Notes under the pieces: model-generated | Seen by the model: only the letters and a program-made list of their open reading frames with translations | Told to the model about the DNA's origin: nothing | The model's database searches: none | Shown here: in pieces, positions 1-64,000 of the stretch | Layout: every line of letters starts with the position of its first letter | Position numbering within the stretch: position 1 is the stretch's first letter | Position numbers and translations under genes: made by a program | Assembly: GCF_900114615.1 (NCBI RefSeq) | Contig: NZ_FOTS01000021.1 | Location: forward strand, 1-64,000 | Reading direction: 5' to 3' | Source: Pelosinus propionicus DSM 13327 | Lineage (GTDB): Bacteria; Bacillota; Negativicutes; DSM-13327 | Length of the DNA stretch: 64,000 bases

Positions 1-245
1 ATTTGAACCTAACCAAACAGTACGGCATTCTGCCGTCCATGTCAAGAGCGGCTACACCTCTGGATAATGCCCCTGCCGAAAACTTCTTCGGCATTCTAAA
101 AACCGAGTGTATCTACCGCCAAAAAATTCAGACCATTCACCAAGCACGTCATCTTATTGACCAATACATCCACTTCTACAACTTCGAACGCATCAAGACA
201 AAAAATGGCCATACTCCCTTTCAAATCAGGAGCATGGCCGTGTAA
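1..245 (+). CDS. IS3-family transposase OrfB, C-terminal fragment (cut by window edge)
   Basis: The reading frame is open at the left edge, so the TTG at position 3 is not a real start. The roughly 80 visible residues are the end of an rve/DDE integrase domain. They contain the typical TPLDNAPAENFFGILKTE segment, whose glutamate is the last residue of the DDE triad, and the closing YNxxRIKxKNGHTPFQ-like motif of IS3-family OrfB proteins. The enzyme would cut and join DNA ends of its own element. The stop is followed by about 90 bases of non-coding IS tail before the end of ksgA. The other end of the element lies outside the window, so its terminal repeats cannot be defined. Family assignment is firm; group assignment is not attempted. 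Confidence 0.85.
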   Translation, partial: LNLTKQYGILPSMSRAATPLDNAPAENFFGILKTECIYRQKIQTIHQARHLIDQYIHFYNFERIKTKNGHTPFQIRSMAV

Positions 246-335
246 TTCTAAGCTATCCTACGACAGGGCGTTTCCTGCCTGTCTATTTCCACGGGAGCGG
301 TCTAAACCAAGCAGGGGCTCTTCAACTATATGATT

Positions 336-1178
336 CTACTGTATCCATACATTAGCGATAGCAGCAAATTCTTCTAAAGATAAGGTTTCTCCACGACGAC
401 CACCATCAATACCAGCTTTCTCCAATATTATTTTTAAGGTTTCAGCAGGCACACCTGTTGTCTTTAGGGTATTCGACAATGTTTTGCGCCGCTGAGCAAA
501 AGCTGCTTTTACCACACGGAAAAAAATTCTTTCATCTACCTCTACAGGCGGTTTTTCCCTCACAGTGCAGCGAATCACAGCTGAATCAACAGCAGGAGGA
601 GGAATAAAGGCTGCGGGCGGGACAACAAACATGATCTCTGGCTGAGTGTAGTATTGAACCGCCACCGATAAAGATCCATAATCTTTCGTACCAGGTACAG
701 CAACCATACGCTGAGCGACTTCTTTCTGCACCATAGTCACTAGAGTATCTACAGGCATATGCGCTTCCAGCAGCCCCATAATAATAGGTGTCGTAATGTA
801 ATAAGGTAAGTTTGCGACCACCTTATACCTAGGCGCTGCTACTTCTTTTTCAATATTAATACGCAAAATATCTCCATGAACAACTCGGATATTTTCATAA
901 CCTTCCAGTGTCTTTGCCAATACCTCAATTAATCTTCGATCGATTTCCACAGCCGTAACAGCCGCACCAGCTTCTGCCAATCCTTGGGTTAAGGTCCCGA
1001 TTCCCGGACCGATCTCCAGCACGGCATCACCCTGGGTAATATCGGCGGCCTTTACGATGTTTTGGACCACACGTTCATCAATTAAAAAATTCTGCCCGAG
1101 CTTTTTACTCATTCGGATTCCAAATCGCTTTAAAATATGTAAAGTTACATCTTTGTTTGCTATAGTCGGCTGTTTCAT
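336..1178 (-). CDS. ksgA: 16S rRNA (adenine1518/1519-N6)-dimethyltransferase KsgA/RsmA
   Basis: This enzyme dimethylates two adjacent adenines in the 3'-terminal hairpin of 16S rRNA during 30S maturation, using S-adenosylmethionine. The protein shows the N-terminal KKLGQNFLID motif (about residues 25-34), the SAM-binding EIGPGIGTLT motif and the NLPYY catalytic motif, in the family order. The ATG at 1178 is chosen because GGAGG lies about 8 bases upstream. A longer frame exists to 1214 but has no better ribosome site. The resulting 280 residues match the usual length. It follows rnmV by 16 bases on the same strand, as in Bacillus, so the two are probably co-transcribed. The 3' end abuts the IS3 remnant. 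Confidence 0.96.
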   Translation of the reverse strand: MKQPTIANKDVTLHILKRFGIRMSKKLGQNFLIDERVVQNIVKAADITQGDAVLEIGPGIGTLTQGLAEAGAAVTAVEIDRRLIEVLAKTLEGYENIRVVHGDILRINIEKEVAAPRYKVVANLPYYITTPIIMGLLEAHMPVDTLVTMVQKEVAQRMVAVPGTKDYGSLSVAVQYYTQPEIMFVVPPAAFIPPPAVDSAVIRCTVREKPPVEVDERIFFRVVKAAFAQRRKTLSNTLKTTGVPAETLKIILEKAGIDGGRRGETLSLEEFAAIANVWIQ

Positions 1179-1194
1179 ACTACTGCCTCCAATG

Positions 1195-1719
1195 TTATTG
1201 TACCGCCTGTTCAAATTCAGCGCGAGTTACTCCATAATGATTAAGACGCTGCAAAAAGGTTTTAGCATTTGCATAGCCTATGCCAAGTTTCGCACCCACA
1301 ATTGCCCGTTTAGCTGAGGCATCCTGAGTACCAGTAAGTCCATAGTGCATAATATCAGACCAGACAAATTCCCCGCTTGGCTGCCACTCTAAATAGCGCA
1401 CTTTAACAAGAGCATTGCGTATTGCTTCACTGGATGCCTGTTCAATTCCAATATCATTTTTGGCAATAGCATCTTCTTTGGGAACAAAAGCATGTTTTGC
1501 CTCAGGGAAACGCTGGCTTAAAAAATTGCGTATTCGTTCACCTGCACTATCTGGATCTGTCAAAATAATAATGCCTCGTTTTATATAAGCTTGGGCTATC
1601 TTCTCCAAACTATGAGACGCTAATGCAAAACCACCTGTTGCAATACAATCAGCATCTACTGCTCGCTTGACCGCGTGTATGTCATTTTTACCTTCAACAA
1701 TAATTACCTCTTTAATCAT
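1195..1719 (-). CDS. rnmV: Ribonuclease M5 (5S rRNA maturation)
   Basis: This TOPRIM-domain nuclease trims 5S rRNA precursors. The N-terminus has the TOPRIM glutamate in IIVEGKND, and the acidic TDPDSAGERIR motif lies near residues 55-65. The C-terminal half has the M5-specific region. The ATG at 1719 gives an N-terminus like that of Bacillus RnmV (M-K-x-x-E-x-I-x-V-E-G). A GTG at 1731 in the same frame is also possible, and neither has a strong ribosome site. The gene sits directly upstream of ksgA, its common neighbour. A palindromic intergenic repeat begins about 25 bases upstream of the start, so the promoter must lie inside or beyond that repeat. Confidence 0.93.
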   Translation of the reverse strand: MIKEVIIVEGKNDIHAVKRAVDADCIATGGFALASHSLEKIAQAYIKRGIIILTDPDSAGERIRNFLSQRFPEAKHAFVPKEDAIAKNDIGIEQASSEAIRNALVKVRYLEWQPSGEFVWSDIMHYGLTGTQDASAKRAIVGAKLGIGYANAKTFLQRLNHYGVTRAEFEQAVQ

Positions 1720-1743
1720 CTTTTCTACCACTTTCTCTCATTC

Positions 1744-1913
1744 TACTAGTACCTTGTCAGCTTTAAAACGGCAAGATAATAGCGAGGCTATTTTTCGCAG
1801 CACAAGGCGGAGGACGGAAGCATACCGGGAGTATGCCGACCGACGACAACGAAGGGGTGCGGAAAATAGACCGTCAGTATTCACTGATTTAGGGCTGATA
1901 AGGTACTGATACT
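1744..1913. repeat. Dispersed palindromic intergenic repeat, copy 1 (MITE-like)
   Basis: About 165 bases with imperfect inverted ends (GTACCTTGTCAGC at the left, GCTGATAAGGTAC at the right). Nested inside are a second pair (CTATTTTTCGCAGCAC / GTGCGGAAAATAG) and a central perfect hairpin (GCATAC, loop CGGGA, GTATGC). A second copy about 90% identical lies at 35407-35576. The nested symmetry suggests a non-autonomous mobile element or a structured RNA. The small minus-strand frame inside it is present in both copies only because the DNA is repeated. Confidence 0.85.
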
Positions 1914-1941
1914 CAAAAGTATCCATATTATAGTATCAAAA

Positions 1942-1967
1942 AAAGAACAGGGAGTATACCCCCTGTT
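1942..1967 (-). terminator. Terminator of the G5/3D-domain gene
   Basis: AACAGGG (1946-1952) pairs with CCCTGTT (1961-1967). Read on the minus strand the hairpin is followed by a run of T residues. The stem overlaps the TAA stop of the upstream gene. Confidence 0.8.
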
Positions 1968-2952
1968 AGTCAAGAATATAAACTTTTACTGATCTTCTAC
2001 CAAATCTCCAGGCTTCACTGTCATTTTCCATACACAAATCAATACGATTACCAACAATTGCACCACCAACATCAGCAGCCGTAGCTAAACCATATCCTTG
2101 CACATACATTCTGGTTCCCAGAGGTATAACATCGGGATCCACGGCTACAATACCACGACGAGCGGGTACACCAGTAGCGGTTATACCTTCCGCAGAACCA
2201 TCTGTTGGCAGATACGCACTGGCTTCCATTGCCATTACTCGATTAAAACGCATTGATCCACGTGATGTATCAACCACATCACGAGTACCTACATGAACCA
2301 CCTGTGGTTTTGGCGGCTCTTTTATTTTTTCACTCAGTTGCTCTGCGCTAACTTCCACACCATCAGCATAATGAATACGAGCAAAAATCGTTTTTGTACC
2401 ATCTTGCCCTTCTTCAATTACCTTTTCAACCCCTTTTTCCAAGGTTGAATCCGGCTGTCTCATGACAGTAAATCTCTCTACTACATCACGCTCGACCTCT
2501 TTTTGGGTCAATGTAATCGCTTGAATAAACATATTGGCTTCTATTTTATTTTGCCCATCTGGCACCAGCTTAGTATTTTCTATGTTCATTCCTAAGCTCT
2601 CCGCCAATTCTCCCACTGTAGGTTTCCCCGTTACGATTACTTCAGTCTTTCCCTGATAGGTTACCGTAACAGGAACAGCACGATATACCCAAATCGTGCT
2701 GCCATCCGTTAAGTTTTTGGTCGACAGACGATATTCATCTTTTGGATCTAAATGAACTCCAGCCTGTACTAAAACATCTTGAGGTTTGCTATGTAGTGTG
2801 CTAATCATTATGGTAGTGCCGTCAACGGCAATGTGTACTTTTTTGTTGGCAAACATGAACCCTGTCGCCACCAATAAAACAGTGAATAGCGCGAGAAATA
2901 GGGGTAGCATTTTTTGTCGAAAAAACACTTTTTTCAACTCAACATAAGTCAT
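1966..2952 (-). CDS. yabE: YabE-like cell-wall protein (DUF348, G5 and 3D domains)
   Basis: A membrane-anchored exported protein of 328 residues. One hydrophobic segment (about residues 15-35) is followed by DUF348-like repeats, a G5 domain and a C-terminal 3D domain. The 3D domain carries VDPDVIPLGTRMYV, AADVGG and the final RIDLCM, whose conserved aspartates give it its name. 3D domains are found in lytic transglycosylase-like peptidoglycan enzymes, so a role in wall turnover is inferred. The ATG at 2952 is preceded by AAAGGAGG; the longer TTG frame to 2970 would place that ribosome site inside the gene. Position between tatD and rnmV matches Bacillus yabE. Promoter and terminator are both visible, so it is probably transcribed alone. 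Confidence 0.88.
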   Translation of the reverse strand: MTYVELKKVFFRQKMLPLFLALFTVLLVATGFMFANKKVHIAVDGTTIMISTLHSKPQDVLVQAGVHLDPKDEYRLSTKNLTDGSTIWVYRAVPVTVTYQGKTEVIVTGKPTVGELAESLGMNIENTKLVPDGQNKIEANMFIQAITLTQKEVERDVVERFTVMRQPDSTLEKGVEKVIEEGQDGTKTIFARIHYADGVEVSAEQLSEKIKEPPKPQVVHVGTRDVVDTSRGSMRFNRVMAMEASAYLPTDGSAEGITATGVPARRGIVAVDPDVIPLGTRMYVQGYGLATAADVGGAIVGNRIDLCMENDSEAWRFGRRSVKVYILD

Positions 2953-2980
2953 AAAATACCTCCTTTTCAAACGTTTGAGT

Positions 2981-3009
2981 ATTATACCATGACTTACTTT
3001 GATTGTCTA
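2981..3009 (-). promoter_or_regulatory. SigmaA-type promoter of yabE-like gene
   Basis: On the minus strand TAGACA (3004-3009) and TATAAT (2981-2986) are separated by exactly 17 bases. They lie just upstream of the ribosome site AAAGGAGG of the gene starting at 2952. Confidence 0.75.
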
Positions 3010-3230
3010 GTTTTTTTCTTACATTCTTTAAATTATTTACCAAAATCTCCTTCTTTATACCTCCTATATACTATACTTGTCAATATTTTGAACCTAACGT
3101 ATTTCCTGATGTCAGCCCCCATGAAGGGAGAAATAAACCACGTTGTCCTTTCCTTAAATTTTACAAAAAAAATAAAGAGAATATCTTTTATTAAAAATAC
3201 TCTCACATAAGTTAATATATTCTGTTATTC

Positions 3231-3995
3231 TTATGATATTCCAAATAATTTTTTTGCATTTTCACTGGTAGCCTTTGCCAGAATCTCTATCTCAATACCA
3301 CGCAAATTAGCAACCTGTTCAGCCACCAATTTTACATAAGCTGGTTCGTTACGTTTGCCTCGAAATGGCTGGGGTGTTAAATACGGCGAATCGGTTTCTA
3401 CCAGTAAATATTCCAAAGGTACTTTAGTCACAATTTCGGGAAGCTTAGCGGCATTTTTAAAGGTAACAGGCCCCGCAATGGAAACATACAGCCCCATCTT
3501 TATGACTTCATTTGCCATCTCCAAACTACCTGAAAAGCAGTGCAATACACCTTTTAAACCTTTTGCTTCTTTTTTTAAAATCTCCAATACATCTCCATGG
3601 GCATCCCGATCATGAATAATAAAAGGCAGTTTTGTTTGACGAGCTATATCAAGCTGGCGAATAAATACGGAACGCTGCACTTCTCTCGGTGAATAATCGT
3701 AATAATAATCTAGGCCAATTTCTCCAATGGCCACCACTTTCTCAAGAGAGGTCCAGCGGGCTAATTGTTCATAATCTGTATCTAAAGCATCTTTGGCATC
3801 ATGAGGATGAATACCAACAGTAGCATAGATACTTTCATATTTTTCTGCCAGGGCAATGGAACGAGCAGAAGATGACATAGAGGCCCCAACATTAATCATT
3901 CTCGTTACACCATTATCGATCGCTCTTTGGATTACTTCCTCTCGATCGAGATCAAACTTTTCATCATCAATATGTGCATGAGAATCAAATAACAT
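3231..3995 (-). CDS. tatD: TatD-family metal-dependent DNase
   Basis: A TIM-barrel metal-dependent hydrolase of the TatD family (Bacillus YabD). Metal ligands are visible: DSHAHID at the N-terminus, the glutamate in AIGEIGLDYYYD, the histidines in HDRDAHGD and HCFSGS, and the aspartate in ETDSPYL. The end of the barrel has the usual PFRGKRNEP signature. The family is reported to act as a 3'-5' DNase, with proposed roles in DNA repair. The ATG at 3995 is chosen for its AAAGGAG site 8 bases upstream; the GTG at 4004 is too close to it. At 254 residues the length is standard. It lies downstream of metG as in Bacillus, but a terminator-like hairpin separates the two. Confidence 0.95.
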   Translation of the reverse strand: MLFDSHAHIDDEKFDLDREEVIQRAIDNGVTRMINVGASMSSSARSIALAEKYESIYATVGIHPHDAKDALDTDYEQLARWTSLEKVVAIGEIGLDYYYDYSPREVQRSVFIRQLDIARQTKLPFIIHDRDAHGDVLEILKKEAKGLKGVLHCFSGSLEMANEVIKMGLYVSIAGPVTFKNAAKLPEIVTKVPLEYLLVETDSPYLTPQPFRGKRNEPAYVKLVAEQVANLRGIEIEILAKATSENAKKLFGIS

Positions 3996-4093
3996 GATTA
4001 ACACTCCTTTACTTTTTATGTCAATATGATAACAATACAGAATTCATTCACAACAATCGGGAATACCAGAACGTTACAAAAACAAAAAGATTA

Positions 4094-4303
4094 AACCGCG
4101 AAGATGCAAAGCCGCTAACGCGGACACGAAAAACACAAAGAGTTATATATAAACAATGAAACAAAAGCGCCTATAGTAGGCGCTTTTTTTACTATACTAG
4201 AATTTATAAGCTACAAACTGCGAAGATTACGAAAAAATGCAAAGGAACGTCTTGGAGTATTATGAATGTTTTAATCTTCACAGTTCTTCGCGTCTTCGCG
4301 GTT
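4094..4303. repeat. Inverted CGCGAAGA-type intergenic repeat flanking a terminator
   Basis: The 345-base gap between tatD and metG holds no gene. AACCGCGAAG (4094-4103) and its inverse CTTCGCGGTT (4294-4303) bracket the gap, with degenerate GCAAAG/CACAAAG units inside. Related arms occur at 7862-7983, 22430-22530 and 55681-55707. Confidence 0.6.
4163..4190. terminator. Bidirectional terminator between metG and tatD
   Basis: GCGCCTA (4167-4173), loop TAG, TAGGCGC (4177-4183), flanked by AAAA and a run of seven T. It can stop transcripts on either strand and would end the metG transcript before tatD. Confidence 0.8.
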
Positions 4304-4349
4304 CAAAATGTTTTATTTTTTAAGAACCCGTCAGGTTTTCTTATGTAAT

Positions 4350-6284
4350 CTATTTCACCTTACTGCCGGCAGGCATTCCGGGAACAGTGACTACTTTTAA
4401 TTGCTCATCACAAGAAGCTGCTAAAACCATGCCGCGAGATTCGATACCGCGAATCTTTGCTGGCTTTAAGTTGATAATCATGACGACATTCTGACCTACT
4501 AATTCTTCAGGTGTGTAATGCTTAGCAATACCAGAAACGATAGTGCGCTGTTCTGTGCCCAAATCCACCGTCAATTTTAAAAGCTTATCAGCCTTCTCCA
4601 CTTTTTCAGCGGCAAGTACAGTGACAACTCTAAGATCCATTTTTGCAAAATCATCAATGCTAACCTCAGGAGTACTCTCAACAGCTATTGCTGTAGGCGA
4701 TTGTTTACCTTTGTCAGCAGTCTTTACCTCTGCAGCAGCTTCAACAACCTTATCTTCAATCCGTGGAAAGATAGGTTCAGGTTTCGAAACAACTATACCG
4801 GCCGATAGTTTTCCCCAGCCCTTAATATCTTCTAAAGTGACGGCTTTAAAATCAGTGTTTAACCCTAACTGCCTCCAGATTTTAGGCCCTGTAACTGGCA
4901 TAAACGGAGTAATCAAAACTGCTATAATTCGCAGTGTCTCCGCCAGATTGTACAGCACGGTATTAAGGCGGGAATGCTTCGCCTCATCCTTAGCCAGTGC
5001 CCAAGGAGCCGTTTCATCAATATATTTATTGGTACGGCTGATCAAAGCCCAAACGACTTTGATTGCTGCATTAATATCCATAACGTCCATAAATTTTTCA
5101 TATTGGATAACGGTATTTTGTACTAATTGTGCCAATTGATGATCTACTTCTTCCACATCACCGGCTGCTTTAATTACACCACCATTAAAACGGCCAATCA
5201 TGTTTAACGTTCTATGTAATAAATTTCCTAAGTCATTTGCCAAATCAGCATTAATCCGATTAATCAGAGCTTCTCTGGAGAAATTCCCATCCATTCCTAA
5301 ATTAATCTCTCTCAATAGAAAATAACGAATCGCATCGGGACCAAACTCTTCAATTAAAGCGACCGGATCAATCACATTGCCTTTGGATTTAGACATCTTG
5401 TCACCTTCCATAATCAACCATCCGTGCCCATATACCTTAGACGGTATTTCAAGATCTAAAGCCATTAAAATAATCGGCCATATAATACTATGGAAACGTA
5501 CAATTTCTTTTCCGACTAAATGAATGTCAGCCGGCCAGAATTTAGCAAATTTCTCCCGATCATCTAGATAGCCTGCAGCAGTGATATAATTGGTTAAGGC
5601 ATCAAACCATACATAAACTACATGCTTTGTATCAAAAGGCACTGGAATCCCCCAGTCAAAGGTTGTGCGTGAAACACAAAGATCCTCTAGCCCCCCCTTA
5701 ATAAAATTCAGCATCTCATTACGGCGAGATACAGGCTGAATGAAATCAGGATTACTTTCAATATGGGCAAGCAATCGGTCCTGATATTTGGACATGCGAA
5801 AGAAATAGCTTTCCTCCTGCACGATTTCTACTGGCCGTCCGCAGTCGGGGCACTTACCTTCTACAACCTGCCGCTCCATCCAGAACGTTTCGCAAGGCGT
5901 GCAATACCAGCCTTCATAGGCAGCTTTGTAAATATCACCTTTATCATAAATTTTCTGAAAAATAGCTTGCACAACGTCATGATGACGCTGCTGCGTCGTA
6001 CGAATAAAATCATCATGAGAAATATTCAACTTTTCCCATAATTGTTGAAAAGAATCAACTATTTTGTCAACATAAGCAATCGGCGCTACATTTTGCTCTG
6101 CCGCTTTACGCTGGATTTTTTGTCCATGTTCGTCTGATCCTGTAAGGAAGAGTACTTCTGATCCCGCTAATCTTTTGTAACGGGCAGCCGCATCCGCAAT
6201 GGTCGTTGTATAAGCATGACCAATATGTAAGCGATCACTCGGATAATAAATAGGCGTTGTAATATAAAATGGTTTCTTTTCCAC
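4350..6284 (-). CDS. metG: Methionyl-tRNA synthetase
   Basis: Charges tRNA-Met with methionine. Class I signatures are present: HIGHAYTT near the N-terminus and KMSKSKGN about residue 300. A zinc-knuckle-like CTPC...CPDC pair lies in the connective peptide, and a C-terminal EMAPII/Trbp111-type tRNA-binding domain covers the last 110 residues or so (SIDDFAKMDLRV to the end). The frame is open to an ATG at 6305, but no ribosome site precedes that ATG. GGGGAGG lies inside the frame, 12 bases before a GTG at 6284. That GTG gives an N-terminus close to Bacillus MetS, so it is preferred, though the spacing is long. No T-box leader is visible. Confidence 0.96.
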   Translation of the reverse strand: MEKKPFYITTPIYYPSDRLHIGHAYTTTIADAAARYKRLAGSEVLFLTGSDEHGQKIQRKAAEQNVAPIAYVDKIVDSFQQLWEKLNISHDDFIRTTQQRHHDVVQAIFQKIYDKGDIYKAAYEGWYCTPCETFWMERQVVEGKCPDCGRPVEIVQEESYFFRMSKYQDRLLAHIESNPDFIQPVSRRNEMLNFIKGGLEDLCVSRTTFDWGIPVPFDTKHVVYVWFDALTNYITAAGYLDDREKFAKFWPADIHLVGKEIVRFHSIIWPIILMALDLEIPSKVYGHGWLIMEGDKMSKSKGNVIDPVALIEEFGPDAIRYFLLREINLGMDGNFSREALINRINADLANDLGNLLHRTLNMIGRFNGGVIKAAGDVEEVDHQLAQLVQNTVIQYEKFMDVMDINAAIKVVWALISRTNKYIDETAPWALAKDEAKHSRLNTVLYNLAETLRIIAVLITPFMPVTGPKIWRQLGLNTDFKAVTLEDIKGWGKLSAGIVVSKPEPIFPRIEDKVVEAAAEVKTADKGKQSPTAIAVESTPEVSIDDFAKMDLRVVTVLAAEKVEKADKLLKLTVDLGTEQRTIVSGIAKHYTPEELVGQNVVMIINLKPAKIRGIESRGMVLAASCDEQLKVVTVPGMPAGSKVK

Positions 6285-6353
6285 GGTTGTAATAAACCTC
6301 CCCATAATGTTGAATTAGTAACAAAAGATGTTCTTTTTATAGTTGTGTTTTCC

Positions 6354-6383
6354 ATAATGAATATGACAAAATTTCCTGTCATA
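6354..6383 (-). promoter_or_regulatory. Possible metG promoter overlapping an inverted repeat
   Basis: On the minus strand ATGACA and CATTAT (6354-6359) are spaced by 17 bases. The -35 region overlaps a perfect inverted repeat, TATGACA (6362-6368) and TGTCATA (6377-6383) with an 8-base spacer, which could be an operator. The -35 and -10 matches are only fair. Confidence 0.4.
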
Positions 6384-6384
6384 A

Positions 6385-6498
6385 TTCGACAATAATAAAA
6401 ATATCATACTTTTTTATTGTTGTCCCTATTTTACCAAGAATATACACTTATGTCGAACTATTCTAGAGACTTTGCGCTATTCGTCTTTTTTTGACAAA
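6385..6498. promoter_or_regulatory. Additional Spo0A-box-like sites in the metG-abrB gap
   Basis: Three further matches to the 0A-box core TTTGTCRAA lie in the divergent region: TTGTCGAA on the minus strand (6385-6392), TGTCGAA on the plus strand (6451-6457) and TTTGTCAAA on the minus strand (6490-6498). These are short motifs in AT-rich DNA, so some may be chance. The rest of the 344-base metG-abrB gap shows only the two promoters and the inverted repeat. Confidence 0.35.
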
Positions 6499-6546
6499 AT
6501 AATTTGCAATACCGTACAACATATTTACTGATATGGTAAAAATAGG

Positions 6547-6575
6547 TTGACAACTTTGCGAGAATTTGGTATTAT
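6547..6575 (+). promoter_or_regulatory. SigmaA-type promoter of abrB
   Basis: TTGACA (6547-6552) and TATTAT (6570-6575) with a 17-base spacer, about 53 bases before the abrB ATG. The -35 is perfect and the -10 has one mismatch. Confidence 0.8.
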
Positions 6576-6589
6576 TTAGTTGGACATAT

Positions 6590-6598
6590 TTTGTCGAA
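6590..6598 (+). promoter_or_regulatory. Spo0A box just downstream of the abrB promoter
   Basis: TTTGTCGAA matches the 0A-box consensus exactly. It lies about 9-17 bases after the expected transcription start. In Bacillus subtilis, phosphorylated Spo0A represses abrB from boxes in the same place. Repression here is inferred by analogy. Confidence 0.6.
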
Positions 6599-6628
6599 TG
6601 TTGTTGAAATGAGAGGAGATTAATTATA

Positions 6629-6883
6629 ATGAAATCAACTGGTATTGTAAGAAAAGTGGACGAGCTTGGCAGGGTTGTTATTCCAATCGAATTGCGCCGC
6701 ACACTCTCCATTGAAGAAAAAGACGCTCTAGAAATTTATGTAGACAGCGACCGTATTATCTTACGCAAATATGAACCAGCTTGTTCATGTGTTTTTTGTG
6801 GCAATGCGGATGAAGTAACTGTCTTTAAAAATAAAAATATCTGCAAAGAATGTCTGGATGCAATGGCAACAAAAGCTGTTTAA
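6629..6883 (+). CDS. abrB: AbrB-family transition-state regulator
   Basis: An 84-residue DNA-binding protein. The N-terminal swapped-hairpin AbrB fold covers residues 1-50, with the hallmark sequence STGIVRKVDELGRVVIPIELRR. AbrB represses post-exponential genes during growth in Bacillus. The C-terminal part carries four cysteines arranged CxxC and CxxC (CVFC...CKEC), a zinc-ribbon-like tail that could bind metal or aid multimerisation. The gene lies on the strand opposite to all its neighbours, exactly as in Bacillus between yabC (rsmI) and metS. It has its own promoter, an overlapping Spo0A box and a strong terminator, and AGAGGAG precedes the ATG. Confidence 0.95.
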   Translation: MKSTGIVRKVDELGRVVIPIELRRTLSIEEKDALEIYVDSDRIILRKYEPACSCVFCGNADEVTVFKNKNICKECLDAMATKAV

Positions 6884-6888
6884 GAGTT

Positions 6889-6917
6889 AAGAGGTTATTA
6901 TAACCTCTTCTTTTTTT
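6889..6917 (+). terminator. abrB terminator
   Basis: AAGAGGTTA, loop TTA, TAACCTCTT (6889-6909), then C and seven T residues. A perfect 9-base stem, 5 bases after the abrB stop. Confidence 0.9.
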
Positions 6918-6974
6918 GCCTAAAATTTAGAACAAGGCAACATTGCCCTTATGGCTTGTATTTTTTTAATACTT

Positions 6975-7829
6975 TTACTCGATTCCCAATGTTGCCTGAT
7001 AAACGTTTCGCTTGGGCAGACCTCTTTGCTGAGCAATGGTCTTAATAGCTTCTTTTTTAGCTACACCATTTTTTATCAATGCGATAACAGCATCTTCAAT
7101 AGAAAGCTGTTTCTCTTCATCCTCACCTGTTTCGTGGCTTTGGTTAATCGTATCCCCCCCCACAATAAGAGTAAACTCCCCTCTTGGCTCTTTCTCAGCA
7201 AAGTGAGTGATTAAACTTTCAATCGTACCACGAATAAACTCTTCGAATTTTTTCGTCAACTCTCGTGCCGCCACCGCCGACCGATCTCCAAAAGCACTTT
7301 TTAACTCAGTCAAGGTCTGTTTTATTCGATGCGGCGACTCGTAAAAAACCATAGTGTAAGGAGAATTTACAAAACTATACAATAATTCGCGCCGTTTTTT
7401 TTTATTTTTTGGCAAAAAACCAATAAAAGAAAATAAAGCCGTATCTAGGCCAGAAGATACAAGTGCAGATAACGCTGCATTTGCACCAGGAAGAGGAACT
7501 ACCCGAATACCTGCTTGCACTGCTAATACCACTAAGTCAGATCCTGGGTCAGAAATTCCCGGCAGACCGGCATCACTCACTATCGCTACATTCTCCCCTG
7601 CAACTAACCGCTCAATGAGTTCTGGTCCTCTCGTTATTTTATTATGTTCATGATAGCTGATCAGCCGAGTATGAATGTCGAAATGACTGAGCAGCTTCCT
7701 TGTATGACGAGTATCTTCTGCAGCAATTACTTCTACTTCGCCTAATACGCGCACCGCCCGATACGTCATATCTTCCAGATTTCCAATGGGAGTTGCACAT
7801 AAATATAAAACACCGGAATTCTCCAGCAA
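6975..7829 (-). CDS. rsmI: 16S rRNA (cytidine1402-2'-O)-methyltransferase RsmI
   Basis: A tetrapyrrole-methylase-fold enzyme that 2'-O-methylates C1402 in the decoding centre of 16S rRNA (Bacillus YabC/YraL type). Visible signatures are LYLCATPIGNLEDMTYRA at the N-terminus, AAEDTRHTRKLL, VSDAGLPGISDPG and FYESPHRI. The frame opens with an ATG at 7856 that lacks a ribosome site. AAGGAAGTGA lies inside the frame before a TTG at 7829, which is preferred but uncertain. The gene is convergent with abrB, and position next to yabB matches Bacillus. The 177 bases upstream carry a CACAAAGG repeat rather than a clear promoter. Confidence 0.93.
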   Translation of the reverse strand: MLENSGVLYLCATPIGNLEDMTYRAVRVLGEVEVIAAEDTRHTRKLLSHFDIHTRLISYHEHNKITRGPELIERLVAGENVAIVSDAGLPGISDPGSDLVVLAVQAGIRVVPLPGANAALSALVSSGLDTALFSFIGFLPKNKKKRRELLYSFVNSPYTMVFYESPHRIKQTLTELKSAFGDRSAVAARELTKKFEEFIRGTIESLITHFAEKEPRGEFTLIVGGDTINQSHETGEDEEKQLSIEDAVIALIKNGVAKKEAIKTIAQQRGLPKRNVYQATLGIE

Positions 7830-7861
7830 TATACTCACTTCCTTTTCATCGGGCATTTATT

Positions 7862-7983
7862 TAAAAGTAAAACACAAAGGCACAAAACCGCTAGTGCGTA
7901 ATACAACGGACACAAAGAAGGATGATCGTAACAAATTCTTTGTGTTCTTTGTACATCTTTGTGACCTTTGTGCTTCATTGTAT
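7862..7983. repeat. CACAAAGG-type inverted intergenic repeat
   Basis: Left units (ACACAAAGGCACAAAA, GGACACAAAGAAGG) face inverted right units (TTCTTTGTGTTCTTTGTAC, GTGACCTTTGTGCTT). The block fills the space between rsmI and yabB. It resembles the CGCGAAGA-type repeats elsewhere in the window, with a different core word. Confidence 0.55.
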
Positions 7984-8006
7984 AATTCTTAAAACCAATA
8001 ATGACA

Positions 8007-8756
8007 TTATCGATATTCTTTGTAATATTTTGCAATTTCATCACTATAACTGCCATCAGGTTTGTAAACTACAAGAGGCGGCAGGATTGTAAGCCCCGGA
8101 TTTGCCCCTTTAACGCCTTCAACTAACAGCATGACAGGCTTTTTATCTATACTGCTGTACACTAACTGTAATATCTTTGGTTCAATGCCCGCTTGACTCA
8201 TGGCAGTTAAAATCTCGGACATACGTTCCGGCAAGTGAACCATTGCAAAGCGCCCTCGACGATATTTTAGCAAATGACGCGCAGCGTTGATTACGTCTTT
8301 CAGAGTCGCTGTAACTTCATGCTTTGCTCTTGCCACATTGTTATTCGGACTTATGTAACCACCACCCACTGGACGATAGGGCGGATTGGATACTACCAAA
8401 TCATATCCTTCAGAGGGTAATATATCTTTTATCTTACACAAGTCTCCTTGTATAATCTTAACTTTCTCATCCAACTGGTTCAAAAGAACACTGCGCGCAG
8501 CCATATCCGCCATAGCCCGGCTTATTTCTAAACCTGTTACGTGATCCGCGCCTCTTGTCGTTAACAGAAGGGCAATCACACCTGTTCCGGTTCCTAAATC
8601 TACTACTTTGGCTCCTGATCTGACAGTAGCGAAACGCGATAACAATATTGCGTCTAAGGAAAAGCAAAATTCGTTTTCATGCTGAATTACTTTTAACTGA
8701 CCAATTAGTAAATCATCTATACGTTCTTCCAAACCGATTATAACCGAATTATCCAT
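8007..8756 (-). CDS. yabB: tRNA1(Val) adenine-37 N6-methyltransferase-like (YabB)
   Basis: A class I SAM-dependent methyltransferase of the TrmN6/YabB family. The SAM-binding motif VVDLGTGTGVIALLL and the catalytic VSNPPYRP motif, typical of N6-adenine or glutamine methylases, are both present. The start of the protein (LIGQLKVIQHENEFCFSLDAILLSRFA) is the usual YabB signature. Its ATG overlaps the end of ricT by 8 bases (ATGGATAA), implying translational coupling. The gene order holB-ricT-yabB matches Bacillus, except that yabA is missing between ricT and yabB. Target specificity is inferred from the family; Bacillus TrmN6 modifies A37 of tRNA-Val. Confidence 0.9.
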   Translation of the reverse strand: MDNSVIIGLEERIDDLLIGQLKVIQHENEFCFSLDAILLSRFATVRSGAKVVDLGTGTGVIALLLTTRGADHVTGLEISRAMADMAARSVLLNQLDEKVKIIQGDLCKIKDILPSEGYDLVVSNPPYRPVGGGYISPNNNVARAKHEVTATLKDVINAARHLLKYRRGRFAMVHLPERMSEILTAMSQAGIEPKILQLVYSSIDKKPVMLLVEGVKGANPGLTILPPLVVYKPDGSYSDEIAKYYKEYR

Positions 8757-9564
8757 TTAGGTCCTTCTCGACTACCTCTTCCCATGGAATAACAATAGTA
8801 TTGCCATTTGTCAGCAGAACCGTTGCATTCTTCTTCCCCTGATTTACAAATGTAACCTTTCCTTCTCCATCTACGGTTATAACATCTCGCCCTACTACTG
8901 GTGCAGGAATCTTCTTGCAGCAAGGTGCATAGGAATCATTCTCATATTTCAAGCAACACATTAATCGGCCGCATATGCCCGAAATTTTGGTAGGATTTAA
9001 AGAAAGTTTCTGATCTTTAGCCATTCGAATTGATACTGGTTCAAAATCTCCGAGAAAAGTCGAGCAGCATAAAGGTCTGCCGCAGCAGCCAATTCCTCCC
9101 ATCATTTTCGCCTCATCTCGAACCCCAATTTGCCTAAGTTCTATGCGAGTACGAAATACAGCTGCCAAATCTTTTACTAGATCCCTAAAATCAATACGAC
9201 CTTCTGCTGTAAAATAAAAAATAATTTTATTTACATCAAAAGTATACTCCACATCCACTAACTTCATATTTAAGTTATGAGCTTTGATCTTCTGCTCACA
9301 AGTAAAGAAGGCTTCTTTTTGCTTTTCTCTATTTTCTTCTACTTTTGCACCATCTTCAGCAGTAGCTTTACGCTGTACAGTTTTCAAAGGTGCTACAATA
9401 GCATCCTCTCCTACCTGACGCGGGCCAATAACAACTTCTCCATATTCTAATCCTCTGGCAGTTTCAACAATTACAAAATCACCTGCCACCAGAACAATTT
9501 CACCCGGTGCAAAATAATATACCTTGCCAGCCTTCTTAAAACGTACTCCGACTACTGTCTCCAC
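8749..9564 (-). CDS. ricT: RicT/YaaT PSP1-domain protein (RNA-processing Y-complex, Fe-S)
   Basis: In Bacillus RicT acts with RicA and RicF in the Y-complex that assists RNase Y mRNA maturation and affects sporulation and competence. The protein has the N-terminal VVGVRFKKAGKVYYF segment and a PSP1 domain. The middle carries clustered cysteines (GCCGRPLCC and GICGRLMCCLKYE), consistent with the iron-sulfur ligands described for the complex. The GTG at 9564 is chosen because GGGAGG lies 7 bases before it and the N-terminus then aligns with Bacillus YaaT; the TTG at 9570 is too close to that site. The start lies 2 bases after the holB stop. RicA and RicF are not encoded in the window. Confidence 0.95.
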   Translation of the reverse strand: METVVGVRFKKAGKVYYFAPGEIVLVAGDFVIVETARGLEYGEVVIGPRQVGEDAIVAPLKTVQRKATAEDGAKVEENREKQKEAFFTCEQKIKAHNLNMKLVDVEYTFDVNKIIFYFTAEGRIDFRDLVKDLAAVFRTRIELRQIGVRDEAKMMGGIGCCGRPLCCSTFLGDFEPVSIRMAKDQKLSLNPTKISGICGRLMCCLKYENDSYAPCCKKIPAPVVGRDVITVDGEGKVTFVNQGKKNATVLLTNGNTIVIPWEEVVEKDLNG

Positions 9565-9566
9565 CT

Positions 9567-10559
9567 TCAAACCTCCCTTGCCAAATCATATATTTTTATT
9601 AATAACGCTTCACTTGTGAGCCTTGTATTTGCATTGGCCAGCAGAGCCCGTCTAGCTGACTCCACTGCCCCAATGGCTGTTACTAGCCGACTTTCACTCC
9701 ACCTATCCGCTACTTCACACAAGTCTTCTGCAATGTCTATATTAAACAACAATTGCTTGCCCTGTCCAGCAACAAGCAATAGTATATCACGCAAGATATA
9801 AGTTATATACTTTATAAATGCCAAAATTTCACTACGCTCCATTTTTTCCAATATCCCAGCGGATTGCCAGACCACTTCCAACTTAGAATCCATTAGATTT
9901 TGGATTATCTCTAAGGCCTGATTACGCAGAGAAAGACCTTCAGGTTCCAACAGAGCAAGGGCAATTCCTATTCGTCCGCCGCTTAAACGAGCGGCAACTT
10001 GCGATGCTTCTGGAAAATACCCTTTTGTCATTAAAGCCTGAGCTAATAGATCGTCTGGTAAAGGTTGAAAAGCAATTACCATACATCGAGATAAAATTGT
10101 AGTCAGCAGCATTTGTTTATTGGCTGCTAACAATAGAAATACAATTTCCCCCGGAGGATCTTCTAGTACTTTTAGCAAACTATTGGCAGCTTGAGTCGTC
10201 ATAAGCTCAGCACCATCAATGATGCATACACGACGCTCTCCATTAAAAGATGCCATTGACAATTCCTGCTGCAGCGTTCGAATTTGTTCAATTTTAATAT
10301 TGGTTCCATCAGGAGCAATGAGAAGAAGATCTGGGTGACTGCCATAGGATATTTGCTGACAAGAACGGCAGAGACCGCAAGGGCGCTCTTCTTGGTCACT
10401 ACATAATAACGTTGCTGCCACAACATTCGCCACCAGGCTTTTGCCAATGCCTCTAGGCCCTGCAAATAAAAGAGCATGAGGCATGCGTCTGCTGATCTCC
10501 ATATGACGCAGCATGGCTACCTGCTCTTTATGCCCAATGATATCGTTCCATTTCATCAT
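9567..10559 (-). CDS. holB: DNA polymerase III delta' subunit
   Basis: Clamp-loader subunit that helps place the beta clamp on DNA. The AAA+ fold shows Walker A (FAGPRGIGKS), a four-cysteine zinc module (CSDQEERPCGLCRSCQQ), the DEAD-like region around CIIDGAELM and the sensor segment TILSRC. The 330-residue length is typical. Two consecutive ATG codons follow AGAGGTGCA; the first is used here, and the second would shorten the protein by one residue. The gene lies between yaaR and ricT in the conserved order, spaced by only 7 bases from yaaR, and is part of the same minus-strand operon. Confidence 0.95.
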   Translation of the reverse strand: MMKWNDIIGHKEQVAMLRHMEISRRMPHALLFAGPRGIGKSLVANVVAATLLCSDQEERPCGLCRSCQQISYGSHPDLLLIAPDGTNIKIEQIRTLQQELSMASFNGERRVCIIDGAELMTTQAANSLLKVLEDPPGEIVFLLLAANKQMLLTTILSRCMVIAFQPLPDDLLAQALMTKGYFPEASQVAARLSGGRIGIALALLEPEGLSLRNQALEIIQNLMDSKLEVVWQSAGILEKMERSEILAFIKYITYILRDILLLVAGQGKQLLFNIDIAEDLCEVADRWSESRLVTAIGAVESARRALLANANTRLTSEALLIKIYDLAREV

Positions 10560-10566
10560 TGCACCT

Positions 10567-11013
10567 CTATGTATACAGGTCGACTAGCATGCCACGAATC
10601 GCATCTTGTTTTGCCAGAATATCCAATTGACGTTCTTCTCCCAAACGTACATCTTCTGTTAAACTATCTAAGGTAGCATCTACCTTTTTGATGATTGTAT
10701 ACACCTTCTGTCTACCGTGACGATCCCAGCCTTGCTGCGATTGCAAAGTATACATCCGTCCTACAGCTTCACCAACAAACTGCCTGATCACTTCCCGATA
10801 TTTTTTGAGTTCAGCATAGGTTGGCACTTCACCTAAGCGCTTGCCACGTTTATCTATTTCCGCTAATAATTGATTTAACCTCTCGCGAGATTGTCCATCT
10901 TGGCTTTTAAGTAAATCAGAGGAAAAATGACTTAAAGATTTTTCCGCCTTGCCCCCCCCATCCCGCTCCACTAGTGAAGGTATTTGGGTAGCTCCTAAAT
11001 TATTTATTTTCAT
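10567..11013 (-). CDS. yaaR: YaaR family protein (DUF327)
   Basis: A 148-residue DUF327 protein of unknown function, conserved next to holB in many Firmicutes. The typical core is seen in RKYREVIRQFVGEAVGRMY-like sequence, followed by a helical C-terminus ending ILAKQDAIRGMLVDLYT. The sequence is rich in charged helices and has no signal peptide or membrane segment. The ATG at 11013 gives the usual MKINNLG-type start; an in-frame GTG at 11022 sits too close to AAAGG. It is followed within 7 bases by holB. Bacillus yaaQ, which normally sits upstream, is absent here. Confidence 0.88.
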   Translation of the reverse strand: MKINNLGATQIPSLVERDGGGKAEKSLSHFSSDLLKSQDGQSRERLNQLLAEIDKRGKRLGEVPTYAELKKYREVIRQFVGEAVGRMYTLQSQQGWDRHGRQKVYTIIKKVDATLDSLTEDVRLGEERQLDILAKQDAIRGMLVDLYT

Positions 11014-11243
11014 GTAGGTCACTGCCTTTCAAGCTATAATACACTAGCTTTACTATAATACTTTCATAAAAGAAATGATCTGCTCTTTGCCAGAGTGCTA
11101 ACTCTTTGAGCAATATCACCCAAGCTTACATAGGATTGCATCTAAATTATAATTGTTTTCCAGCAAATAATCAATTTATGCTTTTAACTTGAGAAATTAT
11201 CTTTACCATATTTACACGACTCTCTTACTTCGGTGCCGACTAT

Positions 11244-12584
11244 CTATCTCTTTTGACTCAACTTACGAAGCTCGCGGAATAAGAATATGCCAGTTAACAA
11301 AGCAGCGGAAAAATCTGCTATCGGACTTGCCAGCCAAACCCCCTGTAAGCCCAGCAGCCTTGGTAAAAGCAACACTAAGGGAATTAATATAAGCAATTGC
11401 CGCGACATACTAAGTACAATGGCATAACCAGCTTTGCCCACTGCCTGAAAATAATTAGCACCAATAATTTGAAAGCCAATAACCGGAAGCATACACAAAT
11501 TAATCCGCATTGCCTCAGACCCCAATAAAATCAGCTCAGGATTATCATTAAACAGCATAATAATCTGCTTATCAAAAATCTGAATGAGTAAGAAACCAAT
11601 TGTCGAAAATAAAGTTGCAGCACCAATTGCTATTTTCAATGCCTTTGTAACCCGATCATAATTTCCTGCTCCATAATTATAACCAATGATTGGCTGAAGC
11701 CCTTGGCTAATCCCAAAAATGGGCATTAACATGAGCATACCCATTCGATTGATAATTCCAATAGCAGCGACTGCCAACTCTCCGCTATACCTCAATAATG
11801 TATAATTAAATAAAACAGTAGTCAGACTGGAAGCAATCTGCATTAAAAATGGTGACATTCCAATTTCAAAAATATTGCGAACAATCCTTGTATCTAGCGC
11901 GAAATTCTTCTTCCGCAGCTTTAATACACTCTTCCCTTGCAAGAAATAAACGAGCACCCATAAAGCGGATACCCCTTGGGATACCACTGTGGCTAAGGCC
12001 GATCCACCAATTCCTAAGTGAAAAGTAAATATGAACAAAGGATTTAACACGATATTTAATCCGGCAGATATGAGTGTAGTGGACATGGCCATTTGAGGAT
12101 TCCCTTCAGCACGTACTATATTGTTCAAACCAAAACCAATATACATGAACGGACTGCCAAGAACAATAATTTTTGTAAACTCTCTTGCATAGGGCAGCAC
12201 ATCGGTCTCTGCACCTAACAGAATTAAGATGGGATCTAGAAATAACAAAACCACCCCTGTAAAAACTATCGATAATATCATGGAAAGAGTGAAGGCATTA
12301 CCTAATATTTTTTCCGCTTGCTGCTGCTGCTTCTCTCCCATTCTTATAGAAACAACTGCTGCAGCCCCAACTCCTACCAACATCCCAAAACCCATTAATA
12401 CAATCATAATGGGAAAGGCTATCGTCACTGCCGTAAGACCAATTTCACCTACGCCACGCCCTACAAATATACTATCGATAACATTATAAAAAGCATTAAC
12501 TACCATTCCGGTAATTGCCGGCAGGGAAAATCTCCATAATAACGTTGATATCTTTTCTTCTCCTAGAGAATGTGAACGATCCAT
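11244..12584 (-). CDS. MATE-family multidrug/cation antiporter
   Basis: A 446-residue integral membrane protein with about twelve hydrophobic segments in two homologous MatE halves. Recognisable family sequences are FSLPAITGMVVNAFYNVIDSIFVGRGVG at the start and IGYNYGAGNYDRV in the second half. MATE proteins export drugs or metabolites against sodium or proton gradients; the substrate here cannot be told. GGAGG lies 5 bases before the ATG at 12584, so the longer frame to 12605 is rejected. This gene is not part of the Bacillus-like block it interrupts: it and the kinase-like gene upstream sit between tmk and yaaR. It is closest to the MepA/DinF-like branch by eye, but this is tentative. Confidence 0.92.
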   Translation of the reverse strand: MDRSHSLGEEKISTLLWRFSLPAITGMVVNAFYNVIDSIFVGRGVGEIGLTAVTIAFPIMIVLMGFGMLVGVGAAAVVSIRMGEKQQQQAEKILGNAFTLSMILSIVFTGVVLLFLDPILILLGAETDVLPYAREFTKIIVLGSPFMYIGFGLNNIVRAEGNPQMAMSTTLISAGLNIVLNPLFIFTFHLGIGGSALATVVSQGVSALWVLVYFLQGKSVLKLRKKNFALDTRIVRNIFEIGMSPFLMQIASSLTTVLFNYTLLRYSGELAVAAIGIINRMGMLMLMPIFGISQGLQPIIGYNYGAGNYDRVTKALKIAIGAATLFSTIGFLLIQIFDKQIIMLFNDNPELILLGSEAMRINLCMLPVIGFQIIGANYFQAVGKAGYAIVLSMSRQLLILIPLVLLLPRLLGLQGVWLASPIADFSAALLTGIFLFRELRKLSQKR

Positions 12585-12654
12585 GGTACCTCCAAATTCT
12601 GTCATTCGTCTTGTCTATTATAACACTAGCTTTCCCATTGAAAAAATAGAATCC

Positions 12655-12700
12655 CCATAAAAAAGGTAGAAACTATATAATTTTATAGTTTCTACCTTTT
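12655..12700 (-). terminator. Terminator of the guanylate-kinase-like gene
   Basis: A 17-base perfect stem (12661-12677 with 12684-12700, built around GGTAGAAACTATA) and a 6-base loop. On the minus strand it runs into TTTTTTATGG. Confidence 0.88.
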
Positions 12701-12723
12701 ATAGTAACCATCCATTACTTTAA

Positions 12724-13248
12724 TTAGTCACATTTTTTACCTTGGCGGCAAATTTCTAATATTTGAGCACAAGCTTCATCTAACTGCCCATCATAATTTC
12801 TCACAATATAATCACAGTTAGCAGCACACCTCGAATCTAATACCACCTGCTCCATAATTTTTTTGCGTTTTTCACTATCGATCTCAGTTGGCAATCGCTT
12901 ATCCAGCTGGTACATAGGACAATCAATAAATACAGTAACTGCAAATGGGATGCGATGTTTAATCTGCTGTGCCCCATTCCAATCTAACGTAACCACACAA
13001 TCCTTGGTTTCCGCAATTTTTACTTCTTCCCTGCTAAGTCCAAAAAAGCTATTTTTATAAAGTACACTTTCTACTAAATCCACTTTTTTGAACTCTTCTT
13101 TTTTTACGAAATAATAGGCATCTTCAGACTCTCCTGGTTTTCTCAGTCGAGTAGTGTAAGATCTCAGCCTATGTATTCCACTCTGCCCTATCTTCTTTTC
13201 TATTGTGCTTTTTCCTGACCCAGTCGGACCAAGCAGAACAATCAGCAT
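12724..13248 (-). CDS. Guanylate-kinase-like P-loop nucleotide kinase
   Basis: The protein has a P-loop (LLGPTGSGKST) and the guanylate-kinase signature SYTTRLRKPGESEDAYYFV, which contains the GMP-binding tyrosines. It is 174 residues long, slightly shorter than standard Gmk (about 200), and the lid region looks divergent. It may phosphorylate GMP or a related nucleotide, or be a diverged paralogue of the housekeeping gmk, which is normally near rpoZ and is not seen here. The ATG at 13248 has GGAGGG 7 bases upstream; upstream in-frame ATGs at 13263 and 13254 do not. It has its own terminator and is inserted, with the MATE gene, between tmk and yaaR. Confidence 0.8.
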   Translation of the reverse strand: MLIVLLGPTGSGKSTIEKKIGQSGIHRLRSYTTRLRKPGESEDAYYFVKKEEFKKVDLVESVLYKNSFFGLSREEVKIAETKDCVVTLDWNGAQQIKHRIPFAVTVFIDCPMYQLDKRLPTEIDSEKRKKIMEQVVLDSRCAANCDYIVRNYDGQLDEACAQILEICRQGKKCD

Positions 13249-13445
13249 ACTCATTCCCTCCATACAAATCCAATATAATCTACAATGTATGATATAGTAT
13301 TACATTGTACATATAGTATCGATAATCCTGCATATTTTCTTTAATATACGCAATCTTTAGAAAATTAAATTATAGTTTAAAAATGTTTTGTAAAAGTTTT
13401 TGAACGACGACAGCACTAAGGAAGATGATTTTATTTTTTATAATA

Positions 13446-13474
13446 AAAAACAGCCTTATTTTTCAATAAAGCTG
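13446..13474 (-). terminator. tmk terminator
   Basis: Minus-strand hairpin with CAGC/GCTG ends at 13451 and 13474 and an inner TTATT/AATAA stem, followed by six T residues. It lies 5 bases past the tmk stop. Confidence 0.75.
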
Positions 13475-13479
13475 GAACT

Positions 13480-14163
13480 TCATTTGTTATTAACCAGAAT
13501 TTTTTGTACCGATTGATAAACGTCTTCGTGAATTTCATCCACTGTTTTTAACTTTGTTTGATGAATGCAGGGAATTTTGCACCAATGATATTTATCAGCA
13601 ATCAGACAATAGTTACTATAGCATTTCTCTAAATACTGTTCATCTCGTTCATGGATATCAGGAATTTGCTCCCCATTATTTTTAGCACGCTCTTCCCTAA
13701 GAACCTTACTATACACTGGCGGCATGTCGAGAAAAATCACACCATCCGGTATCGGTAAACCGAATTTCACAAATTCTAAGTCCCAAAGCCAATCCAGAAA
13801 AGCATCCTTTTCTTCCTGTCTTTGGATTTTTACAGCTTGATGCACCATATTAGAAGTCGTATAACGATCGGCAATGATAATTCCACCCTGTTTATAAAAC
13901 TCACCCCAATCCTGCTTGTAGGATGCATACCGGTCTACTGCATAGAAACTAGAAGCAGCATAAGGATTTACCGCATCAGGACTATTGCCAAAATCACCAT
14001 TAAGATACATTTTAATTAGTGCTGACGAACTACTCTTATAGTCAGGAAAGCTTACTTTGCGTACGGTTCTTTTCTCGTCTTTCAAACGATGGTATAGTTT
14101 TTCGGTTTGCGTTGCTTTGCCACTGCCATCTCCGGCTTCAATAATTATTAATTTACCATTCAT
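13480..14163 (-). CDS. tmk: Thymidylate kinase
   Basis: Phosphorylates dTMP to dTDP. The P-loop is IIIEAGDGSGKATQTEKL, with alanine in place of the usual threonine after the lysine. The dTMP-site region YAVDRYASYKQDW and the signature IIADRYTTSNMVHQ follow. At 227 residues it is a little longer than Bacillus Tmk. The ATG lies one base after the stop of the upstream decarboxylase gene and shares its operon; GGTGGAT provides the ribosome site. The pair yaaO-tmk is conserved with Bacillus. An insertion in the lid region (REERAKNNGEQIPDIHERDEQYLE) is typical of clostridial relatives. Confidence 0.92.
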   Translation of the reverse strand: MNGKLIIIEAGDGSGKATQTEKLYHRLKDEKRTVRKVSFPDYKSSSSALIKMYLNGDFGNSPDAVNPYAASSFYAVDRYASYKQDWGEFYKQGGIIIADRYTTSNMVHQAVKIQRQEEKDAFLDWLWDLEFVKFGLPIPDGVIFLDMPPVYSKVLREERAKNNGEQIPDIHERDEQYLEKCYSNYCLIADKYHWCKIPCIHQTKLKTVDEIHEDVYQSVQKILVNNK

Positions 14164-14164
14164 T

Positions 14165-15634
14165 TTAATCCACCACTTTAATTGTTTTTAATGTACAGTC
14201 TTCTGGTCCAGACACATGCATGCCACTTTGCTGGAGCAGTTGACAATAATCGATAATTTCCTGGGTTATCCGTTCTCCCGGGCATACTACAGGGATACCA
14301 GGAGGATAAAAGGTGACAATTTCAGCACAAATCATTCCTGCAGAATGAGCGAAAGGTACCATGCAGGTGTTACCGAATAAAGCCTCCCGAGGAGATAAAA
14401 TACCTTGAGGCGCTACTGGATAGGGTGCGTTAATGCAGCTTTCCAGTAAAGAAAAATCATAAGCTTTTGCATATTTTTCTGCCATATCCCGAAGAGCTGC
14501 CACCAACAGATGTACTTCTGGCTCTCGGTCCCCTAAAGTAATCAAAAAAAGAATATTATATAAATCAGAGAGCTCAACTTGTATTTTATACTGATGGCGC
14601 AAAATCCGTTCTGCTTCAGGACCTGTTAACCCCAGACCTTTGACTGTAACAGTAACCTTCGTTGGATCTAAATCATATATTCCTGGATTCCCCTTTTTCT
14701 CCGAACCAAAACAGTATAAACCAGATATTTTATTAATTTCCTGCCTTGTCCAATTTGCTAAGGCAATGGATCGCTCAATGAGTCTCGGCCCCTCTAAAGC
14801 CATTTGCATACGAGCTACATCCAAGGATACCAACATGATATAGTTAGGGCTGGTAGACTGAGTCAACTGGAGCATTGCTTTCAGATGAGGTACGCGAATA
14901 CGTCCCTCTCGGCAATGAACTAAAGAGCATTGAGTTAATGCACCAATAATCTTATGTGTACTCTGTGCACAAATATCAGCCCCAGCGTCCAAAGCTTGTA
15001 TTGGCAGACGATTGCTAAAACGCAGGTGAGGACCATGAGCTTCATCTACCAGTACCACCATGTTATGTTGATGAACAATACTCACAATTTTTTTTAAGTC
15101 TACAGCAACACCATAGTAATTCGGATTAATAATGAGAACGCCTTTAGCATCCGGATGCTGGAGCACTGTACTCTCTACCGTTTCTGGCGTAACTCCCATT
15201 GCCAGCCCTAAATCATTATCAACTTCTGGCTGCATGAAGATTGGAATTGCTCCACTTAAAATAATTCCACCAATGATAGAACGATGAGCATTACGCGGCA
15301 CAATAATTTTTTCTCCTGGACCCGCAACAGCTAATATCATTGCATAAATACCGCCTGTTGTACCATTGATAACAAAAAAACTATGATCTGCGCCGTAAAG
15401 CTGTGCCGCCAGAATCTGAGCATCCTTTATACAGCCATAGGGTTCATGAAAATCATCTAATTCTTCCATCAAAGCTAAATCCAAGGCGAGGGTACCTTTG
15501 CCTATTATTTTTTCCAGTGTACGATGCATGCCTTTACCTTGCTTATGGCCTGGAGTATGAAAAGGAACCACTTCCTCTTGAACATAATGCTGCATTGCAG
15601 CCAGCAAAGGTGTATCTGTTTGTTTTAATCGCAA
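14165..15634 (-). CDS. yaaO: Orn/Lys/Arg decarboxylase family (YaaO/SpeA-type, fold type I PLP enzyme)
   Basis: A pyridoxal-phosphate decarboxylase of basic amino acids. Conserved sites include PFHTPGHKQGKGM at the N-terminus, NGTTGG for phosphate binding, VDEAHGPHLRF for the cofactor aspartate, and STHKIIGALTQCS, whose lysine should form the Schiff base. The C-terminal Orn/Lys/Arg domain (YPPGIPVVCPGE) is present. At 489 residues it is of the short Firmicute type. Whether it decarboxylates lysine, arginine or ornithine cannot be read from the sequence. The start is a TTG with GGAGG 8 bases upstream. tmk follows directly. An 11-base perfect inverted repeat lies 19 bases upstream of the start. 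Confidence 0.9.
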   Translation of the reverse strand: MRLKQTDTPLLAAMQHYVQEEVVPFHTPGHKQGKGMHRTLEKIIGKGTLALDLALMEELDDFHEPYGCIKDAQILAAQLYGADHSFFVINGTTGGIYAMILAVAGPGEKIIVPRNAHRSIIGGIILSGAIPIFMQPEVDNDLGLAMGVTPETVESTVLQHPDAKGVLIINPNYYGVAVDLKKIVSIVHQHNMVVLVDEAHGPHLRFSNRLPIQALDAGADICAQSTHKIIGALTQCSLVHCREGRIRVPHLKAMLQLTQSTSPNYIMLVSLDVARMQMALEGPRLIERSIALANWTRQEINKISGLYCFGSEKKGNPGIYDLDPTKVTVTVKGLGLTGPEAERILRHQYKIQVELSDLYNILFLITLGDREPEVHLLVAALRDMAEKYAKAYDFSLLESCINAPYPVAPQGILSPREALFGNTCMVPFAHSAGMICAEIVTFYPPGIPVVCPGERITQEIIDYCQLLQQSGMHVSGPEDCTLKTIKVVD

Positions 15635-15652
15635 CCCTATCGCCTCCTTTTA

Positions 15653-15688
15653 TAATAGGTAATAGATGACACGAATCATTACCTATTA
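15653..15688. promoter_or_regulatory. Perfect inverted repeat upstream of yaaO-type decarboxylase gene
   Basis: TAATAGGTAAT (15653-15663) and ATTACCTATTA (15678-15688) with a 14-base spacer. It could be an operator or a 5'-UTR hairpin. A repeat with similar arms lies upstream of the other decarboxylase gene (21504-21530). Confidence 0.55.
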
Positions 15689-15731
15689 TGCCCCATTTAT
15701 AGAGAATGATAAATAAATACTACCACATAAT

Positions 15732-17516
15732 TTAACGAATCCTATGCAGCATTTTATCTTGATACATATTTTTATCTGCCTCTTTAAATAACTCTTTATG
15801 ATCTATATCTGATCCAATATGCAGAGCCCAACCTATAGATAAGCGTACAATAGTGCCATTTAAGTTCTTGCGGCAACGTTGTACTTTTTCGTTAATTCGC
15901 TGGCATACCTCTTGCATTATTTCTTGGTCTGCACTGGGAAGAAGCACTACAAATTCATCACCGCCAATCCGAGCAACAGTGTCTCCAGGACGACAAGCCT
16001 GTTTTAACGCCGTCGCCGCTGCAACAATTAATGCATCTCCAAAAGCATGTCCAAGTGTGTCATTCACAACTTTTAATTCATCAACATCACAAACAATGAT
16101 TCCGACAGATGGGTATACTCCGCTTGAAATTCGTTGAAATTCTTCTTCAAAATAAGTACGATTATAAAGACCAGTAAGGGAATCATGCATACTTACATAT
16201 CTGAGTTTTTCCTCTACTAACTTACGTTCACCAATTTCTTCCTGCGCTAATTTATATAAAATCGCATTATCATAAGCAATAGAAGCTAGACCAATAAAAC
16301 GTTCTAATAGGAACTTTTGCTCCTGAGTACATCCCCAGGCCGAATCATCAAAATAAATATAAACAACACCAACTACTTTTTTATCAGAGAACAAAGGCAT
16401 GCCAACAAATACGCCATAGTGTATCACACCATGACCATTTATGCGCTTTGTCCAGTTTTTATAGTCATTCACAATCACAGTTTCACCTGTGCGAAACACT
16501 TCTCCAATAATTCCTTCGTCTTTGTGCTGAACCGCTCCGATATTATTTTCTTCAAGTCCAATAGCAAACTTAAGTTCTACTTCGCTATTATTCTCCTTTA
16601 AAAGAAACAAACTGCCACTTGCATTAGGAAATAAACTTACCGCATGAGTAACAATCATGGCTAATACATCATCTAAATCTAAACGATTCAGCAACTGCAA
16701 TGATACTTCATTCAAAGCCAATAAGTATTGGTTTTGCAAACTAATTTGCACATCCATTGCCTTGCGATCGGTAATATCAATCACGATGCCAAGAATCGAG
16801 TTGACCTCATGATCTTCATCATAGACAATTGCCGCAGATAATCTCGCCCAAAAGACAGTCTGATCTTTACGGATACAGCGCCTTTCCACATGATATTCCA
16901 GTTTTTCTTTATTGACCATCTTTCGCAGGCCTTCTGCGCTTCTTGGCCAATCTTCAGGATGCGTCACCTGTTTCAAACCAATTGTATGCAATTCTTCCAG
17001 AGAGTAACCGAGCATATCTACTAACCTTTGATTCCCGTAAATACAATTACCGTGTTCATCAAGCATCCCAATACCGACTACCGCATTATTTAAAATCCCC
17101 TGCAATTTTTCTTCACTTTTTCCCAAAGCAATTTCCGCTTGCCTTGCTTGCAGAATTCTTTTTATACGATATTTTAATACATTCCAATACACAGGTTTAG
17201 TCAAATATTCACCAGCACCTGCTGCAAATGCTCGTTCCACTGCCTCTTCATTGTCGTAGGCAGTTATGAGGATAATCGGAGTCTTACTTCTTCTTTTCTG
17301 CTCTTGCAAGTATTCACACACAGCATAGCCATCCATTTCCGGCATGATGCCATCCAAAATGACTAAATCAGGATTCACCTCATCAAACATCGCAATTGCC
17401 TCTTTACCATTCACGGCTTCATATACCTGATAACCCCAAGACACAAGGTTATTGCGTAACATCCGACGTTCTAAATTGCTATCCTCGGCAATAAGAATTT
17501 TAAATTGTTGATTCAT
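15732..17516 (-). CDS. Response regulator with PAS, GAF and GGDEF domains (diguanylate cyclase)
   Basis: Likely makes cyclic di-GMP in response to phosphorylation and other cues. Domains in order are REC (residues 1-125, phospho-acceptor aspartate in LVILDGIMPEMDGY, lysine in YLTKP), PAS (about 145-255), GAF (about 270-420) and GGDEF (about 430-590). The active-site motif is intact (RIGGDEFVVLLP), and an inhibitory-site RPGD lies five residues upstream, so feedback inhibition is expected. The ATG at 17516 fits the AAGGG site better than the in-frame ATG at 17525. The cognate kinase is unknown; the neighbouring DegS-like kinase is a candidate only by proximity. Confidence 0.92.
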   Translation of the reverse strand: MNQQFKILIAEDSNLERRMLRNNLVSWGYQVYEAVNGKEAIAMFDEVNPDLVILDGIMPEMDGYAVCEYLQEQKRRSKTPIILITAYDNEEAVERAFAAGAGEYLTKPVYWNVLKYRIKRILQARQAEIALGKSEEKLQGILNNAVVGIGMLDEHGNCIYGNQRLVDMLGYSLEELHTIGLKQVTHPEDWPRSAEGLRKMVNKEKLEYHVERRCIRKDQTVFWARLSAAIVYDEDHEVNSILGIVIDITDRKAMDVQISLQNQYLLALNEVSLQLLNRLDLDDVLAMIVTHAVSLFPNASGSLFLLKENNSEVELKFAIGLEENNIGAVQHKDEGIIGEVFRTGETVIVNDYKNWTKRINGHGVIHYGVFVGMPLFSDKKVVGVVYIYFDDSAWGCTQEQKFLLERFIGLASIAYDNAILYKLAQEEIGERKLVEEKLRYVSMHDSLTGLYNRTYFEEEFQRISSGVYPSVGIIVCDVDELKVVNDTLGHAFGDALIVAAATALKQACRPGDTVARIGGDEFVVLLPSADQEIMQEVCQRINEKVQRCRKNLNGTIVRLSIGWALHIGSDIDHKELFKEADKNMYQDKMLHRIR

Positions 17517-17748
17517 TGCATCCATCCCTTGTGATAAAATACTCCTCTACAGATACCTTCATTGATTCCCCGCTCATATTATGCAACAACTCATATACAG
17601 CTTTTAATTGCTATAATATAACAAATCTCTATATAAATCCACTATAATCCTACAATAATGCGCATAAATTGATTGCTTTAAAACTTCTTTACAAATAAGA
17701 TTGAAATTTACTTTTTACTCAGCTTTCAATCTACAGTATTGAGAAAAT

Positions 17749-17813
17749 AATAGAGATATACCCAAGAAAATTCCATTCCTTTCTTTGGGGAAAATTCAGG
17801 TATATCCTCTATT
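17749..17813 (-). terminator. Long imperfect terminator hairpin after degS
   Basis: AATAGAGATATACC pairs with GGTATATCCTCTATT (one bulge), with a second inner pair CCCAAGAAA / TTTCTTTGGGG. It overlaps the degS stop and is followed on the minus strand by a T-rich stretch. Confidence 0.65.
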
Positions 17814-18942
17814 ATTTAAATTCTACTTTTATGATGACTTTTGTGCCTGTTCCAATTTCCGATTTTATTGTTAGCTCACCATTTAGCAGATGAATTCGCT
17901 CTCGCATCCCAAGCAAACCAAAACTTTCGTTTCCAAAATTATCTGCTGTGTTAAACCCTTTGCCATCATCAGTAATGGTAGCTAAGAAGGTATCTCGGCG
18001 AAACTCCATGGCAATGGATATGGTCTGGGCCTGGGCATGCTTCTCAATATTGGTAATTGCTTCTTGAAAAATTCTAAAAACACCAATTTCCACATACGAA
18101 TCTAAACGCCGTTCTTCACCTATGATCCTAACATCGTAAATCATACCGCTGCGCTCTTTTACCGTATCTAAAAACCGTTTCACTGTAGGTACCAATCCTA
18201 AATCATCTAATGTCATCGGCCGCAAATCAAAAATAATTTTTCTCGTTTCTTTTAAGCAAAGACGTACTTGTGCACGAAGATCTGCCAACTCTTTTTTGGC
18301 ACGCACCACATCAATATCAATTAATCGCTCACAAACCTCCGCCCGAAACACAATATTTGCCATGGATTGGGCTGGCCCATCATGAATTTCCCGCGATACT
18401 CTGCGGCGCTCTTCTTCCTGGGCTTTGATTATTTTAGCACCAAACACTTGGCTCTGCTGCAAGGATTCAATTTTTACAACGACACTGCCCATTTCTTCGC
18501 CTAAATACCCTAAAACGGCTCCTACTTGCGTAGTTAATCCCTCTGCTTTAGACACTGTGTTTTTTAAAGAACGTAAACGAAGTTCTAACTCATCACGCTG
18601 TTGACGCAGACTTTGCTCTTGAGCGCGAGCCACCGCTAATTCAACTTGTAAATTTCTGGCATCCTCATACACTGCTTTAATATCATCTTCTGAATATACG
18701 CTAAAATTACGGCTAACTTCCATTAATTTGATCCTAGACCGCCGTTCTTTCTTTTCTAAATCATCCACTGTAAAAATGATAGCAACAGTCTCCTGCTTTG
18801 TTCGTTCTACATCCTTTTTTATATTTTCAACTTCATTACGAGCCGCCTCATAAATATCAAAAATTTGTGTCTTTCCTTGCTCTACTGCATTAATTGTAGA
18901 TTTGACAATTTTATCAAGATCACTAATATCAATATTTTTCAT
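17812..18942 (-). CDS. degS: DegS-type sensor histidine kinase (orphan)
   Basis: A soluble histidine kinase of 376 residues close to Bacillus DegS in length and layout. The N-terminal DegS domain (residues 1-165) is a long coiled coil, with the shared words RRSRIKLMEVSRNF and ARNLQVEL. The HisKA_3 phosphorylation site is AQEEERRRVSREIHDGPAQ, with the acceptor histidine at residue 187. The HATPase region has EAITNIEKHA and DDGKGF, then SFGLLGMRERI. There is no membrane segment. DegS normally phosphorylates DegU, but no degU-like gene adjoins it here; the only LuxR-type regulator in the window is 30 kb away. It may also act on the REC-GGDEF protein next door. Confidence 0.88.
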   Translation of the reverse strand: MKNIDISDLDKIVKSTINAVEQGKTQIFDIYEAARNEVENIKKDVERTKQETVAIIFTVDDLEKKERRSRIKLMEVSRNFSVYSEDDIKAVYEDARNLQVELAVARAQEQSLRQQRDELELRLRSLKNTVSKAEGLTTQVGAVLGYLGEEMGSVVVKIESLQQSQVFGAKIIKAQEEERRRVSREIHDGPAQSMANIVFRAEVCERLIDIDVVRAKKELADLRAQVRLCLKETRKIIFDLRPMTLDDLGLVPTVKRFLDTVKERSGMIYDVRIIGEERRLDSYVEIGVFRIFQEAITNIEKHAQAQTISIAMEFRRDTFLATITDDGKGFNTADNFGNESFGLLGMRERIHLLNGELTIKSEIGTGTKVIIKVEFK

Positions 18943-19124
18943 ACAACCACCTTAACAATTGCTAAATAGTATGGATTAATTTACTTCGCCAATATAGCAT
19001 TTTTTACCTGCAAAAGTATTGTCTAATATCAAATTGATTCTTTAAGGCAACAAACTGCAAATACGCAAAACAGACTAAAAAAATAATAAAGCTGAACTTT
19101 CCTCTGGAGCTACTTTTGACATGA

Positions 19125-19150
19125 AAAAACTTGGCCTTCGCCAAGTTTTT
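19125..19150. terminator. Terminator after the YitT-family gene
   Basis: AAAAACTTGGC, loop CTTC, GCCAAGTTTTT: an 11-base perfect stem that works in both directions. Confidence 0.85.
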
Positions 19151-19163
19151 CATAAAAGCAGCT

Positions 19164-20024
19164 CTAATGTATTGCGCGTTTTTTTACTTTTCCACCCATA
19201 ACATCATGAACTTCATTAATCGTTACAAAAGCGTTTTCATCAATTTCTTGAATAATGGTTTTTAACTTGGCAATCTCCAGACGAGTAATAACAGAGTAAA
19301 GAACTTGTTTTGACTCACCCGTATAGGCACCCTGACCGTGTAAAATAGTGACTCCACGTCCCAGCCGCGCCATCAGAACTTCAGCTATTTCATGGGGATG
19401 ATCACTAACGATCATGACACCCTTTGACTCATCCAAGCCCTCAATCGTAATATCTATTAATTTATAAGCAACAAAATAGGCAATTAAAGAATACATGGCT
19501 TTATCCCAGCTAAATACTAGCCCCGCACTTCCAATAATGAATATATTAAAAAACATAACAATTTCTCCTACGGAGAAACCTGTACGTTTATCTAATATGA
19601 TAGCAACAATTTCAGTGCCGTCTAAAGAACCGCCATAGCGAATAATGAGTCCTACACCAATACCAAGGATAATTCCACCAAAGATGGCTGCTAAAAACAC
19701 ATCATTTGTAAATCCAGGAATAGGTAACAGAACACTTACCCAGATAGACAGGGATGTCAAGGCGAACAAGGTTGATATCGCAAAGTTTTTTCCAATTTGC
19801 ATATATCCTAAATAGATAAATGGAAAATTCAATAGGAAGATAAATAACCCTAACGGCCATGAAGTTAAATGGCTTGCCATGATGGAAATACCAATTACTC
19901 CACCATCAATAATCTGATTGGGGACCAAAAAAACCTCTAATCCTACCGCTGCTAAAATGGAACCAATAAACATGAACACATACCTGCGAATATACTCTTT
20001 CGTCGAAATTTTCTTTCCCGGCAT
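19164..20024 (-). CDS. YitT family membrane protein (DUF161 / DUF2179)
   Basis: Five or six hydrophobic segments fill residues 10-195 (YitT/DUF161 region, including PNQIIDGGVIGISI and RYGGSLDGTEIVA). They are followed by a cytoplasmic DUF2179 domain of about 80 residues (GVMIVSDHPHEIAEVLMARLGRGVTILHGQGAYTG region). This two-part layout is the family norm. No biochemical function is established; transport has been suggested. GGGAGGAATTAT precedes the ATG. The gene stands alone between degS and the lysine/ornithine decarboxylase, with terminators on both sides, so it is probably monocistronic. Confidence 0.9.
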   Translation of the reverse strand: MPGKKISTKEYIRRYVFMFIGSILAAVGLEVFLVPNQIIDGGVIGISIMASHLTSWPLGLFIFLLNFPFIYLGYMQIGKNFAISTLFALTSLSIWVSVLLPIPGFTNDVFLAAIFGGIILGIGVGLIIRYGGSLDGTEIVAIILDKRTGFSVGEIVMFFNIFIIGSAGLVFSWDKAMYSLIAYFVAYKLIDITIEGLDESKGVMIVSDHPHEIAEVLMARLGRGVTILHGQGAYTGESKQVLYSVITRLEIAKLKTIIQEIDENAFVTINEVHDVMGGKVKKRAIH

Positions 20025-20177
20025 ATAATTCCTCCCTTTTTTGTATAGATTTATATCATTTTACTAAGAATAAAATACTTTGTCAAATTTGAGAAAAAAT
20101 GGATTAATTACAATACGCATCCTTTAAAATCTATAATATGAGGGTCTCAAACTAAGAATGTGTACTTTTTATCTCGG

Positions 20178-20222
20178 ATGCCAAAAAAGCAGGAAACCTA
20201 AGGTTTCCTGCTTTTTTGGCAT
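20178..20222. terminator. Terminator of lysine/ornithine decarboxylase gene
   Basis: A 21-base perfect stem (20178-20198 with 20202-20222) and loop TAA. The stem includes GCCAAAAAAGCAGGAAACC and overlaps the decarboxylase stop codon. Confidence 0.88.
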
Positions 20223-21373
20223 CAAGTATTTAAGTTTAGCCTATCCTTTACTTCTTCCCATACTAGGATTCGAGTTTTAGAAAAACCATTAAACTCTGTG
20301 GCTGATGCTGACGTATAAGCCCCACAAGTTGGCACTAATATCAGATCATCCATCTCTAAGTTAGGAACCCATTTATCCTGAAATAAAATATCTAAAGAAT
20401 CACAGCTCGGCCCTGCAAATGTAGCAGGTACTTTTTCACTACTCTTAAAGGTTTCTAACTCAAAATCCCAATGATCAAAAATAACTCCTGAAAAAGTACC
20501 ATATAATCCATCATCTAAGAAATACCATTGCCTCCCATTGCGTTTTTGGGTACCAATCACACGTGTAATCAGATTGGCTACAGTTCCACAGATAAAACGC
20601 CCAGGTTCAGCCCAAATTTCCGTATCAGGGAAATAATCAGCAATGGCTTTATTGATTGTTTGCAGCATAGTAACAACATCAATTGTATTATTATCAATTA
20701 CCGGGATAGGGAATCCGCCTCCAATGTCTAGGATGCGCAAATCAAAACCTGCTTCTTTTGCCTGATCATACAAGCGACGGAATATCTCCAATGATTCTAC
20801 ATAGGCATCCGCACTAGAAGATTGACTGCCCACATGAAAACACAAACCAGCCACATCAAGACCTTGCTGACGAGCCAAGGTAAGAAGAGGCATTACTTCG
20901 TCAGGATGAGCACCAAATTTCTTATTTAAATCGACCAAGGCATTAGGATTGTCCACCCTAACCCGAAGAAGCACAGTTCCGCCCGGTATTGCCTTGGCCA
21001 TTTTACTTATTTCACTTTCACTATCAAAGGTAAATTTATATACACCGACTTGTTTAGCTACCTTAAGTCCGCTTGCCGTCTTCACTGGATTGGCATACAC
21101 CATACGCTCTGCTGGAATACCCATATCCGTTAAATATTGCATTTCTCCATCTGATGCTACATCAAAATACGAACCCAGTTCAGCTAACTTCCGGATAATT
21201 GCTTCATGAGGATTGGCCTTTACCGCGTAATGCATTTTTACTCCCGGTAAATAACTCGCCAAAAAAGAATAATTACGTTCTACTTGTTCTGTCGACACCA
21301 ATAATAATGGGGTATCATATTCTTGTGCCAAACTTTCAACAGCTGCTTGTGATAATTTAAAATAACTATTCAT
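20222..21373 (-). CDS. Lysine/ornithine decarboxylase (fold type III PLP enzyme, Selenomonas LDC type)
   Basis: An alanine-racemase-fold decarboxylase of 383 residues. The cofactor lysine is in MHYAVKANP (about residue 50). HVGSQ, DIGGGFP and EPGRFICGT bind the cofactor phosphate, and the C-terminal cysteine site is FAGPSCDSLDIL. The sequence recalls the Selenomonas ruminantium lysine/ornithine decarboxylase closely in words such as YANPVK, ALVDLNKKFGA and DHW. In that organism the cadaverine product is attached to peptidoglycan, so a wall or polyamine role is likely here. Diaminopimelate decarboxylase is less likely because its signatures differ. The gene is monocistronic, with two inverted repeats in its leader. 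Confidence 0.87.
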   Translation of the reverse strand: MNSYFKLSQAAVESLAQEYDTPLLLVSTEQVERNYSFLASYLPGVKMHYAVKANPHEAIIRKLAELGSYFDVASDGEMQYLTDMGIPAERMVYANPVKTASGLKVAKQVGVYKFTFDSESEISKMAKAIPGGTVLLRVRVDNPNALVDLNKKFGAHPDEVMPLLTLARQQGLDVAGLCFHVGSQSSSADAYVESLEIFRRLYDQAKEAGFDLRILDIGGGFPIPVIDNNTIDVVTMLQTINKAIADYFPDTEIWAEPGRFICGTVANLITRVIGTQKRNGRQWYFLDDGLYGTFSGVIFDHWDFELETFKSSEKVPATFAGPSCDSLDILFQDKWVPNLEMDDLILVPTCGAYTSASATEFNGFSKTRILVWEEVKDRLNLNT

Positions 21374-21503
21374 ATCCCTCTCCCATCCTATTTGTTATTT
21401 CTTTGGAACCTGTCTTCGCTGGTTGCAGCAAGAAAAGTAACTATATGATTGTACCATACAGTAGCAAAAGTGCAATAAAAAAATATATAAATTTACAAAA
21501 TAC

Positions 21504-21530
21504 TTACCTATCGCTTCAAAGAATAGGTAA
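21504..21530. promoter_or_regulatory. Inverted repeat in leader of lysine/ornithine decarboxylase gene
   Basis: TTACCTAT (21504-21511) and ATAGGTAA (21523-21530) with an 11-base spacer, about 130 bases upstream of the start. The arms share the core of the repeat at 15653-15688. Confidence 0.45.
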
Positions 21531-21552
21531 AGCCCTGATGCGCCCTTTAAAA

Positions 21553-21583
21553 AAGGTAGTATAGACATGTCTTTATATACCTT
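21553..21583. promoter_or_regulatory. Second imperfect palindrome upstream of the decarboxylase gene
   Basis: AAGGTA and TACCTT ends surround a GACATGTC core at 21564-21571. It may be an operator or leader stem. Confidence 0.35.
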
Positions 21584-21644
21584 GTCATCTTAGTATCCTT
21601 TACGTTTTAACGTTGTCTTAAACAACATATACTTTTTACTCTAA

Positions 21645-21675
21645 TAAAAAACTTCCACATTTTTTTTGCGGAAGT
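21645..21675 (-). terminator. kdpE terminator
   Basis: On the minus strand ACTTCCGCA and TGTGGAAGT pair (one G-U), then six T residues, directly after the kdpE stop. Confidence 0.8.
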
Positions 21676-22365
21676 CTACTTATCAGATATCAAACGATAG
21701 CCAACACCTGATTCTGTAACAATATATTTAGGTTGGGAAGGATTTGGCTCTACCTTGCGTCTAAGTTGTCCAATATATACTCTAATATAATGAGTATCCT
21801 CATGATATGCCGTACCCCATACGGCTTTTAATAATTGCTTATGTGTCAGCACCCTGCCAATATTTTGAGCCAAGACTTTTAATATTTCATACTCTGTAGG
21901 CGTCAATTTTATTTCTTTGTCACTGCGTGTTACCTGACGTGCAACTAAATCAATCTTTAAGTCACCGCAAAAAATTACGGTAGAACCTTCAGTACTCACT
22001 CCATGACGGAGGGCGACGCGTAAACGGGCAAGTAACTCTCCCATGCCGAAAGGTTTAGTAACATAATCATCTGCCCCTGCATCTAGAGTGGCGATTTTCT
22101 CATTTTCTTGATCCCGAGCACTTAGAATAATAATAGGTACTCTTGACCATTCACGAATGATCTCAACTACGGCTTTTCCATCCATATCTGGCAATCCTAA
22201 ATCCAAAAGAATCAAATCAGGTTTAAATACAGCCGTTCGGTTGATCCCATCTTTTCCATTATGACATTCATCAATCTCATAGCCATAAGCAGATAGGGAT
22301 ACTTTTAGCAGTCTCCTAATCTGAGGCTCGTCATCAATCACTAAAACTCGTGCCCCTTTTTCCAT
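21676..22365 (-). CDS. kdpE: KdpE response regulator
   Basis: OmpR-family regulator expected to activate kdpFABC when phosphorylated by KdpD. The REC domain has VLVIDDEPQ, the acceptor aspartate in LILLDLGLPDMDG and the lysine in YVTKPFGMGEL. The winged-helix C-terminus shows KLTPTEYEILKVLAQNIGRVLTHKQLL and the closing YIVTESGVGYRL. The ATG at 22365 follows GGTAGGTG by about 8 bases; a TTG at 22389 in the same frame is less likely. Unlike the common overlap of kdpD and kdpE, here 244 bases with an inverted repeat separate them. Confidence 0.94.
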   Translation of the reverse strand: MEKGARVLVIDDEPQIRRLLKVSLSAYGYEIDECHNGKDGINRTAVFKPDLILLDLGLPDMDGKAVVEIIREWSRVPIIILSARDQENEKIATLDAGADDYVTKPFGMGELLARLRVALRHGVSTEGSTVIFCGDLKIDLVARQVTRSDKEIKLTPTEYEILKVLAQNIGRVLTHKQLLKAVWGTAYHEDTHYIRVYIGQLRRKVEPNPSQPKYIVTESGVGYRLISDK

Positions 22366-22429
22366 CCTTCCATCACCTACCTTATGCAAACTAAAAAACT
22401 ACTGACGCATTCTAAAAAAATAAGACTTT

Positions 22430-22530
22430 TTGAACCGCGAAGAAACGAAGACATGAAGACTAGATCGAATATGGAATATGTATAATAGCCCTTCGCGTTC
22501 TTTGCATTTCTTCGCGACCTTCGCGGTTTT
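22430..22530. repeat. CGCGAAGA-type inverted repeat between kdpD and kdpE
   Basis: Left arm TTGAACCGCGAAGAAACGAA and right arm with CTTCGCGTTC, CTTCGCGACC and TTCGCGGTTTT. Same family as 4094-4303. Confidence 0.6.
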
Positions 22531-22609
22531 CATAACGCTATACACTTTATTAATCAATAAAACTTATACTTGCTAGTCTCGTAAGAAAAATGTTTATATT
22601 TTTAAAAAA

Positions 22610-25300
22610 CTATGCCATATACATTGGAGGCTGCTCTTCCCATGGAAGGGTGAAGGTCATGACTGCACCGCCTCTTGGTCGATTCTCAGCTTGTATGGTT
22701 CCGCCATGAGCCTCAATAATTCCCTTACATATTGATAAGCCTAATCCTGTACCATTGACCTTCTTAGGCTGCTCAACTCGATAAAATTTATCAAAAACTC
22801 GCATTACATTTTCCGCTGGAATACCCGTTCCCCGATCAGCTATTGATACTTGTATGGCTGCTTTGTCCTGGCTGGCAGTAATAACAATCTCACTGCCTTG
22901 CGGGGAATACTTACAGGCATTATCCAGCAGATTCACCATGACTTGTTCAAGAAGCACACAGTCAGCCTTTATCATTGGTAAAGCTGGTGCTATATTCACA
23001 AGTAACTCTCTTCCTTTAATACACTCTCCAACTCGCCTAAGAGCTGTTCCCGTAATATCCTCGATATCACACCAATCTTTTTTAAGCTGCATCATCCCGC
23101 TTTCTAATCTGGCAGTATCCAAAAGATTGGAAACCAGACGGTCCATGCGATCGGCTCCTTCTTTCACCGTTTCCAACAACTCTTTTTTATCATTCTCCGA
23201 ATAGACACCGTCAGTATCCATTAAACCAGATATCGCACCAGTAATAGAAGACAAGGGCGTCCGCAGCTCATGAGAGATAGAATTAAACAACGCGGTGCGC
23301 AGCTGATCTGATTCAGCCAGCAATGCTGCCTGCCTGGCTTGTTCTGCTAATTTCACTCTTTCAACAGCAATCGCTGCTAATCCTGCCCAAGCTTCCATTA
23401 ATCGTTTTTGGGGGGAAGTGAGTATTTCCTCATGAATTTCAATGCCTAACACACCGACCGTATTCTGACTTGTCGTTAAAGGCAAATACATATATCTCGC
23501 CCCTGGCAATGTATCTGTACAATGTCCGGCAATTTCACCATGTTCAAATGTCCAAACCGCTACTGCTCTTTCACCAGCATCCTCATCGATTTTTACTGGT
23601 CCAGCCTCAGCAGCCAACACTAATTTCTCATTTTCTTGAGGTAAAAATACGGCTACCGATTTATCTAACGTTTGCCACACCTGTTCTGCCAAAATACCAA
23701 CGATTACACCAATATCTACCACTGCTGCAATTTCACGGCTAAAGGAGTACAATGCTCCAGTTGTTTTTTCTCGCTGCCTAGCTAACGTTGCTTCTACACG
23801 CAATTTTTCAGTTTGTCCGCCAATAATAAAGGAAACGAAGAGAAAAAGAGGCAAACTCCACATATAAGGAAGATCCGATATACTAAAAGTAAAGATCGGC
23901 GCGATAAAGAAAAAATCGAAGAAAATAGCACTGCATAATGCTGTCATATAGGCTGGACCTTTCCCCCACCACACCGCAGACAAGAGTACTGGTAAGAAAT
24001 ACAGCAACATAAAATGTACTGGCTCAAGGTAATGACGCCACCACCAGTTCCCTGCTGTCATTACGATAATCATTAATAATCCCGCTATATAATGCCACCA
24101 ATGAATTACTTTTTTAGGAGCTATAGTTTTAACCTTAGGCTCATCCTTTACCTCCGTATTCCCCTGGATGACATGAATATTGATGCCCCCGCTGTAGCGA
24201 ATGAGTTTATCAACCACTGCACCGCCGTTCAACCACTCCCAAAGACGTCCTCGCAACGGCTTGCCAACCACCAAATGGGTAACATTATGTTCCCTTGTCA
24301 TTCTTAGAATTTCCTCTGTCAAATCTTTACCCACGATGCTGATGGTCTTTGCTCCTAATTCGTCAGCTAAACGCATATTGCGAAAAATGCGATCCCGCTC
24401 TCTTTCACTAGAGCCCGACCGTCTCGGTGTATCAACATGCACAGCCAATAGTTCTGCCTGCAAACCGCGAGCTAATCGCCGAGCCGCCCGAATCAGTTGA
24501 GCAGAAAAGGGGCTAGCGCTCACGCAAACCATTACCCGTTCACCCGCTGGCCAAGGCCCAGGAATATCATGTTCCTGCATATATTCATTTAATTCTTTAT
24601 CCACCCGATAGGCTGTAAATCGCAGAGACAGTTCCCGCAGGGCATTAATATTTCCTGGGCGGAAAAATTTGTTCAACGCTAATTCTGCCTGATGAGGCAT
24701 ATATATTTTGCCTTCCTTCAAGCGCTTAATGAGTTCATTGGGAGGAATATCAATTAATTGCACTTGATCAGCCTGCTCCACAATACTATCAGGCACGGTT
24801 TCCCGCACTGTTACACCAGTAATTTGAGCCACAATATCATTCAAACTTTCGATATGTTGAATATTGATTGTCGTAGATACATCAATACCAGCGTTTAATA
24901 TTTCTTCTACATCCTGAAATCTACGGACATGGCGAGAACCAGCCGCATTGGTATGGGCCAGCTCGTCAACTAACACGATTTGAGGTCTGCGTGCCAAAAT
25001 AGCATCAATATCCATCTCATGCAAAATCTTGCCTCTGTACTCAATTTCCTTTGCTGGCAAACGAGGCAAACCCTCCACCATTTTTTCCGTTTCTTGGCGT
25101 TTATGGGTCTCAACCCAGCCAATTACAACATCCGCACCAGAATCCAGCATCTCATGAGCAGTTTTGAGCATGGTGTAGGTTTTACCAACACCGGCAGCTG
25201 CACCTAAAAATACTGTAAGTTTACCTCTGGTCTCTTTATTTAACTTTGCCAGCAATACATCAGGGTCTGGGCGCTTTTTTTCTTTACTTGCCTCAGGCAT
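22610..25300 (-). CDS. kdpD: KdpD osmosensitive potassium-channel sensor kinase
   Basis: Membrane kinase for potassium or turgor sensing. The KdpD domain (residues 20-230) has Walker A VFLGAAAGVGKTYTM and the family words VDELAHTNAAGSRH and STTINIQHIESLND. A UspA-like domain (about 250-375) is followed by four closely spaced membrane segments (about 400-500), a GAF domain (about 530-640), HisKA (histidine in SISHELRTPLSS, about 665-670) and HATPase_c (NLLDNACKYS, DRGTGIP, GTGLGLSICKGI). The 896-residue length is normal. GGAGG lies 7 bases before the ATG. It follows kdpC by 40 bases, so it is co-transcribed with the pump genes. Confidence 0.96.
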   Translation of the reverse strand: MPEASKEKKRPDPDVLLAKLNKETRGKLTVFLGAAAGVGKTYTMLKTAHEMLDSGADVVIGWVETHKRQETEKMVEGLPRLPAKEIEYRGKILHEMDIDAILARRPQIVLVDELAHTNAAGSRHVRRFQDVEEILNAGIDVSTTINIQHIESLNDIVAQITGVTVRETVPDSIVEQADQVQLIDIPPNELIKRLKEGKIYMPHQAELALNKFFRPGNINALRELSLRFTAYRVDKELNEYMQEHDIPGPWPAGERVMVCVSASPFSAQLIRAARRLARGLQAELLAVHVDTPRRSGSSERERDRIFRNMRLADELGAKTISIVGKDLTEEILRMTREHNVTHLVVGKPLRGRLWEWLNGGAVVDKLIRYSGGINIHVIQGNTEVKDEPKVKTIAPKKVIHWWHYIAGLLMIIVMTAGNWWWRHYLEPVHFMLLYFLPVLLSAVWWGKGPAYMTALCSAIFFDFFFIAPIFTFSISDLPYMWSLPLFLFVSFIIGGQTEKLRVEATLARQREKTTGALYSFSREIAAVVDIGVIVGILAEQVWQTLDKSVAVFLPQENEKLVLAAEAGPVKIDEDAGERAVAVWTFEHGEIAGHCTDTLPGARYMYLPLTTSQNTVGVLGIEIHEEILTSPQKRLMEAWAGLAAIAVERVKLAEQARQAALLAESDQLRTALFNSISHELRTPLSSITGAISGLMDTDGVYSENDKKELLETVKEGADRMDRLVSNLLDTARLESGMMQLKKDWCDIEDITGTALRRVGECIKGRELLVNIAPALPMIKADCVLLEQVMVNLLDNACKYSPQGSEIVITASQDKAAIQVSIADRGTGIPAENVMRVFDKFYRVEQPKKVNGTGLGLSICKGIIEAHGGTIQAENRPRGGAVMTFTLPWEEQPPMYMA

Positions 25301-25340
25301 ATCATTGCCTCCATTATGTTAATCATCGTACCTATTTTAT

Positions 25341-25916
25341 TCACTTTAACCTGTCGAGTGCCATATTAAGAGCTAACACATTCACCCGTTCTGCACCTAA
25401 AAAACCGAATTGTCTTACCTGAACATGACTGGTCACAAGCCCTCTTATCTCATTTTCCGATATACCCCGCTCAGCAGCAATACGATTCACCTGCAAATAG
25501 GCTGCTTCAGGGGATGTGTCAGGATCAAGACCACTAGCGGATGCCATAACCAAATCAGAGGGTATTGAAACACTTTCAGCAATCTGATTTTCACTGCGTA
25601 TCTTCTCAATATTACCGTTTACTGTATCCACTAACTTTTTACTTGTTGGTCCCAAGTTTGATCCTGATGATCCAGCAGCATCATATCCATCTGTACCAGC
25701 TGAGGATGGACGACCATGAAAATATTTTGCTGCTGTAAAATTCTGCCCCAACAAAATCGAACCAACTGCTTTGTCATTTACATAAACCAGTGAACCATTG
25801 GCTTGCTTAGGAAAAACAGCCTGTGCTACCCCAGTCATAGCCAAAGGATACGCAATACCAGTAACAACCGTCAATAGGAGTAGTAAGCGTAAAGCACTTA
25901 TTGTTTGTTTCCACAT
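25341..25916 (-). CDS. kdpC: Potassium-transporting ATPase KdpC subunit
   Basis: Periplasm-facing or external single-span subunit of the Kdp pump that stabilises the complex and aids ATP binding. It has one N-terminal hydrophobic segment (about residues 8-30, with VTGIAYPLAMTG). Family motifs are FHGRPSSAGTDGYDAAGSSGSNLGP and the DPDTSPEAAYLQVNRIA region. At 191 residues it is of normal size. The gene follows kdpB by 41 bases. Confidence 0.95.
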   Translation of the reverse strand: MWKQTISALRLLLLLTVVTGIAYPLAMTGVAQAVFPKQANGSLVYVNDKAVGSILLGQNFTAAKYFHGRPSSAGTDGYDAAGSSGSNLGPTSKKLVDTVNGNIEKIRSENQIAESVSIPSDLVMASASGLDPDTSPEAAYLQVNRIAAERGISENEIRGLVTSHVQVRQFGFLGAERVNVLALNMALDRLK

Positions 25917-25957
25917 GATACTTCAACTTCCTTTTACTGTATTTGATTCGATCATTG

Positions 25958-27991
25958 TTATACTAAATGAAAAATAACTAGCAATACATCAATCAACTTG
26001 ATACCAAGGAAAGGTGCTGCTAAACCACCAAGACCGTAAATAATCAAGTTTCGACGTAAGATTATATCTGCACCTAAGGGTTGATACATTACACCATGCA
26101 GCGCTAAAGGTACCAGACCAATAATAATCAGAGCGTTAAAGATTACAGCGCTTAAAATAGCACTCTCAGGCGTAGATAATCTCATAATATTAAATACACC
26201 GAATGCTGGATAGGCAACGGAAAACAGTGCTGGAATGATGGCAAAATACTTGGCAACATCATTCGCAATACTAAACGTCGTCAAGGATCCCCTAGTCATC
26301 AATAGCTGTTTACCAATTTCTACGATTTCAATCAACTTCGTAGGATTGCTGTCAAGATCCACCATGTTGCCAGCTTCCTTCGCTGCCTGCGTGCCGCTAT
26401 TCATAGCCACTCCCACATCTGCTTGGGCCAAAGCCGGAGCATCATTGGTGCCATCGCCAGTCATGGCTACCAGCATCCCTTTGTCCTGATACTCTCGAAT
26501 CAAAGCCAACTTCCCTTCCGGAGTAGCTTCAGCCATAAAATCATCCACCCCAGCTTCCGCAGCAATAGCAGCAGCCGTTAATGGATTATCCCCTGTAATC
26601 ATGACGGTTTTAATACCCATTTGCCTAAGCTCTTTAAATCGTTCTTTAATGCCGCCTTTAATGACGTCTTTTAAGTGAATGGCCCCAAGCACCCTAGAAC
26701 CTTCAGCTACTACTAAAGGCGTACCACCACTTTTAGCAATACCCTCGCAGGCAAACTTAACATTCTCAGGCAATTCGCTCCCTTTTTCTCGTACATATTT
26801 TTGAATCGCATCCACAGAACCTTTGCGTATTACCTTATCTTTTAGATTTACCCCACTCATACGCGTATGAGCACTAAAAGGAATAAACTCAGCTTCTAAA
26901 TTCGTTAAATCCCGTTCTCGTAAATTGTATTTCTGCTTGGCTAATACCACAATGCTGCGCCCTTCCGGTGTTTCATCCGCTAAAGAAGCCATCTGTGCTG
27001 CATCTGCCAGCGCCTCCATAGAAACGCCTGCAGCGGGAATAAATTCAGTTGCCATACGGTTCCCCAAGGTAATTGTACCTGTTTTATCCAGCAATAGCAC
27101 ATCTACGTCTCCGGCCGCTTCTACCGCTCTTCCAGACATAGCCAGCACATTACGCTTCAATAGCCGATCCATACCCGCGATACCAATGGCACTTAATAAA
27201 CCGCCGATTGTCGTCGGGATCAAGCATACAAGTAAAGCAATCAGGACCGTAATGGAAAGATTGATTCCTGAGTAGCTGGCATAGGGGTATAGTGTCGCTA
27301 CTGCTGCTAAGAACACAATGGTTAAGCCAACCAACAAAATCGTTAAAGCAATTTCATTGGGAGTTTTCTGGCGTTTGGCTCCTTCAACCAGAGAAATCAT
27401 ACGATCTAGAAAAGTCTCACCTGGATTAGCAGTTACTGCAACCTTAATCCAGTCCGATAATACCCGAGTACCACCAGTAACGGAAGATTTATCTCCTCCT
27501 GACTCACGAATCACGGGAGCCGACTCACCCGTTACCGCGCTTTCATCCACCGTCGCCATGCCTTCAATAACCTCTCCGTCACTGGGAATGATATCACCAG
27601 GCTCCACCAATACGATATCGCCTTTTCTTAGGCTAGCAGCCTCAACCACCTGTGGTTTGTCATGGATTATTTTTTTTGCCTGTGTTTGCGTACGAGTCTG
27701 TCTTAATGCCTGAGCCTGGGCTTTACCCCGGCCCTCAGCTATCGCTTCGGCAAAATTGGCAAACAATACAGTAAACCAAAGCCATACTGTGATTTGTAAA
27801 GTAAAAGATGTATTTCCCGCACTTCCCTGAAATAAATCACGAAAAACAAATCCAGTTGTTAACCAAGAGCCAATCAATACAATAAACATGACTGGATTTC
27901 GCACCTGCACCTTAGGATTCAATTTAAATAAAGCTTCACGGCAGGCTTGCATCAGAATTTTTTTATTAAAACCGTTTGCGTTTGCACTCAT
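25958..27991 (-). CDS. kdpB: Potassium-transporting ATPase KdpB subunit (P-type ATPase)
   Basis: The ATP-hydrolysing subunit of the high-affinity potassium pump. P-type hallmarks are visible: TGES in the actuator domain, the phosphorylated aspartate in [14 protein letters not shown] (about residue 305), KGSVDAI in the nucleotide-binding domain and [18 protein letters not shown] at the hinge. Membrane segments precede and follow these in the KdpB pattern, with no metal-binding N-terminus. At 677 residues the length is normal. GGAGG lies close to the ATG, and the gene starts 16 bases after kdpA. Confidence 0.97.
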
Positions 27992-28007
27992 AGCCTTTTC
28001 CTCCTTG

Positions 28008-29711
28008 TTAAAAAGTCACACCTTGCAGCATTAGTAAATGTTCAATAATAGGTCCTAACGATAATGCTGGCAAAAAGGTCAATGCTCCTACCATGATGAC
28101 AATTCCAGCTAACAATAGAACAAACAAGGATCCTGCTGTTGGAAAGGTTCCAGGTCCAGGAGGTGATACTCTTTTTTCTGCCAGACTTCCAGCGATAGCC
28201 AAAACAGGTATAATTACACCAAAACGTCCTATTAGCATAGCCGCTGCTATCATCAAATTGTAATATACGGTATTGGCACTTAAACCGGCAAAGGCACTGC
28301 CATTATTACCTGCAGCAGAAGTAAAGGCATATAATATCTCACTGAAACCATGCGGTCCAGCATTGTTAAGACCAGCAAGGCCTGCATCAGCCATCACAGA
28401 AATAGCACTGCCAAATAGTATCGTTACCGCAGGAATCAAAATAGCAATAATCGCCATCTTCATTTCATTCGCTTCAATTTTTTTACCTAAATACTCAGGT
28501 GTGCGGCCAACCATCAATCCTACGATAAAGACGGTCAGCATAACAAACATCATCATGCCATAAAGGCCTGCACCAACACCACCGATTACGACTTCCCCTA
28601 ACATGATCTGCAGCATCGTTACCATACCGCCTAGTGGTGTAAGGCTATCATGCATGGTATTAACTGCCCCACAAGAGGCTGCTGTTGTCACGGCAGCAAA
28701 TAAGGCGGAACCGTTTATACCAAAACGCATATCTTTGCCTTCCATATTTGTGGGTTCACTCACTCCGCTATGGCCTGCTATTGGACTGCCATAGATTTCA
28801 CTGGCATAGAGTCCGCCAAGGCTTACAGAAAATAATAAGAGCATCGCTGCCAGTATTGCATATCCCTGACGCCGATCCTTGATCATATTCCCAAACATAA
28901 ATACCATTCCCGTAGGAATAAGAAAAATGCTCAATACCTGAACTAGATTCGTGAAGGGAGTCGGATTTTCAAAAGGATGAGCCGAATTGGCATTGAAAAA
29001 TCCACCGCCATTAGTACCTAATAATTTAATCGCCTCCTGTGAGGCTACAGGTCCCATAGCAATTGTCTGCTGCCCCCCTTCCAGGGTATCTACTGCCACA
29101 TAAGCAGAAAGATTTTGAATCATGCCCTGCTGCATAAATATAATGCTCACTACAATGGACAAGGGCAGCAAGATCCATATCACACTCCGCACCATGTCAG
29201 ACCAAAAATTCCCGATTGTTTTAGTTGTCTTGCGAGCCAGCCCTCGAATCAGCGCTACTGCAACTGCCATACCTGTTGCTGCAGAAAGAAAATTTTGTAC
29301 TGTCAGCGCTGCCATCTGTGTAAAATAACTCATCGTAGTTTCGCCGCTATAAGCCTGCCAGTTCGTATTTGTCATAAAACTAGCTGCTGTATTAAAAGCC
29401 AAGTCAAAAGGCACTGCAGCCAAGCCTTCAGGATTCCATGGCAGTATAGTCTGCAATTCCTGTATAGCTACTACAGCAGCCAACCCTAATAGGTTGAAGA
29501 TAAAGAGTCCGCTGGCATACTGCCTCCAATTCATCTCTCGGACGGCATCGATTCCCGCTAAACGATATAAAGTCTTTTCTAATGACAAAAAGATAGTATC
29601 AAACATCGTTCTTTCACCACTATAGACTTTTGCCATATACTTTCCCAAGGGCCAAGCCATGAGAAGCAACAATACAAAAAATACAATAAATAATAATACA
29701 TCTGTAATCAT
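28008..29711 (-). CDS. kdpA: Potassium-transporting ATPase KdpA subunit
   Basis: The channel-like potassium-binding subunit, with about ten membrane segments and repeated selectivity-filter loops: [39 protein letters not shown] and [11 protein letters not shown]. These four P-loop-like regions relate it to Trk/Ktr transporters. The true start is the ATG at 29711, preceded by GGAGGAG; the longer frame to 29789 runs through kdpF in another phase. The resulting 567 residues match the family. It follows kdpF by two bases. Confidence 0.96.
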
Positions 29712-29713
29712 AT

Positions 29714-29800
29714 CTAAAACTCCTCCGGTTTTAATAATGCATATATTAGATACACAAATAGACCTAATGACACTAAACCTGCTATCCATAAATCAATCAT
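29714..29800 (-). CDS. kdpF: KdpF small membrane subunit (28 residues)
   Basis: A very short gene directly ahead of kdpA. Its translation begins MIDLWIAGLVSLGLFVYL and ends in ALLKPEEF: a single hydrophobic helix with a short polar tail, like E. coli KdpF, which ends YALINAEAF. KdpF is a lipid-like stabilising peptide of the Kdp complex. GGGAGG lies about 9 bases before the ATG at 29800, and the stop is two bases from the kdpA start, so coupling is expected. Confidence 0.88.
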   Translation of the reverse strand: MIDLWIAGLVSLGLFVYLIYALLKPEEF

Positions 29801-29884
29801 AACGACCATCCTCCCATTGAAGTCCCCTACAAGATTATTGTAACCCCATCCCCCATAAAGAAGGCGTCAAGAAAAACTCCATGG

Positions 29885-29902
29885 ATGTAAAGAAAATGTA
29901 AA
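29885..29902. promoter_or_regulatory. Direct repeat upstream of kdpF, possible KdpE site
   Basis: ATGTAAA occurs at 29885-29891 and 29896-29902, one helical turn (11 bases) apart, 85-102 bases upstream of kdpF. Read on the minus strand it is TTTACAT-n4-TTTACAT, resembling the T-rich tandem site of KdpE in E. coli. No convincing sigmaA promoter was identified between it and kdpF. Confidence 0.35.
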
Positions 29903-29986
29903 AATATCAAACCTATTTATCAAAGCCTAACGATCTAATATTGCAAAATACCAAACTAAACTAATTTTAGTAAGTTACTTATATAG

Positions 29987-30009
29987 AAAAAACCGCCCTT
30001 ACAGGCGGT
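29987..30009 (-). terminator. Terminator of the FMN hydroxy-acid enzyme gene
   Basis: ACCGCC (29992-29997), 6-base loop, GGCGGT (30004-30009); on the minus strand it ends in six T residues. Confidence 0.82.
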
Positions 30010-30062
30010 AAAACAGCATATTAATGATTGATTTCATTAACAGAAGGGATATTATAACCTAT

Positions 30063-31082
30063 TTATTTACGCCATAAAACTTCAGGAGGAATTTCCTTAA
30101 CACTCTTACAGCCTGTTAAAATCATAGCAGCCTTTAACTCACTTGTGTACTTATCAATTATCATTTTTACACCTTCTGTATTTCCACCATAAGCACCCAT
30201 GATCAGCGGCCGGCCAACTAGAACTCCATCTGCCCCTAATGCCAACAATTTCAATACATCAGCTCCAGAACGTACCCCGCCATCAGCTAATATGGTAATT
30301 TTCCCCTTCACTGCCCTGGAAATTTCCGTCAATACATCTGCCACACCAGGAGTATGATCCAGCACCCTGCCTCCATGATTCGAGATGACAATCGCATTTG
30401 CTCCTACTTCTACACATTTGACAGCCTCATCCACCGTCATAATTCCTTTGATAATAAAGGGCAGAGCGGTAGATTGTATCAGCTCTATAAGCTGTTCCGT
30501 AGTTTTCGGACCAACAGGCTGCCCTTTTAAGGCCATAGTAATTAGCCCTGCTCCATCAAGGTCTGTTCCTACTGCTATGGCGCCAGCTTTTTCAGCTAAT
30601 TTAAAAAGCTCAATGATTTCTTTATTACTCACACGAGGTTTTATGATGGCAATTCCCTGCCCAGCTTTGCGGATAGATGCTAAACCATCCTCATACATAC
30701 TAGGATTAGCCGGATCACCAATCCATCCGATACTTCCCGCCAAATGACTACCTTCTACAAGAGCTGAAACCATGTTGAATTCTGTCAAAGCCTCTCCTGC
30801 ATTAATCACCGCGCCAGTAATTGGCGCTCCCATAATTGGAGTTTTGAGCTGCTGACCAAACATCTCGATTGTCGTGTCAGGCTGTAAGGAATCATGTATG
30901 ACTCGCAAGTTCAATTTCAAGCTGGCAAGAGCCCTGACATTTTCAGTGAAGGCCTCGCCTGTTCCTGTCCCCCCCATGCCGGGAACTTCTCCTGCACAGG
31001 CCCGTCCATTACAAACCGGACACACTCGGCATTTGCCGACCATCTGTTTTCTTGCATTTTCTCTTAGTTCTCTCATATCCAC
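30063..31082 (-). CDS. FMN-dependent alpha-hydroxy-acid dehydrogenase/oxidase family protein
   Basis: A TIM-barrel flavoenzyme of the lactate oxidase / glycolate oxidase / FMN-linked family. The C-terminal FMN-binding signatures are strong: IIKGIMTVDEAVKCVEVGANAIVISNHGG (catalytic histidine in SNHGGR), ILADGGVRSGADVLKLLALGADGVLVGRP. Upstream, the usual family N-terminus is replaced by a cysteine cluster (CRVCPVCNGRACAG, residues 18-31), which may bind iron-sulfur or zinc. This form is common in anaerobic Firmicutes and its substrate is unknown. GTG at 31082 is preferred because GGGGGA lies 6 bases upstream. It is monocistronic, with its own terminator. Confidence 0.85.
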   Translation of the reverse strand: MDMRELRENARKQMVGKCRVCPVCNGRACAGEVPGMGGTGTGEAFTENVRALASLKLNLRVIHDSLQPDTTIEMFGQQLKTPIMGAPITGAVINAGEALTEFNMVSALVEGSHLAGSIGWIGDPANPSMYEDGLASIRKAGQGIAIIKPRVSNKEIIELFKLAEKAGAIAVGTDLDGAGLITMALKGQPVGPKTTEQLIELIQSTALPFIIKGIMTVDEAVKCVEVGANAIVISNHGGRVLDHTPGVADVLTEISRAVKGKITILADGGVRSGADVLKLLALGADGVLVGRPLIMGAYGGNTEGVKMIIDKYTSELKAAMILTGCKSVKEIPPEVLWRK

Positions 31083-31222
31083 AACGATTCCCCCTACTTA
31101 TAAATTATCTTACTTTTGTCCTCTAGAAACTATACTACATCAATTTTTTGGAAGAAACAAACATAAAAATTAAACGATAAACCACAAAGATGCAGAAATG
31201 TCCATTTATAAACCCTTATAAT

Positions 31223-31264
31223 CGAAAAAAGAACTCACCTGCCTCAAGAGGCTAGTGTGTTCTT
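31223..31264 (-). terminator. Terminator after the chemoreceptor gene
   Basis: An imperfect stem from AAGAAC (31229-31234) to GTTCTT (31259-31264) with inner GCCTC/GAGGC; six T residues follow on the minus strand. Confidence 0.75.
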
Positions 31265-31284
31265 ATCGAACCTTAAGATATTCA

Positions 31285-32958
31285 CTAACTTTTAAAGTGA
31301 GAAATAGAACGTTGCAGTTCTTCTGCTAACTTTGCCAATACCTGGCTGGAAGAAGCAATCTCTTCAATTGACGCGGATTGCTCTTCTGTTGCTGCTGATG
31401 CTGTTTGGGTCCGACTAGCATTGTCCTTGCTAATGGCAGCGATATTACCGATTGAGACAACAATTTGCTGACTTTTGTCAACAATGCTATGGGTGAACTC
31501 TGAAATATCCTGCATTTGAGAAGATACTTGATCTACGGAACCAGCAATTTCGTTAAAAGACTGTCCGGCCAAATTGACTGCTGTATTGCCTTTTTGCACT
31601 TCTTGCGATCCAATCCTCATAGCCTGCACTGCTTTATCGGTATCTCCCTGAATTTCATGAATGAGGTTTCCGATCTCTTTGGTAGCATGCTGGGACTGTT
31701 CAGCCAGTTTTCGTACTTCTTCAGCAACAACAGCAAAACCTCTGCCATGTTCTCCTGCCCTTGCGGCTTCAATCGCAGCATTAAGAGCAAGAAGATTTGT
31801 TTGCCCAGCAATATTGGCAATGGTATCGACAATCTGCCCAATTTCCTGAGAATGTCCTCCTAATTTAGCAATCACTTCCGCCGATTTGACTGTAGACTGT
31901 TCCACTTGCAGCATTTGAGTAATAGCAGCCTCAATAGCTTCTCCTCCTGCCTTTGCACAATTAGCAGCCTGCTGGGCATTTAATGATACCTGATTCGTTT
32001 GAACAGCAACCTGCCCAATGCTGACAGCTAGCTGTCCAATGCCCGCTATATTTTCATTCACAATCATGACCTGCTCATCCGATCCCTGAGCTACTTCCAT
32101 AATAGAGGTAGCAACTTGATTGACAGCATGAGCAGATTCTTCGGCACTAGCTGTCAATTCTTCTGCAGAAGCAGCAACTTGTTCTGCATTCGATTGTACA
32201 TCGGTAACCATAGAACGCAAAGTTGTTATCATCTTGCTAAAGGCCCGAATTAAATGACCAACTTCATCTTCAGACGTAACATTCGCAGCAAAATTCAAAT
32301 CACCGCTTACCATATGCCCCGTCATTTGTATGATCGGTTTTGTTATGATACGCGCCATATAAAGACCTAATAGAATACCGATACTAATTGCAATAGCTGA
32401 AGCAGTGAGTATACCAATCATAATGTTCTTCGCCAGCTCTTGAGCCTGCTGTTTTTGATCAGCCGCCTTATCCAACGTAAATGTTACCAACTGGTTAAAA
32501 TCAGTTTCCAATTCTTTACGAGTTTTTCGACCATCTCCAAATGATACCTGCTTTGCTTCTTCTACACGTCCAGCTGAATAAAGGTCAATAACAGCGTAAT
32601 TGCTTTGGGTAAAACGAGTGTGGGCGGCATCGATTTTACTTAATAGCTCTTGTTGCTCCTTAGTCATGGTCAGTCCTTTAAGCAATACAATACGTTTTTT
32701 TATATTATCCGATTTTTCGCCAATTTCCTTACGAAATTCCTGACTTCCAGTTAACAAGAATCCGCGTTCGTCATTGGCTTGTCCAGTAAAATAATATTGT
32801 ATCTCTCGTAAATGAATCACCGTAATGTCTGATTGGTTTGTAATTGCCTCATAGGCTGATTGTAAATTTTTAAATCCGTAAATGGAAGATATGGTTACTA
32901 CAATGACTAAAAACGATAAGACCGTGTAGCCTATAATTAGTTTTGTTTTGATCTTCAC
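31285..32958 (-). CDS. Methyl-accepting chemotaxis protein with four-helix-bundle sensor
   Basis: A 557-residue receptor. The first membrane segment (about residues 7-28) and the second (about 180-205) bracket a helical extracytoplasmic domain with [13 protein letters not shown] and [15 protein letters not shown], typical of 4HB/CHASE3-type sensors. A HAMP domain (about 205-260) leads to the long signalling coiled coil, whose tip is [47 protein letters not shown]. It would control CheA/CheW. The ligand is not predictable. GAAGGAG precedes a GTG start. No che genes are nearby. A second receptor at 53323-55290 shares the same signalling end. Confidence 0.93.
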
Positions 32959-33093
32959 AGAGTTCTCCTTCTATTAAAATTCTTACTTACATGCCTGAAG
33001 TAATGTTCTTATATTAACTCATTCATTTTTAAGATTCAATCACAATTACACTTTTTTCATTCGATTTTGTAAAACAGCATATGAAACAGTTCT

Positions 33094-33918
33094 CTACACC
33101 TGAAATTTAATTAGAAGATAATCATCAAAGTACGAAAACCCTAAAGAAGTATAAGCTCGTACTGCGGAAAAATTATTTTTACGTACAATCAACGTAGGAG
33201 TCTTTCCACGCTTGATAATATTATGACACAATTTAGATACAAGTGCCTTACAATATCCTTTCCCCCGCTCTTCCTCTACGGTATAAACACCGCCAATCTG
33301 ATTAATTTTATCCGTACATGCTTGGATATATGCCTGGGCAACCATTTTATCTTTTGCCATAAAAAATAATAGTTCTTCCTCAATCCCACGCTGCTCTACA
33401 AATGCTTCGACTTCTTCTAGGCTGTATTGTTGGTGAAAGCCATGCCAATAGGCATCTTTTACAAAAGTTACTACACGATGATGTTCAAGCTCATTTGCTT
33501 CCGCAACACTGCTGCCTTCTAACTGAAAAGGCTTTAAACTCTCATTTACAAAATAACTGCTATCCTGATATGCTAACGTGTTTTTCTCTCCGGAAATGAT
33601 CTCGTACAAAGGCTGGACAAACCTCTTCATACCGATTAAAGCCTCGAGGGAACGCTGTGTCATAATCTGGGCAAATGGCTCAATGGCTTCCTCTTCATGA
33701 AATAAAGGGATACAGCTTCCCATATTATAAAAAGGCAATATGCCTACTAAGCGGCCCTTTAAAAAATAACCGTAGTAATCGCCGCATCTTCTTTGGTCTT
33801 TACAATTGTCTAAACCAAATTCTAGTACATTCCCTAAGATAAAAGCACTGGCAAAACGCTCTTGCCTTAAATATTGAATTACCTCATCCCTATTCTTTTC
33901 ACTAAGCAATAAGATCAT
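33094..33918 (-). CDS. GNAT-family N-acetyltransferase
   Basis: The C-terminal 100 residues or so form a GNAT fold with the acetyl-CoA loop in YTVEEERGKGYCKALVSKL and the terminal NNFSAVRAYTSLGFSYFDDYLLIKF. The first 140 residues resemble the N-terminal half of two-domain GNAT proteins, starting LLLSEKNRDEVIQYL and RFASAFILGNVLEFG. The acceptor substrate is unknown. GGGGGG lies close before the ATG. It stands alone between a chemoreceptor and the AhbC-type gene, with no clear functional link to either. Confidence 0.85.
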   Translation of the reverse strand: MILLLSEKNRDEVIQYLRQERFASAFILGNVLEFGLDNCKDQRRCGDYYGYFLKGRLVGILPFYNMGSCIPLFHEEEAIEPFAQIMTQRSLEALIGMKRFVQPLYEIISGEKNTLAYQDSSYFVNESLKPFQLEGSSVAEANELEHHRVVTFVKDAYWHGFHQQYSLEEVEAFVEQRGIEEELLFFMAKDKMVAQAYIQACTDKINQIGGVYTVEEERGKGYCKALVSKLCHNIIKRGKTPTLIVRKNNFSAVRAYTSLGFSYFDDYLLIKFQV

Positions 33919-34041
33919 TCTACTCCCCCCTTACTAGGCTATTCTTTTAGAAAAGGTTCTGTAATGAGGGTTATATTCCTGCCAAAAATATATGGTCCGT
34001 CAATAAAATAAGAGACTTTACTGATTTCTTTATTTTCGAAA

Positions 34042-34072
34042 GAAAAATACTGCCACCTTATGGTGGCAGTAT
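34042..34072 (-). terminator. Terminator of the AhbC-type gene
   Basis: ATACTGCCACC, loop TTAT, GGTGGCAGTAT (34047-34072): an 11-base perfect stem with five T residues following on the minus strand. Confidence 0.85.
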
Positions 34073-34097
34073 CATATCCAGAATTATAAATGATTCG

Positions 34098-35267
34098 TTA
34101 TTTTACAATACCGATTTCTTCATCCGTCAAATAACAGGCAGGATCCGACTCCCAAAAATCACCTGTAGCAGCTTCCGCACGAGCACGGAAATTGCCATTA
34201 CAGACATTTAGCCATTTACAGATACCGCAGCGGCCTTTTAATAGTGCTTTGCGATCCTTTAACCCTGCAAGAATAGGATTGGACTCATCTGTCCAGATAT
34301 CGCCAATTGCCCGATCACGAACATTTCCAAAAGTATAATTTTGGGTAAACTGATCCGAATGAACATTGCCTAAAGGATCAACATTGCCAAAGGCTATACC
34401 TGATCGGTTGCCGCCATTGCGCATCATCAAATTCCATACCTTCTCGGCACGGACAGGATCCTTCTTTAGAGACTGCAAATACAAATATACAATATCCGCA
34501 TGGTTATCAACAGTAAGTATTTCACAGGTTTTATCTAATTCTTGAGCCTTAGCCATAATAAGATCCATAGCTTGACGAGACTCCTCATGAGTGACATCAT
34601 GCTCCATCATCTGAGAAGCTCTGCCGGAATACACCAAATGATAAAAGCAGACTCGAGGAATTCTTTCTTCCTTTATTAAGCGAAAAATATTTTCTAAGTC
34701 ATGAAAATTATATCGGTTAATGGTAAAACGCAAACCAACACGCTGTCCTACATCCAGACAATTGCGAATACCTTCCAGAGCTTTCTCAAAAGCTCCTTGC
34801 TTACCACGGAATTTATCATTAGCCTCACCTAAACCATCGAGGCTAATACCCACATAACCTACATTTAGTGTTTTAATATCTTTTGCTAATTGCTTGTCAA
34901 TTAATGTCCCATTAGTAGAAAAAGTAGAACGTATGCCATATTTATTCGCATGTTCCACCAATTCAAAAACATCAGGACGAATAAGTGGCTCTCCTCCTGA
35001 TAACAGCAAAACAGGGACCTTAAAGGCGGCACAGTCATCAATAAATTTTTTAGCCTCTTTCGTTGTTAGCTCACCATCATATTTTTTCCCATCGGAATCA
35101 GAGTAGCAATGTACACATTTCAAATTACAGGTTCGTGTAATATTCCAAGAAAGTACTGGTCCCATACCTTGCGCAGCACCATGACGTTGTCCATGAACAC
35201 CAGGAGCATAACGCAATGAATCCCCAAAATTTTCTGTATCGCAAAGCAATTTGCTTACACCAATCAT
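34098..35267 (-). CDS. ahbC: Radical SAM protein, AhbC/NirJ1 type (12,18-didecarboxysiroheme deacetylase family)
   Basis: A radical SAM enzyme with the cluster motif CNLKCVHC in WNITRTCNLKCVHCYSDS. A C-terminal cysteine-rich extension (RCGICKWLNVCNGNFRARAEAATGDFWESDPACYL) is typical of the NirJ/AhbC/AhbD group. The N-terminus (MIGVSKLLCDTENFGDSLRY) is that of AhbC/NirJ1, which removes acetate side chains from didecarboxysiroheme in the alternative heme pathway. The exact reaction is inferred from resemblance. No ahbA, ahbB, ahbD or other heme genes are in the window, so the gene is isolated. The start at 35267 is chosen by family comparison; the frame extends to 35297, and neither start has a clear ribosome site. 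Confidence 0.75.
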   Translation of the reverse strand: MIGVSKLLCDTENFGDSLRYAPGVHGQRHGAAQGMGPVLSWNITRTCNLKCVHCYSDSDGKKYDGELTTKEAKKFIDDCAAFKVPVLLLSGGEPLIRPDVFELVEHANKYGIRSTFSTNGTLIDKQLAKDIKTLNVGYVGISLDGLGEANDKFRGKQGAFEKALEGIRNCLDVGQRVGLRFTINRYNFHDLENIFRLIKEERIPRVCFYHLVYSGRASQMMEHDVTHEESRQAMDLIMAKAQELDKTCEILTVDNHADIVYLYLQSLKKDPVRAEKVWNLMMRNGGNRSGIAFGNVDPLGNVHSDQFTQNYTFGNVRDRAIGDIWTDESNPILAGLKDRKALLKGRCGICKWLNVCNGNFRARAEAATGDFWESDPACYLTDEEIGIVK

Positions 35268-35406
35268 ATTTTTCACTCTTTTCTCAATATTTTTCATTAG
35301 TAGAATCGCAAAAAGTGACCTACTACTTATACATTCTTAGCATATTGTAACAGTCTTATATAGGAAATGTCTATACTTAGTCCTTTTAAAATTACATCCT
35401 TTTTTT

Positions 35407-35576
35407 GTACTAGTACCTTGTCAGCTTTAAAACAGTAGGATAATGGCAAGGCTATTTTTCGCAGCACAAGGCGAAGGAGGGAAACATACCGGGAGTATGC
35501 CGACCGACGACAACGAAGGGGTGCGGAGAATAGACTGTCAGTATCCACTGATTTAGGGCTGATAAGGTACTAATAC
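35407..35576. repeat. Dispersed palindromic intergenic repeat, copy 2
   Basis: About 90% identical to 1744-1913, with the same nested inverted ends and the central CATACCGGGAGTATG hairpin. It lies between the AhbC-type gene and the YdcF-type gene. The right end supplies the TAG stop (35570-35572) of the YdcF-type gene. Confidence 0.85.
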
Positions 35577-36322
35577 CACCGGACTGCTAAAATGCCAACG
35601 TATTCTTTCAATGCCAAACTTATATTTTGCAACGCTCCTGCAGAAGGCCACAATTGATGAAGTTCAAATTGATTTTTTATGTTGCTTTGATAATCGGTTG
35701 GATACGGCAGAACAGTTACCTCTGCTTTTTCAAATTGCAATACAGACCGTTTCATATGAAAAGCCGAGGTCACTAAAATAGGCTGTTTAAATTCATACTT
35801 CTCTAGAAGAACTTTCGTATACATCGCATTTTCTGTGGTATTTAGACTTTTATCTTCAATAATAATTTTCTCTTCTGGAACCCCTAACCCAAGCAAAATA
35901 ATTTTACTGATTTCCGCTTCACACCCTGTAGTCTCTAAAACTTTCCCCCCTGATAAGATTATCGGAATATGCAGCTTTTGATACAGTTGAGCCGAAGTTA
36001 AAAGACGATTAGCAGCAAAACCTGACAAATGACCTATTCCATTGACATTTGGTGTATCAAGGGTCGCTCCGCCTCCCAGCATAACAATAACATCTCCGTC
36101 TACTATACTTGGAACCTGATACTCTTTTTCTAAAGCTCCTATTAACCGGTCACTTAGCAATGAAATGGTGCATAAATAAAACACCACTGTAAATAACCCT
36201 ATTATATTTGCTAATTTCCGATGCTTCTGGAAGGCGTACAAACATAAAAAAAATAAACCCACTATAATAATCCCTGGGGGGAATAAGAAGGTACTATATA
36301 GAAACTTAATAAAATATACCAT
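35570..36322 (-). CDS. YdcF/ElyC-family DUF218 membrane protein
   Basis: A 250-residue protein with two N-terminal membrane segments (about residues 8-30 and 36-58) and a DUF218 domain. The domain has the words IVMLGGGA, PIILSGGKV, SLNTTENAMYTKVLL and ILVTSAFHMKRSVLQFEKA. Relatives (YdcF, SanA, ElyC) affect envelope polymers and vancomycin sensitivity. The chosen ATG at 36322 has GGAGG about 7 bases upstream. The last codons fall at the edge of a palindromic repeat, which provides the stop codon, so the natural C-terminus may have been slightly altered. Confidence 0.87.
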   Translation of the reverse strand: MVYFIKFLYSTFLFPPGIIIVGLFFLCLYAFQKHRKLANIIGLFTVVFYLCTISLLSDRLIGALEKEYQVPSIVDGDVIVMLGGGATLDTPNVNGIGHLSGFAANRLLTSAQLYQKLHIPIILSGGKVLETTGCEAEISKIILLGLGVPEEKIIIEDKSLNTTENAMYTKVLLEKYEFKQPILVTSAFHMKRSVLQFEKAEVTVLPYPTDYQSNIKNQFELHQLWPSAGALQNISLALKEYVGILAVRWY

Positions 36323-36603
36323 ATTTTCGCCTCCATACTTGACAATTGACATCCTAACTCTTTAGCCTCATTATAACTCGTCCTATTGCAAGATGCAAAA
36401 AAGCAAGAAAATCTTTCGCTCTCTTAAAAGTATAGCCGTTTTTTAAACACAACGTCACAAAGCTGCTTATGCGAACATGAGAACATAATAGGTACTAAAA
36501 TAAATAGGTCTAATGTGTCCTCCGCCTCTAATATCCTCTTAAACTTATCTATTCTATATCATAGGACAAACATCTTATTATTCAGTACTTCTTCGAAAAT
36601 ATT

Positions 36604-36632
36604 TTGAGATATCGAGTCATACATTGTATAAT
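36604..36632 (+). promoter_or_regulatory. SigmaA-type promoter of the HD-domain gene
   Basis: TTGAGA (36604-36609) and TATAAT (36627-36632) with a 17-base spacer. The rest of the 370-base gap between the divergent genes shows no other gene or clear structure. Confidence 0.75.
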
Positions 36633-36694
36633 CTTACTATTAGCACTTATTTTTTGTCTATGATTCGAGTTTAATACTATAGAAATTAAAGGAG

Positions 36695-37774
36695 TTGGTT
36701 CTTATCGCTACTAAAATGGTCGCCGTTAAAAATCTGAGTCCAGGTTTGATACTCAGTGATGCTGTCATCACTCCCGCTGGAAAAACACTGCTAAATGCAG
36801 GGGGCGTTTTAAGTCAGAGGGCCATCTCGCTTCTTAGTATGTGGGATGTCAATTATGTCTACATAAATTCGGAGGATGACCACGAGCCATCTGAAAGCCA
36901 AGCTATACTGCCGCCTCCATCCTCCTCTTTTGATATATCTGCGGAATGCATGCAGTTTTTTCAAGAATATGATTCAATTCTAACCTCTACTGACAACTCC
37001 TTCGAATTTGTGCGCAACCAAAATAAGGTTCCTGTTCTGGCTCTGAAAAGCACTTCTTTTGCAATCTATTCTTCAATACTGACAACAGGTCCTGCCCTTA
37101 TGGACTACCTGTTGATTAGCGATTACCAACTAGCCAGCAATATTGCACGGCACACTGCTATGGTAGCTTATATCTGCGGATTAATCGGCAGACAGCTGCA
37201 TTATAATGAAACGGAACTTAAAGCACTCACCTTAGCGGGACTGCTTCATGATATAGGAAAAATGGTTATTAGTCAGGAAAACAGCTCCACTTCCGAAAAG
37301 GATCATGTTATCAATGGAGCCCGGCTGATCAAGAATGTTAAAGGTATTTCCGACGAAGTAACCTTAAGCGTTTTACAACATCATGAGTATTTGGATGGTA
37401 CTGGTTTTCCCATGGGTATCACTGGTTCAAAAATTCACCCCTATGCTAAGATTATTGCCATTGCTGATATATTTCAATACCATTCCTATATAGGAGACTA
37501 CTGCAATCCTTTCAATGCACTGAATGTAATAACAAAAGATATGTTTGGCAAACTTGACCCTACTATCTGTCAAATGTTTACGAAACAGGTTCGTGATTCT
37601 TTACTAAATAGTAATGTCATATTAAGTGATGGACAAGAAGCAACGATTATTTTCTTTTCCCCAAACTCCAATGATCCGATTGTTAAAACTCTCGATCAAA
37701 AGTTGATTGATTTGTCTACCGATAAAACACGAACCATTAGTCGAATGTGTACTCCTGATTATCCCTTGTCCTAA
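36695..37774 (+). CDS. HD-GYP-like phosphohydrolase
   Basis: A 359-residue protein with an N-terminal leader like that of many HD-GYP proteins (VKNLSPGLILSDAVITPAGKTLLNAGGVLS) and a C-terminal HD domain. HDIGK and HHEYLDGTGFP are present. The GYP motif reads GFP, so c-di-GMP phosphodiesterase activity is plausible but not certain. Later residues (IHPYAKIIAIADIFQYHSY) correspond to the third metal-site region, where the usual aspartate-alanine pair after IADIF is replaced. The AAAGGAG site touches a TTG at 36695; the first ATG lies 21 bases further, so the start is uncertain. It has its own promoter and a very strong terminator. Confidence 0.85.
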   Translation: MVLIATKMVAVKNLSPGLILSDAVITPAGKTLLNAGGVLSQRAISLLSMWDVNYVYINSEDDHEPSESQAILPPPSSSFDISAECMQFFQEYDSILTSTDNSFEFVRNQNKVPVLALKSTSFAIYSSILTTGPALMDYLLISDYQLASNIARHTAMVAYICGLIGRQLHYNETELKALTLAGLLHDIGKMVISQENSSTSEKDHVINGARLIKNVKGISDEVTLSVLQHHEYLDGTGFPMGITGSKIHPYAKIIAIADIFQYHSYIGDYCNPFNALNVITKDMFGKLDPTICQMFTKQVRDSLLNSNVILSDGQEATIIFFSPNSNDPIVKTLDQKLIDLSTDKTRTISRMCTPDYPLS

Positions 37775-37814
37775 TAAAAACAGGCTTTGTTTCTACAAAG
37801 CCTGTTTTTATTAG
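37771..37814. terminator. Bidirectional 20-base-pair terminator
   Basis: A perfect 20-base stem (37771-37790 with 37795-37814) around ACAGGCTTTGT, loop TTCT, flanked by A and T runs. It serves the plus-strand HD gene and the convergent minus-strand gene, and includes the HD gene's stop codon. Confidence 0.93.
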
Positions 37815-37849
37815 GACATTTTTGATTTTTACTTTTATGTACCCCTCTA

Positions 37850-38527
37850 TTAGGGCAGCACATTCTTAATCCTGTCTTTAATTTCATCTGGTAAATCCAC
37901 AGCCGTTGTAAAGTTGACAAATCCCTTTTCTGGTACAGCCTCTTTAATGATCATTGCATCCAAAGGTTTATAACCAAATACATCAAGCGTTCCTATGTTA
38001 GAGTTATATAATGCCTGATGGAAATCAATAGTTACCTCATTCCCCACAACTTTAACCCCCAAACCATAACCAGGATTAACATGACCTACGAATTTTGTAA
38101 CCATAGCTAAACTGACTTTAGAAAAAATCCAAGAAACAATTGGCTTATCGGGTAATTTCTTATCTACAATTTTTAATTTCATAAACGAGCTCTCTCTATT
38201 ATGTTCAAACTGCTTGATATCGCATATAAAAACCATACGCCCAGCCTTTTTCGTTAAGGCACTAATTTTTAGCTTATGACCCTCTAAAGATGTGATGGAC
38301 AATTCTTTTATTTCTTCACTATCTTCTATTGTTGAAGCTAAATACTCATTCATCACATCATCAGGAACGGCTACTTTCCCTTGTTCTAAATTCCGGAACG
38401 TCTGTAAATCCCAAGTTTCTTTCAACACCGCAATAACATGAGATACATTCGGTATCGTCTCTTCAATACTCCATCCCTTAGCAGCATCCATTACGTGATC
38501 TGAAATAATAGCTGGCATATCAATCAT
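37850..38527 (-). CDS. Hypothetical protein, possible ligand or lipid-binding two-part protein
   Basis: I do not recognise this 225-residue protein. It has no signal peptide or membrane segment and contains few cysteines. The N-terminal 90 residues are acidic (IEDSEEIKEL). The C-terminal part is a mixture of short beta-like segments, with IVSWIFSKVSLAMVTKFVGHVNPGYGLGVKVVGNEVTIDFHQAL and the ending EIKDRIKNVLP. GGGGGA lies 9 bases before the ATG. It is convergent with the HD-domain gene, sharing its terminator, and is monocistronic. The reading frame, start site and codon use look like a real gene. Confidence 0.7.
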   Translation of the reverse strand: MIDMPAIISDHVMDAAKGWSIEETIPNVSHVIAVLKETWDLQTFRNLEQGKVAVPDDVMNEYLASTIEDSEEIKELSITSLEGHKLKISALTKKAGRMVFICDIKQFEHNRESSFMKLKIVDKKLPDKPIVSWIFSKVSLAMVTKFVGHVNPGYGLGVKVVGNEVTIDFHQALYNSNIGTLDVFGYKPLDAMIIKEAVPEKGFVNFTTAVDLPDEIKDRIKNVLP

Positions 38528-38660
38528 TTTATCGATTCCCCCTTAGACCTACCATCCTTTGCCCAACTTATTATATATAAATCACATCGGCTATGCAATA
38601 TGCGAAAACCAAATCAAATTGAACCGCAGAGATGCAGTGAGCATATAGAAAAGATGAAAA

Positions 38661-38767
38661 GGATAAAAAAATAAGCTCCGAACCTGAAGTGCACCCCCAA
38701 AGTTAATTCAGTATATCATACTGTCTAACTTTGGGGGTGCACTTCAACCAGCGGAGCCTATTTTTTT
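38661..38767. terminator. cstA terminator hairpin carrying a small inserted element
   Basis: The outer stem is AAAAAAATAAGCTCCG (38665-38680) against CGGAGCCTATTTTTTT (38752-38767), with T runs on both strands and one mismatch. Its original loop, AACCAG, is interrupted by the 62-base inverted-repeat element at 38685-38746. The structure still forms one long hairpin. Confidence 0.8.
38685..38746. mobile_element. 62-bp miniature element with IS3-like terminal repeats
   Basis: Perfect 21-base inverted ends, TGAAGTGCACCCCCAAAGTTA (38685-38705) and its inverse (38726-38746), around a 20-base core with a CAGTAT-ATC-ATACTG palindrome. The flanks repeat ACC (38682-38684 and 38747-38749), a 3-base target duplication as IS3-family elements make. 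The ends resemble the TGCACCCC...AGTTAGACA ends of IS3/IS150-group elements. No transposase is inside. Confidence 0.75.
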
Positions 38768-38771
38768 ATCT

Positions 38772-40574
38772 CTAATGAATTATGGATTTAGGTGCAGGTG
38801 CTTCACTATAATCAGGTGGAACCGTTCGTGATAGATGCACCCAACGAATAATAGAATCAACAAGAACAACGATTACCAGTACAAACATCACACCACTCAC
38901 ACCAGCTAGCAGATAATTTTTGGCTGGTAAATAGGTATTGAAAATATTCATATAATCTGCGGTGAATGTCACGGTTGCTAAAAACATCATAGGCATAATA
39001 GTGATCCAGGCATAACGCCCCCGCCCCATACGAAAGAGCATGGTAGTACCGATTGCTAACGTCAAGGTGCCTAATAGCTGATTGGAAACACCAAATAAAG
39101 GCCAAATCGTAGAAATATTCCCCTGGAGTACCAGGTAACCCCAAGCAAAGCAAATTAAAGCACTTGTAAAGATGATTCCAGGCCACCAGTGTGTATCTTT
39201 AAGTGGTTTATAGATTACACCACCCATTTCTTGCAATAGATAACGGCCAACACGAGTACCAGCATCAATTAACGTTAAAATGAACAGAGCCTCAAACATG
39301 ATACAAAAATGATACCAAAAGGACATAAGGGATTCCATTCCTGGTATTTTCGAAAATATATGAGCCATACCAACCGCCAAAGAAACGGCACCACCTGGAC
39401 GGCCTGTTATATTCTCACCAACCATTTCTGACAAATGGGGCAATTGGTCTACAACTAATCCTAACTTTGCAAATGCTGCTGGAGTAGAATTGATAGCGAA
39501 ATAATCAGCGGGATTCAAGCTAGTAGCAGCAATCAATGCCATTAAAGCAACAAAACTTTCAACTAACATAGCACCGTAGCCGATAGGAAGAATCTCTCTT
39601 TCATTCATGATCATTTTGGGCGTCGTACCTGTACTAATTAAAGAATGAAAACCAGATAACGCACCACAGGCTATCGTAATAAAGACAAAAGGCCACGCCG
39701 GACCGCCGATAACAGGTCCACCGCCACTAACAAATTGACTGAATGCAGGCATTTGAATTTCAGGTCTAACTACAATAATGCCAATTGTCAAAGCGGCAAT
39801 CGTACCAATTTTCATATAAGTACTTAAGTAATCTCGTGGTGCCAGCAGCAGCCACACTGGCAGGGCCGCAGCAAAAAAGCCGTAAAAGGCTAGCATAATT
39901 GATAATTGTCTCACATCAAATGTAAAGTATGGCGCCAATGAAGAATGTTGAATCCATGGGCCAACAAATACAGCAGCTAAAACCAATAGCACACCTATAA
40001 TAGAAGCCTCCTGGATCTTCCCAGGGCGCAGCCAGCGCAGATAAATACCAATAAAAATAGCAATAGGAATGGTCGCAGCAACCGTGAATGTACCCCAAGG
40101 ACTATTGTATAAAGCATTTGCTACTACTACAGCCATACCAGCCAGAGTAATCACCAGCAAAAATAAAACCGCAATCGAAGTACAAAAACCAGATATATTA
40201 CTAACTTCTTTTTTCGCTATTTGTGCCACTGATAAGCCATTGTGACGAACGGATGCGAACAAGATAACCATATCATGGACAGCACCAGCAAAGACAGCAC
40301 CAATTAATAACCATAGCGTTCCTGGGAGATAACCAAACTGGGCAGCAATAACCGGACCTACCAGCGGACCTGCACCAGCTATCGCTGCAAAATGATGGCC
40401 AAAGGTGACCCATTTGTTTGTAGGAACATAATCCCTGCCATCGTCCATACTCACTGCAGGTGTCACCCTCTCTTCATTCAGCGTAAGTACTTTGGCGGCA
40501 ATAAAGGAGCCATAAATACGATACGCAAGAGTTAACCAAAGCGCGGCAATAATAACAAGATAAATACCGTTCAC
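38772..40574 (-). CDS. cstA: CstA-family carbon starvation / peptide-pyruvate transporter
   Basis: A 600-residue protein with about 16 hydrophobic segments. CstA hallmarks are visible: GRDYVPTNKWVTFGHHFAAIAGAGPLVGPVIAAQ, SGFHSLISTGTTPKMI, and ALFILTLIDAGTRVGRYLLQE. CstA proteins import peptides or pyruvate under carbon limitation. The start is the GTG at 40574, which has AGGAGGAGG about 7 bases before it; the open frame to 40640 lacks such a site. It is a single-gene unit ending in the composite terminator described separately. Confidence 0.94.
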   Translation of the reverse strand: MNGIYLVIIAALWLTLAYRIYGSFIAAKVLTLNEERVTPAVSMDDGRDYVPTNKWVTFGHHFAAIAGAGPLVGPVIAAQFGYLPGTLWLLIGAVFAGAVHDMVILFASVRHNGLSVAQIAKKEVSNISGFCTSIAVLFLLVITLAGMAVVVANALYNSPWGTFTVAATIPIAIFIGIYLRWLRPGKIQEASIIGVLLVLAAVFVGPWIQHSSLAPYFTFDVRQLSIMLAFYGFFAAALPVWLLLAPRDYLSTYMKIGTIAALTIGIIVVRPEIQMPAFSQFVSGGGPVIGGPAWPFVFITIACGALSGFHSLISTGTTPKMIMNEREILPIGYGAMLVESFVALMALIAATSLNPADYFAINSTPAAFAKLGLVVDQLPHLSEMVGENITGRPGGAVSLAVGMAHIFSKIPGMESLMSFWYHFCIMFEALFILTLIDAGTRVGRYLLQEMGGVIYKPLKDTHWWPGIIFTSALICFAWGYLVLQGNISTIWPLFGVSNQLLGTLTLAIGTTMLFRMGRGRYAWITIMPMMFLATVTFTADYMNIFNTYLPAKNYLLAGVSGVMFVLVIVVLVDSIIRWVHLSRTVPPDYSEAPAPKSIIH

Positions 40575-40718
40575 AATAAACCTCCTCCTATTTTTTTGAA
40601 TACTCTTTAAGATTTCACTTATACCATACCCCAAGTACAACTATTGGGAAACCAAAAATGGCTCAATGGAATAAATTAGTCGATAATCAGAAGGGAACTA
40701 GGGTTCATTGGAAATAAA

Positions 40719-40759
40719 AAAACTAGCAGCAAACAGTTGCCCTGCTTGCTGCTAGTTTT
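40719..40759. terminator. ndh terminator
   Basis: AAAACTAGCAGCAA (40719-40732) pairs with TTGCTGCTAGTTTT (40746-40759), a 14-base perfect stem adjoining the ndh stop. T run on the minus strand from the flanking A residues. Confidence 0.85.
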
Positions 40760-42022
40760 CTATTGACGTTGCCTTGTAATGATACGTACGACTCTTTCAT
40801 ATACAAGATAATCCCACATCCATTTTACAAATACAACAGCCCGATTACGGAAATCAATCAACCGCAAAATATGCACGAAAGACCAGATCGCCCAAGCGAT
40901 AAATCCATGAGTTTTAAAGCTTCCCATGTGCACAACCGCCGCATTTCGTCCAATAGTTGCCATATTTCCTACATCTTTGTATGTGAATTTTTTAAGTTCC
41001 TTGCCCCGTATTAAGCTGCGTATATTCTTTGCAGCAACTTCAGCCTGTTGTATCGCTACAGGCGCGACCATAGGCAAAGGTCTTTCTCCTTGCATAAATT
41101 GAGCGGAATCACCAATCACAAAGACTTCAGGGCGGGTAGGCAACTGCAAAAATTCATTTACAACCGCCCGTCGCATACTGGCTTGTTCAACCTTTAGTGT
41201 ATCGATCAACGTATTGGCTTTTACCCCTGCTGCCCAAACTACAGTATAGGTAGGAATAACTTCCCCGCCTTTCAGGCTCATTTTTTCCCCATTATAGTCT
41301 GTAACCTGCACACACAAACGTACCTCTACATGTTTGCGGATTAGAGTTTCTACAGTAGCATCACGCAGTTCTTTTGGCATAGCTGCGAATAATTTGTCTG
41401 AAGCCTCGACTAACATGATACGTACTTCTTTAAAATTCAGGGTATGGTATTCTTTTACCATGACATGATAAATTAATTCTGATAAAGCACCTGCGGATTC
41501 CACCCCTGTAGGGCCACCACCTACAATTACAAAGGTTAACAAAGCACGACGCTTATCAGCATCTTTCTCATGAGCCGCCAACTCAAACATGCGAAGTACA
41601 TGATTACGAATCATAACGGATTCATCCAAGGTTTTCATGCCAAAGCCATTTTTCTCCATGGACTCCATACCAAAATAATTTGTTGAGCCGCCTGCCGCGA
41701 CCACCAAATAATCATAACCAATTTCACCTGTATTCATGGTAACTACTTTATTATCAAAATCCACATCTGATACTTCTGCTAAACGAAAATCTACATTTTT
41801 TTGATCTCTAAATATAGCGCGAACAGGATACGCGATATCATCTACCGACAATCCAGCTGTTGCTACTTGATATAGCAACGGTTGAAATAAATGATAATTA
41901 TACTTATCAATAAGGGTAATCTTCACTTCATGCTTTGCTAATGCACGAGCTGTACGAATTCCGCCAAAACCAGCTCCGATGATTACAATATGAGGTGGTT
42001 TTACCGCTGTTTCATTTTGCAT
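40760..42022 (-). CDS. ndh: Type II NADH dehydrogenase (NDH-2)
   Basis: A membrane-associated flavoprotein that oxidises NADH with quinones without pumping protons. The FAD site is HIVIIGAGFGGIRTARAL, the NADH site is FVIVGGGPTGVESAGAL, and the second FAD contact is EVFVIGDSAQ. The quinone-side signature VAPVAIQQAEVAAKNI is also typical. A C-terminal amphipathic and hydrophobic stretch (FIAWAIWSFVHILRLIDFRNR) would anchor it to the membrane. The ATG at 42022 follows GGAGG; the frame open to 42094 is rejected. The 420-residue length is standard. It is monocistronic. Confidence 0.92.
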   Translation of the reverse strand: MQNETAVKPPHIVIIGAGFGGIRTARALAKHEVKITLIDKYNYHLFQPLLYQVATAGLSVDDIAYPVRAIFRDQKNVDFRLAEVSDVDFDNKVVTMNTGEIGYDYLVVAAGGSTNYFGMESMEKNGFGMKTLDESVMIRNHVLRMFELAAHEKDADKRRALLTFVIVGGGPTGVESAGALSELIYHVMVKEYHTLNFKEVRIMLVEASDKLFAAMPKELRDATVETLIRKHVEVRLCVQVTDYNGEKMSLKGGEVIPTYTVVWAAGVKANTLIDTLKVEQASMRRAVVNEFLQLPTRPEVFVIGDSAQFMQGERPLPMVAPVAIQQAEVAAKNIRSLIRGKELKKFTYKDVGNMATIGRNAAVVHMGSFKTHGFIAWAIWSFVHILRLIDFRNRAVVFVKWMWDYLVYERVVRIITRQRQ

Positions 42023-42304
42023 TTTTAATGTCCTCCGTCTCTTCCTTCTCTTCTCTATAACAATAACATATTCATAAATAAGATTCACTCTCACTGACAG
42101 GCTGTCTAATCTATTTTTTATCCTTAAATCTCGATTTTTCGCTCTTTTTCTCTCTTTTTCTCCATAACAAAAGGCTATCTATCTTATAGCTTTTTTCAAT
42201 GAATTCTGTCTATTTTTTCACGTAACATTCCAGGCCATAGATCTCGATTGTGAATATAATCAACAACATAGCATTCTTCTTCGTAAGATAAAGGTATTAA
42301 ACAG

Positions 42305-42355
42305 TAAAACAGCAATGAAAGCGAAGCCGATAATGACTTCTTCGCGTTCATTGCT
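42305..42355 (-). terminator. Terminator of the FAD-dependent protein gene
   Basis: AGCAATGAA (42311-42319) and TTCATTGCT (42347-42355) with inner GCG/CGC pairing; the minus-strand end runs into TGTTTTAC. The rest of the 346-base gap up to ndh shows no gene. A TTGTGA...CAACAA motif near 42250 resembles a Rex site but has the wrong spacing. Confidence 0.6.
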
Positions 42356-42368
42356 GATTGCAAACGAT

Positions 42369-43757
42369 CTATTTATTTTGCATTCTCTGGTGAATTACTC
42401 TAGCAACATGTATTCCGCTAGCACTAGCTTGAGACAAACCACGTGTGATGCCAGCTCCATCTCCAATACCAAACATATTCGGAATTTCAGTCTCTAACAG
42501 CTCTGTCAGCTTTAAGCGAGAGCTATAAAACTTTACTTCTACACCATATAACAAGGTATCATCATTGGCCATCCCAGGCGCAATCTTATCTAAAGCATAA
42601 ATCATCTCAATCAAATTATCTAAATGACGCTTTGGCAAAACCAAACTCAAATCTCCTGGAGTCGCAGCAAGGGTTGGTTTAGTAAAGCTTTGATTTAATC
42701 GATGATCATTGGTTCTACGTCCTTTTATCAAATCACCAAACCGCTGTACCAGAACTCCGCCACCTAACATATTGGAAAAAGAAGCAATTCGCTTGCCATA
42801 TTGCTGGGGTTCATTGAAAGGCTCTGTGAAACGATTACTGACTAATAAGGCAAAGTTCGTATTTTTACTATGAAGTTTTTCATCACGATAACTATGACCA
42901 TTCACCGTAATAATACCATCTGTATTTTCTGCTACCACATATCCTTTGGGATTCATACAAAAAGTACGAACCAAATCACCATATTGCTTCGTGCGATACA
43001 CCAATTTAGCTTCATATACTTCATCTGTAATATGTTGAAACACCTCTGCTGGAATTTCAACTCGCACACCAACATCCACTTGATTACTAGAAATCGTCAG
43101 TCCCATCTTTAGGCACTTTTCCGAAAACCATTCTGAGCCAGCACGGCCAGGAGCTGCAATTAAATAGTCGCAGTAAATCTCCTCCAAGCTATTTTTCAGC
43201 TTTACACTAAAGCCAGTTTCTTGCTTCTGAAAGTCTTCTACGTGTTTATTAAACATGATGGTCATTTTATCTTTTAAGAATTCATAAATGCATTTTAAAA
43301 TATGCAAATTATTTTCCGTACCCAAATGACGAACCTTTGCCTGCAGCAGGTGTAAATCATGAGCAATTGCACTTTTACGAATACTACTGTTCTTGGTTGT
43401 GAAAAATTCCTTAGGTGCTCCATATTTTATATTAATCGAATCTACATAATCAATTAACTCTTCTACTTGTGCATCTGTAAGATACTCATTTAACCAGCCA
43501 CCAAACTCACTGGTAAAATTATACTTACCATCTGAGAAGGCTCCTGCCCCACCAAAGCCACGCATAATGCTACATGGTTTACAGTTTATACAATGCTTTA
43601 CTTTCTTTTCTGCTATAGGACATGTCCTATGATATATATCATGACCTTCTTCAATCATCGCTAAGGAAATAGCCGGATTGTTGGACACTAGTTCATAGGC
43701 GGCAAAAATCGCCGAAGGGCCTCCACCAATAATCACTACATCATATTTGCTTTGCAT
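42369..43757 (-). CDS. FAD-dependent oxidoreductase (COG2509 type)
   Basis: A 462-residue flavoprotein with an N-terminal dinucleotide fold (DVVIIGGGPSAIFAAYEL). A cysteine segment, TCPIAEKKVKHCINCKPCSIMRGFGGAGAFSDGKYN, is characteristic of this uncharacterised FAD-dehydrogenase group. The C-terminal FAD contact is MFGIGDGAGITRGLSQASASGIHVARVI. No partner gene is near, and the substrate is unknown. The ATG at 43757 has AGAAGGAG about 7 bases upstream. The gene is monocistronic. Confidence 0.86.
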   Translation of the reverse strand: MQSKYDVVIIGGGPSAIFAAYELVSNNPAISLAMIEEGHDIYHRTCPIAEKKVKHCINCKPCSIMRGFGGAGAFSDGKYNFTSEFGGWLNEYLTDAQVEELIDYVDSINIKYGAPKEFFTTKNSSIRKSAIAHDLHLLQAKVRHLGTENNLHILKCIYEFLKDKMTIMFNKHVEDFQKQETGFSVKLKNSLEEIYCDYLIAAPGRAGSEWFSEKCLKMGLTISSNQVDVGVRVEIPAEVFQHITDEVYEAKLVYRTKQYGDLVRTFCMNPKGYVVAENTDGIITVNGHSYRDEKLHSKNTNFALLVSNRFTEPFNEPQQYGKRIASFSNMLGGGVLVQRFGDLIKGRRTNDHRLNQSFTKPTLAATPGDLSLVLPKRHLDNLIEMIYALDKIAPGMANDDTLLYGVEVKFYSSRLKLTELLETEIPNMFGIGDGAGITRGLSQASASGIHVARVIHQRMQNK

Positions 43758-43937
43758 TATCTTGCTCCTTCTCATCCATAATTTACGTTAGAAAAAATGT
43801 TCGCATCCTTTAAATAACATTAAAAATAGACTTGTATTTTACTCTTACAAATCCAGAAATCATTATATCCTATTTTTATCGAATTTTATATAGAAAAATC
43901 TGATTTTTGTTCGGATTTTTATTTTTACCTTTCTTTA

Positions 43938-43966
43938 TTGACATGGCTATGAAACACTGATATAAT
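43938..43966 (+). promoter_or_regulatory. SigmaA-type promoter of amtB
   Basis: TTGACA (43938-43943) and TATAAT (43961-43966), both perfect, with a 17-base spacer. Transcription would start near 43973, about 170 bases before the amtB start, leaving a long structured leader. Confidence 0.88.
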
Positions 43967-43989
43967 TCATTTATAAATTTTATACGAAA

Positions 43990-44086
43990 TAGGCAATGAT
44001 GCCTTCGCAATGTACTTGCGGAGGTTTTTTCTGTCTATTAGGGACAATGGCGTCCTGAAGGTCTCACTACCTTTAGGCGCTTTTTT
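43990..44086 (+). promoter_or_regulatory. Structured amtB leader: hexaloop hairpin and two tandem terminators
   Basis: Three elements follow the promoter. AGGC-AATGAT-GCCT (43991-44004) is a hairpin with a six-base loop. CCTTCGCAA, loop TGTAC, TTGCGGAGG and six T residues (44002-44030) form a terminator whose first arm overlaps the hexaloop hairpin, so the two exclude each other. GCGTCCTGAAGGT / ACCTTTAGGCGC and six T residues (44050-44086) form a second terminator. This looks like transcription attenuation. The loop has A at position 1 and G at position 4, as described for ANTAR-protein hairpins, but a convincing second hexaloop was not found. Confidence 0.55.
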
Positions 44087-44144
44087 AATTCCCTGAAAAG
44101 TATAAAATACTTATTTTACGATCTAAAACATGGGGGGTTTTAAA

Positions 44145-45575
44145 ATGAAAAAGCTTTTGACTATTATGAGCACTTCTGTCCTTATGATGCTGCTTAGTCT
44201 CGGAACAGCTTTCGCCGAAGGCGCAGAAGCCGCCGCCGAAGTTGCTGCCATCGACACAGGTGATACCACTTTTATTTTATTAAGCGCTGCACTGGTAATG
44301 CTTATGACACCTGGCTTAGCCTTATTCTATGGAGGTATGGTAAGAACTAAAAATGTATTGAGCACTCTTATGCAAAGTTTTTTTATCATCGGACTTATTA
44401 CTGTACAATGGGTACTCTGGGGCTATTCCCTTTCCTTCGGACCTGATATCAATCATTTTATCGGCAGCTTGGCATGGTTCGGTTTAAATGATGTAGGCCA
44501 ATTGCCAAACCCAGATTATGCTGCAACAATACCACATCTACTTTTTATGGTATTTCAATGTATGTTTGCCATTATCACAGCAGCACTGATCACTGGTTCT
44601 TTTGCTGAACGTATGAGATTCTCTGCTTTTGCTGTATTTATTGTAATTTGGGCAACCGTTGTATATGATCCTCTTGCACACTGGGTATGGGGTGTAGGCG
44701 GCTGGATGCGAGAAATGGGTATTTTAGATTTCGCCGGTGGAACAGTTGTTCATATCTCCTCAGGTATTTCTGGCTTAATTGTCGCTTTATTTATAGGAAA
44801 ACGTAAAGGATACGGCACAGAAATTATGCTGCCTCATCATTTGCCTATGACTCTTATTGGTGCCTCACTTCTTTGGTTCGGCTGGTTTGGCTTCAATGCC
44901 GGAAGTGCATTGTCAGCTAGTGGCTTGGCCGTCAGTGCTTTTGTAGTTACTCATGTAGCAGCTGCCGCAGCTACACTTGCTTGGGTTCTAACAGAATGGC
45001 TCTACCATGGCAAACCCACTATACTAGGTGCAGCAAGTGGCTGTGTAGCTGGTCTTGTAGCAATCACACCTGCTGCAGGTTTTGTCAGTGTAATTCCTGC
45101 TATTATAATCGGTTTAGCCGGTGGTGCAATTTGTTTCTTTGCTGTTAGTATTTTAAAAACAAAACTTGGTTATGATGATGCTCTTGATGCTTTTGGCGTT
45201 CATGGAATCGGTGGTACTTGGGGTGCAATCGCTACAGGTTTATTCGCTTCTACAGCTGTAAATCCCGCTGGTGCCGATGGATTATTCTTCGGTAATCCTG
45301 ATCTTGTCTTAACGCAATTGTTTGGAGTTGCAGTAACCTGGGTTTTTGCAGCTGTTATGACCTTTATAATATTAAAAGTAATTAGTGTATTCATGCAGGT
45401 ACGTTCTGACGAAAGCCATGAAGATATTGGTCTAGACATTGCAGAACATGGCGAACGGGGATATACGTACCAAGATATAACTGCTGGTTCTCCTTTAGCC
45501 TTTTCTCATATTGCTAGCCAATCAGAACCAATCAATAGCTCAGTCTTACAACCTTCACATTCTAAATCTCACTAA
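44145..45575 (+). CDS. amtB: Ammonium transporter AmtB
   Basis: A 476-residue ammonium channel. A cleavable signal-like start (MKKLLTIMSTSVLMMLLSLGTAFA) is followed by about eleven membrane segments. Family signatures are ALFYGGMVRTKNVLSTLMQS, DFAGGTVVHISSGISGL with the first pore histidine, and DALDAFGVHGIGGTWGAIATGLFA with the second. The start at 44145 has GGGGGG seven bases upstream; the frame to 44130 would put that site inside the gene. A PII gene follows 22 bases after the stop, giving the usual amtB-glnK pair in which PII can plug the channel. Confidence 0.96.
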   Translation: MKKLLTIMSTSVLMMLLSLGTAFAEGAEAAAEVAAIDTGDTTFILLSAALVMLMTPGLALFYGGMVRTKNVLSTLMQSFFIIGLITVQWVLWGYSLSFGPDINHFIGSLAWFGLNDVGQLPNPDYAATIPHLLFMVFQCMFAIITAALITGSFAERMRFSAFAVFIVIWATVVYDPLAHWVWGVGGWMREMGILDFAGGTVVHISSGISGLIVALFIGKRKGYGTEIMLPHHLPMTLIGASLLWFGWFGFNAGSALSASGLAVSAFVVTHVAAAAATLAWVLTEWLYHGKPTILGAASGCVAGLVAITPAAGFVSVIPAIIIGLAGGAICFFAVSILKTKLGYDDALDAFGVHGIGGTWGAIATGLFASTAVNPAGADGLFFGNPDLVLTQLFGVAVTWVFAAVMTFIILKVISVFMQVRSDESHEDIGLDIAEHGERGYTYQDITAGSPLAFSHIASQSEPINSSVLQPSHSKSH

Positions 45576-45597
45576 ATCAGAAAGGTGGTAATCCTTC

Positions 45598-45969
45598 ATG
45601 AGAAAAATAACCAAAATTGATGTAGTGACTCGCCCAGGTAAATTAGAAGAGTTAAAAGAAGCTTTAGCTGCCATTGGTGTAATGGGTATGACAGTAAGTC
45701 AAGTCTTTGGATGCGGCTTACAGAAAGGTCACACTGAAGTATACCGAGGTAAAGAATATAATATTAACCTCCTAGCTGGCATAAAAGTGGAAATCGTAGT
45801 ATGCGAAGTTCCAGTAGAAACCGTAATCGAAACCATCAAGAAAGTATGTCGCACTGGTAAAATCGGAGATGGCAAAATATTTGTTTATCCCATAGAAAAT
45901 GCCGTTAGAATCCGTACTGGTGAGGAAGGCGATATCGCTATTATGGATCGCCAAGAAGATAATACCTAA
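45598..45969 (+). CDS. glnK: PII nitrogen regulatory protein, copy 1 (GlnK)
   Basis: A 123-residue PII trimer subunit that senses 2-oxoglutarate and ATP/ADP and binds AmtB. The T-loop is CGLQKGHTEVYRGKEYN and keeps the tyrosine (second Y in YRGKEY) that is uridylylated in some bacteria. The B- and C-loops, TGKIGDGKIFV and NAVRIRTGEEG, form the nucleotide site. AAAGGTGG precedes the ATG. It directly follows amtB. A near-identical paralogue begins 336 bases downstream, after a terminator. Confidence 0.95.
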   Translation: MRKITKIDVVTRPGKLEELKEALAAIGVMGMTVSQVFGCGLQKGHTEVYRGKEYNINLLAGIKVEIVVCEVPVETVIETIKKVCRTGKIGDGKIFVYPIENAVRIRTGEEGDIAIMDRQEDNT

Positions 45970-46012
45970 TACTATAGCATAACATTCCCTCCTTTTCGAT
46001 AATCCTCCTTTT

Positions 46013-46039
46013 GAACCTGACAGTTCTTCTGTCAGGTTC
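46013..46039 (+). terminator. Terminator after the first PII gene
   Basis: GAACCTGACAG, loop TTCTT, CTGTCAGGTTC (46013-46039), followed by TTTCTT. The rest of the 336-base gap between the PII genes is AT-rich and shows no gene or clear promoter. Confidence 0.8.
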
Positions 46040-46305
46040 TTTCTTGTATTGCTGCCCCTTGTTTAACGATTTGCATTATTTTCATCTTTATGTAAACAAT
46101 AGAATATGTTATTTATATAGAGTCTTACCTAACTGTCCCTTTCTTTATGCATTTACATCAAATCTATCTAAAAATATAATGCTTTTGCTCCTCGCACATT
46201 ATTACAATGCTCAGAAGGAATAAGCTAATAAATAGCTAATTATCAATATAAGCAGCATCTGCACTTCGTTGCTTCTTACATTATGATGAAAGGCGGTAGT
46301 ACACC

Positions 46306-46677
46306 ATGTCGATCATGACTAAAATCGATATCATCACCCGTCCTGGCAAGCTAGAAGAACTAAAAGAAGCTTTAAATGCAATCGGGGTTACCGGTATGAC
46401 CGTAAGTCAAGTCTTTGGCTGCGGGCTACAAAAAGGTCATACGGAAATATACCGCGGTAAAGAATATAACATTAATCTTTTAGCAGGGATCAAGATAGAA
46501 ATTGTTGTATGTGAGGTCCCCGTAGATAAAGTAGTTGCAACCGCAAGGACAATCTGCTCTACGGGAAAAATCGGCGATGGTAAGATTTTTATTTATCCTA
46601 TCGAAAATGCAGTGCGAATTCGGACGGGAGAAGAAGGCCCTGCCGCTATACTTGATCCAAAAGATATTCTGAAATAA
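46306..46677 (+). CDS. glnB: PII nitrogen regulatory protein, copy 2
   Basis: A 123-residue PII protein about 80% identical to copy 1, with the same T-loop (CGLQKGHTEIYRGKEYN) and nucleotide-binding loops. Differences are concentrated in the segment after the T-loop (VDKVVATARTICSTG versus VETVIETIKKVCRTG) and the C-terminus. The symbol glnB is given by position only; it may equally be a second glnK. AAAGGCGG lies 9 bases before the ATG. It could form mixed trimers with copy 1 or serve a different partner. Confidence 0.93.
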   Translation: MSIMTKIDIITRPGKLEELKEALNAIGVTGMTVSQVFGCGLQKGHTEIYRGKEYNINLLAGIKIEIVVCEVPVDKVVATARTICSTGKIGDGKIFIYPIENAVRIRTGEEGPAAILDPKDILK

Positions 46678-46688
46678 AATCCCACGCC

Positions 46689-46718
46689 TTGACGCAACAG
46701 CAACGGAAAATGTATAAT
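46689..46718 (+). promoter_or_regulatory. Promoter of small coiled-coil gene
   Basis: TTGACG (46689-46694) and TATAAT (46713-46718) with an 18-base spacer, 56 bases before the ATG at 46774. Confidence 0.65.
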
Positions 46719-46773
46719 AAATCAACCAAAAATTACATATATTTATATCAATTGATAAAGACAGGGGAATTAT

Positions 46774-47028
46774 ATGAATGAAGAAATACTGAACAAAATA
46801 TTAGTTTCTATGGAGAATATTAATAAGCGCCTTGACAGTTTAGAGGAATTAACTTCAGGAGAATTACAAAAATTACACGCAAACATTGATTTATTATCAG
46901 AAGACCAACAAGATGACATTGTCGCCACCTTATATCGGATGGATGCCAAAATTACTGCAATCTTAGAAACCCAGAGGCTTAACTTCGAAATTCTTAAAGT
47001 TTTTTCAAGTGATACCGTACATCATTAA
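46774..47028 (+). CDS. Small coiled-coil protein of unknown function
   Basis: An 84-residue protein. Heptad-like spacing is visible in NKILVSMENINKRLDSLEELTSGELQKLHANIDLL and later in IVATLYRMDAKITAIL, which suggests a helical hairpin or coiled coil. It has no membrane segment or cysteine. AGGGGAATTAT provides a reasonable ribosome site, and the gene has its own promoter and terminator. I do not recognise the family. Placement after amtB and two PII genes hints at a nitrogen role, but this is only proximity. Confidence 0.7.
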   Translation: MNEEILNKILVSMENINKRLDSLEELTSGELQKLHANIDLLSEDQQDDIVATLYRMDAKITAILETQRLNFEILKVFSSDTVHH

Positions 47029-47086
47029 TATCCTACGGTCCTATAACACAAAGATACTCAAAAGAAACATATAAACTAATAATACC

Positions 47087-47134
47087 AAAGAATGAAAGAA
47101 TACACGGCAAAAGCCGTGTATTCTTTCATTCTTT
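47087..47134. terminator. Bidirectional 22-base-pair terminator
   Basis: A perfect 22-base stem (47087-47108 with 47113-47134) with GAATACACGGC at its core and loop AAAA. It separates the plus-strand small gene from the convergent kinase gene and overlaps the end of the latter. Confidence 0.92.
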
Positions 47135-49690
47135 GATATTTGGTAATTCCCGCCATGCCTGCTGTAATCCATCTTCCAGTTGCTTCACAGCTGCTTGCAA
47201 TTTAACAAAAATCTGCTCAATATCAATTAGCTGACCTGCATCTCCCATATGTTCTAGCTGAGCTGCATATTCTACGACTGTCTGATTTCCAAAATACGTT
47301 GCTGCACCTTTTAAGCGATGAGCACTGAGTTTCAAGTGGTCGGCATTTTTTTCATTCACAGCCTGCTCAATATTTCTCATATATTGTGTACCATTATCCA
47401 AAAAGCAGCTGATGACTGCCTTAACTGTATCCATATCTCCTTGGCAAATGTTCAAAAGCTGCTCCACGTAGAGATTAGGCGCCACTCTCCCCACTTCTTT
47501 GCTCATTTGCCTTTGCTTTTCAGCATTTACATATTGCTTATACAATAGTTTTCTTACAACATTATTTAATACCTCAGAATCCAGGGGTTTGCTAACATAC
47601 TCATCCATGCCGCAAGACATCAAACGTTCCCGATCTCCCTTCATTGCATAAGCTGTCATCGCCACAATAGGAATACGTCGTTCATCACCCCATTGCTCTT
47701 CTAAATCTCGTATTGCAGCTGTTGTTTGTACTCCATCCATCTCAGGCATTTGTATGTCCATAAAAATAATATCAAATTGTTCTTTCTTAAACAATTCTAT
47801 CGCTTGACGCCCATTAGATGCCAATGTAACATTATGTCCCTGATTGGACAGCATTTTAACAGCTACCTTTTGATTGATAAATTCATCCTCAACTAATAGA
47901 ACATTCAGCTTCCCAATGCCTATCCTATCTTTGCTGCTTACAGGTTGCTTAAGCTGCTCTAACGCCTGATTGACAGAAGGAATTTCAGAAACTTTGAAAG
48001 CAACAGTAAAATAAAAAGAGCTGCCCTTATCCAGGCTACTTTCTACCCAGACTTTACCTCCCATGATTTCTACCAAATGCTTCACAATACTAAGCCCCAA
48101 ACCCGTCCCACCATACTTTCTCGTGGTGGAAGAATCTACTTGAGTAAATTTATGGAAAATAATGTTAATCTTTTCTGGAGGGATTCCAATTCCAGTATCC
48201 CGTACGACAAATAACAAGCTGACCTGATTATCAAGGACTTGCTTAACATTCACTGCAATTGAAACCAAACCGATCTTCGTAAACTTTACGGCATTGTCTG
48301 CTAGGTTCATTACAATTTGCTGCAATCGCCGAGGATCACCATACAATCCATCTGGTACATCATGAGCAATATGAATCACACACTGCAATCCCTTTTTCTT
48401 TGCCTTCATTCTTAAGATGCGATGAAATTCACTCATTACATCCCGCAGGGAGAAAGAAATATTTTCTAATTCCAGCTTTCCTTCTCTAACTTTTGAAAAA
48501 TCCAGTAAATCATTTAATAAAACTAACAGCTTTTCTCCTGAAACCTGTACTAATTCCAAGCACTCTCGTTGGTCTGGATGCAACTTTGTTCCTAGCACCA
48601 GTTTTGCCATTCCTAAAATACCATTCATTGGCGTACGAAGCTCATGGCTGATAATTGCTAAAAAATCATCCTTTGCTTGATTTGCCTTTTCAGCTTTTTC
48701 TTTTGCCTCCCGCAGGGCTTTTTCTAGCTGCATCTTTTGAGTAAAATCTTCTAAAATCAAAAAAGATAATACCATTTCACCAATCACTTTTGTTGTAAGA
48801 TTCACAGATAAATCTTTTATTTCCCCTGAAGCTAAAGCATGCCTGGCCATAAATTGATATTCCCCAACAATTGCGTACTGGCTGCTATTTTTTTCACCAC
48901 GATCATCAGGGTATTCAATAAACTGCTGTATCAAGTGGCCGACTAAGGGAGATTCATAAAAATTTTCTGCAGCTGCATTGGCTTCTAGTATATGACCCGT
49001 CTTGCTTTCAATAATCATCATCATGGCCTGGTGATGATTAAACATCATATGAGCTAAAGCTTCCGTTTGCAATAGTTTTTCCTCTGACTGCAATAGCTGC
49101 TGAAAGCGCTGTTCTGCCAACATACGGCTGGTAACATCGCAAAGCACAATTACTCTGCCAAAATTTTTTCCGCGATGCTGTAAAGGCGTCGAATTAACTT
49201 CATAATAAGCCTCATCTTGCTGCAGCATCATCGTGTACTTTTGAAACCGTTCCCCCTGTACAGCTTCTAGGAGCCAAGCTGCTCCAATTCTATCTACAAC
49301 GGCCCCGACAACATTACTTTTTTTAATGCCTAAGATTTTCTCCAACTGGACATTCATATCCAATATTCGATCTTTGGTATCAAGTACGAGAATACCATCC
49401 TCCATATTCTCAACCGCTAAGCTTTTTGCTGCTGGCACAATCTCAAAGAACTTAAAAGCAATAATACCAATTACAATACATAAAAAGGCAATGCTGGCAC
49501 TTATCATTGCAATATCCAAACCTTCATATAATAAAAAACCGACAATTTGCAGTATAATACCAATAAAAGCTACACTCCAGAAAAGCCATAATCCATATAT
49601 AAAACGATATCGCCAAGTATAAAAGGACATCGCATATGACATGCCGACTAAAATTAACAATAGAATCAATGACACATTTAAATGTTCCAC
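47126..49690 (-). CDS. Hybrid sensor histidine kinase (PAS-PAS-HisKA-HATPase-REC-Hpt)
   Basis: An 854-residue multi-step phosphorelay kinase. Three hydrophobic segments occupy residues 5-85, fewer than the seven of related 7TM kinases. Two PAS domains follow (about 90-210 and 220-350, with MEDGILVLDTKDRILDMN). HisKA has its histidine in LAIISHELRTPMNGILG; HATPase has NLADNAVKFT and GGTGLGLSIVKHL. A REC domain (LLVEDEFINQK, aspartate in FMDIQMPEMDG) and a C-terminal Hpt domain (histidine in LSAHRLKGAATYFGN) complete the relay. GTG at 49690 has AGAAGGTGA upstream. The LuxR-type regulator 186 bases upstream is the likely output. Confidence 0.92.
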   Translation of the reverse strand: MEHLNVSLILLLILVGMSYAMSFYTWRYRFIYGLWLFWSVAFIGIILQIVGFLLYEGLDIAMISASIAFLCIVIGIIAFKFFEIVPAAKSLAVENMEDGILVLDTKDRILDMNVQLEKILGIKKSNVVGAVVDRIGAAWLLEAVQGERFQKYTMMLQQDEAYYEVNSTPLQHRGKNFGRVIVLCDVTSRMLAEQRFQQLLQSEEKLLQTEALAHMMFNHHQAMMMIIESKTGHILEANAAAENFYESPLVGHLIQQFIEYPDDRGEKNSSQYAIVGEYQFMARHALASGEIKDLSVNLTTKVIGEMVLSFLILEDFTQKMQLEKALREAKEKAEKANQAKDDFLAIISHELRTPMNGILGMAKLVLGTKLHPDQRECLELVQVSGEKLLVLLNDLLDFSKVREGKLELENISFSLRDVMSEFHRILRMKAKKKGLQCVIHIAHDVPDGLYGDPRRLQQIVMNLADNAVKFTKIGLVSIAVNVKQVLDNQVSLLFVVRDTGIGIPPEKINIIFHKFTQVDSSTTRKYGGTGLGLSIVKHLVEIMGGKVWVESSLDKGSSFYFTVAFKVSEIPSVNQALEQLKQPVSSKDRIGIGKLNVLLVEDEFINQKVAVKMLSNQGHNVTLASNGRQAIELFKKEQFDIIFMDIQMPEMDGVQTTAAIRDLEEQWGDERRIPIVAMTAYAMKGDRERLMSCGMDEYVSKPLDSEVLNNVVRKLLYKQYVNAEKQRQMSKEVGRVAPNLYVEQLLNICQGDMDTVKAVISCFLDNGTQYMRNIEQAVNEKNADHLKLSAHRLKGAATYFGNQTVVEYAAQLEHMGDAGQLIDIEQIFVKLQAAVKQLEDGLQQAWRELPNIKE

Positions 49691-49830
49691 GAAAATCACC
49701 TTCTCAAATACGATTACCACTTATTCATAATATAGATGATTTACTTCTAAACTACATCTGCCAAAAGATATAGTTTTGCAATAACTTCAAAGTTATTATT
49801 TCAATCGCTTCCACAAAATAGCAGAACATG

Positions 49831-49863
49831 AAATAAAATAGGAATATCTTTCTTAGATATTCC
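49831..49863 (-). terminator. Weak terminator after LuxR-type regulator gene
   Basis: GGAATATC (49841-49848) and GATATTCC (49856-49863), followed on the minus strand by TATTTTATTT. Confidence 0.55.
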
Positions 49864-49875
49864 ACGAATTATTTA

Positions 49876-50484
49876 CTACCTTGCTATAAGTCCCATACTT
49901 TTTGCTTTTGCTACCGCCTTAATCCGATTATTTACTGCCAATTTGCCAAAAATGTGGTGCACATGAGTTTTAACAGTACCAATGGTAATCCCCATAGCCA
50001 ATGCAATTTCTCCACTGGTAAAGCCAATCCCCAATAAACGCAGAACCTCTCTTTCTCTTTCTGTCAACGGCTCGGTCAACGGTGTTTCTTGAGAGGCTTC
50101 TCCTGCAGATTGCCGATATTTATCAAGACCAGCAGCAAGAGCTAATACTAAATCCTCTTGACAGCAAGGCTTAACCAGGAATCGAAATACATTACCCAAA
50201 TTCACCGCTTGCATGGCAACATCTAAATCTGCAAAGCCAGTGATCATAATCCGAACCATATTGGGTACCATAACACCCACAATTTGCAATAGTTCGGCTC
50301 CATTCATATCCGGCATATATTGATCCGATATAATAACAGCAAACGTCTTATCTTTCTTTATAATTTCTAAAGCCTCATTCGCATTTCCTGCAGTAACAAC
50401 TTCAGCATGCTGTTCTAACATCTTACTGTGCACTAATAGAGCTATACCATCATCATCAACCAATAGTACTCTTTCTTTTCTCAT
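49876..50484 (-). CDS. NarL/FixJ-type response regulator
   Basis: A 202-residue regulator. The REC domain has VLLVDDDG, the acceptor aspartate in VIISDQYMPDMNG and the lysine in RFLVKPC. A linker of about 20 residues leads to a LuxR-type HTH, with LTEREREVLRLLGIGFTSGEIALAMGITIGTVKTHVHHIFGKL. It lies just upstream of the hybrid kinase gene on the same strand with a weak hairpin between, so a kinase-regulator pair is likely. It could also be a partner of the orphan DegS kinase 31 kb away, although DegU has a different receiver sequence. Confidence 0.92.
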   Translation of the reverse strand: MRKERVLLVDDDGIALLVHSKMLEQHAEVVTAGNANEALEIIKKDKTFAVIISDQYMPDMNGAELLQIVGVMVPNMVRIMITGFADLDVAMQAVNLGNVFRFLVKPCCQEDLVLALAAGLDKYRQSAGEASQETPLTEPLTEREREVLRLLGIGFTSGEIALAMGITIGTVKTHVHHIFGKLAVNNRIKAVAKAKSMGLIAR

Positions 50485-50584
50485 ATATGAACCTCCCTAT
50501 ATAACTAGATGTATGAATCCGCTATATAGTAAAAAAGATTTATTTTGGAAATCTATGAATCAAATGACTTATTTTTAACACTTA

Positions 50585-51034
50585 TTATTTAGCCCTTATC
50601 TCTTCGAAATCTGCTGCGGTAAGAATAATCGATTGAGGTGCTGGTGCTTTTAAGAGAATCTCCAGCGCATTCTTCTTGTCATCTACGCCTCGTTTGGTAG
50701 AGTAACGAGTTACTTTTACAGTCTCGCTATTATTTTGTAGTTCAAGAGCAATCTTTAATCGATAGTTTTTAGGCACATCAAACTCAACACGTTCACCGCT
50801 TGAACCAGGCTGTATGAAAAAGCTTTGACCCATACCAGAAATCCGAATACTATCAATTTCTTTCCCTAAAAACGGATACTTCCAGAAATAATCCGGATTC
50901 TCAATGGTTATATTTACGGTTACCTTTATGAGGTCACTATTTTGTAAAGGTGCAGCCTGAACAACAGGCAACCATATCCCTAACCCTAAGAAGGATATCA
51001 TCAGCATAACAGCTTTTTTCTGAAACCACTTCAT
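50585..51034 (-). CDS. Secreted protein of unknown function
   Basis: A 149-residue protein with a Sec signal peptide (MKWFQKKAVMLMISFLGLGIWLPVVQAA; cleavage likely after VQA). The mature part seems beta-rich (LIKVTVNITIENPDYFWKYPFLGKEIDSIRISGMGQSFFIQP). No lipobox is present, so it is not a lipoprotein. I do not recognise a family. It is placed 100 bases upstream of the LuxR-type regulator and kinase pair, in the same orientation, so it may belong with their sensing function. Confidence 0.65.
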   Translation of the reverse strand: MKWFQKKAVMLMISFLGLGIWLPVVQAAPLQNSDLIKVTVNITIENPDYFWKYPFLGKEIDSIRISGMGQSFFIQPGSSGERVEFDVPKNYRLKIALELQNNSETVKVTRYSTKRGVDDKKNALEILLKAPAPQSIILTAADFEEIRAK

Positions 51035-51145
51035 CTGCTTACCTCCCTATGTCCAATAAGAAAATAATACCATATTAGGTCCAAAAATGGTAGCATTCTT
51101 TGAAAATCGTTTGTATTCGACTATTTTTCCTCGAATTGAGTCTTT

Positions 51146-53125
51146 TTATAGCTGCGGCTGTCCATCTTTGTCGTTACAAGTACCTCGGCAATCTGGGAAA
51201 CGGGAACATCCCCAAAAAGCCCCATTTTTGCCATTGCGTAATTTCAATACCCCCTGCTTGCATCTTGGACACTTGACTACATTTGCATCTCTATTTTCAA
51301 TCTGAACTTCTTTAGCCTTTAAGCATAAGCTAGTAATAAATTCAGTCTGCTGCCCAATGAAACTAGTCAGTTCAGCCTTTCCCTCCACCATACGGTTAAA
51401 AATAATCTCCCATATGGCTGTAGAATCCGGATACGTTAATTCTTCTGGTAATGCATCAATAAGAAGATAAGCCGACTCCGTAGGATACAAGTATTTTTTC
51501 TTTTCTTCTAAAAAAGATCGTACTGTCAGTTCTTTTATAATCGATGCCCGAGTGGCCTCAGTCCCAATTCCAGATACGTCTTTAAGATGCTTTTTTAATT
51601 CAGGATTCTTAACATATTTATGTATTTCCTTCATAGCTTGCAGCAGCGTACTAGAGGTAAAACGTACTGGCGGTTTTGTTGTCCTTTTTTCTAATGCGGC
51701 ACTGATAAACTCAGCCTTATCGCCTTTTTGCATGTTAGGCAGAGTCTTACTATCTTCATCCTCTTCTTCTTTAACTTCACCCCCATAAAGCTCTTTCCAG
51801 CCCATTGTCACGATAACCCTGCCATTAGCCACAAAATCTTCCCCTGCATATTCAAGTTCGGCACGAGTCTGATTATACACATGAACAGGATAAAATTGCG
51901 CAACATAGGCCTGCGCAATTAAGAAATATAAATTTCTTTCAATCTCTGGAAGCGTGTTGATTTTACAAGGTACTTCCGTAGGAATAATTGCATGGTGGGC
52001 CGTTATCTTTTTGTCATTCCAGGCACGGCTTTTAATTTTTGTATCCGCTTTACTTGACCAAATCGCTAACTCTTCCTGCTGGCTATTGCATAAATTCGCT
52101 AAAATGACAGTGGCATCTGCTTTTTGAGATTCAGGCAAAAAATCACAATCTGAACGGGGATAAGAAGTAAGTTTCTTTTCATATAAATTCTGAGCTCCCG
52201 TCAAAACAGCCTGGGGATCATATCCATACTTTTTTCCAGCCAAAACCTGTAGAGCAGATAAAGAAAAAGGAAGGCGCTGCGGTTCTTTTTTTTCATTAGT
52301 ATCACAAGATACGATAGAAACGTCTTCTTGTGCTTTTTCCATTTTCTCAATTAATGCTTGTGCAATAACAGGATCAACTAAACGTCCTTCTGAGTCCCTA
52401 CCCAGCTGTTCTTCCTTTGCTTTCCACGATGCTTTAAATGATCCATTTTCATGTTTTATGTCTGCCTTAATTAAAAAATAATCTGCGGCTTTAAAGTTTT
52501 TTATTTCTCTCTCTCGCCTCACTACCAGCGCAAGAGTAGGAGTCTTAACCCGACCGATAGGTAATGTAATATCGTGACCAGCACTTTGGGCAGCTAACGT
52601 AAACGCACGGGATAGGTTCATCCCAACAAGCCAATCGGCTCGTGAACGAGCTAAAGCAGATTGATTTAAATTAAAAAAATCCTGATTGCTGCGCAGATTC
52701 GTAAGCGCTTTTTTTATACTCTTTTCATCCAATGCATTTAGAAGAATGCGCAGGACTGGTTTTTCATTATGGGTATAACCTAGTACTTCATCAACAAGTA
52801 ATTGCCCTTCACGATCCGGATCACCTGCATGAATAATTTCTGCTGCTCTATGAATGAGAGCCTTAATAATGTTAAATTGCTTCATGCAAGAATCAGCGAC
52901 TAACAACTTCCACTCTGTTGGAATAATAGGTAAATCTGCAGCTCGCCACTTTTTATATTTTTCATCATATTCTCCCGGTTCCGCTTGACGAAGAATATGA
53001 CCAAATACCCAAGTTACAATCCCACCGCCAGTTTCAATATAACCATCTTTGCGCACGAGGGGACCAGGCAGGCATTTTGCAAGTTCTGCTGCCATACTTG
53101 GTTTCTCTGCAATAAATAATTTCAT
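51146..53125 (-). CDS. topB: DNA topoisomerase III (type IA)
   Basis: Relaxes and decatenates DNA by single-strand passage. The N-terminal TOPRIM domain has KLFIAEKPSMA and HAGDPDREGQLL. The catalytic tyrosine is in KLTSYPRSDCDFLP, and the region LPIGRVKTPTLALVV is typical of TopB. A C-terminal zinc ribbon is present (CPRC...CSRFPDC). The 659-residue length is usual for TopB rather than TopA. It lies on the same strand as the secreted-protein gene but 111 bases apart. Its role beside these signalling genes is not obvious. Confidence 0.95.
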   Translation of the reverse strand: MKLFIAEKPSMAAELAKCLPGPLVRKDGYIETGGGIVTWVFGHILRQAEPGEYDEKYKKWRAADLPIIPTEWKLLVADSCMKQFNIIKALIHRAAEIIHAGDPDREGQLLVDEVLGYTHNEKPVLRILLNALDEKSIKKALTNLRSNQDFFNLNQSALARSRADWLVGMNLSRAFTLAAQSAGHDITLPIGRVKTPTLALVVRREREIKNFKAADYFLIKADIKHENGSFKASWKAKEEQLGRDSEGRLVDPVIAQALIEKMEKAQEDVSIVSCDTNEKKEPQRLPFSLSALQVLAGKKYGYDPQAVLTGAQNLYEKKLTSYPRSDCDFLPESQKADATVILANLCNSQQEELAIWSSKADTKIKSRAWNDKKITAHHAIIPTEVPCKINTLPEIERNLYFLIAQAYVAQFYPVHVYNQTRAELEYAGEDFVANGRVIVTMGWKELYGGEVKEEEDEDSKTLPNMQKGDKAEFISAALEKRTTKPPVRFTSSTLLQAMKEIHKYVKNPELKKHLKDVSGIGTEATRASIIKELTVRSFLEEKKKYLYPTESAYLLIDALPEELTYPDSTAIWEIIFNRMVEGKAELTSFIGQQTEFITSLCLKAKEVQIENRDANVVKCPRCKQGVLKLRNGKNGAFWGCSRFPDCRGTCNDKDGQPQL

Positions 53126-53271
53126 GTGAATCTCCCTGCTATCTATTTTAAATCTATAATAAATCTTGCTTTTAGCCAGTTTGGATTAATTTGCCCTGAT
53201 CCCTTATTTTACACGATTTTTTCCAATTACCGCAATGATTTTCTACTACAAGACGATCTGTATACAACAAC

Positions 53272-53302
53272 GACCCCTCATTCACTTCTGGAATGAGAGG
53301 TC
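53272..53302 (-). terminator. Hairpin after the second chemoreceptor gene
   Basis: GACCCCTCATTC (53272-53283) pairs with GAATGAGAGGTC (53291-53302), one mismatch. The following T run is weak, so termination is only likely. Confidence 0.55.
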
Positions 53303-53322
53303 ATTACCACGATATACATCTT

Positions 53323-55290
53323 TTATATGGAAAACTTATGAATCGTTCTTTGTAATTCTTCAGCCAAATTTGACAATGCATGACTAGAAGAAGCAATTTC
53401 CTGCATAGAGGCGGACTGCTCCTGCGTAGCAGCAGATATACTTTGTGTTTCCCCCGAAGTCGTTTTTGTAACAGTATGAATAACGTCTACCGCAGCAACA
53501 ATCGTTTTTCTACCTTCATTCATTTGTTGAATGGAAGTTGTAATTTCGTGAGCTCGTCTCGTCACTTTCTCAACTAATGCTTCAATTTGGGCAAAGGATT
53601 CTCCTGCCCGATTTACAACCTCTCCACCAATACCAACTTCACGCGTACCGCTATGCATGGCTGCTACTGCTTGATTGGTATCTTCCTGCACTTCTTGAAT
53701 CATGCCAGCAATCCTTTTAGCTGCATCTTCAGATTGCTCAGCTAATTTTCGCACTTCTTCCGCTACTACAGCAAACCCTTTTCCCTGTTCACCAGCTCTT
53801 GCCGCTTCAATTGCAGCATTTAATGCTAATAAATTGGTTTGCCCGGCAATTGTAGAAATAACATCTACAATTTGACCAATTTCTTTTGATCTCTCACCTA
53901 ACTTAGCTACTACTTGTGCCGATGCTAAAACAGTCTGCTCAATAATATTCATTTGCTGTACAGCACTGCCAATGGCTTTAGTGCCTTCAACAGCAGCACA
54001 AGCTGTTTGATCCGAAGTAGTTGTAACAGCAGCAGCATGATCCACCACCCGCAAAATACTACTAGACATATCCCCCACACTAGCAGAGGTCTCTTCTGCA
54101 GCCTGCAGCTGTTTCTGAGCTCCGGCAGCAACTTCTGAAATCGACTCAGCTACCTGACTCGAAGCATATGCTGACTGTTCAGCACTGGCTGTAAGCTCCT
54201 CTGCTGAAGCAGCAACATGCTCTGCCGTTTGCGAAATATCTTGAATCAGACCTTTTAGGTTCTCTGCCATAGTGGAAAAGGACATTGCTAACTGTCCAAT
54301 TTCATCACTTGTCCCAAGAGAGATATTGTCTGCTGTAAGATCACCACTGGCTAATAACTGGGCTCTTTTTGTCAAGATCATCACATTATCAGTTATTTTC
54401 TTTGCCAAACTCCAGCTCACCGCAACAGACAGGGCAATGCCCAGTAAAGCAATTATAATAAATTGATATCCTAACGACGTCAATTGACCATATATCTCTT
54501 TTTCATCAACAGTAATCCCCAGCAGCCATCCTGTAGAAGGAATCTGAGAATAAATCATTACCTTCGTAGTACCGTCCGCATCATAGGTCTCGATTCCATG
54601 ATCCTTTGACAGCATATCTGTTGCAAACTTCTGAATCGCCGGATTGTCATGAATATTTTTTGAGACCTGAGCGGTATCAGGGTGAGCTAAAATAACTCCC
54701 TGCTGGTCAACAATAAAGCCAAACCCCTTCCCTTTAACATTAATTTCGTTAACTGCTTGACTTAACAGACCCAATTCAATATCAATCCCAACAACCCCTC
54801 TAGTAGTGCCAGCAGTTCCCTTCAGTGGGACAGCAGCCGAGATCACATATTTTTGAGTCGCTGCATCAATATAAGCATTCGTAAAGATTAATTTATTTTT
54901 ATTTTTGCTTTCCTGATACCAGCTTCGCTGACGCGGATCGTATCCCGCAGGAAGAGTTGAACCAGAGCCAAGAATCATTTTACCATCTTCTAACCCTACA
55001 TATAATTCCAATAATGTGGGATCGTTTTTATAATGCTGCAAAAAAGAAATCGGTATATCCTGATCACCTGTTACGGATTGAATCGCCTGGCTAATCACCA
55101 CTATGGTCTGGGCCTTTGTTAACAGCCAGCCATCTAACTCCTTTGCATGTGTATTCGTAATCGAAAACATTTCATTCGTAATGTTTTGTACTACTTCATG
55201 TCTGGCAAAAAAATATCCCATGGCTGTAACGGATAACATCACGGCACTTGTCACAATGACCATTAGCAAAAACTTGATTTTTAATTTCAT
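53323..55290 (-). CDS. Methyl-accepting chemotaxis protein with dCache-type sensor
   Basis: A 655-residue receptor. Membrane segments at about residues 5-28 and 275-300 bracket an extracytoplasmic Cache domain, with the marks [32 protein letters not shown] and GVVGIDIEL. These are typical of amino-acid- or carboxylate-sensing dCache domains. HAMP follows, then the signalling coiled coil with [39 protein letters not shown]. The ATG at 55290 is chosen although AAGGAG lies 13 bases upstream; the frame extends to 55350, across a leader hairpin. It resembles the receptor at 31285 in its signalling end, but not in its sensor. Confidence 0.93.
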
Positions 55291-55319
55291 ACGACGTACT
55301 TCACTCCTTGTTGAATCTA

Positions 55320-55356
55320 CAAGAGATGCCTTCGCAGTATGCGAAGGCATCTCTTG
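55320..55356. promoter_or_regulatory. Perfect 17-base-pair leader hairpin upstream of chemoreceptor
   Basis: CAAGAGATGCCTTCGCA (55320-55336), loop GTA, and its inverse (55340-55356), about 30 bases upstream of the receptor start. There is no T run, so it is not a standard terminator; it may protect or regulate the mRNA. Confidence 0.6.
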
Positions 55357-55477
55357 GTGAACACTCTGAAAACCATGAAATATTCTATCAGTGTTTCACT
55401 ATTATGTCAATAAAGCTTTTTATGATCCCAGCTACACTACATAATAAAAAAAGAATCGCATTCTACGGTAAAACGAT

Positions 55478-55506
55478 TTGCTATTCTAAAGAAAATAGTA
55501 TATAAT
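55478..55506 (+). promoter_or_regulatory. Promoter of tRNA-Gln
   Basis: TTGCTA (55478-55483) and TATAAT (55501-55506), 17-base spacer, 18 bases before the tRNA. Confidence 0.75.
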
Positions 55507-55524
55507 GCATATAGGAAATTTCAT

Positions 55525-55600
55525 TGGGGCGTCGCCAAGCTGGTAAGGCACGGGATTCTGATTCCCGCATCCGCAGGTTCGAGTCCTGCCGCCCTAGCCA
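55525..55600 (+). tRNA. tRNA-Gln (anticodon CUG)
   Basis: The acceptor stem TGGGGCG pairs with CGCCCTA, followed by an encoded discriminator and CCA end (GCCA). The anticodon arm is CGGGA-TTCTGAT-TCCCG with CTG as anticodon, reading CAG codons for glutamine. The T-loop carries the normal GGTTCGAGTCC. The whole is 76 bases with its own promoter and terminator. A tRNA-Gln with UUG must lie elsewhere. Confidence 0.93.
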
Positions 55601-55636
55601 TGATAGTTCATAAATCAATAATTACATTATGTAATT

Positions 55637-55664
55637 AACCCTGCATAGATTGCAGGGTTTTATT
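55637..55664 (+). terminator. tRNA-Gln terminator
   Basis: AACCCTGCA, loop TAGAT, TGCAGGGTT (55637-55659), then TTATT. A short AACCGC-type palindrome follows at 55683-55707. Confidence 0.8.
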
Positions 55665-55680
55665 ATTTAAAAAAGTTATT

Positions 55681-55707
55681 TTGAACCGCTAGTAGTCTTC
55701 GCGGTTC
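55681..55707. repeat. Short CGCGGTT-type palindrome
   Basis: TTGAACCGC and GCGGTTC surround a short TAGTAGTCTTC core. It seems to be a collapsed member of the CGCGAAGA repeat family. Confidence 0.5.
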
Positions 55708-55736
55708 ATTATTTTTATTATAAAGACATGGTCTAC

Positions 55737-58151
55737 TTACCGACTCGTAAACCATCGTATAAAAGCGTCGCTCGGCAAAGGTTCCGAAAAATAATATCCT
55801 TGTATCTCATCACATTCAAGCTTTCGCAGAAAATCTAATTCTTGTTTTGTTTCAACGCCCTCTGCAATGGTTTTTATCTTCAAACTTTTTCCCAAAGCCA
55901 CTACTGCTTCAATAATTGCTTCATTTACCGAGTCCGTAGACAAACGACGCACAAAAGATTGGTCAATTTTCAATCGATCCAGAGGGAAATAGCGTAAATA
56001 ACTCAAACTAGAAAACCCAGTTCCAAAATCATCTAGGGATAAATTGATTCCCATCTCTTTAATAAACTCCAGCTGCTTGATAACAAACTCCGGCTGTCGC
56101 ATGACAACACTCTCTGTTAGTTCCAAATCCAGATATCCTGGCTCAATGCCACTTTCTTTTATAATATTAGAAAGCATCGGCAAAAAACCTTTCTCTTGAA
56201 ATTGAATGGCAGAAATGTTGACGGAGATAGGAATTGGTGGTAATCCCTTTCGAATCCATTCTTTATGCTGCCGGCACGCTTCTGCCAAAACCCATTCGCC
56301 AATGGGAATAATAAGACCTGTCTCTTCTAAAATTGGAATGAAATCTCCTGGCGGTACGATTTCGGAATTAGGGCGTATCCAGCGAATCAATGCCTCCACT
56401 CCAATGAGAGTTTCTGTTTTACTGTCCACTTGGGGCTGATAAAATAAAACAAACTCTTCTTTTGCCAGGGCACGCCGCAGATTATTTTCCAGCATAAGAC
56501 GTTCTGATGCGTATTCATTCATATTGGCTTCAAAGAATTCATAAAAATTACGTCCATTATCCTTCACCTTATGCATGGCTGTATCAGCATTGCGAATTAG
56601 CACTTCTGCCGTATCTCCATCATCAGGATATACACTAACGCCAATACTAGCAGTAATAATTAGCTCGAATCCGCCATGCAAGAGAGGTCTTTCCAGAGCA
56701 CTCATGATTTCATGAATTACTTTTATAATCTCTTCTTTTTGAGAAATCTTAGGGACAATAAAGTTAAAGGTATCACCGCCAAAACGAGCTGTTAAACTTG
56801 TTCTCTTAGAGCAGGTCTCCAACCGATCAGCAAGCTCTTTTAAGACTTCATCTCCCACTTTGTGCCCTAAAGAGTCATTGATATTTTTAAATCGATCTAA
56901 ATTAAGAGAAATAACTCCTACACCGCTACCACTATGGCGAGCCCTTTCAATATCCTTTGCTAGCTGCTTGCCTAACACTTCCCGATTCGCCAGTCCTGTT
57001 AGCGCATCATGCCTTGCCAAATAGTGAATCCGCTCTTCGGCTGCCTTTTTCTCACTCATATCGGTAAATCGTGCTAGGTAATTAATCAAATTACCTTCTT
57101 CATCTTTAATCTGATCAATTCGCAACCATTTTAAATAAATTACACCATCTTTTCTCTTCTCCCAGATTTCGCCTTCCCAAGAACCTGTTTGAAGAATTGC
57201 CGCCCACATGTTTTGGTAAAAGATCTTATCGTGGCAACCAGACTTTAAAAGACTAGGCTCTCTACCAATAACCTCATCAGATGAATAGCCTGTAGCTAAA
57301 GAAAAAGCGCGATTTACGGCAACAAAACGATTCTCTTTATCTGTAACTGAAATTGCCTCACCACTACTTTCAAATATTTTAGCCCAAATCGGCATTTGCT
57401 TCTCCATTTTCTTACTCTCTGTAACATCAACAACCAAGGCAACTAGCCCTGTTACAATGCCATCACAATTTGTGGTTGGAATTTTATTCGTATAAATCCA
57501 TCGAATCTCACCACTAGCATGATTGATTTGTTCCAAAATGCCAAGCTTAGGCTGGCCTGACTCAAGAACTGCTAAATCATCCTTATAATACTTCGCAGAG
57601 TAGGAGGGAAATAATTCCTGAGATGATTTTCCTACAAACTCCTGCATAGGAATTCCAATATCTTTTTCTACTTGTTTATTAACGCGAATAATTTTATTAT
57701 CCATATCTTTATACCAAATTTGCACAGGAATCAAATTAAAAAGTGTTTCATACTCTTTCATGTGATGACTTAGCTTTTGATAAGCCTTACAATTACGACA
57801 TAAAAGGACAGCCAATTGAGCTGCCATCGTAATCAGCATTTTCGCAGTATCTGTAGTACTGCCAATCACAATTTTGCCTCTTCTTGCATCCCCCAAAAAA
57901 ATAATGTCTTCTATGTAATCACAAAATGTGTCCATCTGTAAACTTCCAATATGCTCATCACTAGAAAGCTTGTACTTTTCTCCAAATCCCAAAGCACCAG
58001 ACTCAGCAAGGAGGTCTCCCATATGATCCCAGATCATAACAGGATATCCACTTATATCATAAATTAAAGTAACAATCTCCTGAGCAATGGATGTGCCCGA
58101 CTCTAATTCCAAAACACTCTTACCTCCGCTCTTAGATCTCTGCATTTCCAT
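55737..58151 (-). CDS. GGDEF/EAL protein with two PAS domains (likely c-di-GMP phosphodiesterase)
   Basis: An 804-residue protein. The N-terminal 120 residues resemble a sugar-diacid-recognition or CdaR-type sensor (LIYDISGYPVMIWDHMGDLLAESG). Two PAS domains follow (about 135-250 and 255-375), then GGDEF (about 380-540) and EAL (about 555-800). The GGDEF motif reads GGDTF, so cyclase activity is probably lost, although the domain may still bind GTP. The EAL domain is intact: GVEALIRW, LELTES, LDDFGTGFSS, DQSFV and IAEGVET. The net effect should be c-di-GMP breakdown. It stands alone. It likely opposes the diguanylate cyclase at 15732-17516. Confidence 0.9.
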   Translation of the reverse strand: MEMQRSKSGGKSVLELESGTSIAQEIVTLIYDISGYPVMIWDHMGDLLAESGALGFGEKYKLSSDEHIGSLQMDTFCDYIEDIIFLGDARRGKIVIGSTTDTAKMLITMAAQLAVLLCRNCKAYQKLSHHMKEYETLFNLIPVQIWYKDMDNKIIRVNKQVEKDIGIPMQEFVGKSSQELFPSYSAKYYKDDLAVLESGQPKLGILEQINHASGEIRWIYTNKIPTTNCDGIVTGLVALVVDVTESKKMEKQMPIWAKIFESSGEAISVTDKENRFVAVNRAFSLATGYSSDEVIGREPSLLKSGCHDKIFYQNMWAAILQTGSWEGEIWEKRKDGVIYLKWLRIDQIKDEEGNLINYLARFTDMSEKKAAEERIHYLARHDALTGLANREVLGKQLAKDIERARHSGSGVGVISLNLDRFKNINDSLGHKVGDEVLKELADRLETCSKRTSLTARFGGDTFNFIVPKISQKEEIIKVIHEIMSALERPLLHGGFELIITASIGVSVYPDDGDTAEVLIRNADTAMHKVKDNGRNFYEFFEANMNEYASERLMLENNLRRALAKEEFVLFYQPQVDSKTETLIGVEALIRWIRPNSEIVPPGDFIPILEETGLIIPIGEWVLAEACRQHKEWIRKGLPPIPISVNISAIQFQEKGFLPMLSNIIKESGIEPGYLDLELTESVVMRQPEFVIKQLEFIKEMGINLSLDDFGTGFSSLSYLRYFPLDRLKIDQSFVRRLSTDSVNEAIIEAVVALGKSLKIKTIAEGVETKQELDFLRKLECDEIQGYYFSEPLPSDAFIRWFTSR

Positions 58152-58382
58152 AGGAGCACCTGCAGCCCTATTCTAATCTAATGTTAGTCTATACTTCGAC
58201 AAGATGCCACATAATTCCTATAAGAGAACGTACGATTTCTAGACTTTTATCTCTGATTACTAATTCTCCATGGATTATACTTGCAAAATCCCCTCAATAG
58301 AAAATCTACTTAATGATGTACAAGCTTCAGTAATGTTTGGTACAATAGAATAAGATATCAATGAGAAAGGAGCTCTTTTACC

Positions 58383-58943
58383 ATGCAAACTCCAACCCCA
58401 CCAACGAAACCAATTCCTCCTACACCGCCTGCTATGAATCCAAAATCCTCTGAAAATAATGCAAATCCCCCCTCCTCTAATTCTGTTAATATTGATAAAT
58501 CAGCAGCTGCAAAGATACCGACAGAAGGTAAAACGAATATTCCTCCTCCTGCATCTACAAAGCAGACAGCCTCTCCCTCCTCTATCGATAACAACTCTGC
58601 TCCTGCACAGCCATCTTCAGGAACGTACCAAGAAACCTCCTCCCAAGCCACTCCGGCCTCCACAGTATCCACCGCGAAGAATAACTCCTCTCCTTTGGGT
58701 TTCGGATTCTTCTTTTCTCTTGTAATACTTATTGCCATTTCTCTTGCCTGCTTTCGCCTATGGAAGAGCAATCAAAATAAACGGCGAACCATTCTTAATT
58801 ATTCTGCTGACAGCCAACAGGATCTTCTGAATCTAATGAATTCCTCAGCAGCTCCTTCTTCTTCTCCTTCTCCTCAGAAAATTGCACAGAAAAAGAACAA
58901 ATCATCCTCTAAAATAAAAGGAAACTTTGAAGTACGAGTTTAA
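58383..58943 (+). CDS. Pro/Ser-rich single-pass membrane protein
   Basis: A 186-residue protein of unknown function. The first 105 residues are low-complexity, rich in proline, serine, threonine and asparagine, without a signal peptide. One membrane segment follows (LGFGFFFSLVILIAISLACFRLW, about 104-126), then a basic tail ending KKNKSSSKIKGNFEVRV. The positive residues after the segment suggest the tail is cytoplasmic and the Pro-rich part outside. AAAGGAG lies 10 bases before the ATG, and an extended -10 (TGGTACAAT) is at 58338-58346. It has its own terminator. The gene looks real because codon use and signals agree; the function cannot be assigned. Confidence 0.7.
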   Translation: MQTPTPPTKPIPPTPPAMNPKSSENNANPPSSNSVNIDKSAAAKIPTEGKTNIPPPASTKQTASPSSIDNNSAPAQPSSGTYQETSSQATPASTVSTAKNNSSPLGFGFFFSLVILIAISLACFRLWKSNQNKRRTILNYSADSQQDLLNLMNSSAAPSSSPSPQKIAQKKNKSSSKIKGNFEVRV

Positions 58944-58972
58944 TATTTTCCAAGTTTAATAGTCATGACATG

Positions 58973-59028
58973 AAGAATGAAAGAGACACTAAGGAACATG
59001 ATGACTCCCTGGCGTCTCTTTCATTCTT
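58973..59028. terminator. Terminator between convergent genes
   Basis: AAGAATGAAAGAGAC (58973-58987) pairs with GTCTCTTTCATTCTT (59014-59028), a 15-base stem with a 26-base loop. Confidence 0.7.
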
Positions 59029-59065
59029 CGCACCTAGCAATTCGGTGCTTCTCTTTATTTATGAA

Positions 59066-60220
59066 TTAGACCGAAGAAGCATTCCTTATAGCAGGATGTA
59101 TGTTATGATCTGACTCCATGTTAATCGTAATCCCCATTGCCGAAACATCATCTCTAACTTTACCTGCCTCACATAGGGCCTTCCACGATTCAATACTACC
59201 ATTGGCATCTGTAGACAGTACAACGGGCCTTTCTAATACATCAGCGATACCATCTGAGAAAAAGATCACTTCATCCCCATTCTGAAACGGAAAGCTATGC
59301 TGCTGAAATTCTGCGTTGTCATATAAACCAATCGGACTTCCCGGTGTGGTAATGAATTGCCATTTTCCATTTGAATGATATAAAAAGTGATGAATTCCTC
59401 CTGAGGCATAGGTTATCATTTTGGTTGTAAAGTTTAACTCAAAACAAATAATCGTAGCATAAAAATCTTCGTAGCAATAGGGCATAATCGCCTGATTTAA
59501 CCATTCGATCTTTTCTTTTGGTGAATTACACTGTCCAAATCCCTGTTCAATTAAAGATTTAAGAGCAGAAGTAATTAATGCCGTTGCCACTCCATGCCCA
59601 CTAATATCTAAAATATATCCTACTACATTCTGCTTTTGCTCATCCCATTTATAATCATACAAATCACCACTTACAACATGTAAAGGCCGGTATAAGGTCT
59701 TGATCGTAAACATGCTGCCAGCAATATTATTCGGTAAAAAACGCCGTTGCACTAAACTTGCCACATATAAATCCTTACGCAATCTTTCCTGGTAAAATTG
59801 TTTTACTTTTAGCTCTTCTTGCACCTGCTTATATAAGGAATAACTGTGAATTGCGTTTCTCACTTTTAAAACTAAAGTATCTTCCAATATGGAATCCTCA
59901 AGTGTTTTATGAAAATAATCATATGCTCCCAGTTTTAGTGCCTGCATCACATACTCATTTTGGCTTAAAGCAGACTGAACAATAATTGGAATATGCCGAT
60001 ATCCTTCATGTTGTTTCATTTCCGCTAAAACAGCAAAACCATCCTTATTGGGCATAACTAAATCCAGCAGTACTAAATCAATATCAAATTGTTCTAAAAG
60101 TGCAATCACTTGAAAACCATCTGCTGCTTCATGGATAGTGACTTCCTTCATATCTTTGAGAAAAGACTTTAAAATTTTACGATTTACACTAAAATCATCA
60201 GCTACTATAATATGGTTCAT
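59066..60220 (-). CDS. Response regulator with PP2C-type (RsbU/SpoIIE) phosphatase domain
   Basis: A 384-residue regulator. The receiver (residues 1-125) has IIVADDFSVNRKI, aspartate in LVLLDLVMPNKDGF and lysine in YFHKTL. The C-terminal half is a PPM/SpoIIE phosphatase, with the metal motifs VSGDLYDYKWDE, GYILDISGHGVATALIT and DEVIFFSDGIADV. Such proteins dephosphorylate anti-sigma-factor antagonists. No partner anti-sigma gene is near. AGGAGG precedes the ATG. It is monocistronic, with serS further downstream on the same strand separated by a terminator. Confidence 0.9.
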   Translation of the reverse strand: MNHIIVADDFSVNRKILKSFLKDMKEVTIHEAADGFQVIALLEQFDIDLVLLDLVMPNKDGFAVLAEMKQHEGYRHIPIIVQSALSQNEYVMQALKLGAYDYFHKTLEDSILEDTLVLKVRNAIHSYSLYKQVQEELKVKQFYQERLRKDLYVASLVQRRFLPNNIAGSMFTIKTLYRPLHVVSGDLYDYKWDEQKQNVVGYILDISGHGVATALITSALKSLIEQGFGQCNSPKEKIEWLNQAIMPYCYEDFYATIICFELNFTTKMITYASGGIHHFLYHSNGKWQFITTPGSPIGLYDNAEFQQHSFPFQNGDEVIFFSDGIADVLERPVVLSTDANGSIESWKALCEAGKVRDDVSAMGITINMESDHNIHPAIRNASSV

Positions 60221-60287
60221 CAGCGTCTCTTATCCCTCCTACAAGATAGAGTGAAAAGTACAAAGCGCATACTCCCTTACTTACAAT

Positions 60288-60317
60288 AAAAAGACTTGGC
60301 TTATGCCAAGTCTTTTT
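60288..60317 (-). terminator. serS terminator
   Basis: AAAAAGACTTGGC, loop TTAT, GCCAAGTCTTTTT (60288-60317): a 13-base perfect stem that can act on both strands. It lies 35 bases past the serS stop. Confidence 0.88.
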
Positions 60318-60351
60318 GCAGGCAAAGAAGCTTTATTCTACCTAGTAAAAT

Positions 60352-61626
60352 TTACTTAGTAGCAATAACATCAACACCCATATATTTCCTTAATACTTCT
60401 GGTACAATAACAGAGCCATCAGCCTGCTGATAATTCTCTAAAATGGCCGCCACGGTACGACCGATTGCCAAGCCTGATCCATTAAGAGTATGCACAAACT
60501 CTGGTTTAGACTTTGCTTCGCGACGGAACTTAATATCCGCACGACGACCTTGAAAATCCTCAAAATTGGAACAAGATGAAATCTCCCGGTAGGCATTGAA
60601 ACTAGGGAGCCAGACTTCAATATCATAGGTCTTAGCAGAAGAGAATCCTATATCACCGCTGCATAAAGCTACCGTACGGTAGGGTAAACCTAATAGTTCT
60701 AAAATACGTTCTGCATTATGCGTTAATTTTTCTAACTCTTCATAGGAATTTTCAGGTAAAGAGAACTTCACCATCTCTACTTTATTAAACTGATGCTGAC
60801 GAATCAGCCCACGAGTATCGCGGCCGGCAGCTCCTGCCTCTGCACGAAAACAAGCGCTATACGCAGTATAATATAAAGGCAAATCCTTAGCATCCAAAAT
60901 TTCACCACGATGGTAATTGGTAATTGGAACTTCAGCGGTAGGGATCAAATAATAATCCAGCCCCTCTAACTTAAACATATCCTCGCCAAATTTAGGCAGC
61001 TGTCCCGTACCTGTCATACTGTCTTTATTTGCAATAAATGGAGGGAAAAATTCCGTGTAGCCATGTTCGCCTGTATGTATATCCAGCATAAAACTAATGA
61101 GTGATCGTTCTAGCCTGGCACCAAGACCGCGGTAAAAAGTAAAACGTGCGCCTGTAACTTTGCCGCCCCGTTCAAAATCAAGAATATTAAGTTTCTCACC
61201 AATTTCCCAGTGAGCTAGCGGCGGCTGCACAAATGTAGGCAAAGTTCCCCATTTGCGTACTTCTACATTATCCTGTTCATCTCGCCCTACAGGTGCCGAT
61301 TGATGGGGTATATTGGGGATATTCATAATAATCGCCTGTAATTGTCCCTCTACTTCTTTTACCTTACCATCTAATGCAGCAATTTGGTCACCGACCAGAC
61401 GCATCTGAGATACTAAATTATCCGCATTTTCTTTTGCTTTCTTCAAGCGGCTGATTTCAAGAGAAACGGTGTTACGCGTATTTTTAAGCGTTTCTACCTG
61501 CCCTAACAGCTCCCGGCGCTCTTTCTCTAAAGCTAAAAATTCATCCAAACTAAAATTCATACCACGCTTTACTAAGGCTTGCTGAACTTCTTCTGTATGG
61601 TCCCTAACAAATTTAACATCAAGCAT
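60352..61626 (-). CDS. serS: Seryl-tRNA synthetase
   Basis: Charges tRNA-Ser with serine. The N-terminal coiled-coil arm (residues 30-110) is followed by the class II core, with motif 2 ([27 protein letters not shown]) and motif 3 ([18 protein letters not shown]). The N-terminus [14 protein letters not shown] is typical. At 424 residues the length is standard. GGAGGAGGG precedes the ATG by about 6 bases. No T-box leader was seen in the upstream 200 bases, but a terminator-like hairpin lies there. Confidence 0.97.
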
Positions 61627-61696
61627 GCTAACCCTCCTCCTATTCCAGTAAAACCACTAACGCACTCTCTTAGACTAGAGAATACGGAGATTATAA

Positions 61697-61731
61697 TAAA
61701 AAACTCCCGCCTGCTATCCAGAAACGAGAGT
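61697..61731 (-). terminator. Hairpin with T run upstream of serS
   Basis: ACTCCCG (61703-61709) and CGAGAGT (61725-61731), followed on the minus strand by six T residues. It is either the end of the PAS/HD-GYP gene or an attenuator of serS. Confidence 0.6.
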
Positions 61732-61828
61732 ATTTTTCCGCATCAACACTGCTATGCGATACACAACGGAATAAATCTGTTCTTATACATAAATAGCGTA
61801 TACCATTATATTCTACAATATTCACTAT

Positions 61829-62827
61829 TTATTGTAAAGTAAGTCTAATACCACCTCCATAATTACATTCTCGAATAAAATCAATAAAAATACTGCTGAG
61901 TTCCGGATCAAACTGTCCACCAGCACATTTTTTTATTTCAACTAAGGCTTCCTCGATACTATGAGGACTACAATAACACCTTACACTCGTCATAGCATCA
62001 TAAGCATCACAGATTGTTAGCATACGACTAATCTGAGGAATTTCTTTTTCCTGTAGTCCATTAGGGTACCCCTTCCCATCATATCGTTCATGATGATGAC
62101 GAACAATGTGAGCCAACGTAGCAAACTCTTCTACCTCTTGTAAGATATCTGCCCCTTTGGAAGGATGACGTTTTACAATTTCATACTCTGCCTCTGTTAA
62201 ACGACCTGGCTTATTTAAAATCTCTTCGGAGATACCAATTTTACCTACATCATGAACGATTCCAGCTAAATAAGCCATTGTTACCTCACTATCAGATAAC
62301 CTCATGTATTCGGTTAAGCCAACAAGCAGTGCAGCAACATTTTCACTATGCTGCATCGTGTAGATATCTCTCACTCCAATTGCTTTGCAAAAGGCTCTAA
62401 TAATATTCATATTCACAGCATTCAGTTTATTTTCAAACACTTTGAACTTGTCAATTGCAATATAATTGCCTAGAGCATATTCTGGAAGCCCATTCTCATC
62501 TCGCAGAATATAGGTATTGACCAAAAACCATTTACCTTCCTTATTGCCAGGCATATTTAAATATACCTCACAGCCACTTATTTCTTGACCAGTAACCATT
62601 GTTTCAATTAAGGGACCTTGATAAGCACCGCCAAATTTCTTCACCTTTCCATTACAAAATAGGTCTAGTACAGAATGATGTAAGACGTCCTGCTGCTTCA
62701 CTTTCCACATATCGCATAATGCCTGATTGAGAAAAACTGACCTAAACTCACTATCAATCACAAGTACGCCGTGAAATAGGCCCATATGAACAGCTTGGGC
62801 GATTCGATACGCTATATCTTTTCTCAT
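61829..62827 (-). CDS. PAS domain HD-GYP phosphodiesterase
   Basis: A 332-residue protein, likely to break down c-di-GMP. A PAS domain fills the first 130 residues (VLVIDSEFRSVFLNQALCDMW). The HD-GYP domain is intact, with LAGIVHDVGKIGI, HHHERYDGKGYP and ICDAYDAMTS. Together these residues bind the metal pair and substrate. AGAGGAGTTTG precedes the ATG. The gene is divergent from the YkvI-like gene and its promoter should lie in the 170-base gap. Confidence 0.91.
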   Translation of the reverse strand: MRKDIAYRIAQAVHMGLFHGVLVIDSEFRSVFLNQALCDMWKVKQQDVLHHSVLDLFCNGKVKKFGGAYQGPLIETMVTGQEISGCEVYLNMPGNKEGKWFLVNTYILRDENGLPEYALGNYIAIDKFKVFENKLNAVNMNIIRAFCKAIGVRDIYTMQHSENVAALLVGLTEYMRLSDSEVTMAYLAGIVHDVGKIGISEEILNKPGRLTEAEYEIVKRHPSKGADILQEVEEFATLAHIVRHHHERYDGKGYPNGLQEKEIPQISRMLTICDAYDAMTSVRCYCSPHSIEEALVEIKKCAGGQFDPELSSIFIDFIRECNYGGGIRLTLQ

Positions 62828-62998
62828 CTGGCAGCAAACTCCTCTTGTGCATTTTCCCCCAGTTCATTTCCTTCCTAATTAATTTTCTCCCTATACACTA
62901 TTAAAAAATTCAATTTTTTTTCAATATATCCTGCATAATATCCCAACTTTTTACATAGAAAAAAATATGAGAACTGCCAAGTTCTAAGGAGTGATGCA

Positions 62999-64000
62999 AT
63001 GTCCTATCATGTACTTAAGATAGCCAGAATTGCAGCTATCTATGCAGGAACCATTATGGGAGCAGGGTTTGCTTCCGGACAAGAACTCACCCAATTTTTT
63101 GTTGTTTATGGCAGCATAGGATTGATTGGTCTCTTGTTCACAACCATTTTATTTGCCTGGCTCGGAATTGCAATTTTAAAGATCAGTTATACCATTAAAG
63201 CTACCAGTTATCATCAATTATTATATTACACCTGCGGCAAAAATGTTGGTATCTTATTAGATTGTATCATTACTTTGTCCCTGTTTGGCGTCCTAACAGT
63301 TATGCTAGCAGGAAATGGGACTTTATTTCGGGATACTCTGCACCTGCCTTACACTTTGGGAATCGGCATTATGGCCTTGAGTTTGGTACTCACAACACTC
63401 TGGGGCATCAACGGTATCGCCACAGCAAACCTCATTATTACACCGCTGTTGGCAACTATCACAAGTTTTGTCGCTATGTACTCGCTATCTTATCATGATT
63501 GGAATTTTACAATGGTGCATATATCATCGGCAGCCATTAACATTTCAACTTTTCATTGGCTTCTCTCTAGCTTGCTCTATCTTTCTTATAACTTAGTCAT
63601 GAGTGCTACCGTATTAGTTCCTCTAGGCGCCCACACTCCCGAACCTTCTATTCGTATAATTGGAAGTATAATTGGCAGCTTGCTGCTATTATTATTAGCT
63701 GGTTTAATCATCCTGGTAGTTATGATTCACTATCCCTTATCTCCAGAATTTGAAATTCCTATGCTTCATATTGCAGGCTCACAGCATATTGCCCATCATG
63801 CAGCTTATATCTTTACTTTTGCTGCTGCCATGTATACCACTGGTCTAGCATGTCTATATGGATGCGCTACAAAATTAACGGCAGTCACAGGATTATCTAA
63901 GACTGCCGCTTTACTCATCGTCATAACATTCAGTATACTTTTCAGTGATATTGGCTTTACTTCTCTGGTTTCCATTGTTTTCACAGCATTTGGTTACGTC
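62999..64000 (+). CDS. ykvI: YkvI-like membrane transporter, 5' part (runs past window end)
   Basis: The open frame begins with ATG at 62999 after AAGGAG and has no stop before the window ends, leaving 334 codons. The N-terminus has the YkvI hallmark AIYAGTIMGAGFASGQE, and about nine hydrophobic segments are visible. The YkvI family has a LeuT-like (APC) fold and is thought to be an amino-acid transporter, but substrates are unknown. Full length is expected near 340-360 residues, so only the end is missing. It is divergent from the PAS/HD-GYP gene. Confidence 0.85.
   Translation, partial: MSYHVLKIARIAAIYAGTIMGAGFASGQELTQFFVVYGSIGLIGLLFTTILFAWLGIAILKISYTIKATSYHQLLYYTCGKNVGILLDCIITLSLFGVLTVMLAGNGTLFRDTLHLPYTLGIGIMALSLVLTTLWGINGIATANLIITPLLATITSFVAMYSLSYHDWNFTMVHISSAAINISTFHWLLSSLLYLSYNLVMSATVLVPLGAHTPEPSIRIIGSIIGSLLLLLLAGLIILVVMIHYPLSPEFEIPMLHIAGSQHIAHHAAYIFTFAAAMYTTGLACLYGCATKLTAVTGLSKTAALLIVITFSILFSDIGFTSLVSIVFTAFGYV

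Follow-up and report, generated by a model that had tools for sequence, protein, structure and literature searches.

The closest precedent for the element described here is found in IS1397 and ISKpn1, IS3-family insertion sequences (ISs) that insert into palindromic units (REP); their specificity for palindromic intergenic targets is attributed to the transposase (PMC1525189). These two ISs target one REP family, whereas the elements we describe target intrinsic terminators of unrelated sequence, coding-free miniature elements (minis) included. IS3 and other ISs also bear, at the 5′ end, terminator-like structures that prevent expression from external transcripts, the 'mobile attenuators' of Naville and Gautheret (PMC2965389). 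As far as the accessible portion of that paper goes, the leader is considered within ISs and insertion is treated as nearly random, and neither terminator targeting nor stand-alone leaders were found in it.

Bacterial MITEs, reviewed in PMC10969869, resemble the minis in being short and non-autonomous, with terminal inverted repeats, target duplication and hairpin potential. The minis differ in being shorter (42-69 bp) and in consisting, as it appears, solely of the regulatory leader hairpin of a parent IS. A term search of the review turned up neither IS3 nor IS150, and no terminator-loop target. The SPRITE repeats of S. pneumoniae are likewise terminator-like interspersed repeats near gene ends, but their inverted ends are only AAAA/TTTT, no duplication or empty site is shown for them, and IS3 is not mentioned (PMC3049150). 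Our search was confined to the open literature; within it we found no earlier description of a terminator-loop preference of IS3 elements or of the combination of features reported here, and any novelty is provisional.

The window is a 64,000-nucleotide stretch of the Pelosinus propionicus DSM 13327 genome (G000), and it contains a palindromic element in the loop of the cstA terminator (Table 1). We think it very probable that this is a non-autonomous miniature element of the IS3 family (IS150-like), made of a completed leader hairpin and inserted into that loop. The initial annotation had described a 62-base element with perfect 21-base inverted ends and a 20-base middle, and the arms are indeed complementary at 21/21 positions and lie 20 nt apart. 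It placed the whole structure at 38661-38767, the right location but with the right edge set slightly too early, as the outer stem extends to 38770; the outer terminator arms pair over 19 nt (95%). A target duplication of either ACC or AACC had been offered. The 3-bp version holds, while the 4-bp version needs an element end without its terminal A and is disfavored because IS3 elements have TG...CA ends.

Table 1. Features of the cstA terminator and of the element inserted in it (window coordinates)
Feature	Position	Strand	Remarks
Host terminator left arm	38662..38680		A-tract and GCTCCG (38675-38680); insert-free orthologous terminators in G001-G007
Target duplication, left copy, ACC	38682..38684		Single copy in the G004 empty site
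Miniature IS3-type element, 62 bp	38685..38746	-	Leader orientation is the minus strand
Terminal inverted repeat, 21 bp	38685..38705		Putative completed inner arm of the IS leader
Terminal inverted repeat, 21 bp	38726..38746		Putative IRL of the parent IS, from arm pairing and the IRL of the G024 IS
Target duplication, right copy, ACC	38747..38749
Host terminator right arm	38752..38770		CGGAGC (38752-38757), then T-tract
cstA (carbon starvation protein CstA)	38775..40640	-	Pfam PF02554, E 5.5e-219

The composite of terminator and element adjoins the cstA stop codon and is the predicted terminator of cstA on the minus strand. Its predicted fold has an energy of -67.4 kcal/mol (z = -13.7), and since none of 200 shuffles folded equally well, the hairpin is not a chance structure. 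It had been proposed that the insertion lengthens the hairpin and leaves it working. A longer composite fold that retains the T-tract is predicted, and the lengthening arises because element and target are both palindromes; that the composite still terminates transcription is inferred from the predicted fold only. A simple terminator scan misses the composite because the scan's loop limit is 8 nt, and since such inserts alter terminator length and loop, other predictors with short loop limits will miss them too. Neither an ORF of at least 60 aa nor a transposase gene lies within the element itself. A gene of 225 aa (37850-38527), on the strand of cstA and downstream of it, has no Pfam match.

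The insertion event can be read directly from related genomes. cstA is present in all eight genomes of the genus, and its terminator lacks the element in the seven others, so the insertion is specific to this genome. One of the seven (G004) carries the exact empty loop CTGGTT, which is the complement of the AACCAG that had been rebuilt from the flanks and is the loop expected once the element and one ACC are taken away. A second copy, whose first 60 bases are identical to the window element, occupies an unrelated locus in G005, and the empty allele of that locus in G006 is a textbook terminator, AAAGAAAGCGGATGCC-TTTTT-GGCATTCGCTTTCTTT. The empty sites in G004 and G006 thus establish that two insertions of a near-identical 62-mer both lie in terminator loops. 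G007 has a third, diverged copy, and the hairpin around it is weaker.

A strong hairpin followed by a T-tract at a gene end could also have evolved in place, as an extended terminator or RNA regulatory element that is not mobile. We find this reading barely tenable given a species-specific insertion flanked by an exact 3-bp duplication, the empty sites, an almost identical 62-mer at the unrelated G005 locus, homology to IS leaders, and the absence of any Rfam family at gathering score (weak microRNA-model matches fell far below it). Since the copies of G000 and G005 occupy different loci, we infer that the window copy was mobilized in trans by an IS3 transposase. Dispersal of the REP/BIME type, which entails many copies, is not seen, as the host genome has just one copy of the element. 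No parent IS with matching ends was found in the host assembly, a draft of 134 contigs from which repeats may be missing.

The ends had been likened to IS3/IS150-type termini, and a search for further copies and for full-length elements with these ends, suggested at the time, found both. On the minus strand the window element is a match to the left terminus of an IS of 1283 bp with IS3 orfA/orfB in G024, a genome from another family of the same class as the host. The window end (TGAAGTGCACCCCCAAAGTTA) resembles the IRL of the G024 IS (TGAACTGCACCCCCAAAGTTA), and the element starts in TG and ends in CA; the 40-nt pattern of IRL and spacer occurs, among 60 relatives, only in the G024 IS and the window. 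In the G024 IS the IRL pairs with an inner arm over the orfA Shine-Dalgarno sequence, immediately 5′ of the ATG, and leaders of this plan fold strongly in every targeting family examined. The window element shares the TG...CA ends and 3-bp duplication of the IS150-like IS3 family, and its ends match full-length members, whose orfA/orfB transposase corresponds to NCBIfam NF033516 and Pfam rve; unlike those ISs, it lacks any coding sequence. In IS150 of E. coli, from which the group takes its name, the leader folds only weakly (-8.2 kcal/mol), and none of the sampled records placed this IS in a terminator.

Near-identity between minis and IS leaders is seen repeatedly. Four full ISs of G370 are identical over 45 nt to two minis of that genome; past that point the ISs run into the start codon (TTTTATG or TTTCTATG), whereas the minis stop at CA followed by the duplication. 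Leader/mini pairs of the same kind occur in G155/G154 and in G076. On one viral contig the leader of a full IS (L121) is already a complete palindrome overlapping the start codon, and a mini on the same contig (L120) is identical to it at 51/52 positions; in other genomes, 1-2 bases separate the mini from the leader. An autonomous partner is present for the minis of G370, G155 and G076 and, in L121, on the viral contig. Judged by these identities, the window element appears to be the 5′ leader hairpin of an IS3-type element (IRL, spacer and inner arm) with its 3′ arm completed, and not merely two IS ends brought within 20 bases of each other.

How the arm was completed can be partly inferred. 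Because the right ends of the minis are complementary to IRL and differ from IRR, a completed inner arm is a better fit than a deletion reaching the right end, and template switching is perhaps how it came about. An origin by deletion between the inner arm and IRR was dropped because the right ends seen in G370 and G155 disagree with it. Some minis (L148, L176 and L185) have flanks that are mirror images of one another all the way to the element, which would fit a palindrome perfected after insertion by template-switch correction; L176 has no direct duplication whatever.

The same evidence bears on whether minis move at all. They could be immobile scars, left when a full-length IS in a terminator loop collapsed through deletion between the inner arm and the right end with the duplication kept. 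Full-length parents do occupy the same kind of site, the inner arm and IRR share GGTGCAG-type homology, and the same duplication is predicted. Such a deletion would leave IRR-type ends (...GCAGATCA in G370, ...GCATATCA in G155), but the minis end in ...GCAGTTCA, the exact complement of IRL. Repeated identical events would also be needed to explain why identical minis recur at several places in G055 and G370, and why G000 and G005 have near-identical ones at sites that are not orthologous. G055 has minis yet no full-length leader match. We regard the scar explanation as unlikely, though not negligible.

Under the mobile-element reading that we prefer, both arms of a mini look like IRL, and a transposase acting in trans could use both as ends. 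The element inserted into the cstA terminator loop and produced a 3-bp duplication, which is also the behavior of its full-length relatives, and the product is a longer hairpin that keeps the original T-tract. In the case of a full IS, transcription would enter the element through the split terminator, and the leader hairpin would then block orfA translation. With a mini, a single longer hairpin, built from the palindromes of element and target, would stand on the unchanged T-tract.

The initial annotation had suggested a preference for terminator loops. Scans for minis were blind to the flanks, as the patterns looked at the element only. They found 21 sites in 13 of 380 genomes of the same class, where a reversed control pattern matched one genome, and many further minis in viral and genome collections, with Bacillota, Bacteroidota, Pseudomonadota, Actinomycetota and others among the matches listed. 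About half of the viral-contig matches arose by chance, predominantly in GC-rich DNA. After these had been filtered out, at least 137 minis from many phyla remained. Among the matches listed with an adjacent long frame, only L121 was clearly the leader of an intact IS.

Terminator-like stems were recognized by a score for pairing that spans the insertion point and stays within 14 nt of it, with a threshold of 12; spanning-pair counts from RNA folds and duplex energies were too permissive (43% of random points passed at -10 kcal/mol). Among the matches listed, 64/137 minis reached the threshold, against 2.5% of random points and 4.3% of random intergenic points of the same contigs (P ~1e-49), and 53% had no strong stem at this threshold. 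The intergenic points were not matched for distance to gene ends. When flanks were permuted, 48/138 listed minis lay above the 99th percentile; exchanging flanks between elements is a harsh control, terminators being alike. A duplication of at least 3 bp flanks 42/137 of the listed minis, compared with 3.3% expected, and is not intact in the other 95. Of the 42, 34 (81%) reach the stem threshold.

The insertions lie near the dyad, with a median offset of 2-3 nt and a median loop of 5 nt. Since they fall near the centers of short loops while the stems are unrelated in sequence, we infer, as a suggestion, that DNA with two-fold symmetry or an extruded hairpin is the preferred target of the transposase. 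Random insertion without any target preference might give a similar picture if elements survived only in harmless places, and terminator loops are such places, the composite hairpin retaining stem and T-tract. This is improbable in our judgment: 81% of the listed minis with a duplication, and only 4% of random intergenic points, reach the stem threshold; survival alone would not require positions to cluster at the loop center; and three related IS families (G035a, G035b and G041) persist at 12 sites without a terminator.

Full-length parents behave as the minis do. For eight families, with multi-copy loci collected and element ends set by alignment, 34/54 copies qualify at a stem score of 12 and 38/54 at a score of 10, and several of the remainder resemble terminators by eye, with longer loops. 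Terminator insertions account for 6/7 copies in G003 and 7/8 in G044. Further copies in G370, G076 and G155 are in terminators in 7/9 cases (6/6 in G370 and G076 alone). Exceptions include 6/12 copies in the G062/G067 group and 3/4 in the G259 group, which lie elsewhere. None of the 12 sites of the three related families (ends GGGGGTGCGGAC and TGAACCGTATTG, mostly with normal duplications) is at a terminator, and the difference from the parents (34/54) is significant (Fisher P 5e-5). The preference for terminator loops is well supported as real, although it is not absolute. Ten E. coli IS150 records contained no terminator insertion, a weak test given that they represent mostly one hok locus. 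The sampled copies were found repeatedly at hok/sok loci, on chromosomes as well as plasmids.

Target choice remains an open question for most IS families. The large set of natural insertions assembled here, some with empty sites, points to preference for a structural feature, the hairpin loop, instead of a sequence. This is a simple route by which mobile DNA can avoid harming its host, and such elements may spread without breaking genes. It also connects the hairpin shielding an IS against external transcription with the origin of miniature elements, two subjects usually treated apart. It is tempting to go further, to a proposal that we hold only tentatively, at slightly less than even chances. 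A set of IS3-family transposases from many phyla would recognize dyad-symmetric or extruded hairpin DNA, with intrinsic terminators as their normal target. The leader that masks the ribosome site would double as a mobile unit, and minis would be born repeatedly and accumulate nested in terminators, some of them serving as modified terminators. A tree of 18 transposases is too small to tell whether targeting has a single origin, and it leaves the trait's history unsettled: the targeting families occupy several parts of it, IS150 and G035a lie among them, and branches are long.

Two observations on other full-length copies can be added. One copy in G153 (L343) sits at the foot of an intact terminator, not in the loop. 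Three genomes of the class (L251-L257, L271-L278 and L282-L284) contain an IS3-type element of 1.7 kb whose ends are TGATATGCTMCCCC/TGGTGTGCTMCCCC, and practically every copy of it is in a terminator loop.
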